NCBI GenBank assembly: GCA_020849175.1
Contig: JADLGR010000341.1
Span: 1-36,897 of the forward strand
Direction of reading: 5' to 3'
DNA length: 36,897 bases
Origin: Deltaproteobacteria bacterium
GTDB lineage: Bacteria > Myxococcota_A > UBA9160
Shown: positions 1 through 36,897 of the stretch, in pieces
Position numbering within the stretch: the first letter of the stretch is position 1
Layout of the letters: each line of letters begins with the position of its first letter
Notes under the pieces: model-generated
The model's input: only the letters and a program-made list of their open reading frames with translations
The model's database searches: none
Told to the model about the DNA's origin: nothing
Position numbers and translations under genes: made by a program

Positions 1-2785
1 GCGTCCCGTCGTCGCCGCGCAGCAACGGAAAGCGCTGCGGCGCTTCGCGAGCGAGCGCCACGAGCTGTGCGATCTCGGCGGGCGCGAGGACGGTATCGCT
101 GCCGCTCGCGCGTGCGCGCACGATGCCCCCTGCCGGCGAGAGCTCCTTGCGAAATGGCGCGGTCGCCTGTGCGAGGTAGCGGACGTCACGACCGTCGGCG
201 CTCACGAGCAGCGACTCGGCCGCCTGCCCATCGACGGCGCCACTCACACCCTCGTTCGTCGCGATCGAGACGAAGCCCGCGCGGCCCCCCTCGACGTCCG
301 CCGTCACCATCACGCCGGACTTCTCGGAAGCGAACGCGGCCTGCAGGAGCACGGCCGGGAACACGTACTCGGGCTGCTCCATGAGCGACTGCCGCCACGC
401 GTAGGAGCGGTCGGTGAACGGCGAGGCCCAGACCTCGCGAATCGCGTCCAGCACGGCCTTCTCGCCGACCACGTTCGAGATCGTGAGGTTGAGACCGGCG
501 CCGGTGAATCCCGCGAGGTCTTCGACGTTGGTGTCGCTGCGGACGAAGACCCCCGCGCCGTCCGGCGCGAGCGTGGCCAGCGCACTGCGAAGCTGCGCCC
601 GGAACTCGTCACCGGGATCGACGGTCGCCGCCCAGCGCCGCATGCGTGCGAGCATCTTCGCAGCGGCCTGCTTCTGCCGCTCCGGCTTCCCCGAGAGCTT
701 CGCGATCGCGGCGTACTGCTGCTGCAGCCAGCCGAAGACCGACGGGCCACCCGGCTCGATGGGCTGGTCGAGGAGCCGGCGAAACGCGCCGAACGGGATC
801 ACGACCCCGTCGGGCACCTGCGTGCCGAACGCGTGGCGCAGCTCGCCGAGGTTCGCGCTCTTGGGACCGGCGAGCCGCCCCGCGTCGCTCGCCCGTAGTG
901 CGTCGAGTGGCACGAAGTCCGTCACGCGAAGGTCGAGCCTTGCGACGTCCGGCTGAATCCTCACACGGGGTGCCTTCGCTTCGACACCGAATGCTTCGTT
1001 CCACTGCGGGCCGTCGGCCTCGAGCCGAACGACGCCACCCGGACTCACGGCGAGGACGACCTGCTTGCCGCTCCGCGCACGGAGCTCGTCGAGTAGCTCG
1101 CGACCGACCACGACGTTCGGGATACCGAGATTGCGCGCGAGGAGCTGCACGTGCGAGAGAGAGCTGCCCTCACCCTGCGTGAGGATCCCCGCCACGGGCG
1201 GAAGCTCGGCGATCGTCTCGGGCAGCAGATAGATCCCGTGGGCGTCGAAGCCGTCCGTGTGGGTGAGATTGCGTGGAAGGCGGAGCGTGCCGCGCGCGAG
1301 GCCGGGGTTGAGCGCGCGTAGGCCCGCACCACGGCGGCGGCCGAAGACCTCGTGCTCGATGCCCGCCTCCGCGTTCGCGTCCTTGACGAGGCCGTCGACG
1401 ATCGTCGCGTACGCGAGGAGCGAGCTTCCGCGCAGCCGGTCCTGCGGATAGCGCTGCGCGAGCGGATCGAGATCCGAGATCGAGTCGACGCCCTCGCCGA
1501 TCTGCATGCTCAGCTCGGCGCCGGCCCACTCCGGAGCGCGCGCGAGCAGCCGCGCCTCCGCGCGGTAGTCGCTCACCGTCGGGCCACCCTCGGCGCCGGT
1601 CAGGCGCTCGACGCTTCGCCGCACCGAGTCGGCGTGCCGCAGGTTGAGCAGTCCGCTGCCCGCGAGCGCGTCGGCCATCTGCGCCAGCCATTCGAGCCGC
1701 TGCCGGCGCGATGCCGCCGGGAGCCGGCGCAGAAGCTCGTTGCCACTCGCGTACGCCGTCTCCTCGAGCGCAACGCTGGTCTCGAAGAGCGCGAGCGCTG
1801 CGGCGCGATCGGCGATCGCCGGAGCTTCACGACGAAGCCGCACGAGCCAGCGGCTCGCCTCGGCAAAGCGCTCGGCCGGGTCGCTCGCTGCGGCGAGGGC
1901 GTCGGCGCCTCGATCGATCTCGCCTGCGAGCGCGGCGCCCGGCAGCGCCTTCGAGAGCACGCGCATGCGATCCGGAGCCGGACTCGGTCCGTAGAGCGCA
2001 TCGATGCGTCGGGCCAGCTCCTCGTAATCGGGGGCCAGCTCACGCCGGCCGTGCGCGCGCGCGAACGCTCGCACCGCCGCAGCATCGCCCGCATCGGGAA
2101 CGCCGTGGATCTTCACGCGGATCGGAAAGAACGCAGGGTCCTGCTCGGCGAGCTTGAGAGCGCGATCGCGGACCTCGGCGGCGGACGGAGCGGCTGCGCC
2201 CGCATCGGGCGAGGCCGGGAGCTGGCGCACGGTCTCGCGCAGCAGGAAGTAGCGTGCGTCGTCGCGCCAGAGGGGATCGCCGAGCAGCGCGCCGACGAGA
2301 CGCGACATGCCCTGCCCTTCGTCTTCAGCCTGCACCGAGCCGCGATAGCTTCGCGTCGCGCGCATCACCCAGCCGTCGTCGGCACCGATCAGGAACCGCT
2401 CGACCAGCATCTGCTGCAGCGCCCGAAGATCCGGTGCGGGACCGGTGAAGCGCTCGGGCTTCACGATGGCGTAGATGTTCGCGATCTCGTAGCCGCCCGC
2501 GCGCAGCGCCGCGACTTCGTCCGTCCACTCGCCGTGCTCGAGGCCCCCGCCGCGCGGGTCGCAGCTCTCCGACGGCGGCAGCACGCTGCCGTCGTTGCAG
2601 TAGTGGCGCAGGTACTTGAAGGGGCCGCGCGGGGCGGCCTTGATCGCCTCGATCTGCTCGCGGACGGTCTTCTCCTCGCCACTGCCTGCGGTCCTCGCGG
2701 CAGCCGTCGCCGCCGGCTTCGGCGCGGCGGCGTGCGCGCAGGGCGCGAGCAGCGCAAGCGCGATCAGTAGTGCGGGCCGCTTCAA
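1..2785 (-). CDS. Exported phosphohistidine-swivel/ATP-grasp protein (dikinase-like), paralogue A, partial at left edge
   Basis: The frame stays open from a TTG at 2785 to the window edge (928 codons), so the C-terminus is missing. The start is supported by a GGGAGGT Shine-Dalgarno five bases upstream and a classic Sec signal peptide (MKRPALLIALALLAPCAHA). The next ~500 residues are helical and unassigned. Around residue 545 is a swivel-domain motif, ILTQGEGSSLSHVQLLAR, with candidate phospho-acceptor His545. This is followed by a PPDK_N-type ATP-binding domain: GPKSANLGEL, then VRSDTNVEDL with Arg749 and TGAGLNLT. No PEP/pyruvate TIM barrel is seen. The swivel-before-ATP-grasp order is that of glucan water dikinases, not PEP synthase. 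By comparison with the full-length paralogue at 7794, about 55-60 residues lie outside. It is translationally coupled to the nucleotide carrier upstream (TTGA). Substrate unknown; domain assignment confident, enzymatic role inferred. Confidence 0.85.
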   Translation of the reverse strand, partial: MKRPALLIALALLAPCAHAAAPKPAATAAARTAGSGEEKTVREQIEAIKAAPRGPFKYLRHYCNDGSVLPPSESCDPRGGGLEHGEWTDEVAALRAGGYEIANIYAIVKPERFTGPAPDLRALQQMLVERFLIGADDGWVMRATRSYRGSVQAEDEGQGMSRLVGALLGDPLWRDDARYFLLRETVRQLPASPDAGAAAPSAAEVRDRALKLAEQDPAFFPIRVKIHGVPDAGDAAAVRAFARAHGRRELAPDYEELARRIDALYGPSPAPDRMRVLSKALPGAALAGEIDRGADALAAASDPAERFAEASRWLVRLRREAPAIADRAAALALFETSVALEETAYASGNELLRRLPAASRRQRLEWLAQMADALAGSGLLNLRHADSVRRSVERLTGAEGGPTVSDYRAEARLLARAPEWAGAELSMQIGEGVDSISDLDPLAQRYPQDRLRGSSLLAYATIVDGLVKDANAEAGIEHEVFGRRRGAGLRALNPGLARGTLRLPRNLTHTDGFDAHGIYLLPETIAELPPVAGILTQGEGSSLSHVQLLARNLGIPNVVVGRELLDELRARSGKQVVLAVSPGGVVRLEADGPQWNEAFGVEAKAPRVRIQPDVARLDLRVTDFVPLDALRASDAGRLAGPKSANLGELRHAFGTQVPDGVVIPFGAFRRLLDQPIEPGGPSVFGWLQQQYAAIAKLSGKPERQKQAAAKMLARMRRWAATVDPGDEFRAQLRSALATLAPDGAGVFVRSDTNVEDLAGFTGAGLNLTISNVVGEKAVLDAIREVWASPFTDRSYAWRQSLMEQPEYVFPAVLLQAAFASEKSGVMVTADVEGGRAGFVSIATNEGVSGAVDGQAAESLLVSADGRDVRYLAQATAPFRKELSPAGGIVRARASGSDTVLAPAEIAQLVALAREAPQRFPLLRGDDGT

Positions 2786-4266
2786 GCTCCACCTCCCGTC
2801 CCGACGGCCGACACCGCGGGCCCCGTCCGCGAAGGGCCCTCGCTCCCCGCCGCCGGACCGCCTCCCTCGGCGGCGAGTCGGGCGTGCTCGCGGGTCACCA
2901 GCGTCGCCAGCGCGAGCCAGCAGACCACGAGGCCGACGGTGAACGCGAAGAAGCCTCCGAGGCCGAGATCGAGTACCTGGACGCCGATGAGCACCGTCAG
3001 CGCCGAGAGCCCGTCACCGGCGCGCGCGAAGAACGAGTCGACGGCCGGCTTCGCCTTCAGCTTCGTGAGCGCAGGCACGGGGAGCCACAGCACGTTTCGC
3101 GACGTGTTGCTGATCGAGTAGTCGGTGGCGTTGTCCGCCACCTTCATCGCCTTCACGACGGCGAGGATCGGGACCACTGCCATCGCCGAATAGGCGAGCA
3201 GCGAGATGATCGGGGAGAACAGCAGCATGATGCCGAAGCCTCCGTACTTGAGCAGGCGTGAGGCGACGAAGCACTGCAGGACCAGCGCCGAGACATTCAC
3301 CCAGAAGTAGAAGCTGCCGTAGAAGACCGCGGTCTGGCTTCGCGTGAAGGCGAGCAGGGCGCTCGGCGCCTCGATCCCTCGGCTGCGCGCCTCTTCCGAG
3401 AGGAAGTCCTGCACGACGCGGAAGAGCAGGTTCTCGCCGTTGGTGTTGACCCAGTTGAGGAGCAGGGTCACGAGAGCGACGGCCAGCAGCATGCGGGACG
3501 AGAAGATGAGCCGCAGCGCGCTGGCTCCCTCGCTCGGGACCGGTCCGGGCTTCGGCCGCGGCGGCGGCGCGTCTGGCGCACCGATCGCCGGACCGAGATG
3601 CTCGGCGCTGCGTGCCAGCGCAGCCGAGAGCCCGAGCGGCACGAGCGCGACCATCAGCAGCGCTTCGAGCGGAAGCAGTCCGCTGCTGACCAGGCCTTCC
3701 GTCAGCCAGGAGCCCGCCACTGCGCCGGACGTGGCGCCAATCGCGACGAGCGGGATGAGACGCCGCCCGCGCTCGTCGGTGTACAGGTCGGCGACGAACG
3801 CCCAGAACTGCGCCACGACGAAGACGCCGAACATCCCCACCCACAGGTAGAAGACGATGCCCGTCTCGGGCAGATTTTCGATGAAGAAGTCGGGCTGCAG
3901 GAACCAGAACACCACCATCGTCGCCATGCAGCCGACCGTGACGCGCGTCAGCAGGTCGATCCGCTTCCAGCGATCGACCAGCGGCGCATAGGCGCGGATC
4001 GCGAAGAGCAGCACCAGCGCCTGTCCGAAGCTCGTGTAGGCCTTGACCTCCATCTTCGAGAGCGACGCGACGCTCGACACTGCGATCCAGCTCTCGCGCA
4101 GCGGCTTGATGAGGTAGTACGCGCACAGCAGCAGGAAGATGCTCGCGAAGAGCCGGAGCGCCGTCGGTCCTTCTCCGGGCCGCACGTCCGTGAACAGGCG
4201 CAGGACCCGCTCGAGCGGCGACGAGGCGGCCGGCGCTGCGGATCGAACGTCGTGCACCGCACTCAT
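2782..4266 (-). CDS. Npt1/Npt2-type nucleotide (ATP/ADP) transporter, TLC/MFS family
   Basis: A polytopic membrane protein of 494 residues, with long hydrophobic segments throughout consistent with about 12 helices. The first helix carries CAYYLIKPLRESW, and the segment KAYTSFGQALVLLFAI with VAQFWAFVADLYTDERGRRL matches the pattern I know from bacterial NTP/NDP exchange transporters (TLC ATP/ADP translocase family). Family members in intracellular bacteria exchange host ATP for ADP; roles in free-living bacteria are largely unknown. ATG at 4266 is the only methionine before the conserved region; anything further upstream in this frame is antisense to the next gene's promoter area. The stop TGA overlaps the TTG start of the exported ATP-grasp protein (TTGA), so the two are one coupled transcript. 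This suggests, by inference, that the carrier supplies or recycles nucleotides for that enzyme. The tail is Gly/Ala-rich and hydrophilic. Confidence 0.83.
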   Translation of the reverse strand: MSAVHDVRSAAPAASSPLERVLRLFTDVRPGEGPTALRLFASIFLLLCAYYLIKPLRESWIAVSSVASLSKMEVKAYTSFGQALVLLFAIRAYAPLVDRWKRIDLLTRVTVGCMATMVVFWFLQPDFFIENLPETGIVFYLWVGMFGVFVVAQFWAFVADLYTDERGRRLIPLVAIGATSGAVAGSWLTEGLVSSGLLPLEALLMVALVPLGLSAALARSAEHLGPAIGAPDAPPPRPKPGPVPSEGASALRLIFSSRMLLAVALVTLLLNWVNTNGENLLFRVVQDFLSEEARSRGIEAPSALLAFTRSQTAVFYGSFYFWVNVSALVLQCFVASRLLKYGGFGIMLLFSPIISLLAYSAMAVVPILAVVKAMKVADNATDYSISNTSRNVLWLPVPALTKLKAKPAVDSFFARAGDGLSALTVLIGVQVLDLGLGGFFAFTVGLVVCWLALATLVTREHARLAAEGGGPAAGSEGPSRTGPAVSAVGTGGGA

Positions 4267-4425
4267 CGTAACCGCCGCCGCATGTCTCGATCCGTCAGAT
4301 GGCCCCCGCTCGGGACGCGGCCGACGAGCATCCGCCGCTCTCTCGGCCGCAACCCGGCCCGCATGATACGGTTCGCCCGGTCGGCCGACACGAGGATCGG
4401 CGGGGGCGGTGAGAGGAGTCACGAC

Positions 4426-5442
4426 GTGAGGCGAAGGACCGGCGCGCTGGCGGTCGCGGCACTTCTCGCGGCCGGGATGCCGGGCTGCAAGAAAGACCCC
4501 TGCGACGTCGTGATCTACACGTACGTCGAGCAGTCGCACTCCGAGCCCGTGATTCGCGCGTTCGAGAAGGAGTCCGGACTGCGGGTCTGCGCCTCCTACT
4601 CGGGCTTCGAGATCAAGGCGTCGGGCATCCTGCACCGGCTGGCCTCGGAGGCGGATCGTCCGTCCGCCGACGTGCTCTGGGCCGACGACCCGGTGCGGCC
4701 GCTGCTGCTCGTTCGTCGTGGGCTGATCGAGCTCTACCTCTCGCCCGCCGCGGAAGGGATCCCCTCGGCGTTCCGCGCCCCGGACGGTTTGTGGACGGGC
4801 GTCGGTGCGCAGGCGCGCGTGCTGCTCGTCAATACGAAGCTCGTCGCGGACAAGGCTCGGCCGTCTTCGATCCGCGATCTCGCGAACCCACGCTGGAAGG
4901 GGCGCGTCGCGATCCCGAACCCGGTCCATGGCTCGACTCTCGTCCAGATGGGTGCGCTGACCGCACTCTGGGGAGAGGACGAGACGCGCTCCTTTCTCGG
5001 CACGCTCCGAGCCAACGAGGTGCGGGTCGCGACCACGAGCTGGGACGTGATGCAGCTCGTCTCGAAGGGCGACGTCGCCGTTGGTCTCACGAACACCGAC
5101 CACGCGGATGCGGCGGTCGCGTCGGGCGCTCCGGTCGCGATCGTCTATCCCGATCAGGACCCAAAGGGCATCGGCACGCTGGTGCTCCCCACCAGCGTGC
5201 TGCTGCTCCGCAATGGCCCGCACCCTGCGGCAGGTCGCCGGCTCGTCGACTACCTCGTCTCTCCCGCCGCCGAGGCCGCGCTGTGCCGGACGAATGCGTA
5301 CTTTCCGCTGCGCGCAAACCCTGCGCCACCGGCCGGGATGCGGCGGCTCGACGAGATTCGTGCGATGCCGCTCGATGTCGCTCGCGCGGGCGACGAGATC
5401 GATCGCATCAAGCCCGAACTCGAGCGCTGGCGCGGCCGCTAG
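4426..5442 (+). CDS. Extracellular solute-binding lipoprotein (Fe(III)/family 1 type)
   Basis: A periplasmic binding protein of 338 residues. GTG at 4426 is chosen because AGGAG lies seven bases upstream and it places a short charged N-terminus before a hydrophobic stretch ending in GMPGC, an imperfect lipobox with lipid-modified Cys expected at residue 20. The mature start, DVVIYTYVEQSHSEPVIRAF followed by EKESGLRV, matches the FbpA/AfuA-like family that binds ferric iron or other small anions and polyamines. Later landmarks include LWADDPV, a ...NPRWKGRVAIP... segment and the TDHADAA region. No ABC permease or ATPase gene is adjacent, so the partner transporter must be elsewhere or the protein serves another role. 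It is divergent from the nucleotide transporter across a 159-base spacer. Ligand not assignable. Confidence 0.82.
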   Translation: MRRRTGALAVAALLAAGMPGCKKDPCDVVIYTYVEQSHSEPVIRAFEKESGLRVCASYSGFEIKASGILHRLASEADRPSADVLWADDPVRPLLLVRRGLIELYLSPAAEGIPSAFRAPDGLWTGVGAQARVLLVNTKLVADKARPSSIRDLANPRWKGRVAIPNPVHGSTLVQMGALTALWGEDETRSFLGTLRANEVRVATTSWDVMQLVSKGDVAVGLTNTDHADAAVASGAPVAIVYPDQDPKGIGTLVLPTSVLLLRNGPHPAAGRRLVDYLVSPAAEAALCRTNAYFPLRANPAPPAGMRRLDEIRAMPLDVARAGDEIDRIKPELERWRGR

Positions 5443-5489
5443 CGCCCGGGTCGCGTTGCGGCCGGCGCAGGCTCGCCGATACTCGTCCC

Positions 5490-6182
5490 GTGCCGTCGAT
5501 CGACCGCCTGCTCGAGATCATGGCAAAGCTGCGAAGCCCCGCCGGCGGCTGCCCGTGGGACCTCGAGCAGCGCTTCGAGACGATCGCTCCCTATACCATC
5601 GAAGAAGCCTACGAGGTCGACGACGCCATTCGCCGGGGCGACATGGGCGCGCTTCGCGAAGAGCTCGGCGATCTGCTGCTCCAGGTGGTCTTCCACGCGC
5701 AGATGGCGCAGGAGGAGGGCCTCTTCGGGTTTGGCGACGTCGTCGAGGAGATCTGCGACAAGCTGGTCCGGCGTCACCCGAACGTCTTTGCGGATGCGCA
5801 CGTCCCGGACGCACGCGCGCAGATCGCGGCGTGGGAGGAGAGCAAGGCGAAGGAGCGCGCGGCCAAAGGCGGCGAAGAGAGCCATCCCCTCGGCGGCGTG
5901 CCGCTCGGTCTTCCGGCTCTCCTGCGCGCCGAGAAGCTGCAGCGCCGCGCGGCCCGCGCCGGTGCGAAGTCGCCCGACTTCGCTTCCGCTGCGGGCGAGA
6001 TCGAGGCGCGCCTCGTCGAGCTTCGCTCCGCCTGCGCCGCGGACGCTCCGCGCGCCGCCGTGGGCGAGCTTCTATTCGCCGCCGTGGCCCTCGCCCGCGC
6101 CCTCGACCTCGAGCCCGAGGAGTGCCTGCGCGACGCAAACGCTCGTTTCGAGCACCTGTTCCGAACGACGAAGGATCGCTGA
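5490..6182 (+). CDS. mazG: Nucleoside triphosphate pyrophosphohydrolase MazG
   Basis: All-alpha NTP pyrophosphohydrolase of 230 residues that hydrolyses NTPs or dNTPs to monophosphates. The signature CPWDLEQ near residue 21 and the metal-binding EExxE...ExxD set (EEAYE at 38-42, EELGD at 57-61) are intact, followed by LLLQVVFHAQM and the RRHPNVF motif. The C-terminal half contains the second, degenerate MazG repeat (LLRAEKLQRRA). The start is taken as GTG 5490 (VPSIDRLLEIM), which gives the usual family N-terminus; the frame is open far upstream but that part overlaps the preceding gene in another frame. It lies 47 bases after the solute-binding lipoprotein and two bases before the next gene, so it is likely co-transcribed with the latter. 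Confidence 0.93.
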   Translation: MPSIDRLLEIMAKLRSPAGGCPWDLEQRFETIAPYTIEEAYEVDDAIRRGDMGALREELGDLLLQVVFHAQMAQEEGLFGFGDVVEEICDKLVRRHPNVFADAHVPDARAQIAAWEESKAKERAAKGGEESHPLGGVPLGLPALLRAEKLQRRAARAGAKSPDFASAAGEIEARLVELRSACAADAPRAAVGELLFAAVALARALDLEPEECLRDANARFEHLFRTTKDR

Positions 6183-6184
6183 GG

Positions 6185-6655
6185 GTGTCGCGGCGCGCGC
6201 AGATTCGGATGACCGACGAAGAGCTCCGCGCCTTCGTGGGGGGCGCGCGCACCATCATCCTGTGCAGCAACGACCCGGCGGGCTTCCCGCACCCGATGCC
6301 GATGTGGTTCGGACTCGAGGACGACGGCGCGGTCGTGATGACGACCTTCGCGAAGAGTCAGAAGGTGAAGAATCTCGAACGCGACGCACGCGTCTCGCTG
6401 CTGATCGAGGACGGCGAAGAGTACGCGAAGCTTCGCGGGGTCGTGCTCTACGGGCGCGCGGAGCTCGTCCGCGCGCCCGAGACCGTGCTCGACTGTCTGG
6501 AGCGCATCACGGTGCGCAACGCCGGGACGCCCGGCGCGAGCCCGGCCGTGATGCGCGAGACGCTGCGACGAACCGCGGCCAAGCGCGTCGCGATCCGCGT
6601 GCGTCCCGAACGGATCGTATCGTGGGACCATGCGAAGCTCGGCGGGGTCTACTGA
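6185..6655 (+). CDS. PPOX-class split-barrel flavoprotein (pyridoxamine 5'-phosphate oxidase-related)
   Basis: A small split-barrel protein of 156 residues, related to F420- or FMN-dependent oxidoreductases of the pyridoxamine-phosphate-oxidase superfamily. Recognisable segments are MTDEELRAFV, the substrate-side strand GFPHPMPMWFGLEDDG, TTFAKSQKVKNLERDARVSL (a cofactor phosphate-binding region typical of the family) and GRAEL. I use GTG at 6185, two bases after the mazG stop; ATG at 6209 (MTDEEL) is an equally reasonable start and would give 148 residues. Cofactor (FMN or F420) and substrate cannot be decided by eye. The last seven bases overlap the tail of the convergent beta-lactamase-like gene. 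Confidence 0.85.
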   Translation: MSRRAQIRMTDEELRAFVGGARTIILCSNDPAGFPHPMPMWFGLEDDGAVVMTTFAKSQKVKNLERDARVSLLIEDGEEYAKLRGVVLYGRAELVRAPETVLDCLERITVRNAGTPGASPAVMRETLRRTAAKRVAIRVRPERIVSWDHAKLGGVY

Positions 6656-7716
6656 GCGAGCTGCGGCGACGGCTCGGAGGTCGACGCAGAGGCGAGCCAG
6701 CGACGCGCAGCCGTCTCCGTGAGATCCGCGATGAAGTCACCGCGGTAGTGCGGCCGTGCCTCGGTGAAGACGACGACCACGATCTCGTGCCCAGAGCGAT
6801 GGCGCACGATGCCGGCGTCGGCATAGATCGGACCCCAGGTTCCGCTCTTCGCGTACGTCTCGAGGCCCCCCACGCGCTCCGCGCCACCGGCGATGCGCGC
6901 GGCGAGGTGACGCTGCTCGCGGGAGTCGCGCCGCATGCGGCGGCGCACGGTCGCCGAGTCGTCCGGACCGAGCGCGTGGCCGGTCGCGAGCAGCGCCAGC
7001 AGCTTCGCGGTGCCGGTCGCGGTCATCGCCGTACGGTTCGAGAACTCCCCGTCCGCGCTCGGCAGGCCGCCCGGCACGTCGCGGTCGGAGAGGAACTGCT
7101 CCTCACGCCCCGAGATGTCGCCTCCTCCGTCGTACGTCGGATTCACGGTGTGCAGATCGGTGATGCCGAGGGAGCGCAGCCAGCGCTCGACGCCCAGCCG
7201 TCGCTCGCGAAACTCGGCGTAGGGCCCCGGTGGTAGCGATGGACCGGGGAGTGCTCCGGTCAGGCGTGCGAAGACCTCCTGCGTGGCCCGGTTGCTGCTC
7301 ACCCGGATCATCTGCTCGAGCGCGCGATCGAGCGGCTCGTCGATCTGGAGCCTGCCGTCCTGCTGGAACGCGTAGGCCGCCATCAGATACACGAACTTGA
7401 CGACGCTCGCGGGATAGACCGGAGCGTCACCATGCCAGTGGGCAAGCCGCGGCCCACCGGCGCCGCCGAGATCGAGGACCGCAGCACGCAGCGACGCGCG
7501 CCGAAGCTCCGGGTCGCTCGCGAGCCGGGCCTCGACGAAGCCATCGAGCTGGCCCTGGAGCGACTCCGACGGCTCGATCCGGGCCAGATAGGCGCGCGAC
7601 TCCTCCGTGCGAGGCGGCGTAGCCGGAGCCGACTGCGCCCACGCCGCCGGACCGAGGCCGGCGGCCAGGACCGCAGCGGCCACGAGCGTTCGCCCGGCTT
7701 CCACCCATGCTCCCAT
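6649..7716 (-). CDS. Exported class A beta-lactamase-like serine hydrolase
   Basis: A secreted penicillin-recognising serine hydrolase of 355 residues. The signal peptide is LVAAAVLAAGLGPAAWA, with cleavage expected after residue 27. The three active-site elements of the class A fold are in order: SxxK as S104-V-V-K107, an SDN-like S140-S-N142, and a KTG-like K290-S-G292. The Omega-loop glutamate that drives deacylation in true class A enzymes is not clearly identifiable; the region has an EEQFLSDRD insert instead. A peptidoglycan-related esterase or peptidase role is therefore as likely as antibiotic hydrolysis. ATG 7716 is preferred over ATG 7746 and 7842 because it places the signal peptide directly at the N-terminus. 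It is divergent from paralogue B across 77 bases and overlaps the convergent PPOX gene by seven bases. Confidence 0.85.
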   Translation of the reverse strand: MGAWVEAGRTLVAAAVLAAGLGPAAWAQSAPATPPRTEESRAYLARIEPSESLQGQLDGFVEARLASDPELRRASLRAAVLDLGGAGGPRLAHWHGDAPVYPASVVKFVYLMAAYAFQQDGRLQIDEPLDRALEQMIRVSSNRATQEVFARLTGALPGPSLPPGPYAEFRERRLGVERWLRSLGITDLHTVNPTYDGGGDISGREEQFLSDRDVPGGLPSADGEFSNRTAMTATGTAKLLALLATGHALGPDDSATVRRRMRRDSREQRHLAARIAGGAERVGGLETYAKSGTWGPIYADAGIVRHRSGHEIVVVVFTEARPHYRGDFIADLTETAARRWLASASTSEPSPQLAQ

Positions 7717-7793
7717 CGCGGCGCGCGAGGATAGCCCGAAGGGCATCGGGGCGTATACCGTAGGGACGCCCGAGCGGTTGGGGGGGGCCGAGC

Positions 7794-10700
7794 ATGATGG
7801 TGAGAACGGCGATCGGACGAATCGGTGCGACGCGATGGGCACGGCATGGACGGCTCGTCCGATCCAGCCTCGCGCTCGCGGCGTCGCTCGCGCTCGTACG
7901 CGCCGCGAGCGCGCTCCAGGCGCCCGAGCTGACGGCGGCGCAGGAGCGAGACCTCCAACAGAACTTCTCGCTCTCGCTCACCAAGCTCAAGGGTCCCTAC
8001 ACCGAGAACACCTGCGTGTGCCCGAACGGGACCAAGCGGCCGATTCGCAGCGCGAGCGGCGCGCTCGGCGCGGCCTGCGAGAACCCGATCTTCTGCGCGG
8101 CCTACAGGGCGCCGTGGGGCGAGGCGCTCGCGAAGCAGCGCGTCTACATCGGCAACATCTTCTCACGCGACGTGTACGAGTGGGGCTCCTACCCGGATCA
8201 CAACGATCTCGTCCGTGGTTACGTCCTCGAGAAGTACTTCACCGAAACCAATCCCCGGCACAAGCTCGCGCAGCTCCGGGCCTTCCGCGGCCTCGCGAGC
8301 TCCGAAGAAGAGGCGCCCGCGGCGCCGAAGCTGTTCGAGCGCTATCTGGCCTCGCCCGAGTTCGACGAAGCGCGGCACTTCCTGCTCGCTTACGAGCTCC
8401 AGAAGCGCTTCTTCGTCCGTAGTGACATCGGCCAGATCCAGCAGGTGCGCGCGATGGCCACGCGCATCGAGTCGATGGATCCGCGCTTCAAACCGCTCAA
8501 GGACTCGGTCCACAATCAGCTCTCTGCCGGGCTCATCTCACGACTCGAGGAGTACCGCGACAAGCTTCCGCAGGGAGCCGAGCGCAGCGAGATCGATCGC
8601 CTCATCGCCGAGATCGTGAGGCTCACGAGCATCGACGAGAAGGCGCTCGATCCGCAGATCGGAGCGATCCAGGACGAGGCGCTTCGCGGTCAGCTTCGCG
8701 CGCTGGTTCCCGGACCCAACACGGATCCCGTCGAGGCGATCTCAGCGCTCGCGCAGATCATGCTGACCGCGCGGCAGGCCGTCGCCGCGAAGAAGGCGTC
8801 CCCCGCCGACGCTCGCCGGCTCATCGATCTCGACATCACTGCGGGCGCCGTCTTGAATCGCAGGGGCACGGCGCTCCTCGAGTCGGGCAACGCCATGACG
8901 GCGCGGCAGGGCCTCCAGATCCTCGCCGCGCTCACCAACGCCACCTTCGCCACCGGGCTGCTCAACGACCGCGAGCGCGACGCTGCGCTCGGCGCCCTGC
9001 AGGAGCTGCTCGCGAAGCCGACGCAGGGTCGCGCGGAGTTCAAGAGCGGCCTCGAGCAGGCCGAGCGCATCGTCGAGTGGGCACAGGCCAATGCGACGCT
9101 GCCCTTCGCCGAAGTGTGGGCGCAGTGGACCCTGCTCATGCCGCAGGTGGCCGGGATCGGCGACGACATCCTGCGCGCTTCGCCGCTCCTGCTCTATGCA
9201 CGAATGGCCCGCCGGCTCGACGACTTCGCAGCCGGTGGAACTCGGCCCGGGCACGATTTCTTCGGGCAACCGCTCGACACCGACGTCCGCGCGCTCAACC
9301 CCGGCCTCGCTCTCGCCCGCCTGCGCGTCGCGCCGAAGGCAGGCGGATACACGCGCGAGGAGATCGTCGCGCTACCCGAGACACCAGCCGATCTCGAGCC
9401 CGCGGCCGGAATCCTGACCCGCGGCGAAGGCAACGTGCTCTCGCACGTTCAGCTCCTCGCACGCGCCCTCGGCATCCCGAACGTCGTCCTCGGACCGCGC
9501 GCCTACGAGCTGCTCGTGCCACACGACGGCCAGCAGGTGCTCTTCATCTCGACGCCCGGCGGGCGCGTGATCGTGAAGCAGGCTTCGGCCATGACCGATC
9601 AGGACCGTCTCGTCTACGAGGAGTTCACGCGCAACGACGAGCGCGTGGGGGACGGTTCACTCGAGGTCGCGGGAGCGAAGCTTCACATCGACAAGGCGAA
9701 GATCGATCTCGGACCAAAGCTCCCGATCGATCTCGCGAAGGTTCGGCGAAGCGACTCGGGGAAGATGTGCGGCCCGAAAGCCGCCTATCTCGGCGAGCTC
9801 AAGCACCTGTTCCCCGACCGGGTCTCGCGCGGGATCGTCGTGCCGTTCGGCGCGTACCACGCGCACTATCAGGCGGCGAAGGTGAGCGTTCCGGAGAAGC
9901 TGCGCGGGATGGGGCTCGCCACTGCCGGCGAGCCGCTCCCGGCCTTCGTCGAGCGCACGTACGCCGAGTTCTTCGGCAAGCAGATTCCGTCGAAGAAGAG
10001 CGAGCGCGAGCTGACGGCATGGATCGAGCCGCGGCTGTCGGTGATGCGGCACTCGATCCAGAGTACGCCGCTCGCGAAGGAGCTCTCCGACGCCATCAAG
10101 AGCAGCCTCGGCGCGCTCGGCCTTCTCGACCCGGCGAACGACGAGCAGACGGTCGGCTGCTTCGTTCGCAGCGACACCAACGTCGAGGATCTCGACAACT
10201 TCAACGGTGCGGGTCTCAACCTCACGCTCTTCAACCGCAGGTCGCTCTCCGACATCGGCGAGGCGCTGAAGGAGGTCTGGGCGTCGCCTTTCTCGCTCCG
10301 CTCCTTCTCGTGGCGGCAGACGCTGATCGACGAGCCGCTGTGGGTCCTGCCGTCGGTCGTCATCCTCGAGTCGGTTCCGTCCGAGAAGTCGGGCGTGCTC
10401 GTGACCGGCGACATCTACGACGGTGCGGCGGGCAAGATGACGATCGCCACCTCCGAGGGCGTGGGCGGCGCCGTCGACGGTACGTCGGCCGAGACGCTGC
10501 TGTGGTCACCGGCCGGTGTCGAGATCGTGACCCTGTTCAAGTCGCCGTGGCGCAACCAGCTCCAGCCCGGCGGCGGCACCGCGATCGTCCCCGCGACCGG
10601 CAGCGCGACCGTGCTCCAGCCCGCCGAGATCGAGCAGCTCGTCGCCGCAGGGAAGGCGATCACCGAGAAGTTCGAGCCGACGAAGGACCCGGCGGGCATC

Positions 10701-10874
10701 GTGCGGCCGTGGGACATCGAGTTCGGCTTCGTGAAGGGCCGGCTCTGGCTGTTCCAGTGTCGCCCATTCATAGGCAACGACTCGCTCAAGAACGTGCCTG
10801 CGCTCGCCTCGCTCGAAGGCAAGACGGGCGTCGGCGCGGCGAGCTCGCTCCACCTCGAGGAGGTTCTCCCGTGA
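7794..10874 (+). CDS. Exported phosphohistidine-swivel/ATP-grasp protein (dikinase-like), paralogue B, full length
   Basis: Secreted protein of 1026 residues with a basic N-region and signal peptide (SLALAASLALVRAASA). An N-terminal ~500-residue helical region, with Cys pairs near CVCPNGTKRP, precedes the swivel motif ILTRGEGNVLSHVQLLAR with candidate phospho-acceptor His551. The C-terminal ATP-binding domain has GPKAAYLGEL, VRSDTNVEDL (Arg792), GAGLNLT, VWASPFSLRS and the closing motif DIEFGFVKGRLWLFQCRPF, the usual end of PEP-synthase/PPDK nucleotide-binding domains. Nothing follows it, so the pyruvate/PEP barrel is absent. Domain order matches plant-type glucan water dikinase. It shares long near-identical stretches with the protein at the left edge. 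The stop overlaps the next start (TGATG). In the known fold, ATP phosphorylates the His and the phosphate passes to a substrate; here the substrate is unknown. Confidence 0.9.
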   Translation: MMVRTAIGRIGATRWARHGRLVRSSLALAASLALVRAASALQAPELTAAQERDLQQNFSLSLTKLKGPYTENTCVCPNGTKRPIRSASGALGAACENPIFCAAYRAPWGEALAKQRVYIGNIFSRDVYEWGSYPDHNDLVRGYVLEKYFTETNPRHKLAQLRAFRGLASSEEEAPAAPKLFERYLASPEFDEARHFLLAYELQKRFFVRSDIGQIQQVRAMATRIESMDPRFKPLKDSVHNQLSAGLISRLEEYRDKLPQGAERSEIDRLIAEIVRLTSIDEKALDPQIGAIQDEALRGQLRALVPGPNTDPVEAISALAQIMLTARQAVAAKKASPADARRLIDLDITAGAVLNRRGTALLESGNAMTARQGLQILAALTNATFATGLLNDRERDAALGALQELLAKPTQGRAEFKSGLEQAERIVEWAQANATLPFAEVWAQWTLLMPQVAGIGDDILRASPLLLYARMARRLDDFAAGGTRPGHDFFGQPLDTDVRALNPGLALARLRVAPKAGGYTREEIVALPETPADLEPAAGILTRGEGNVLSHVQLLARALGIPNVVLGPRAYELLVPHDGQQVLFISTPGGRVIVKQASAMTDQDRLVYEEFTRNDERVGDGSLEVAGAKLHIDKAKIDLGPKLPIDLAKVRRSDSGKMCGPKAAYLGELKHLFPDRVSRGIVVPFGAYHAHYQAAKVSVPEKLRGMGLATAGEPLPAFVERTYAEFFGKQIPSKKSERELTAWIEPRLSVMRHSIQSTPLAKELSDAIKSSLGALGLLDPANDEQTVGCFVRSDTNVEDLDNFNGAGLNLTLFNRRSLSDIGEALKEVWASPFSLRSFSWRQTLIDEPLWVLPSVVILESVPSEKSGVLVTGDIYDGAAGKMTIATSEGVGGAVDGTSAETLLWSPAGVEIVTLFKSPWRNQLQPGGGTAIVPATGSATVLQPAEIEQLVAAGKAITEKFEPTKDPAGIVRPWDIEFGFVKGRLWLFQCRPFIGNDSLKNVPALASLEGKTGVGAASSLHLEEVLP

Positions 10875-12514
10875 TGCGCGCCGGTCTACGCCTCGCTCTC
10901 GTCGTCGCCCTCGCTTCGTCCATTTCAGCGCCCGCAGCGCGCGCTGCCCTCGACTCGCAGGGCGATGCCACCTGGGACGGAAGTCAGCCGCCCGAGGGCG
11001 TCTTCTTCCACTGGTACGAGCCGTCGTTCTATGCGGGCTTCGCGCCGCGAACGCAGGATCCGTCGCGTCCGCACATCGAGCTCTCGCGCGGCAATCAGGT
11101 TCGCGTCACGATCCCGCTCGGCGAGAAGGAGCTCGACGTCTACCTCGACGATCTCGTCGCGCGCCGCAAGATCTATCAGGAGCTGATCGACGCAAAGGTC
11201 ATCACGCTCACCACCAACCGCGAGTACGAGCGCTTCGTCGAGGCACTCGCCGCGAAGGGGGTCGAGCAGGCGGCCGCGAGCCGCGCGAGCCTCGGCCCCG
11301 AGGCCTACCGTGACAAGACCGTCGAGATCCTCTCTGCGCTCGAGCCGGACCGCGTGTTCCGCGTCTCGATCCCGCTCGACGCCGTCGTCGCGAAGTGGAA
11401 GACGACCCTCGCGACCGCGAACCTCTCGTCCGAAGCGGGTCGCATCGACGCCGCCAACGCGGCCCTACCCGGGCGCATCGACCTCTACGATCTCGACGCC
11501 GGCGTCGGTGCGTCGCTGCAGAAGGCCGCCGACGCGTCGAAGGCCGGAGACGACGCCGGTCTGCGGACAGCGGCACAGGAGCTGATCGAGAAGGCATCTT
11601 CCGGCCACTACCGCGTGCGCGACGGAAAGGTCGAGGCGATCGAGTTCACCGCGATCTATCCGGCCGGAACGATCGAGGGAACGACCAGCTACGGCGGCGA
11701 GCGGCTGCCCGAGTTCGGCGTGACCGGCATCTGGCCGCTCATCCGGCGAACGACCGGGCGCGGCCAGCTCGGGATGGTCGACTACATCTCGCCGAACCCC
11801 GGCTACGGGTTCATCAGCATGTTCCCGTACCAGTTCGCGGGCGGCATCGCTTACAACGCCTTCCACAACGCCGGTGTCCGCTGCCAGCTCAACTCGACGC
11901 CGTTCCTTCCCAAGGAGTGGCGAAAGCAGGCCGGCGAACGCGACTCGGGCAAGTCGTATCAGAACCTCTGGATCGCGAGTCGCGCGCCCACCTCGCACGG
12001 CTGCACGCGTCTGGGGTCCGGCCACATGAGCGAGCTGCGCCAGGTGACACCGACCAGCTCGGACGACCTCGTGAAGGTGCCGACCTACCGCAATCAGCCG
12101 TACTGCCACGACGTCTTCGACGTCGAGGGCGATGGCAAGGACGAGGTGATGGGCGTGCAGTACTACCTCGCCTACCGCAGCACCGACGACCGCATTCCGA
12201 TCGCGGCCTACGTCACCAACAAGCGCGAGCCCTTCTACCGCTGGCTCTACGGACAGAACGTGAGTCTCGGCCCCGTCGGGCAGACGAGCATCAAGCAGGT
12301 GCCCGTCTGTCGCTTCGCACCGCGCAAGGCGGAGCTGAGCGAGACGCTCTCGAACGTCCCGCTCTACGAGGCGAAGTGGGCGCCGGAGACGATCCAGTTC
12401 TACACGATCCGCGGACACGCACCCGACAGCGGGCCCGGCTTCGAGCTCAACCGCGAGCTGCGCAAGGTGGGCGCGGGTCACACGACCGACCGGAGCAAGC
12501 TGCTGCTCCGCTAG
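10874..12514 (+). CDS. Secreted L,D-transpeptidase-like protein (SHGCTR signature), large divergent form
   Basis: Exported protein of 546 residues with a clear Sec signal peptide (LRLALVVALASSISAPAARA). The C-terminal half has APTSHGCTRLGSGHMSELR, with S374-H375-G-C377-T-R379 matching the catalytic S/T-HGC-x-R signature of YkuD L,D-transpeptidases, and an upstream His in NAFHNAG that could correspond to the conserved family histidine. The N-terminal 250 residues are family-unknown and helix-rich. A calcium-like DVEGDGKDE motif follows the catalytic region. It is much longer than classical L,D-transpeptidases (about 170-330 residues) and overall divergent, so peptidoglycan 3-3 crosslinking is a hypothesis. 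ATG 10874 overlaps the dikinase-like stop by one base, so the two proteins are probably made together and act in the same compartment. Confidence 0.75.
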   Translation: MRAGLRLALVVALASSISAPAARAALDSQGDATWDGSQPPEGVFFHWYEPSFYAGFAPRTQDPSRPHIELSRGNQVRVTIPLGEKELDVYLDDLVARRKIYQELIDAKVITLTTNREYERFVEALAAKGVEQAAASRASLGPEAYRDKTVEILSALEPDRVFRVSIPLDAVVAKWKTTLATANLSSEAGRIDAANAALPGRIDLYDLDAGVGASLQKAADASKAGDDAGLRTAAQELIEKASSGHYRVRDGKVEAIEFTAIYPAGTIEGTTSYGGERLPEFGVTGIWPLIRRTTGRGQLGMVDYISPNPGYGFISMFPYQFAGGIAYNAFHNAGVRCQLNSTPFLPKEWRKQAGERDSGKSYQNLWIASRAPTSHGCTRLGSGHMSELRQVTPTSSDDLVKVPTYRNQPYCHDVFDVEGDGKDEVMGVQYYLAYRSTDDRIPIAAYVTNKREPFYRWLYGQNVSLGPVGQTSIKQVPVCRFAPRKAELSETLSNVPLYEAKWAPETIQFYTIRGHAPDSGPGFELNRELRKVGAGHTTDRSKLLLR

Positions 12515-12609
12515 CGCGCCCGGGCGATCCGAAGCGCGAAGTGGCGCAAGGCGCCCTGCATCGCCCGCCGCGGCATCGGGGTCCGTGTGACCCGTTCGCG
12601 AGCCAGACG

Positions 12610-13083
12610 TCAGATGCGCAGCGAGTACTGCAAGAAGCCGTCGTTGCGTTCGTAGCCGAAGGACTCGTAGAGCGCCTGCGCACTGGTGTTCGTGCGCGCG
12701 GTCTGGAGATCGACGCGGCGCGCGCCGGTACTGCGGGCGTGTTCGCGCGCGCGTTCGAGGAGCGCACGACCGACGCCGCGGCCGCGCGCGTCGGGGCGGA
12801 CGAAGAGATCGTTCAGTACGAAGGTGCGTGCGAGGCCGACCGACGTGAAGAACGGATAGAGCTGCGTGAAGCCGAGAGCGTCGACGGAGCCTCCGCCCGT
12901 ATCCGCTGCGAGAAAGATCACGGACTCTCCCGACACGATGCGTTGCCCTAGAAAGCGGCGCGCACCGGCGAGATCCGAGGCCTGTCCGTAGAAGCGGCGG
13001 TAGCCGTCGAAGAGCGGCACGACACGCTCCACCTCTGCCTCTCCGACCCGGAGCAGCTCGATCCGACCGCGCGCCTCGCGCAT
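12610..13083 (-). CDS. GNAT-family N-acetyltransferase
   Basis: A 157-residue acyl-CoA N-acetyltransferase. The acetyl-CoA pyrophosphate loop R100-G-R-G-V-G105 (motif A, RPDARGRGVGRALLERA) and the C-terminal motif B region (TNTSAQALYESFGYERNDGF) are both present, with the usual strand VLNDLFV before motif A. The start ATG at 13083 has a strong GGAGGGGG Shine-Dalgarno five bases upstream. Substrate is unknown; such enzymes acetylate small amines, antibiotics or protein N-termini. It lies downstream of the HEAT-repeat gene on the same strand and converges with the L,D-transpeptidase-like gene. Confidence 0.9.
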   Translation of the reverse strand: MREARGRIELLRVGEAEVERVVPLFDGYRRFYGQASDLAGARRFLGQRIVSGESVIFLAADTGGGSVDALGFTQLYPFFTSVGLARTFVLNDLFVRPDARGRGVGRALLERAREHARSTGARRVDLQTARTNTSAQALYESFGYERNDGFLQYSLRI

Positions 13084-13091
13084 TGCCCCCT

Positions 13092-13113
13092 CCTCGTCCG
13101 TCGCCCGACGAGG
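13092..13113 (-). promoter_or_regulatory. Hairpin overlapping the ribosome-binding site of the acetyltransferase gene
   Basis: On the minus-strand RNA, CCTCGTC and GACGAGG form a perfect seven-pair stem around an eight-base loop. The 3' arm runs into the GAGGAGGGGG Shine-Dalgarno of the GNAT gene, so folding would partly mask ribosome access. It could also simply be the 3' end structure of the upstream HEAT-repeat transcript; no T-tract follows. Confidence 0.4.
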
Positions 13114-13221
13114 GTATCGCGCACGAGCGCTCGCGCAGAGCCTCCGCGAGACGGGCAGCCGAGCATCGGCCGCGAGGCGACCCGTGGGTCGCAGGGGCGT
13201 GCTGCTGCGAGCCACGACGGG

Positions 13222-13830
13222 TCAGTCGAGCTGGCCCAGCGCCTCCACGGCGGCTGCGCGAACGCTCGGATCGGGATGCTCGAGTCGGCGTGCGATCTCG
13301 GGCTCGGCCTCGGCATCGCGACACGCGCCGAGCGCGCGCAGGGTCTCGCGAACGATCTCGAGATCCGGCGCCGACAGCAGCGTCCGAAGGACGGGGGCGG
13401 CTCGCCGGTCGCCGATGCGACCGAGCGCCTCGATCGCATGACGGCGAACGAGCGAGCTCGGATCGTCGAGGCTCTCGACGACGGCATCGATCACGCTCGC
13501 ATCGCGCAGATCGCCGAGCGTCCGCACGGCGGCGGCCCGGATGTCCTCGATCGGATCGCGCAGCGCGGAAACGAGTGCCGGAAGTCCGGCGGGATCCGCG
13601 AGCGAGCCGAGGCCGTAGACGGCGCTCAGACGAACGAGCTTGTCTTCGTCGGCAAGACGCGCCACGAGATGCTCGACGTCGCTGCGGCTCTCGATTCGCT
13701 CGAGTGCGCGCGAGGCGCTCGCGCGAACACCCGGATCCGGATCTCCGAGTGCGGCGCGCAGCGTCTGCGCCCTTGCGAGGCGGCGGTCCGATGCGGGATC
13801 GATCGGGAGCGCTCGTCCGGCTGCGTCCAT
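13222..13830 (-). CDS. HEAT-repeat protein
   Basis: A 202-residue all-helical protein made of about six tandem HEAT/PBS-lyase-type repeats of ~31 residues. Repeated cores include DPDPGVRASASRALERI, DEDKLVRLSAVYGLGSL, DPIEDIRAAAVRTLGDL, DPSSLVRRHAIEALGRI and HPDPSVRAAAVEALGQL. Such solenoids act as protein-binding scaffolds; no catalytic residues are visible. No signal peptide, so probably cytoplasmic. ATG 13830 is preferred for its GAGAGGA ribosome site; ATG 13854 (eight residues longer) is an alternative with a weaker AGGA. It is divergent from ruvX across 75 bases. Confidence 0.88.
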   Translation of the reverse strand: MDAAGRALPIDPASDRRLARAQTLRAALGDPDPGVRASASRALERIESRSDVEHLVARLADEDKLVRLSAVYGLGSLADPAGLPALVSALRDPIEDIRAAAVRTLGDLRDASVIDAVVESLDDPSSLVRRHAIEALGRIGDRRAAPVLRTLLSAPDLEIVRETLRALGACRDAEAEPEIARRLEHPDPSVRAAAVEALGQLD

Positions 13831-13905
13831 CGAGGTCCTCTCGGTCGGGCTCATCGGCCGTCCTGGTTTCGGTCTTGAACCGCCTTCCCTAGCATCGCCG
13901 GAGCC

Positions 13906-14367
13906 ATGCGTGAGGCGAAGAAGGCGGACGAAGCGAGCCAGCGCGGTGGACGAATCCTCGGGCTCGACGTCGGCTCGAAGCGCATCGGCCTCGCGCTCGC
14001 CGACCTCGACCTCGCGATCGCGCTTCCGGAGGGTGTGCTCGAACGACGCGGGCTCGCTCGTGACCTCGCGGCGCTCGGCGCGCTCGCGAGGGAGCGCGGC
14101 GTGTCGCGAATCGTGGTGGGCCACCCGATCCACATGAGCGGTCGGCGCGGTCCCGAGGCGGCTTCAGCGGAGGCCTTCGCGCGTGCACTCGGCGACGCGA
14201 CGGGCCTACCCGTCGAGCTGCAGGACGAGCGCTGGACCAGCGTCGAGGCCGACCGTGCGCTTCGCGCCAGCGGCCACGGCGCGCGCGCCCGCCGCCAACA
14301 CGTCGACGCCGTGGCGGCGAGCCTCTTGCTCCGGGCGTGGCTGGGTCGCCAGCGCGCGGGCGCATGA
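13906..14367 (+). CDS. ruvX: Putative pre-16S rRNA nuclease / Holliday junction resolvase-like YqgF
   Basis: RNase H-fold protein of 153 residues. The family landmarks are all present: ILGLDVGSKRIGLALADL with the first catalytic Asp, a GVSRIVVGHPIHMSGRRG central strand, LPVELQDERWTSVEADR and the final HVDAVAASLLL with the last acidic residue. YqgF in E. coli matures the 16S rRNA 5' end; resolvase activity has also been proposed. A 15-residue charged N-terminal extension precedes the domain. The stop overlaps the mltG start by four bases (ATGA), a frequent bacterial pairing. Confidence 0.93.
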   Translation: MREAKKADEASQRGGRILGLDVGSKRIGLALADLDLAIALPEGVLERRGLARDLAALGALARERGVSRIVVGHPIHMSGRRGPEAASAEAFARALGDATGLPVELQDERWTSVEADRALRASGHGARARRQHVDAVAASLLLRAWLGRQRAGA

Positions 14368-15377
14368 GCACCGGCCGTGCCTTTCGCGCGCTCGCGCTCT
14401 GCGTCGCGGCGTTCGCCGCGACGGCCGCGATCGCGGCGGTCCTCGTCGCGTACGGCCTCGCTCCGCGCGACCCGGACGGACCCACCGTCCTCTTCGCCGT
14501 CCCACGAGGATCGACACTATCGAGTGTCGGACGAAGACTCGAAGCCGAGGGCCTCGTCCGCAGCGCGCGCGCGTTCGAGGCGCTCGGACGCTGGGACGGC
14601 GCAGCGTCGAAGCTCCACCGGGGCGAGTACGAGCTCTCGGCGGCGATGAGGCCACGTGAGATCCTCGCGCGAATGGTCGAAGGCCGCGTGAAGACGTGGG
14701 ACGTGACGCTTCCCGAGGGACTCACGGCGCGCGAGATCGTCGATCGGCTCGTCGCGGCCGGCGTCGCCGACCGCGGCCCCCTCGAAGAGGCTCTGCGCGC
14801 GCCCGACGCCGCCGTGCGACATGGCGTCGCCGGGCCGGGGCTCGAGGGGTACCTGTTTCCGGACACCTATCGCCTGCCGCGTGGCCTCTCGGCCGACGAG
14901 ATCATCGATACCCTGGTCGGCCGCTTTGCGAAGTCGTGGGCCGCGATCGCGCCGCTCGCCGCGGCGCAGGGGCTCTCCCAGCGCGAGGTCGTGACGCTGG
15001 CGTCGATCGTCGAGAAGGAGACGGGGCTCGCGGCCGAGCGCCCGGTCGTCGCGAGCGTCTTTCGCAACAGGCTCCGACTCGGCATGCGCCTCGAGTCGGA
15101 TCCGACCGTCATCTACGGAATCCCGGCCTTCGACGGAAACCTGCGCCGGGCCCACCTCGACGACGCGACGAATCCGTACAACACGTACCAGATCGCGAGC
15201 CTCCCGCCGGGTCCGATCGCGAGTCCGGGCGAGGCCGCGCTGCGTGCGGTGGTCGAGCCGGCCGACTCGAAGGCGCTCTACTTCGTGGGCCGCGGCGACG
15301 GGAGCCACGTCTTCTCGGAGCGCTACGGCGATCACGTGCGTGCGGTGAATCAGTTCCAGCGCAGGAGCGGGCGCTGA
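14364..15377 (+). CDS. mltG: Endolytic murein transglycosylase MltG
   Basis: A 337-residue membrane-anchored peptidoglycan lytic transglycosylase that cleaves nascent glycan strands and terminates their elongation. An N-terminal transmembrane helix (ALALCVAAFAATAAIAAVLV) is followed by a LysM-like segment (FAVPRGSTLSSVGRRLEAEG) and the YceG catalytic domain with LEGYLFPDTYRLPRG, the catalytic glutamate in LASIVEKETG, and the SDPTVIYGI, NPYNTYQIASLPPGPI and FSERYGDH blocks. Start ATG 14364 gives the ATGA overlap with ruvX. It converges with mreB 24 bases away. Confidence 0.95.
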   Translation: MSTGRAFRALALCVAAFAATAAIAAVLVAYGLAPRDPDGPTVLFAVPRGSTLSSVGRRLEAEGLVRSARAFEALGRWDGAASKLHRGEYELSAAMRPREILARMVEGRVKTWDVTLPEGLTAREIVDRLVAAGVADRGPLEEALRAPDAAVRHGVAGPGLEGYLFPDTYRLPRGLSADEIIDTLVGRFAKSWAAIAPLAAAQGLSQREVVTLASIVEKETGLAAERPVVASVFRNRLRLGMRLESDPTVIYGIPAFDGNLRRAHLDDATNPYNTYQIASLPPGPIASPGEAALRAVVEPADSKALYFVGRGDGSHVFSERYGDHVRAVNQFQRRSGR

Positions 15378-15401
15378 GGAGCGCCGCACTCCGCGTGGGG
15401 C

Positions 15402-16433
<1,032 letters not shown>

Positions 16434-16571
16434 GCGAGAAGTCCTTCGTTCGAGGAGGTGGCCCGGTGTTCACCGCGCTCACGATGCGCGAAGAACTGGC
16501 ATCCTCATCGGCAACGGCGTGCAGAAGTTGAGGGGAACCCCCGGCTCCTGCGACGGATCCCGACACGGGCG

Positions 16572-16595
16572 AAAAACCCGAGGCAGCCTCGGGTT
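16572..16595 (-). terminator. Rho-independent terminator downstream of the TetR gene
   Basis: On the minus strand, AACCCGAGG and CCTCGGGTT form a nine-pair stem with a three-base loop, followed immediately by a run of five T residues (complement of 16572-16576). It lies 22 bases beyond the regulator's stop and separates it from mreB, which must have its own promoter between 16434 and 16571; I could not identify that promoter. Confidence 0.85.
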
Positions 16596-16616
16596 CTCGC
16601 CGGATCCGGCTCCGGA

Positions 16617-17315
16617 TCAGCGGCGCCGGCGCGGCCGCTCTTCTCGCCCCGCCGAGCCGCGAAAACCCTGAAGCAGCGCGCTCACGCCCCGCGTCGTGAT
16701 CCGCACCGCCTCCTCGCGCGTGAGCGACCCGTCGTGCCACTGCTCGAGCACGGCGCGTCCAGCGGCAACGACCATGCGCGAGACGGTCGCGGCCTCGGGC
16801 CGGCTGACGCCGATCGACTCGGCGATCGCGGCCTCCCACGGCGCAACGAGACGATCGAGGATCCTGCGGCCAAGCCGCGCCACGGCCGGATCGGGCCCGC
16901 GCGAGTCGAGCAGGTGCCACGGGCCCGCGCCCTTCGCCTCGATGGTGTCGCACACGGCCTCGACGAAGACGCGTGCGACGGCCTCGAGGCTGCCGGGAAT
17001 GCTGCGCGCCGCGCCCTCGCCGAAGCGGCGGGTGAGGTCGTCGGCGAAGTCCTCGAGCAGACCCATGATGAGGGCCTGGCGGCTCGGGAAGAAGCGGTAC
17101 ACGAGCTGGCGCGTCACGCCCGCAGCCGCCGCAACCTCTCCGATCTGTACTGCGTCGACGCCGCGCGCGCCGAGCAGCGCTCCCGCGGCGGCGAGCAGGC
17201 CCCGGCGGCGCTCGGCGGCCGGGAGCCGGCGTCGCGGCTGGCGCCCGCGCGGCGGGAGCGTCGGCCCACGCGCGACACCCCGGCTCGATCGAGCAGTTGA
17301 CAATCTGTCTCTCAC
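16617..17315 (-). CDS. TetR/AcrR-family transcriptional regulator
   Basis: A repressor of up to 232 residues. The N-terminal helix-turn-helix reads ARGVDAVQIGEVAAAAGVTR with QLVYRFFPSRQALIMGL, typical of TetR; the C-terminal ligand domain is not assignable. The tail is Arg-rich. The start is uncertain: GTG 17315 lies just below a palindromic operator and has no ribosome site; TTG 17303 (228 residues) has a weak GAGAG. Most DNA upstream in this frame is the divergent promoter region. It is transcribed away from the three-gene FAD oxidoreductase operon and presumably represses it and itself. A terminator follows the gene. Confidence 0.85.
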   Translation of the reverse strand: MRDRLSTARSSRGVARGPTLPPRGRQPRRRLPAAERRRGLLAAAGALLGARGVDAVQIGEVAAAAGVTRQLVYRFFPSRQALIMGLLEDFADDLTRRFGEGAARSIPGSLEAVARVFVEAVCDTIEAKGAGPWHLLDSRGPDPAVARLGRRILDRLVAPWEAAIAESIGVSRPEAATVSRMVVAAGRAVLEQWHDGSLTREEAVRITTRGVSALLQGFRGSAGREERPRRRR

Positions 17316-17319
17316 TATT

Positions 17320-17332
17320 TTACAACTTGTAA
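17320..17332. promoter_or_regulatory. Palindromic operator (TTACAANTTGTAA) between the TetR gene and the divergent operon
   Basis: TTACAACTTGTAA is a perfect six-base inverted repeat around one central base, inside the only AT-rich patch of the neighbourhood. A minus-strand -10-like TAAAAT (17316-17321) abuts it, and TTGACA sits at 17297-17302 on the plus strand. The position, size and symmetry fit a TetR-family site controlling both directions. Confidence 0.7.
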
Positions 17333-17484
17333 CATACGGGAACGGCTCGCCGCAAACGTGGAGCGTGCGACGGACCGGCGGCGCGCAGGCCGTGGGGCCA
17401 CACGGGCTTCGCGCGCTGCGAGCGCTGCGGGAGGTTCGAACGGTGAAGCTCAAGTCGCGAGGTCTCGGGCGTAAGGAGCTGGTC

Positions 17485-17868
17485 ATGGACTTTCGCGAGT
17501 ACACCGTCGTTCGCGAAGGGCCGGAGGTGGTGATTCGCGGCACGATCCACGAGCCGGTTCACTGGGACTTCTCGATCCGCCTGTGCGAGGACGATCTGCC
17601 CGGGATCGCCAGCGTGGCGACGCAGCGAACGATGCTCGGCTGGCTGCTGCGCGCCGTGCTGCGGCGGCAGCGACACGCGCACTGGTCGAACGATCGCACG
17701 ACCCACCTCGCGCAGGCCCGCACGCGCCGCGCGGCATCCGCCACGCGGCTCGCCACCTCCGCAGCGTCCGTACCTCCCACCACGCCCGCCGTCTCCGCCG
17801 CGCCCGCCATGCCCACCGCGCCTGCCGTGTCCGCCGCGCCCGCGGGCGGCGAGGGAACTCACCGATGA
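17485..17868 (+). CDS. Small protein of unknown function with Ala/Pro/Thr tail, first gene of the FAD oxidoreductase operon
   Basis: A 127-residue protein I do not recognise. ATG 17485 has an excellent AAGGAG seven bases upstream; GTG 17443, also with a GGAGG, would add 14 residues. Residues 1-70 look folded (MDFREYTVVREGPEVVIRGT, then a strand-rich segment and LLRAVLRRQ). The rest is a low-complexity tail with two copies of PAVSAAPA 36 bases apart. No signal peptide or membrane helix is evident. The stop overlaps the start of the next oxidoreductase (ATGA), so it is translated with it and may be a small partner. Confidence 0.7.
   Translation: MDFREYTVVREGPEVVIRGTIHEPVHWDFSIRLCEDDLPGIASVATQRTMLGWLLRAVLRRQRHAHWSNDRTTHLAQARTRRAASATRLATSAASVPPTTPAVSAAPAMPTAPAVSAAPAGGEGTHR
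17785..17843 (+). repeat. 36-base tandem repeat encoding PAVSAAPA
   Basis: Two copies of a 23-base unit (CCYGCCGTSTCCGCCGCGCC plus CGC), starting at 17785 and 17821, encode repeated PAVSAAPA in the tail of the small unknown protein. Confidence 0.6.
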
Positions 17869-19607
17869 CCGATTACGACGTGATCGTCGTGGGCGGTGGC
17901 ATCAACGGCCTCACGGCCGCCGCCTATCTCGCGAAGGCCGGCCTCTCCGTCGCGGTCTTCGAGGCGCGGGGCCAGTGCGGTGCGCACTGCGACACCGTCG
18001 AGCTCGGTCTTCCGGGCTTCTTGCACAGCACGCACGCCGCGTGGCTCGTTCCGGCGATGAGCCCTGCGATGGCCGATCTCGAGCTCGAGCGATTCGGCCT
18101 CGATCTGTACGGCACCGACGTGCTCTTCGCGAAGACCTTCCGCAACGGCCGCAACTGCGTGCAGGCGCTCGACCCGGCCGTCACGCAGGCGAGCCTCGCC
18201 CGCCTCTCGCCACGCGACGCCGCGGTGCAGGCGACGATCTCGCAGTACCTCGCCGAGAACGCACTCGATGCGCTCGAAATCAACCAACAGCTCCTGTTCA
18301 GCGCGCCGAATGCACGTCTTCTCGACCGACTCTCGGCGTTCCAGGACGCGCTGCTCCGCCGCCTCGGGATCGCACTCGACGGCGACGACTTGCAGCGGAT
18401 GAGCGGGTTCGAGGTCTTCGAGGCCCTGTACGAATCCGAAGAGGTGCGAACGACGCCGGCGGCGCTCGGGGAGTTCACGGGCCAGTGGCCGCTTCACCGC
18501 CGCGTGGGGTCGCTCGCGCTCAATCTCGCCGGGCTCTCGCTGATGCCGGTTCACACCGCACGCGGCGGCTCGCACGCGCTCACCCACGCGCTCGTCCGCT
18601 GCCTCGTTGCGCACGGCGGCGAGGTCTGGGGCACCTGCCCGGTCGAGAAGATCCTCGTCCGAGACGGCCGGGCGTTCGGCGTTCGGCTCTCCCGCGATGC
18701 GGTGCTCTGCGGCGCCGAGGTGAGCGCGCGGACCGTGATCTCGAACGTGACGCTCGCGCCGACCTTCTTGCAGATGGTCGGCGAGGAGATCATCGGGGCC
18801 GAGCGCGCGCGACAGATCAAGGGCTTCAGCTACGACGACCCGCAGCTCTTCGGCGCCTACTATGCGCTGCGCGGCGATCCCGAGTTCGCATCCGCCGCGT
18901 GGGATCCCGCCGTGCAGCGCTCGTGGGTCGGCTACCTCGGCGGCGAGACGCTCGACGAAATCCGCTCGGGGCTCGGCCGCGTGGCCACCGGCGTCATTCC
19001 CGACGACGTCATGGGCGGCTACTTCTTGCCGACGCGCGCCGAGCCGTCGCAGGCCCCACCGGGCTGTCACGTCGCGTTCGTGTGGGTGAGCGTTCCGCCT
19101 TGTCCTCGAAGCTGGCGCGGGCGCAGACTCGCGGGGTGGGACGCCTGGCCCGCGCTCGCCGAGCCGCTCGCCGATGCGATCACGGACCGCATGGAGGAGG
19201 CGGCGCCGGGCTTTCGCAGCCTCGTCCTCGAGCGGCACGTGAACACGCCGGCCGATCAGGAGAGCAGCAACCCGTCGGCCATCCGCGCCAACATGATCGG
19301 GGGCAGCGCCATCGCAGAGCAGTACGGCACGAATCGTCCGCTGCCGGGGATCGTCGTGGGAGGAGCCTCGCGCAGCTTCCTGCCCGGACTGTATCTCTCG
19401 AACTCGATCCATCCCTACGGCGCGACGCATCTCGCAACGGGCTATCTCGCGGCCGTCGAGGTCGCCGAGGATCTCGGCTGCCGCGACGCGGAATGGTGGC
19501 GCGCGCGGCCACTGATGTGGTTCCTCGAGAACCTCGCGAGGATCCCGCTCAACGCGGGCGTCGGCGAGAAGTGGAAGCAGAGCCCCGCAACGGGAGCCGG
19601 CCGATGA
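17865..19607 (+). CDS. Phytoene dehydrogenase-related FAD/NAD(P)-dependent oxidoreductase (first of pair)
   Basis: A 580-residue flavoprotein of the carotenoid-dehydrogenase/retinol-saturase-like group. The FAD-binding Rossmann motif DVIVVGGGINGLTAAAYLAK is at the N-terminus, followed by an acidic residue ending strand 2 (VFEARGQCGA). A GGSHALTHALVRCL segment and the C-terminal GLYLSNSIHPYGATHLATGY correspond to the family's second FAD-contact regions. The substrate is not deducible; relatives desaturate or saturate polyenes and other isoprenoids. It is linked by ATGA overlaps to both neighbours, and the next gene is a diverged paralogue, so a heteromeric or sequential pair is plausible. No carotenoid synthase genes are nearby. 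Confidence 0.87.
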   Translation: MTDYDVIVVGGGINGLTAAAYLAKAGLSVAVFEARGQCGAHCDTVELGLPGFLHSTHAAWLVPAMSPAMADLELERFGLDLYGTDVLFAKTFRNGRNCVQALDPAVTQASLARLSPRDAAVQATISQYLAENALDALEINQQLLFSAPNARLLDRLSAFQDALLRRLGIALDGDDLQRMSGFEVFEALYESEEVRTTPAALGEFTGQWPLHRRVGSLALNLAGLSLMPVHTARGGSHALTHALVRCLVAHGGEVWGTCPVEKILVRDGRAFGVRLSRDAVLCGAEVSARTVISNVTLAPTFLQMVGEEIIGAERARQIKGFSYDDPQLFGAYYALRGDPEFASAAWDPAVQRSWVGYLGGETLDEIRSGLGRVATGVIPDDVMGGYFLPTRAEPSQAPPGCHVAFVWVSVPPCPRSWRGRRLAGWDAWPALAEPLADAITDRMEEAAPGFRSLVLERHVNTPADQESSNPSAIRANMIGGSAIAEQYGTNRPLPGIVVGGASRSFLPGLYLSNSIHPYGATHLATGYLAAVEVAEDLGCRDAEWWRARPLMWFLENLARIPLNAGVGEKWKQSPATGAGR

Positions 19608-21133
19608 CCGCCGCAGACGCGTACGACGTCATCGTGATCGGAGCGGGCCCGAACGGCCTCGTCTGCGCCGCGTATCTCGCGAAGGCCGGCAGGAAGGTGC
19701 TCCTTCTCGAGCGGCGCTTCGAGACCGGCGGTGGCCTCAACACCGACGAGTACTTCGGCTACCGGCTCAACCTGCACGCCGTTCATCACATGATGGCCGA
19801 GCGCATGCCGGCGCATCAGGATCTCGGCCTCGAAGCGCTCGGCGTGCGCTATCTGCGCGCTCCGGTCACTGCTGCGTTTCCGCTGCGCGATGGTCGTGCG
19901 CTCTTGCTCTCGCAGGATCCGGCCGAGTCGGCGCGATCCATCGCCACACTCTCCGAATCCGATGCGTCGGCGTTCTCGCGCATGTGGGACGAGTTCACTC
20001 CGATCCTCGAAGAGCACCTCATCCCGATGACGTACCGGCTCCCGGAGCCTGCTCTCGACCAAATGGTCGCGTTCGGGAGCTCGGCGTCCGGCACGCGGCT
20101 CGCCGAGATCTCGGAGATGAGCTTCGTCGAGGTGCTCGACGAGTACGGCTTCACGGATCCGCGTGTCCGCATGGCGCTCTTGTCGCTGCCGGCGATGTGG
20201 GGCCTGCATCTCGAAGATCCGCTCGGATATCTCTACCCGCTCTACGTGTGTCGGATGCTCTCGACAGCGCTCGTGAAGGGAGGCTCGCACCGACTCTCCT
20301 CCGCGCTCTACCGCTCGCTCCTGCGAAACGGAGGCGCAGTGATCGACCAGTGCGAAGCCGCACGCCTCGTGCTGCACGATGGTCAGGTCACGGGTGTCGC
20401 GTGCAGCGACGGCCGGCGCTTCGAGGCACGTGCGGTCGTCTCGACGCTCGATCCGGAGCAGACCTTCTTGCGGCTGGTCGGCGAGGAGCACCTTCCGGGC
20501 GATCTCGGCCCGGCCGTACGCGACTGGGAGTGGGAGGAGCGAACGCTCTTCGGCCTCCACGTCGGACTTCGCGGCGATCTCGTCTGGAAGGCAGCCGAGC
20601 CCAGGATCGGCGACTCGATGATCGTCTTCTGCGGCCTCGAGACCGACGACGAGCTGCTCGGGCACCTTCGCCGCCTCGACGCGGGGCAGGAGCCCGAGTG
20701 CGCGTGGCTGCACGTCACGGTCCCCACTCGCTTCGATGCGACGATGGCGCCTCCCGGCCGGACGCTGGTCCGCGCCGAGGCGGTGGTGCGCTACGACGCT
20801 GCGTGGCGAGAGCGCGCCGGGGCCTTCGGCGACTCGTGCCTGCGGCTGCTCGGAGGCTACGCCGACCTCGGCGAGATCGTCTTCCGCAGGCACACGACGC
20901 CCGTCGACATCGAGGAGAAGCTCACGACGATGAAGCGCGGCTCGATCAAGCACGGCGCGTACACGCCGCTGCAGATGGGCTATCTGCGGCCAAACGACCT
21001 GTGCTCGCGAAGCGAGACGCCGATTCCCGGCCTCTTCCTCGGCGGCGCGTCGATGTACCCGGGCGGGATGATCCTCGGCGGCCCTGGCTATCTCGCCGCG
21101 CAGGTGGTGGGCGGCTTCCTCGAGCGGCGCTGA
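19604..21133 (+). CDS. Phytoene dehydrogenase-related FAD/NAD(P)-dependent oxidoreductase (second of pair)
   Basis: A 509-residue paralogue of the preceding enzyme. FAD-binding motif DVIVIGAGPNGLVCAAYLAK, then LLLERRFETGGGLNTDE, a central GGSHRLSSALYRSLL block and the C-terminal GLFLGGASMYPGGMILGGPG with the flavin-contact glycines. The start overlaps the previous stop (ATGA). It is the last gene of the TetR-flanked operon. The 5' half aligns with its neighbour by eye only in the canonical FAD motifs, so the two are anciently diverged rather than a recent duplication. Substrate unknown. Confidence 0.88.
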   Translation: MTAADAYDVIVIGAGPNGLVCAAYLAKAGRKVLLLERRFETGGGLNTDEYFGYRLNLHAVHHMMAERMPAHQDLGLEALGVRYLRAPVTAAFPLRDGRALLLSQDPAESARSIATLSESDASAFSRMWDEFTPILEEHLIPMTYRLPEPALDQMVAFGSSASGTRLAEISEMSFVEVLDEYGFTDPRVRMALLSLPAMWGLHLEDPLGYLYPLYVCRMLSTALVKGGSHRLSSALYRSLLRNGGAVIDQCEAARLVLHDGQVTGVACSDGRRFEARAVVSTLDPEQTFLRLVGEEHLPGDLGPAVRDWEWEERTLFGLHVGLRGDLVWKAAEPRIGDSMIVFCGLETDDELLGHLRRLDAGQEPECAWLHVTVPTRFDATMAPPGRTLVRAEAVVRYDAAWRERAGAFGDSCLRLLGGYADLGEIVFRRHTTPVDIEEKLTTMKRGSIKHGAYTPLQMGYLRPNDLCSRSETPIPGLFLGGASMYPGGMILGGPGYLAAQVVGGFLERR

Positions 21134-21257
21134 TCGAGTCCAAGCCCGTCGCCACCGGCCGGGACGCGCATCACCTCTCGATGGCTCGTCTCTCGCCGGC
21201 GCACGCCGGGTGGCCGGTGTCGTTCGGCGGCTGTCTGCGGCCACGTTTCCGGTGAGC

Positions 21258-21272
21258 GACACAAATTGTGTC
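21258..21272. promoter_or_regulatory. 15-base palindrome GACACAANTTGTGTC, candidate upstream activating site or TetR site
   Basis: GACACAAATTGTGTC is a perfect seven-base inverted repeat, with further imperfect symmetry (GAG...CTC) outside. Its core ACAANTTGT is shared with the operator at 17320. It is centred about 144 bases upstream of the predicted sigma-54 start, the distance usual for an enhancer-binding protein site. Confidence 0.6.
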
Positions 21273-21382
21273 ACTCCTTACAGGGCGCGGGTCGTTTCGG
21301 ACGAGCGCACGACTCTGGCGTCAGAGAAGGATTCCTGCGGCGCTGCGGCGGCTTTCCCGCGCTCTTACCCGCTGCCCGGCCG

Positions 21383-21397
21383 TGGCATGCCGATTGC
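21383..21397 (+). promoter_or_regulatory. Sigma-54 promoter
   Basis: TGGCATGCCGATTGC matches the -24/-12 consensus (TGGCAC-N5-TTGC) with the invariant GG and GC exactly ten bases apart, followed by a T-run. The transcript would start near 21409. No plus-strand gene lies downstream before the convergent folC. Confidence 0.7.
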
Positions 21398-21408
21398 TTT
21401 TCCCCACA

Positions 21409-21510
21409 GTTGGAGAAGGACAGGTCATCACGCCCGGGCCGGGAACCCCTCCCCTCGCGGCCTTCGCGAGGTCTCGGCCCGGGCGTCTCCTCGACGCGCG
21501 GATCGGGGGA
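21409..21510 (+). ncRNA. Candidate sigma-54-driven small RNA with long hairpin
   Basis: Downstream of the sigma-54 promoter, 21430-21441 (ACGCCCGGGCCG) pairs perfectly over 12 bases with 21475-21486. A nested stem pairs CTCGCG (21454-21459) with CGCGAG (21465-21470), and an outer GGAG/CTCC pairing encloses an internal loop. No start codon with a ribosome site is present. The 3' end is a guess: a G5/C5 run lies at about 21507-21519 but there is no clear T-tract. It could instead be a bidirectional transcription-stop structure for the two convergent units. Confidence 0.4.
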
Positions 21511-21520
21511 CCCCCCTCGT

Positions 21521-22909
21521 TCAGGACGAGGACCTGGTTCGGGCGCCTTCTCTGGCCGTGCCCTCGGCGCGCAGCACGCGCCGCGCCGCGCCGGCGAGGT
21601 AGACCGAGCCGGTGACGACGAGGCGGTCGTCGGGTCCGAGGCCCCTTCGCGCGGCCAGCACCGCCGCGACCGGGTCCTCGACGGTACGAACCGCGAGCAG
21701 GGGCGCCGCCGATCGGATCGCCTGCGCAATCTGTTCGGGATCGCGAGAACGAGCCGGCTCGGCTCGGGTCACGAACACCGTGCTCGCGAGCGGAAGCACG
21801 TGCGCGAGAATCTCGGCGTGTCGCTTGTCGGACGACACCGAGAGCAGCAAGTGAGTGCGCCCGCGCGCAGATCCCGCGAGCGCGTGCGCGAGCGCAGCGG
21901 CCGAGCGCTCGGTGTGCGCCGCATCGACGACGAGCAGCGGGCGCTCGCCGAGCACCTCGATGCGCCCGGGCAGCACGGCGCGCCCCAGGCCGATCTGCGC
22001 CGCGTGCGCGAGCGCCGGCGCCGAGTGAGCGCCGAGGCGCCGAACGCAGGCCACGGCGAGAGCGGCGTTGTCGGCCTGGTGAGAGCCGGCGAGTGGCAGC
22101 CGTACCTCGAAGCAGACGTCGCCGTCGCGAACGCGAAGTCGCATGCCGCGAAGCGTCGCCTCTCCGAGTCGTTCGACGTCGAAGTCCGTGCCGAGCACGG
22201 CGAGCGGCGCACCGACCTGCGCCGCCCGGACTGCCACCTCGCCCGCCGCCTCGGGCGGCAGGCGTCCCGTGACCACGGGGCGCCCGGACTTCACGATTCC
22301 GGCCTTCTCGCGTGCGATGGCCGCCAGCGTGTCACCCAGCCGGTCCGTGTGTTCGAGCTCGATGCTCGTGATGCACGAGACGGCCGGATCGACGACGTTC
22401 GTCGAATCGAGTCGCCCGCCGAGCCCCACCTCGAGCACGACGCGATCGACGCCGGCATCACGAAACAGCAGCAGCGCTGCGGCGGTGGCGGCGTCGAAGA
22501 AGCTCGGAACGGGCGCCGCGGAATCAGCGCGCAGCGCATCGACGTGCGGGCGAATCTCGTCGAGCACCCGCGCGAGATCGCGCTCGGCGACCGGCTCGCC
22601 GCCGATCCGGAAGCGCTCGCTCCAGCGCTCGAGATGTGGCGACGTGAACGTCCCGACGCGCTCGCCCGCGGCGTGCAGCACGCTCTCGGCGAGCAGCGCC
22701 GTCGAGCCCTTCCCCTTCGAGCCGGCGACGTGCACCACGGACAGATCGCGCTCGGGATGCCCGAGACGATCGAGCAGAGCCATCGCCGGCGCGAGCGAGA
22801 GGCGGTGCGCGCGCGCGTTCGGCGTCCGCTCGAGATCGATCAGCCCCTCGAGCCAGGCGTAGGCCCGATCGAGCCGACCGGGCGCATCGCGCCCCATCGT
22901 CTCGCTCAC
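21521..22909 (-). CDS. folC: Bifunctional folylpolyglutamate synthase / dihydrofolate synthase
   Basis: A 462-residue Mur-ligase-family enzyme that adds glutamate to dihydropteroate and folates in the cytoplasm. The P-loop VHVAGSKGKGSTALL, TSPHLERWSERFRI, the LEVGLGGRLDSTNVV folate motif, the IELEHTDRLGDTLAAIAREK block and the C-terminal LLVVDAAHTERSAAALAHAL are all intact. Length is typical. ATG 22909 is used; ATG 22897 is four codons in. It follows the small Cys-rich gene by 28 bases and may be co-transcribed with it and the TANGO2 gene. Confidence 0.95.
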   Translation of the reverse strand: MSETMGRDAPGRLDRAYAWLEGLIDLERTPNARAHRLSLAPAMALLDRLGHPERDLSVVHVAGSKGKGSTALLAESVLHAAGERVGTFTSPHLERWSERFRIGGEPVAERDLARVLDEIRPHVDALRADSAAPVPSFFDAATAAALLLFRDAGVDRVVLEVGLGGRLDSTNVVDPAVSCITSIELEHTDRLGDTLAAIAREKAGIVKSGRPVVTGRLPPEAAGEVAVRAAQVGAPLAVLGTDFDVERLGEATLRGMRLRVRDGDVCFEVRLPLAGSHQADNAALAVACVRRLGAHSAPALAHAAQIGLGRAVLPGRIEVLGERPLLVVDAAHTERSAAALAHALAGSARGRTHLLLSVSSDKRHAEILAHVLPLASTVFVTRAEPARSRDPEQIAQAIRSAAPLLAVRTVEDPVAAVLAARRGLGPDDRLVVTGSVYLAGAARRVLRAEGTAREGARTRSSS

Positions 22910-22937
22910 GCGTCGCGGCGCACGCGCCGCCCCTTCG

Positions 22938-23264
22938 TCACTGAACGGTGTAACGCTTCCACTGGCGGTATTCCTTCACCGCCGAGCTCGTCGACTCCAC
23001 CGCCGGGAAGAAGAACTTGACCGCGTGCCCGCAGGTTCCACAGATCTTGTAACAGAACTTGAACCCGTCGACTTCCTGCACCTTACCGACCATCGTGCGG
23101 TTCTCGTCGGTGCAGCACGCCCTCGGACGGGGCGGCGAGACGATCCTGCGCGGGTAGTCGTTGCGCGGGGGCTCCGTGTCGGAGTAGCGGATGATGTTGC
23201 GGGTGGGCCGATTGACCCTGGGGTCCGCGTTCTGCTTCCGAATGTTGCTTCCGATTCGCCTCAA
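22938..23264 (-). CDS. Small cysteine-rich (zinc-ribbon-like) protein coupled to TANGO2
   Basis: A 108-residue protein I do not recognise. The basic, proline-rich N-terminal half (NADPRVNRPTRNIIRYSD) leads to a Cys cluster: C50-C51, then FKFCYKICGTCGH with C71, C75, C78 and H80, and an aromatic run VKFFFPAVES. The spacing suggests a single metal-binding ribbon. The TTG start at 23264 overlaps the TGA of the TANGO2 gene (TTGA) and has a GAGGA eight bases upstream; ATG 23091 would cut off the first two cysteines, which favours the TTG. Tight coupling suggests a joint function with the TANGO2 protein. It could alternatively be a ribosome- or nucleic-acid-associated ribbon. Confidence 0.75.
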   Translation of the reverse strand: MRRIGSNIRKQNADPRVNRPTRNIIRYSDTEPPRNDYPRRIVSPPRPRACCTDENRTMVGKVQEVDGFKFCYKICGTCGHAVKFFFPAVESTSSAVKEYRQWKRYTVQ

Positions 23265-24046
23265 CTCGCTGTCCTCGCGATTCGGGGTCCCGGCCGCGCG
23301 GCGATCGTACGATCGAGCGCGCCCAGGAGGTGGCTGAAGTCCTCGTAGCGTGCGGAGCACGGCGCTCCGCTCGCGAAACGCAGCGCGTCCGCGCCCGGGC
23401 GATCCCCAAGGCGCAGGAGCGTCGAGCTCCGCGTTCCATACGACGGCGTGTGGATGCAGGTGCTCTCGAGCGGCGCGTCGCCGCCGTCGTGGCTCCGGCA
23501 GATCTCGCCGAGTGCGTCGAGCACGTGCTCCGCAGAGCATTCACTCACGCCTCGCGCCCGTGCGCGAAGACGCGCCACCTTCGGCACGTCGGATGCGAGC
23601 GGGTCGGCGTTGCCAACGACGTGCACGCCGGCAGGCAGCGCCTCGGTGCGAACGGCCTCGCCGTAGACGATCGTGAACGCGTCGTTGCGGTCAGCGACCA
23701 CCAGGTTGAACGGGTTGTAGCGCCCGGGCGCGAGTGAGCGCAGTCGAGAGGCTGCCGCTGCCGCACTGGCCTCGCCGAGCGCATCGAGAACGAGCAGGCC
23801 CCGCGAGCGGCGTGACGGATCGGGGTGGCGGACGGGCCGGTTCGTGAGCGCTGCGAAGAGGCCGGCCTCGTTCACGCCGAGCCAGGTCCCTCCGGCGCGG
23901 AGGTCGAGCGGGGCGACCACCCTCAGGCCGTCCGTCGCGAGCAGCGCCGGGGCGGCGGCAGGACGGTCGAGGTACTCGTCGCGGTTCGCAGCCACGACGA
24001 GCGGAGCACCCTCGACACAGCGGTGGAGCAGAATCAACGTGCACAT
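23261..24046 (-). CDS. TANGO2/NRDE-family protein
   Basis: A 261-residue protein of the NRDE/TANGO2 family, linked in eukaryotes to haem and lipid homeostasis; the bacterial role is unsettled. The N-terminus MCTLILLHR with Cys2 and VVAANRDEYLDRP (N21-R-D-E24) is diagnostic, as are GGTWLGVNEAGLFAALTNRP and YNPFNLVVADR. Later GTRSSTLL matches the conserved serine-threonine loop. ATG 24046 is chosen because it exposes Cys2 after methionine removal, as in the Ntn-hydrolase-like family; GTG 24055 is the longer alternative. A sigma-70-like promoter lies about 85 bases upstream. Confidence 0.9.
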   Translation of the reverse strand: MCTLILLHRCVEGAPLVVAANRDEYLDRPAAAPALLATDGLRVVAPLDLRAGGTWLGVNEAGLFAALTNRPVRHPDPSRRSRGLLVLDALGEASAAAAASRLRSLAPGRYNPFNLVVADRNDAFTIVYGEAVRTEALPAGVHVVGNADPLASDVPKVARLRARARGVSECSAEHVLDALGEICRSHDGGDAPLESTCIHTPSYGTRSSTLLRLGDRPGADALRFASGAPCSARYEDFSHLLGALDRTIAARPGPRIARTAS

Positions 24047-24136
24047 TGCCGCCACTCGCCGTGCCCGGAGAGATCCCCACGCCGCAGTACGAGCCGAATC
24101 CGGTCTGATTCAGGGCTGCCATCGGGAATAGGCCCG

Positions 24137-24164
24137 ACTATAGCGCACCGTGCCCCCGGGGCAA
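24137..24164 (-). promoter_or_regulatory. Sigma-70-like promoter for the TANGO2 gene
   Basis: On the minus strand, TTGCCC (-35, complement of 24159-24164) and TATAGT (-10, complement of 24137-24142) are separated by 16 bases, giving a leader of about 85 bases before ATG 24046. Confidence 0.55.
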
Positions 24165-24193
24165 TACCGGCAGGTAAGTTCCCCTCGGGGCAA
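24151..24193. repeat. Two similar C4/G4 inverted elements overlapping the TANGO2 promoter
   Basis: TGCCCCCGGGGCA (24151-24163, a perfect six-base inverted repeat) covers the -35 box. A related CCCCTCGGGG (24181-24190) follows, each ending in GGGGCAA, 29 bases apart. This could be an operator pair, or hairpins at the 3' end of the upstream patatin transcript. Confidence 0.4.
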
Positions 24194-24210
24194 CCCCCTT
24201 GCGGATCGGG

Positions 24211-25578
24211 TCAGCCCTGCTCGGAAACGAGACGGAGCGCGGGCTCGGCTGTCTCGGCCGCCGCCTCGACGGCCCCACTCCAGCCCCGGGTCGCCCGGGC
24301 ACGCTCGGCCTTTCGGCGCGCGACGGTCCGGTTGAGGTCGAGCCCGTAGCGCGCGAAGACCACGCGGAGCTGATCGAAGTTCTGCTCGATCGTCCGCCGG
24401 ACCGACTCGAAGCCGTGCTGTACGGCCTCGGAGCGCTTCCAGAACGCCAGCGGGTTGAGCGCGAAGAACTGGGCGTCCTGCTCGCGAGGCTCGAGCAGCA
24501 CGATGTCGCCCTGGAAACGGTCGTCTGCGAGATAGCGCTGCACGCCGAGCTTGAGCCGCGAGTGGAGCAGGGTGCGGAATACCTGGTTGAGAACGACCTT
24601 GAGCCCGCGATCGGACAGATACCGGCCGTCGGAGAAGTACGACGAGCCGGTCGCGGCCGCGTCGATCCGGTTCAGGAACGGACGGAACGGGTTGTAACAG
24701 ACGATGAGATCCGCGCCCTTCTCGATCGCGACGTCGATGTTCGCCGTGTGGCGAACACCGCCGTCGATGTAGTCGACGCCGTTGATGCGGGCCGGTCTGT
24801 AGAAGATCGGGAGCGCCGTCGAGGCCTGGACCGCCTGTGAGATCGAGACTTCGGCGTTCTCGTCGGCGCCGAAGACGGCGCGCTCGGCGGTATCGAGATC
24901 GCAGGCCGAGATGTAGAGCTGCCGGCCACGCTTGCGCTCGAAGGCGCGGAAGTCGTTGGGCATCCCGATTCGCTCGAGATTGCGCCGGAGCCAGCGCTCG
25001 AGGCTCACGTTGTCGAAGAAGCCCGACGGGATGTGGTTCGTCACGGATGGCACTTCGCGCTTGGGCGAGATGTGGTCGATGAGCGCCATCGCGACGGCTT
25101 CGGCGGTCGTGTAGCCGGGCTCCTTCACGAACTCCCGGAGCGTCGGAGCGAGCGCCTCGGGAAGGCCGGGAAGCCCTCGCACCAGGTCGCCGCTCACGGT
25201 CGGCAGATACGAGAGCAGGTCGTACGTGAGCTTCGCCGGCCGCTGGAGGAACTCACGCCAGTTCGGATTGTAGAAGTCGACCGGGCGGAGCTGTGTCATG
25301 CGAGAGCTCGTGCCCTCGAGCACCTTGATCATCTCGTCCGGTGTGATGCCCGACGCGAGCGAGACGGCGAGGATCGATCCCGCGGACAGGCCGAGGTAGA
25401 GATCGAAGTCCGCGACCTTGCGGCCGACGAGGAAGTCGTCGAGGGCCTTCAAGCCGCCGACCTTGAACGCGCCGCCGGAGACGGCGCCGCCCGCGAGCAC
25501 GAGTGCGATGCGCGGATCCCGTCTGGGCCGCGCGCCATCGCTCTTCCGGATCAGCGTGAGGCCCATGTGCCCCGGCAT
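24211..25578 (-). CDS. Patatin-like phospholipase
   Basis: A 455-residue serine lipid acyl hydrolase with a Ser-Asp dyad. The oxyanion-hole glycines (LVLAGGAVSGGAFKVGGLKAL), the nucleophile elbow G63-L-S65-A-G67 and the D272-G-G274 motif (DYIDGGVRHTANIDVA) are intact. No signal peptide is seen, and the protein begins with a short basic segment, so it is probably cytoplasmic or delivered by another route. The C-terminal 150 residues (RYLADDRFQGDIVLLEPRE onward) are less conserved, with an Ala/Arg-rich end. ATG 25578 gives the longest form; ATG 25566 (MGLTLIRK) is equally possible. It is divergent from the DxDxDG lipoprotein gene. Confidence 0.93.
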   Translation of the reverse strand: MPGHMGLTLIRKSDGARPRRDPRIALVLAGGAVSGGAFKVGGLKALDDFLVGRKVADFDLYLGLSAGSILAVSLASGITPDEMIKVLEGTSSRMTQLRPVDFYNPNWREFLQRPAKLTYDLLSYLPTVSGDLVRGLPGLPEALAPTLREFVKEPGYTTAEAVAMALIDHISPKREVPSVTNHIPSGFFDNVSLERWLRRNLERIGMPNDFRAFERKRGRQLYISACDLDTAERAVFGADENAEVSISQAVQASTALPIFYRPARINGVDYIDGGVRHTANIDVAIEKGADLIVCYNPFRPFLNRIDAAATGSSYFSDGRYLSDRGLKVVLNQVFRTLLHSRLKLGVQRYLADDRFQGDIVLLEPREQDAQFFALNPLAFWKRSEAVQHGFESVRRTIEQNFDQLRVVFARYGLDLNRTVARRKAERARATRGWSGAVEAAAETAEPALRLVSEQG

Positions 25579-25643
25579 CCGCCTCGGCGAGACGAGCCTC
25601 GCAGGACTGCCCTGCCCGGCCCGGCACCCGCCGTATGATGCTT

Positions 25644-25672
25644 CGGATACGCGACGTCGACGGTGTAGTCAA
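25644..25672 (-). promoter_or_regulatory. Possible sigma-70-like promoter for the patatin gene
   Basis: Minus strand TTGACT (complement of 25667-25672) lies 17 bases before TATCCG (complement of 25644-25649). The -35 matches consensus in five of six positions; the -10 is poor. The leader would be about 60 bases. Confidence 0.35.
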
Positions 25673-25832
25673 GGACGAACGCTGGTTCAGGAGGCGCGGG
25701 AACGTGCCGATGCGCGGTGCGAGGATGCGCAGGATCTGCCGATGACCGAGGCGATGGCGCGCGCCCGCGTCTGGCTGCCACGCCCCCTCACGCGACGTGA
25801 GAACCGGCGGAATCCGAAGGGAAACACAGTCG

Positions 25833-25849
25833 GTGGTGTGGTACACCAC
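25833..25849 (+). promoter_or_regulatory. Inverted repeat GTGGTGT-N3-ACACCAC upstream of the DxDxDG lipoprotein gene
   Basis: A perfect seven-base inverted repeat with a three-base centre ends seven bases before the GAGGAGG ribosome site of the gene at 25870. It could be a DNA operator or a 5' leader hairpin that affects translation. Confidence 0.5.
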
Positions 25850-25869
25850 TGCCGAGAGGAGGCCGCGCC

Positions 25870-27327
25870 ATGGCGCTACGCCGGCTGAAGGCCGTCTCAC
25901 CCGGCCTCGTCCTCGCCCTGGCGCTGCTCCCCGCGTGCAGCACGACCGGATCGATCCCTCCCGCCGGCGCGCCCGCCTCACCCACCAGCTCGTCGACCGG
26001 GCCGCCTGCGCGAAGCGCGCCGCCCGTCGCGAACACACCCGGCGGATCCGCCGATCCGACCGATCCCAGCTACGACCCGGCGAACGGTCCGAGCGCCGGA
26101 GCCGGCACACAGGCGGCGCCGATCCAGACAGGGCCCAGCATTGGCCAGCGCGCAACGAGCGCCCTCAACGGGATGCTCATGGGCGCGATCATCGGCGGTC
26201 AGGCGGGGCCGTTCGGGGCCGCAGCCGGCGCCGCGATCCTGTTGGTCTACAGCGCCATTACCGGCGACGTCCCCCTCGCGGGCGGGGGAGGCCGGGGCGG
26301 CTACGGCTACCCCGGCGGTGGCTATCCGGGCGGCTACGGCTATCCGAGCTCGCAGGAGCGCGAGCGCGAGAGCGCACTCGACGAGCAGATCCAGAACGAG
26401 GAGCAGCGCCAGGCGTCACTCGAGAGCGAGATCGACGAGGAGCTGAAGCGCCAGGAGGATCTCCTCCGGAAGATCGACCAGCCCGCCGGCACAGAGTCCG
26501 CGAAGGCGACAGCGGCGCCGGGCCCGGCGCCTACCGAGCAGGAGCTGCGCGAGCAGTCCGACCCGCGCGCCGCACCGGCCGCGCCCCGGGAGCGCGACCT
26601 GCCGGTGTCCGTCTACCAGAAGCAGAAGGTCACGGTCGCGCCCGGCAAGTGGGGTAACGACCGGGCTCTCGACGTCGAGCGGCGCGCACTGGATGCGGAT
26701 CGTGACGGAAAGCCCGAAGAGCTGGTCTATGTCGACGTGCGCTCCGGCCAGATACTGCGTAAGGAGAACGATCTCGACTACGACGGAACCATCGACGCCT
26801 GGAGCACGTATCAGAACGGCCAGCTCGTCTCGCGCGAGAGCGACTCGGATCACGACGGAAAGATCGACACCTGGGAGGTGTACGCGGGCGGGCGGATGCA
26901 GACGCGCGAAGTCGACCGCAACGGCGACGGCGTTCACGACGCGTTCTTCCGCTACGACGGCGACTCGCTGGTCGAGGAGAGGCACGACGCCGACAATGAC
27001 GGGCGAATCGATCTCGTGATCGCCTATACGAGCCGGCACCGCGTTCGCTCCGAGGAGGACACCGACCGCGACGGCCGACCGGACACCTGGACGACCTTTG
27101 CCGCCGGCAGCGACGGCAACGACGTCATCGTGCGCATCGAGAAGGATCAGAAGGGGACGGGCAAGGCCACCCTCGTCGAGACCTACGTCCAGCAGGGTGG
27201 CAAGGCCGTGATCGCGACACGAGAGGAAGACGTGAACGGCGACGGGACGATCGACGTCAAGTCCAGCTACGAGAACGGCAAGCTCAAGAACCGCGAGATC
27301 TCCGATCCCTCGGTCGTCCCGCTCTGA
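25870..27327 (+). CDS. Lipoprotein with glycine-rich segment, coiled coil and seven DxDxDG calcium-type motifs
   Basis: A 485-residue secreted lipoprotein: signal peptide ending LLPAC with lipid Cys23. A Ser/Pro/Thr-rich linker follows, then a glycine-zipper-like hydrophobic stretch (GMLMGAIIGGQAGPFGAAAG) and a Gly/Tyr-rich run (GGYGYPGGGYPGGYGYP). Next are a charged coiled coil and a C-terminal repeat region. The repeats carry DADRDGKPE, DLDYDGTID, DSDHDGKID, DRNGDGVHD, DADNDGRID, DTDRDGRPD and DVNGDGTID, spaced about 25-40 residues; DxDxDG loops bind calcium in thrombospondin-3 and EF-hand-like repeats. Ribosome site GAGGAGG lies seven bases before ATG 25870. The glycine zipper may insert in or pack against the outer membrane. 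Function unknown; the convergent neighbour is a secreted VWA protein. Confidence 0.85.
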   Translation: MALRRLKAVSPGLVLALALLPACSTTGSIPPAGAPASPTSSSTGPPARSAPPVANTPGGSADPTDPSYDPANGPSAGAGTQAAPIQTGPSIGQRATSALNGMLMGAIIGGQAGPFGAAAGAAILLVYSAITGDVPLAGGGGRGGYGYPGGGYPGGYGYPSSQERERESALDEQIQNEEQRQASLESEIDEELKRQEDLLRKIDQPAGTESAKATAAPGPAPTEQELREQSDPRAAPAAPRERDLPVSVYQKQKVTVAPGKWGNDRALDVERRALDADRDGKPEELVYVDVRSGQILRKENDLDYDGTIDAWSTYQNGQLVSRESDSDHDGKIDTWEVYAGGRMQTREVDRNGDGVHDAFFRYDGDSLVEERHDADNDGRIDLVIAYTSRHRVRSEEDTDRDGRPDTWTTFAAGSDGNDVIVRIEKDQKGTGKATLVETYVQQGGKAVIATREEDVNGDGTIDVKSSYENGKLKNREISDPSVVPL

Positions 27328-27330
27328 GAA

Positions 27331-27356
27331 GGCGCGGAACGGGGACGCTCCGCGCC
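27331..27356. terminator. GC-rich hairpin between convergent genes
   Basis: GGCGCGGA (27331-27338) pairs with TCCGCGCC (27349-27356) around a ten-base loop, midway between the stops at 27327 and 27381. No T-tract, so termination is inferred from position. Confidence 0.5.
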
Positions 27357-27380
27357 CTCGCTCCTTCCCGACCCGACTCG

Positions 27381-28673
27381 CTACTCGATCTGCAGCTCCT
27401 TGCGCTGCTTCTCGCGGGCGCGGAACTCTTCGATGCGCTTACGCTCGACGAGGAGCTCGAGCTGCTTGTTGCGTTCGCGGATCCGCTCGAGCTCGCGCAC
27501 GAGCTCGCGATCCGAGAGGCCGGCCATCTTGAAGTCGAGGTCGACCTCGACGCTGCCGCGCTGGCCGTCGGTCGCGAGGGCCGTCACGCGGACCCGGTTT
27601 CGCCCCTCGCGCACGGGAACAAAGCCGCTGAAGCTGCCATCGGGCTCGAGCCGCACGTCGGTCGAGAAGTCTCCCGTCGTGAGGTTCGTCACGACGACGT
27701 CCTCGATGTTCGCGAACGATACGCCCTGCAATACCGCGACGATGTCGCCCGCGTTCTTGACGGGCGTGAAGGTGCCGAGCGTGACGCGCGCCATCTCGGT
27801 CGCTGCGACGGGGTTCGTCAGCGCGTCGGGCCCGACCGCATAGGTGTTGACCGTAATGCCGGCCTGGTGCGCGAGGAGCGCCGCCTGGATCGCCGCCTCG
27901 ACGTCTCCCGGATCGCTGTTCTCGGCGAGGCCGATCGGAAACGTGGGCGTTCCGTCGGTGAGGAAGAGAACGATCCGCTTCGCGTCCTTGCGCGGCACGC
28001 TCCGCGCTGCGCTCATCCCGGCGAGCTCGCTGATCGCGAGCCGCAGCCCTGCGGAGAAGTTCGTTGCACCGTGCGGACCGCGGACGAGCACGTCATCGAG
28101 CGCGCGGCTCACCTGCGCGTAGTCCTCGGTGAGCGGCACCTGGAGCCAGGCATCGGCCTGGCCTGGATCGAGGCGCTTTCCCGTCTCCCTGTCGACGTCG
28201 CCCGAGAAGGTGATCAGCCCCACGCGTACTCGCCCGGCGTCGAGGGTCTCGAGCAGGCGACGTGCACCGGCCACCTCGGCAGCGAGCACCGAGTCTCCCG
28301 GATCGGTGTTGCACGAGTCCTCGGGGTAGGTTCCTGGCGGCAGCAGCTCGAGCTGCGGGTTGAGCCCGAGCTGCCCGTCGCGGTTGACGTCGATGCCGCT
28401 CGCACAGCGCGTCGACGCCGAGACATCGACGACGATCATCACGTCGAACCGGGATGGCCGCTCGCCGCTCGAGACCGCGCTTCCCTGCACGGGCGCCACG
28501 TGAACGCGGTTCTCGACTGCTTCGCCCGGGCGTGGAGACTGGAGCACCACGCGCACCGGCTCGCCAGGCGACGCTGCCGGAGCGGCCGTACTGGCGCTCG
28601 GGGCCAGCAGCGCAGCGACAACCACGAGTGCCCATCTCGTGCGCGGGGTGATCGCGAGGCAGGCGGCGGGCAT
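27381..28673 (-). CDS. Secreted von Willebrand factor A-domain protein
   Basis: A 430-residue exported protein. The signal peptide is WALVVVAALLAPSASTAAPA; then comes a short beta-rich segment and a VWA domain. The metal-ion-dependent adhesion site begins at D83-V-S-A-S87 and continues with the GATNFSAGL threonine and VLFLTDGTP aspartate. An insertion of about 40 residues after the first MIDAS loop contains DVNRDGQLG, a calcium-type loop like those of the convergent lipoprotein, and Cys90 and a later Cys that could pair. Beyond the VWA domain lies a beta-sandwich-like region (DVRLEPDGSFSGFVPVREGR) and a C-terminal coiled coil. VWA proteins bind protein ligands through a bound metal. ATG 28673 is chosen so that the signal peptide is N-terminal. 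Confidence 0.87.
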   Translation of the reverse strand: MPAACLAITPRTRWALVVVAALLAPSASTAAPAASPGEPVRVVLQSPRPGEAVENRVHVAPVQGSAVSSGERPSRFDVMIVVDVSASTRCASGIDVNRDGQLGLNPQLELLPPGTYPEDSCNTDPGDSVLAAEVAGARRLLETLDAGRVRVGLITFSGDVDRETGKRLDPGQADAWLQVPLTEDYAQVSRALDDVLVRGPHGATNFSAGLRLAISELAGMSAARSVPRKDAKRIVLFLTDGTPTFPIGLAENSDPGDVEAAIQAALLAHQAGITVNTYAVGPDALTNPVAATEMARVTLGTFTPVKNAGDIVAVLQGVSFANIEDVVVTNLTTGDFSTDVRLEPDGSFSGFVPVREGRNRVRVTALATDGQRGSVEVDLDFKMAGLSDRELVRELERIRERNKQLELLVERKRIEEFRAREKQRKELQIE

Positions 28674-28801
28674 GGATGCAGATCCCCCGGCACTCGGCAG
28701 GCGCACCAGTATAGACGAGCGGGCCTCTCGCCGGCTCCAAGGACGCCACGCAGCGTGGCCGCCCGCCACCCGGCCCCGCAGCGCGCCTCGCCGGCGCCAT
28801 C

Positions 28802-28827
28802 CCCCATTTTGGGGAGTCCGGTTGACA
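28802..28827 (+). promoter_or_regulatory. Palindrome plus TTGACA -35 box upstream of comM
   Basis: CCCCATTTTGGGG (28802-28814) is an odd-centred inverted repeat, seven bases before a perfect -35 hexamer TTGACA (28822-28827). The matching -10 is unclear: CCACTA or CACTAA at 17-18 bases is weak. Probable promoter with an adjacent regulator site. Confidence 0.5.
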
Positions 28828-28859
28828 CTTTTCGGCGCACGACGCCACTAAACAGGTGG

Positions 28860-28924
28860 AGCCCCTCCTGGCGGGGCTTTTCAAGAGTGGAAGGCAGGGT
28901 TCCGGGACGCCGGGCCCTGCCTTC
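28860..28924 (+). promoter_or_regulatory. Two consecutive leader hairpins ahead of comM
   Basis: Hairpin 1 pairs AGCCCC (28860-28865) with GGGGCT (28873-28878) and is followed by TTT, resembling a weak intrinsic terminator. Hairpin 2 pairs GAAGGCAGGG (28890-28899) with CCCTGCCTTC (28915-28924), ten perfect pairs. They lie between the TTGACA box and the comM start, so they would be in its 5' untranslated RNA. Confidence 0.6.
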
Positions 28925-28976
28925 AACTCCTTGCCTATTCCTGCACACCCCGATCCGTGGTCCCACAGGATCGACC

Positions 28977-30503
28977 ATGTCGCGCGTCATCGGCGCAGCG
29001 TTGCACGGCGTCGAGGGTGTGCTCGTCGAAGTCGAAGTCCGGCTGAGCTCGCAGCTCCCGCGCGTCGAGATCGTCGGGCTGCCCGAGGCCGCCGTTCGCG
29101 AGAGCGTGGCGCGTGTGCGCGCGGCGATCGTCTCGACCGGCCGCGTCTTTCCCGACCGCCGGGTGACCGTGAACCTTGCGCCGGCGAGTCTGCGCAAGCA
29201 TGGCGCGGGGCTCGACCTGCCGATCGCGGTGGCCATCCTGACGGCGAGCTCCTCCGGTAACGAGGAACGACTGACCCGTGTCGGGTTCGCCGGCGAGCTG
29301 GCGCTCGACGGACGACTTCGACCCGTGCCCGGGCTCCTCGCGCTCGTACTCGCGCTGCGAGACGGGGGCTGCCGGTGCGTCGTCGTACCCGCCGCCGGCA
29401 CGGCCGAGGCCGCTCTCGCTCCGGGAGTCGAGATCCTGCCCGCGGCCGACCTCGCACAGGTCGTCCGTCATCTCGATGGCGCGGAGCGGCTCCGTGCCGC
29501 CGCACCTCCGCACCTTCCGGCGCTCTCAGCCGATCCCGCCCTCGACCTCGCCGACGTGCGCGGGCAGGAGGCAGCCCGGCGTGCGGTCGAGGTCGCAGCC
29601 GCGGGTGGCCACGCGCTGCTGCTTCGGGGGCCTCCCGGCTGCGGCAAGACGATGCTCGCAAGGCGCCTTCCAGGCCTTCTGCCGCCGCTCTCGTTCGAGG
29701 AGGCGCTCGAAGCGACGCGCATCCACGGCGCTGCCGGCCGGCTCGATGCGCAATGCCCGATCGTGACCGATCGGCCGCTGCGCGCGCCGCACCACTCCGC
29801 GAGCCTTGCGGGTCTGCTCGGCGGCGGAAACCCGCCCCGGCCCGGCGAGGTCTCGCTCGCACATCGCGGCGTGCTCTTTCTCGACGAGCTGCCCGAGTTC
29901 GAGCGACGTGCGCTCGAGGCGCTCCGACAGGTGCTCGAAGACCGGCGCGTCATCGTCGCTCGCGCGCGCTCCTCTTGCGCGTTCCCCGCGGACTTCCAGC
30001 TCGTCGCGGCGGCGAATCCATGTCCGTGCGGCTGGCGTCTCTCGCAGCAAAAGGACTGTCGCTGTGACGAGTCGGCCGTTCTGCGCTACGCGGCGCGGCT
30101 CTCGGGGCCCCTGCTCGACCGAATCGACCTGCACGTGAGCCTTCCAGGCGTGCACTGGGAGGACCTCGACCAGCCCGCGTCCGGCCCCGGAACCCGCGAC
30201 GTTCGCGACCGCGTCGTGGCCGCGCGCGCACGCCAGGCGGACCGCCTTCGAGCCACGGGGGCGATGACCAACGCTGCCTTGCCGGACGCCCGGCTCGATG
30301 CGCTCACGGACGCGACTGCCGAGGCGAGGGCCCTCCTGGGGCGTGCCGTAGCGCGCCTGCGGCTCTCGGCGCGCGCGGCCCGGCGTGTGCTGCGTGTGGC
30401 CCGCACCGTCGCAGACCTCGCGGGCGAGCCGCGCGTCGGCCCGGTCGCGGTCGCCGAGGCTCTCGGATATCGGGAGAACGCCAGCGCCTCCTGCGGCATC
30501 TGA
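28977..30503 (+). CDS. comM: ComM/YifB-family AAA+ ATPase (Mg-chelatase-like)
   Basis: A 508-residue protein. An N-terminal Lon-protease-like domain (to about 175) carries VEIVGLPEAAVRESVARVRA and NLAPASLRKHGAGLDLPIA. It is followed by a Mg-chelatase AAA+ domain with Walker A G218-PPGCGKT225, Walker B GVLFLDELPEF, the RAPHHSASLAGLLGGG sensor region, a Cys cluster (NPCPCGW...DCRCDE) and SGPLLDRIDLHV. In Vibrio and Haemophilus, ComM is a hexameric branch-migration helicase acting in natural transformation; in organisms without competence genes its role is uncertain. AGGA seven bases before ATG 28977 supports the start. The transcript has a structured leader. Confidence 0.94.
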   Translation: MSRVIGAALHGVEGVLVEVEVRLSSQLPRVEIVGLPEAAVRESVARVRAAIVSTGRVFPDRRVTVNLAPASLRKHGAGLDLPIAVAILTASSSGNEERLTRVGFAGELALDGRLRPVPGLLALVLALRDGGCRCVVVPAAGTAEAALAPGVEILPAADLAQVVRHLDGAERLRAAAPPHLPALSADPALDLADVRGQEAARRAVEVAAAGGHALLLRGPPGCGKTMLARRLPGLLPPLSFEEALEATRIHGAAGRLDAQCPIVTDRPLRAPHHSASLAGLLGGGNPPRPGEVSLAHRGVLFLDELPEFERRALEALRQVLEDRRVIVARARSSCAFPADFQLVAAANPCPCGWRLSQQKDCRCDESAVLRYAARLSGPLLDRIDLHVSLPGVHWEDLDQPASGPGTRDVRDRVVAARARQADRLRATGAMTNAALPDARLDALTDATAEARALLGRAVARLRLSARAARRVLRVARTVADLAGEPRVGPVAVAEALGYRENASASCGI

Positions 30504-30537
30504 CCTCCAGGGCCACGGGGCGGCCGGACGTGCGGGG

Positions 30538-30557
30538 TGTCTGGTTTCGAACAGGCA
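30538..30557. promoter_or_regulatory. Imperfect inverted repeat TGTCTG-N8-CAGGCA, candidate upstream activating site
   Basis: Six-base arms with one mismatch, centred about 155 bases upstream of the predicted sigma-54 start at ~30703, a spacing very like that of the palindrome at 21258 to its sigma-54 promoter. Confidence 0.4.
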
Positions 30558-30676
30558 GCGCCGGGATCTCGTCAGAGGTGCAGCCGCCCAGGAGGCGGAG
30601 AGCAAGGAGCGTGCAAGCGGGGAGGCCGGATGTGTCGCGATAGGCCCGATCTGCCGCCACGTGCGGCGGCTCCGCC

Positions 30677-30691
30677 TGGCACGGTTTCTGC
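30677..30691 (+). promoter_or_regulatory. Sigma-54 promoter of the 71-aa protein gene
   Basis: TGGCACGGTTTCTGC matches the -24/-12 consensus TGGCACG-N4-(T/C)TGC with GG and GC exactly ten bases apart. The start would be near 30703, leaving a 17-base leader that contains just the GAGGGG ribosome site of the gene at 30720. Confidence 0.75.
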
Positions 30692-30719
30692 TTAGGGAGA
30701 GGGGTGAGGGGAAACGACG

Positions 30720-30935
30720 ATGAGTGCCATCATGATGGCTCGCAGCATGACCCGGGCTCTACCCGATGACGAGAGCCTCGAGGTGACGCTGCTCGAGCTG
30801 GTGGGAGCCGTGAGCGACGAGTGCAAGACGGAGGCAGAGGTCGTCGCCACCGTCCTTCACATCCTCGCGAGCGGTCGCGCGCGCCTGCGCGGCGCCTTTC
30901 GCGGCGCGAGCCTTCGCGAGCTGATGGGGTCGTAG
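30720..30935 (+). CDS. 71-residue protein of unknown function under a sigma-54 promoter
   Basis: A small protein I do not recognise. ATG 30720 is preceded by GAGGGG at the right distance and by a textbook sigma-54 promoter, which argues strongly that it is real. The sequence is mostly helical, with an acidic front (DDESLEVTLLELVGAVSDE) and a basic C-terminal helix (ASGRARLRGAFRGASLREL). One cysteine, no signal peptide or membrane helix. The shape would suit a small regulator or adaptor; expression presumably depends on an enhancer-binding protein and hence on an environmental or developmental signal. Confidence 0.75.
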   Translation: MSAIMMARSMTRALPDDESLEVTLLELVGAVSDECKTEAEVVATVLHILASGRARLRGAFRGASLRELMGS

Positions 30936-31062
30936 GCCAGATCTTGGGGCCACGCGCAAGGCGCGGCACCGCCCACGGCCCTCACGCAGGCGGCACGAGG
31001 CTTGACCCGCCGGCCTCCTGAGGGAACATGCCCGCGGCGTCTCCGTCGAGGGGGTGAGGCGG

Positions 31063-32793
31063 ATGCCCGGTGAGGAGCAGCTCGTCCTGGGTCTCGAGGC
31101 GGCGGCGCGCTCCGCGAGCGCGCCCGTCGCAGCGCGTGCGTCCGACGCAGCCGCGCAGAGTGCGGCTGCGCGCGGCAAGGCCCCGCGCCCGATGAAGGCG
31201 CGCGGCAAGGCGGCCGCCGATCGCGCGCCCGCGCGCGCCACGGCGAGCGACCTCGCGAAGAAGCAGCGCGAGATCTCGGTCTCCGAGTTCTTCGCGAAGA
31301 ACCGCCACCTGCTCGGCTTCGACAACCCGAGCAAGGCGCTGCTCACGACGGTGAAGGAAGCGGTCGACAACGCGCTCGACGCCTGCGAGGAGGCCGGGAT
31401 CCTCCCCGACCTGCGCGTCGAGATCGTCCAGCTCGCCGAGACACGCTTCCGTGTCGCCGTCGAGGACAACGGCCCCGGGATCGTCCGCGCTCAGGTGCCG
31501 AAGGTCTTCGGTCGCCTGCTCTACGGCTCGAAGTTCCACCGCCTTCGCCAGAGCCGCGGCCAGCAGGGGATCGGCATCAGTGCGGCCGGCATGTACGGCC
31601 TGCTCACGACCGGAAAGCCCGTCGTCATCACCACCCGCACCGATCCGAAGAAGAAGGCGCACCACCTCGAGCTCGTGATCGACACGCGCAGCAACGAGCC
31701 GAAGGTCACGCGCGACGACGAGGTCGCGTGGGACAGGCCCCATGGAACGCGCGTCGAGATCGAGCTCGAGGCGGCCTACCGCGGCGGACGGCAGGGTGTC
31801 GACGCGTATCTCGAGCAGGTCTCGCTCGCGAATCCGCACGCCGAGATCGTCTACCTGCGGCCGAAGGCCGCCGAGGGAGATGCCGAGCGACGGCTCCCGC
31901 GCGTGACGAGCGACCTGCCCCCGCACACGGCCGAGATCCAGCCGCACCCCTACGGCGTCGAGCTCGGCGTGCTGATGCAGATGTTTCGCGACACGAAGGC
32001 GCGAAACCTGAAGAGCTGCCTCGGCACCGACTTCTCGCGCGTCTCGCCCCGCATCGCCGACGAGATCTGTCAGCGCGCGAAGGTCCAGCCGACGCGGCGG
32101 CCGTCCGAGATCGGTCGCGACGAGGCCGAGCGCATCCACGTCGCGATCCAGGCCACGAAGATCATGGCGCCGCCCACCGACTGCATCGCGCCGATCGGCG
32201 AGGAGCTGATCGAACGTGCCCTCCGCGCCGAGGTGAAGAGCGACTTCGTCGCCGCAGTGACGCGCCGCCCCGAGGTCTACCGCGGCAACCCCTTCCTCGT
32301 CGAGGTCGGCCTCGCGTACGGCGGGGACCTCTCCGCCGAAGAGCCCGTGACGCTCTTCCGCTACGCGAACCGTGTCCCGCTCCAGTACCAGCAGGGCGCC
32401 TGCGCGATCACGAAGGCCGTGATGGGCACGGACTGGAAGGCGTACCACCTCCAGCAGCCGAAGGGCGCGCTCCCGATCGGGCCGATGCTCCTCATGGTGC
32501 ACATCGCGAGCGTGTGGGTGCCGTTCACGTCCGAGAGCAAGGAGGCCATCGCGTCGTATCCCGAGATTCTCAAGGAGATCCGGCTCGGCGTGCAGGAGTG
32601 CGGGCGCAAGGTCTCGCACTTCATCAGCAAGCGCCGGCGAGAGGCCGACGAGGCCAAGAAGCGCGCGTACATCGACAAGTACATTCCGCAGGTCGCGATC
32701 GGCCTGCAGCAGATCCTCGGCTTCGACGACGCCGAGCGCGCGCGCGTGGTGGCGAGCCTCGAGGGCGTGCTCGAGCGCAGCCGGAGGCTGTAG
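31063..32793 (+). CDS. top6B: DNA topoisomerase VI subunit B
   Basis: A 576-residue GHKL ATPase subunit of a type IIB topoisomerase, which relaxes and decatenates DNA by ATP-gated duplex passage. Bergerat-fold motifs: N-box KEAVDNALDAC (N103), G1 EDNGPGI (D135, G139), G2 GQQGIGIS (166-173). The transducer domain with the conserved switch-lysine region (QPKGALPIG) and a C-terminal coiled helix follow. A 70-residue Ala/Arg/Lys-rich extension precedes the family start (QREISVSEFFAKN). ATG 31063 has GTGAGG just upstream; GTG 31054 is three codons longer. The stop overlaps the A-subunit start (TAGTG). Topo VI is typical of archaea and plants and patchy in bacteria, so ancient transfer is likely. 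Confidence 0.95.
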   Translation: MPGEEQLVLGLEAAARSASAPVAARASDAAAQSAAARGKAPRPMKARGKAAADRAPARATASDLAKKQREISVSEFFAKNRHLLGFDNPSKALLTTVKEAVDNALDACEEAGILPDLRVEIVQLAETRFRVAVEDNGPGIVRAQVPKVFGRLLYGSKFHRLRQSRGQQGIGISAAGMYGLLTTGKPVVITTRTDPKKKAHHLELVIDTRSNEPKVTRDDEVAWDRPHGTRVEIELEAAYRGGRQGVDAYLEQVSLANPHAEIVYLRPKAAEGDAERRLPRVTSDLPPHTAEIQPHPYGVELGVLMQMFRDTKARNLKSCLGTDFSRVSPRIADEICQRAKVQPTRRPSEIGRDEAERIHVAIQATKIMAPPTDCIAPIGEELIERALRAEVKSDFVAAVTRRPEVYRGNPFLVEVGLAYGGDLSAEEPVTLFRYANRVPLQYQQGACAITKAVMGTDWKAYHLQQPKGALPIGPMLLMVHIASVWVPFTSESKEAIASYPEILKEIRLGVQECGRKVSHFISKRRREADEAKKRAYIDKYIPQVAIGLQQILGFDDAERARVVASLEGVLERSRRL

Positions 32794-33995
32794 TGGCGGC
32801 GAAGAAGACTCCGAAGAAGCCCGCGACGCCGGCAGCGCCGAAGGCGCCCGGAGCGGCGATGGCCGCAGGCGGCGAAAAGGTCGTCGCGCGCAACAAGGCG
32901 CTCGACGAGACCACCGTGCGTCTCATCCGCGACGCCGCGAGCGACGTCCATGGCGAGATTCGACGGGAGAAGAAGCCCGACCTCGCCTTCCCCGTCCGTG
33001 CGCTCGGAAACGTCACCTACTCCGACAAGAAGGGCTACTTCGAGATCGGGCGGCAGAAGAAGGTTCGCACCCTCACCGTCAACACGGTGAAGAGCTTCGC
33101 GCAGACGCTTCGCATGATGGGGCTCTCGAAGGAGCTGATCGAGAACAACGACTTCGCGACCAAGCGAGACGCCTACTACCAGAGCAAGAACTGGGACGAG
33201 GCGCGCTTCGACGAGCAGACCGAATCCGACACCGTGATGGACGACATCGAGGCGCTGTTCTCGGTGCGCGGCGTCTCGCGCGAGCAGCTTCGCTTCGTTC
33301 CCGACGAGCACGGCGGCGCGGTCGCAGGCAACCTCGTCGTGCTCGATCCCGACCGCGAGACGGGCGCCATCGAACGCATCGACTGCACGCGCTTCGGCTC
33401 GGGTGCGTACTCGATTCCGTCGACCGTCGAGCACCTCTCGTTCGAGACCGACGCGAAGTTCGTCCTCGCCATCGAGACCGGCGGCGTGTTCCAGCGCCTG
33501 CAGAGCCACAAGTTCTGGCAGACGGCGAACTGCATCCTCGTCTCGATGGCGGGCGTCCCGACGCGCGCAACGCGGCGCTTCATTCGCAAGCTGAGCGACG
33601 AGTGCCGGATGCCCGTCTACGCGTTCGTCGACTGCGATCCGTACGGCATCTCGAACATCTACCGCACACTGAAGGTCGGATCGGGCAACGCAGCGCACCT
33701 CTCGCAGTTCTTCTGCGTTCCCCACGCCCGCTACCTCGGCGTGACGCCGCAAGACATCACCGACTATCGGCTCCCGACGCACCCACTGCAGGACGTCGAC
33801 GTGAAACGCGCGAAGGACGCGCTCAAGAACGATCCCTTCTTCCAGACCCACAAGCCGTGGCGGAAGGCGATCGACCAGCTTCTCCAGATGGGCGTTCGCG
33901 CCGAGCAGCAGGCGCTCGCGAAGTGGGGCCTCAACTACGTGATCGACGAGTACCTGCCCCGCAAGCTCGCGCACCCCGAGCAGTTCCTGCCCTGA
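32793..33995 (+). CDS. top6A: DNA topoisomerase VI subunit A (Spo11-like)
   Basis: The 400-residue DNA-cleaving subunit. The winged-helix (CAP) domain carries ATKRDAYYQSKNW, in which Tyr129 aligns with the Spo11 catalytic tyrosine that forms the 5'-phosphotyrosyl link. The TOPRIM domain has glutamate 228 (LAIETGGVFQRL) and the metal-binding D280-C-D282 (VYAFVDCDPYGI). A histone-H1-like N-terminal tail (AAKKTPKKPATPAAPKAPG) is unusual for the family and probably disordered and DNA-contacting. It starts at GTG 32793, one base overlapping the B subunit stop, and its own stop overlaps the glycosyltransferase start (TGATG). All key residues are present, so an active enzyme is expected. Confidence 0.95.
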   Translation: MAAKKTPKKPATPAAPKAPGAAMAAGGEKVVARNKALDETTVRLIRDAASDVHGEIRREKKPDLAFPVRALGNVTYSDKKGYFEIGRQKKVRTLTVNTVKSFAQTLRMMGLSKELIENNDFATKRDAYYQSKNWDEARFDEQTESDTVMDDIEALFSVRGVSREQLRFVPDEHGGAVAGNLVVLDPDRETGAIERIDCTRFGSGAYSIPSTVEHLSFETDAKFVLAIETGGVFQRLQSHKFWQTANCILVSMAGVPTRATRRFIRKLSDECRMPVYAFVDCDPYGISNIYRTLKVGSGNAAHLSQFFCVPHARYLGVTPQDITDYRLPTHPLQDVDVKRAKDALKNDPFFQTHKPWRKAIDQLLQMGVRAEQQALAKWGLNYVIDEYLPRKLAHPEQFLP

Positions 33996-35248
33996 TGCCG
34001 GGGCGGCTCTCGATCGTCGTACCGGCGCTCGACGAAGAGGCCGCCATCGGAGAGACGGTGTCTCGCTGCCTCGCGGCGCGCGAGCATCTGTGCGCTCGCG
34101 CGGGGCTAGACGCCGTCGAGGTCCTCGTCGTGAGCGACGGATCGACCGACCGCACCGAGGAGATCGCACGCGGCTTCCCCGAGGTGAGCGTGCTCGCCTT
34201 CGACCGCAATCGCGGCTACGGCGCCGCGATCAAGTGCGGCTTCGCACACGCGAGCGGCGACTTGCTCGGCTTCCTCGACGCCGACGGAACCTGCGACCCG
34301 CGCTTCTTCGCCGATCTGTGCGAGGCGCTCGAGAAGAAGCGCGCCGACATCGCGCTCGGATCGCGGATGGGAGCCGGCAGCGAGATGCCGCTCGTTCGCA
34401 CCGCGGGAAACCTCGTCTTCGCGTTCCTGCTCGGCGTTCTCGCGCGACGCACCGTGCAGGACACCGCGAGCGGCATGCGCGTGCTGCGCCGCGCGGCCCT
34501 CGGCGATCTCTATCCCCTTCCCGACGGCCTTCACTTCACGCCCGCGATGAGCGCGCGCGTCCTGCTCGAAGGCAAGCTACGCCTCGTCGAGGTGCCGATG
34601 CCGTACGCCGAGCGCGTCGGCCGCTCGAAGCTCTCGGTGCTCCGCGACGGCATTCGCTTCCTGCGCTCGATCGTGCAGGCGGCCGTCACCTACCGGCCGG
34701 CGCGCCCGCTGCTGCTCGCCGCCCTCGCCCTCGCCCTCGCGGCCGGCGCGCTCGGCGCGGCGCCGCTGTGGCTGTGGCTCCGCGAGCGACACCTCGAAGA
34801 GTGGATGATCTATCGAATCCTGCTCGCGTGGCTGCTCGCCGTCGCGAGCGCGCTCGTCGTCTGCGCCGCGGCCGTCGCCGACCGCATCGCCGTCCTCGCA
34901 CACGAACGTCAGATCGCGCGCTCGGGAGCAACGTGGCTGCTCGGACGTCTGTTCACGCGCCGTACGCGCCGGGTGGGCAGCGCCGTTCTGCTCGCACTCG
35001 CGCTCGCCACGACCTGGCCGGGCCTCGCGCAGTGGGCCGCCACCGGTGAAGTCACCATGCACTGGTCGCGTGCCGTGCTCGGCTCGCTGCTCGTCGTCCT
35101 CTTCGTCGCACTCGGAACGACGACCTTCATGCTCAACATGCTCGAGCTGATCGAGACGCAGCGCCGCCCCGAAGACCGCCCCGCACCGCCGGACCGCATC
35201 CGGCCGGGGCGGCCGGATGGAGCGTCGAGCGCGGAGGCTGCCCGCTGA
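33995..35248 (+). CDS. Family 2 glycosyltransferase with C-terminal membrane helices (dolichol-phosphate-mannose synthase-like)
   Basis: A 417-residue inverting glycosyltransferase. The GT-A domain has LSIVVPALDEEAAIGETV, VVSDGSTDRTEEIA, RNRGYGAAIKCGFAHASGD and the metal-binding DxD in FLDADGTCDP; GSRMGAGSEMP and QDTASGMRVLRR follow. From about residue 235, three to four hydrophobic helices (RPLLLAALALALAAGALG onward) anchor it in the membrane. Relatives move a sugar from a nucleotide donor to polyprenyl phosphate or a membrane lipid. Its start overlaps the topo VI A stop by one base, an unexpected coupling with a DNA topoisomerase. The tail is basic and Pro-rich. Confidence 0.9.
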   Translation: MPGRLSIVVPALDEEAAIGETVSRCLAAREHLCARAGLDAVEVLVVSDGSTDRTEEIARGFPEVSVLAFDRNRGYGAAIKCGFAHASGDLLGFLDADGTCDPRFFADLCEALEKKRADIALGSRMGAGSEMPLVRTAGNLVFAFLLGVLARRTVQDTASGMRVLRRAALGDLYPLPDGLHFTPAMSARVLLEGKLRLVEVPMPYAERVGRSKLSVLRDGIRFLRSIVQAAVTYRPARPLLLAALALALAAGALGAAPLWLWLRERHLEEWMIYRILLAWLLAVASALVVCAAAVADRIAVLAHERQIARSGATWLLGRLFTRRTRRVGSAVLLALALATTWPGLAQWAATGEVTMHWSRAVLGSLLVVLFVALGTTTFMLNMLELIETQRRPEDRPAPPDRIRPGRPDGASSAEAAR

Positions 35249-35276
35249 TCGCGGACCGCCTGCCAGCGCCGCGAAG

Positions 35277-35972
35277 TCACTTCGGCGCCGTCTCCTTCTT
35301 CGCGTCGAGCTTCTTGACCTGCCCGCTCGACACGCGCGTCACCTTGTCGCCCTTCTTTCTCGTGACCGTCTTCTTCACCGTATGTCCGGGGACGCTGTCG
35401 ACGCTCCAGACCTTCTCGACCACCGTCTCACCGTCGTCCGTGTACCGGGTCTCGACGAAGGTCGCCTCGACGTCCTTGCCAGCCACGTCGACGAGCTCCT
35501 TGCCTTCGGTCACTCGGGCGTCGGCCAGGCGGCCGGCCTGGACGTCCTCGTACTTGATCTTCGCCGGATACTCGGCCACGGACTTCGTCTCATCGGCAGC
35601 GCCGAGATGCTTGGCGGCTGCGCCTGCGACGGTGACGCTCTCGACTCGGAGCTCGTCCGCGCTCTTCGAGACGAGCTTCGACGTCGTCACCGGAACCACG
35701 ACGCTCCCGTCCTCGAACTCGATTCGCTCGGCCGTCGTCACCGACGCTCCCACCGCGAAGGGCGCCCACGCGACGTAGGCGGGGTTCTCGACCAGATCGC
35801 CCGGTTTGTGCGGCGCGGCCTTCCCGGCGTCGGCCTCTCCTGCCGGCTTCTCTCCGGGCGGAAGGACGGCGTCGATCGCTCCCTTCGCGGCCTTGTTGAG
35901 CAGGTCGGTCGATTCTGCACCGGCGACGCTGGAGAGTGTCAGAGACAGCAGCACTGCCATGGCGATACGCAT
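35277..35972 (-). CDS. Secreted protein of unknown function
   Basis: A 231-residue exported protein with a short signal peptide (MRIAMAVLLSLTLSSVAGA). A Lys/Ala/Pro-rich linker and a beta-rich domain of about 150 residues follow, with repeated valine-rich strands (SVVVPVTTSKLVSKSADELR, KKTVTRKKGDKVTRVSSG). Lys-rich C-terminus, no cysteines, no recognised motif. ATG 35972 has GGAGG seven bases upstream. It converges with the glycosyltransferase (28-base gap) and diverges from the glutathione S-transferase across about 277 bases in which I see no further gene. Confidence 0.8.
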   Translation of the reverse strand: MRIAMAVLLSLTLSSVAGAESTDLLNKAAKGAIDAVLPPGEKPAGEADAGKAAPHKPGDLVENPAYVAWAPFAVGASVTTAERIEFEDGSVVVPVTTSKLVSKSADELRVESVTVAGAAAKHLGAADETKSVAEYPAKIKYEDVQAGRLADARVTEGKELVDVAGKDVEATFVETRYTDDGETVVEKVWSVDSVPGHTVKKTVTRKKGDKVTRVSSGQVKKLDAKKETAPK

Positions 35973-36249
35973 CGGGTTTCCTCCATCCATGCGCTTCCAG
36001 CCTAACTCACACCAGCGACGGCGCATCGAGAATCGGCACATGCGCGAATCGGGGAAACCCCTCGCGCCCGTTCCGGCACACATCGGCGCGTGTTCGGAAG
36101 GCCCCATCGGATCGCCCGCCCGCCGGCCAAGGCCCGGTCGAAGGCGGCAGACTCGGGGTCGGACGAGGCCCCGGCGCGGGGAATGAGGGATCCGCCCGGC
36201 GCCTACGATGCCGCACGGGAACGATAGAATCGGAGGCCGGAGGTCCCCC

Positions 36250-36897
36250 GTGCAGCTCGTGATCGGGAACAAGAACTACTCGTCGTGGTCGATGCGACCG
36301 TGGGTGCTGATGCGCCAGCTCGGCATCGCGTTCGACGAGGTCGCGCTGCGCTTCGACTTCACGCCCGGCTCGGAGTTCTACCGGCGGCTCGCAGGCTACA
36401 CCCCGGCCGCCAAAGTCCCGGTGCTCGTCGACGACGGCCTCGCGGTGTGGGACACGCTCGCGATCGTCGAGTATCTCGCCGAACGCTTCCCGAAGAGCGG
36501 CGTCTGGCCGGCCGGCGCGCGCGACCGGGCCCGCGCGCGAAGCCTCTGCGCCGAGATGCATGCTGGCTTCGGCGCGCTGCGCAGCCGCTGTCCACAGAAT
36601 CTCGAGGTCTGCTGGCCCGAGCTCGGACAGCGTCTTCTCGCCGAGCACGAGGAGCTGCGCCGCGATCTCACGCGCATCGTCGAGATGTGGTCGGGCTGCC
36701 TCGCCGAGCACGGCGGTCCGTTCCTCTTCGGCGACTTCTGCGCGGCGGATGCCTTCTACGCGCCGGTCGTCGGCCGCATCCGCAGCTACGCCCTGCCCGT
36801 CCCCGCCGACGTGCAGCGCTACTGCGACCGCGTGTGGGCGGCGCCGGGAGTCGCAGCCTGGGTGCAGGCGGCACTCGCCGAGCACGACTTCCTGCCA
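36250..36897 (+). CDS. Glutathione S-transferase family protein, partial at right edge
   Basis: The frame is open from GTG 36250 to the window end (216 codons). The N-terminal thioredoxin-like domain reads LVIGNKNYSSWSMRPWVLMR, in which the SSWS segment holds the usual catalytic serine region, with the cis-proline block AAKVPVLVDDGLAVWDTLAI for glutathione binding (the family Glu-Ser pair appears here as Asp-Thr). An all-helical C-terminal domain follows. The length is near the usual ~210-230 residues, so only a short tail can be missing. GGAGG precedes the start by seven bases. A -10-like TAGAAT lies at 36225-36230, without an obvious -35. It may detoxify electrophiles or act in ring cleavage. 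Confidence 0.88.
   Translation, partial: MQLVIGNKNYSSWSMRPWVLMRQLGIAFDEVALRFDFTPGSEFYRRLAGYTPAAKVPVLVDDGLAVWDTLAIVEYLAERFPKSGVWPAGARDRARARSLCAEMHAGFGALRSRCPQNLEVCWPELGQRLLAEHEELRRDLTRIVEMWSGCLAEHGGPFLFGDFCAADAFYAPVVGRIRSYALPVPADVQRYCDRVWAAPGVAAWVQAALAEHDFLP

Follow-up and report, generated by a model that had tools for sequence, protein, structure and literature searches.

A locus pairing a nucleotide translocase-family carrier with an exported dikinase is conserved in unrelated bacteria and may supply ATP outside the inner membrane

Overlapping carrier and dikinase genes

The window (i.e., the whole 36,897-nucleotide stretch of DNA analyzed here) opens with two overlapping genes on the minus strand. 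The first (positions 2782 to 4266) encodes a 494-aa carrier of the TLC/NTT family with an MFS-type fold (hereinafter c1), assigned from its open reading frame (ORF), a family profile, and an AlphaFold model. The second (positions 1 to 2785) encodes an exported dikinase (c0), which starts with TTG at position 2785 and is cut at base 1 by the end of the window. Contig C272 of the same genome, whose overlap with the end of the window is exactly 127 bases, completes this protein to 988 aa. The two genes share the bases TTGA (positions 2782 to 2785, minus strand), in which TGA is the carrier stop codon and TTG the dikinase start codon, and the same 4-base overlap is present in a genome of the same genus (L065). 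Checked against ORFs, Pfam, and sequence, a preliminary description of this DNA had the coordinates, the TTGA overlap, the signal peptide, and the domain assignments right.

Domain architecture and relatives of the exported dikinase

The dikinase consists of a signal peptide, a helical N-terminal domain of approximately 470 aa, a swivel domain (PF00391; residues 520 to 568; E = 4.3e-6), and a C-terminal PPDK_N ATP domain (PF01326; residues 638 to 853; E = 1.3e-23). An orthologue from the same genus yielded an AlphaFold model with a pLDDT of 89.1. The predicted Sec-type signal peptide, MKRPALLIALALLAPCAHA (cleavage before A; positions 2729 to 2785, minus strand), was recognized by eye and from its conservation among orthologues. 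By one crude rule, a signal-peptide-like start was found in 74 of 75 dikinase orthologues versus 54 of 159 neighboring ORFs, a high background (34%) to which some truly exported proteins contribute; the signal peptide proposed in the preliminary description is conserved. Two conserved cysteines in the N-terminal region also fit an oxidizing compartment.

The swivel histidine (His545; codon at positions 1151 to 1153, minus strand, in GEGSSLSHVQLLARN), which corresponds to His538 of L065, is invariant in all 78 sequences. The ATP-site Lys is also invariant, and the ATP-site Glu, Gln, and Arg residues are invariant or nearly so, with their motifs intact; PEP synthase and rifampin phosphotransferase have the same full set (Lys, Arg, Glu, Gln, and Arg). 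Because RSDTNVED and GAVDGQ.. served as scan patterns, their invariance in the scan loci, including that of the first ATP-site Arg, arises partly by selection; the swivel His and the ATP-site Lys were outside the patterns. In one sequence (L075:5587-8547), the aligned swivel region lacks the residues after LSHLQLL, which may reflect an assembly or sequencing error.

The ATP domain is homologous to those of PEP synthase, pyruvate phosphate dikinase (PPDK), and rifampin phosphotransferase, which were its best PDB matches (~20 to 22% identity). Unlike these enzymes, the dikinase is predicted to be exported, has its swivel domain first, and ends after the ATP domain, with no PEP/pyruvate-binding C-terminal domain. 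Its scores against the NCBIfam models of PEP synthase and PPDK were far under the cutoffs, and a cytoplasmic PEP synthase was ruled out by the absent PEP domain and the presence of the signal peptide. In plant glucan, water dikinase (GWD), a swivel domain is likewise followed by an ATP domain. GWD and PWD resemble the dikinase in having the swivel His domain ahead of a C-terminal ATP domain, but c0 is bacterial, is predicted to be Sec exported, and has another N-terminal domain. Pfam matched no carbohydrate-binding family in the dikinase, the starch-binding N-terminal modules being absent, and none of the PDB matches listed provided a solved-structure counterpart for the N-terminal domain. For GWD, a chemistry involving the beta-phosphate and the histidine has been proposed (PMC7569903).

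The carrier belongs to the NTT family but departs from it at key residues

The relationship of the carrier to other proteins was recovered with family profiles, not with single-sequence searches. On its own, the window protein had no Pfam match, and single-sequence searches of NCBIfam and the PDB gave nothing useful, yet 13 of 16 close orthologues matched Pfam TLC (best E = 8.6e-10). The family profile matched PDB entries 9j3n (E = 1.8e-30) and 9j3j (E = 6e-25), with alignments covering most of each. With the AlphaFold model of the carrier (pLDDT, 88.9) as the query, NTT structures were the four best PDB matches in Foldseek (highest TM, normalized by query length, 0.72) and ranked above all other MFS proteins in the list. 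For profile and model alike, the best matches are ATP/ADP translocators with solved structures, from Chlamydia and Arabidopsis. A second carrier subfamily (c1b) occupies the same place in the locus in Guyparkeria, Halothiobacillus, some Mariprofundus and Desulfobacterota, and all 22 of its members matched Pfam TLC (best E = 1.7e-23).

Four charged residues (i.e., Lys155, Glu245, Glu385, and Lys527) are needed in AtNTT1 (PMC3306366, PMC4256464), and these positions were mapped onto the carriers with hmmalign. The c1 carriers have Ser or Ala at 155, Gly at 245, Glu at 385, and Asp at 527 and thus keep only Glu385; the Asp was found in 21 of 21 c1 carriers, including that of the window. The corresponding residues of c1b are Trp, Asp, Glu or Asp, and Lys, with Lys527 kept in 22 of 22 carriers. 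Changing Lys527 in AtNTT1 abolishes ATP binding, and ADP binding does not need this residue (PMC3306366), which is thought to be important for nucleoside triphosphates, not diphosphates; two microsporidian NTTs deviate at three of the four positions and retain Lys527 (PMC4256464). The carriers resemble the NTT/TLC ATP/ADP translocators (PF03219; e.g., AtNTT1 and C. pneumoniae NTT1) in fold, full-length profile match, and Glu385, and c1b does so also in Lys527. They differ in that c1 is without three of the four key charged residues, their hosts are free-living, and an exported ATP-site enzyme is their fixed partner. From the residue pattern (Asp527 in c1 and Lys527 in c1b), together with the profile and model matches, we therefore regard homology to the NTTs as firm and ATP as a less secure cargo.

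A four-gene locus with two exported serine enzymes

Scanning GTDB species genomes with the dikinase yielded 80 loci, some from cultured strains, in Myxococcota/Deltaproteobacteria, Desulfobacterota, Magnetococcales, and Gamma-, Beta-, and Zetaproteobacteria (groups as recorded). Four genes make up the locus: the carrier, the dikinase, and genes for two exported serine enzymes of the class-A beta-lactamase/penicillin-binding protein (PBP) fold (c2 and c3). The c3 gene, whose product is the exported beta-lactamase-fold protein next to the dikinase, starts in the region of the dikinase stop codon (ATGA), and c2 then follows on the opposite strand. Relatives from the same order have the carrier, c2, c3, and the dikinase, often with c4 or with c5 and c6 (see below), separated by gaps of a few bases or overlapping.

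In 73 of the 77 loci where it could be checked, the gene immediately downstream of the dikinase is c3. Forty-eight loci had enough flank for all partners to be scored, with c3 in 46, c2 in 43, and c1 in 36; adding c4-type matches to c1 brings the carrier count to 39, two of these three extra matches being weak. The examined flank was without c1 in 12 of the 48 loci and without any carrier-type gene in 9, and a carrier was found elsewhere in all eight such genomes searched (L132 was left out). In two of these genomes, the unlinked carrier still adjoins c2.

The SxxK, SxN, and KSG motifs are intact in both c2 and c3. PF13354 was matched by two c2 proteins (E = 2e-18 and 1e-20) and, with E values below 0.1, by 11 of 13 c3 proteins (best E = 6.4e-7), and the c2 profile had a weak match to Tll2115, which we take to be PBP-A. 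In these respects, the two proteins resemble PBP-A and the class-A beta-lactamases, but each represents a separate, divergent family that accompanies the dikinase. An anti-phage defense system was also considered and was rejected, since PADLOC returned no match for the dikinase, the carrier, c2, or c3.

A second dikinase locus in the window

Beyond the genes of the preliminary description, which included neither this paralogue nor the beta-lactamase-fold partners, the window encodes a second exported dikinase (positions 7794 to 10874, plus strand), identified by Pfam and sequence comparison as a c0 paralogue (33% identity) with the same domain order. Divergent from it is a gene for an exported enzyme of the class-A beta-lactamase family (positions 6649 to 7746, minus strand; PF13354, E = 1.2e-15). 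Downstream, and joined to the paralogue by a TGATG overlap, is a gene for an exported protein (positions 10874 to 12514, plus strand) whose SHGCTRL motif resembles that of YkuD L,D-transpeptidases. The YkuD assignment of this protein is by the SHGC motif only, with no Pfam match at 0.1 and no PDB profile match. The three genes occur together in five other genomes.

Carrier and dikinase co-occur in four groups of bacteria

The presence of the two genes was compared genome by genome in four groups. In the order of the window's genome (61 genomes; dikinase at E <= 1e-20, close carrier at E below 1e-80, and distant homologue at E <= 1e-5), a close carrier was found in 22 of 24 dikinase genomes (one of the 24, G011, has a partial and more distant dikinase) versus 0 of 37 others (Fisher p = 1e-14); with distant homologues counted, the carrier was present in 23 of 24 versus 6 of 37 (Fisher p = 3e-10), both p values treating as independent genomes that are phylogenetically not so. 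In the order of Guyparkeria, both genes are present in the same 9 of 27 genomes. The dikinase was detected in 4 of 116 genomes in the order of Agaribacterium; all four have a carrier at E below 1e-130 and no other genome does, although distant NTTs are present in 23 of the others. For the class of Mariprofundus, a carrier was found in 17 of 17 dikinase genomes (in one of these as a fragment at a contig edge) versus 3 of 44 others. When the four groups were pooled, 53 of 54 dikinase genomes had a carrier homologue; each group was chosen around a genome in which the dikinase was already known, and the four separate groups nevertheless agree. The pairing noted in the preliminary description thus extends well beyond one genome, to four groups and to loci in several phyla and classes.

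Possible function of the locus

The periplasm of bacteria is generally considered to be free of ATP. The sequences suggest that unrelated bacteria keeping this locus may supply ATP outside the inner membrane, and we put at roughly even chances a conserved envelope phosphotransfer system in which ATP exported by the carrier powers the transfer of phosphate to an acceptor in the envelope. Seated in the inner membrane, the NTT-family carrier would move adenine nucleotide, most likely ATP outward against ADP or AMP plus phosphate; both cargo and direction are what we infer from homology and gene partnership. In the exported dikinase, the beta-phosphate of ATP would be loaded onto the swivel histidine, with release of AMP and phosphate, and the swivel domain would shuttle between the ATP domain at the C terminus and the helical domain at the N terminus. 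The phosphate would then pass to a periplasmic acceptor, and AMP, ADP, and phosphate would return. The best-studied bacterial NTTs import ATP, which counts against this reading, as do the retention of Glu385 alone in c1 and the 12 of 48 loci with c1 out of the flank.

Since two exported enzymes with an active-site serine and the penicillin-binding/class-A beta-lactamase fold are the constant partners, the acceptor would probably be peptidoglycan or else a peptide or glycan that is made from it or trimmed off it. That both dikinase versions travel with exported enzymes of the type acting on peptidoglycan peptides is the main, indirect reason for considering the wall, which is perhaps the acceptor as guessed from neighboring genes. 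A fuller version, in which a dedicated carrier exports ATP, the dikinase phosphorylates peptidoglycan or another wall polymer, and the two penicillin-binding-type serine enzymes process the product, is a tentative proposal and on balance doubtful. The preliminary description had already read the pair as a periplasmic phosphorylation system; the widespread pairing and the conserved signal peptide strengthen that reading, and its wall acceptor gains indirect support from the c2/c3 motifs and the SHGC protein. Its assumption of a nucleotide substrate is weakened for the window's carrier by the Asp at the Lys527 position, although c1b keeps the Lys there.

The strongest rival, because of the Asp at position 527, places the carrier on the product side, where it would take up AMP, ADP, phosphate, or another nucleotide while ATP reached the periplasm in another way. 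Asp at this position in all c1 carriers fits such return traffic, given that Lys527 of AtNTT1 is needed for binding of ATP but not of ADP (PMC3306366; cf. PMC4256464), but the c1b carriers in the same place uniformly keep the Lys. This reading, which we consider unlikely, also needs a separate periplasmic source of ATP, and we know of none. Quite improbable, too, is a carrier that moves a non-nucleotide envelope compound (e.g., a peptidoglycan fragment) linking it to the dikinase. The absence from c1 of three of the four NTT residues, the constant carrier-c2 link, and the sharing of the MFS fold by unrelated carriers would accord with such a cargo; against it, ATP/ADP translocators make up all of the best matches in fold and in sequence, and an ATP-site enzyme outside the membrane still requires ATP.

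PPDK-type reactions are reversible, and the dikinase might run in reverse, making external ATP from AMP, phosphate, and an external phospho-compound for import by the carrier. Such energy scavenging would parallel the import of ATP by NTTs of intracellular parasites (PMC5381601), but it is very unlikely for a dikinase without a PEP-binding domain whose partners are beta-lactamase-fold enzymes, not catabolic ones. Ordinary linkage of unrelated envelope genes through operon history, with no common substrate, would explain why the carrier lies apart from the dikinase in some genomes, but the near-perfect match of presence and absence in four groups and the two carrier subfamilies in the same place leave it the slimmest chance of all.

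Export of ATP to an envelope dikinase would, if true, add an ATP-driven covalent step to envelope biology, and such a periplasmic ATP supply would parallel, in bacteria, the way in which ATP is brought into the ER/Golgi lumen for the kinases that work there. The parts come from known families, and the system itself appears to be new. The open-access literature searched gave no account of an exported dikinase or of the locus; a prior description is possible in subscription papers or preprints, which were outside the search. NTTs are widespread in free-living bacteria, with roles unknown, according to the accessible part of the survey by Major et al., 2017, which describes no NTT partner of the exported-dikinase type (PMC5381601). 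The locus ties such an NTT to an exported ATP-site enzyme and thereby offers a testable function, and cultured hosts include Mariprofundus ferrooxydans PV-1, Guyparkeria hydrothermalis, Parahaliea, and Agaribacterium.

Accessory and neighboring genes

Several further genes accompany the locus in relatives. The c4 proteins (L081:12243-15410 and homologues), encoded divergently from the dikinase, are fusions that combine an NTT-like/MFS domain with HEAT repeats and a cyclic-nucleotide-binding domain (cNBD), and c4 was beside the cassette in 10 of 20 relatives' stretches. They share the architecture of the NTT-HEAT-cNBD fusions, which have neither an assigned function nor a described partner in the accessible part of the survey (PMC5381601). 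Upstream of the dikinase in some families are c5 (L071:4768-6083 and homologues), a lipoprotein with weak similarity to LapG-type cysteine proteases, and c6, a small exported protein.

Two other gene pairs were noted in the window. At positions 4477 to 6182, a gene divergent from the carrier reads by eye as an iron ABC transporter-type solute-binding lipoprotein and is followed by a MazG-like gene, and both also flank the carrier in L065. At positions 31063 to 33995, the first of two adjacent genes reads by eye like subunit B of DNA topoisomerase VI, an enzyme unusual in bacteria, and the second could be subunit A.
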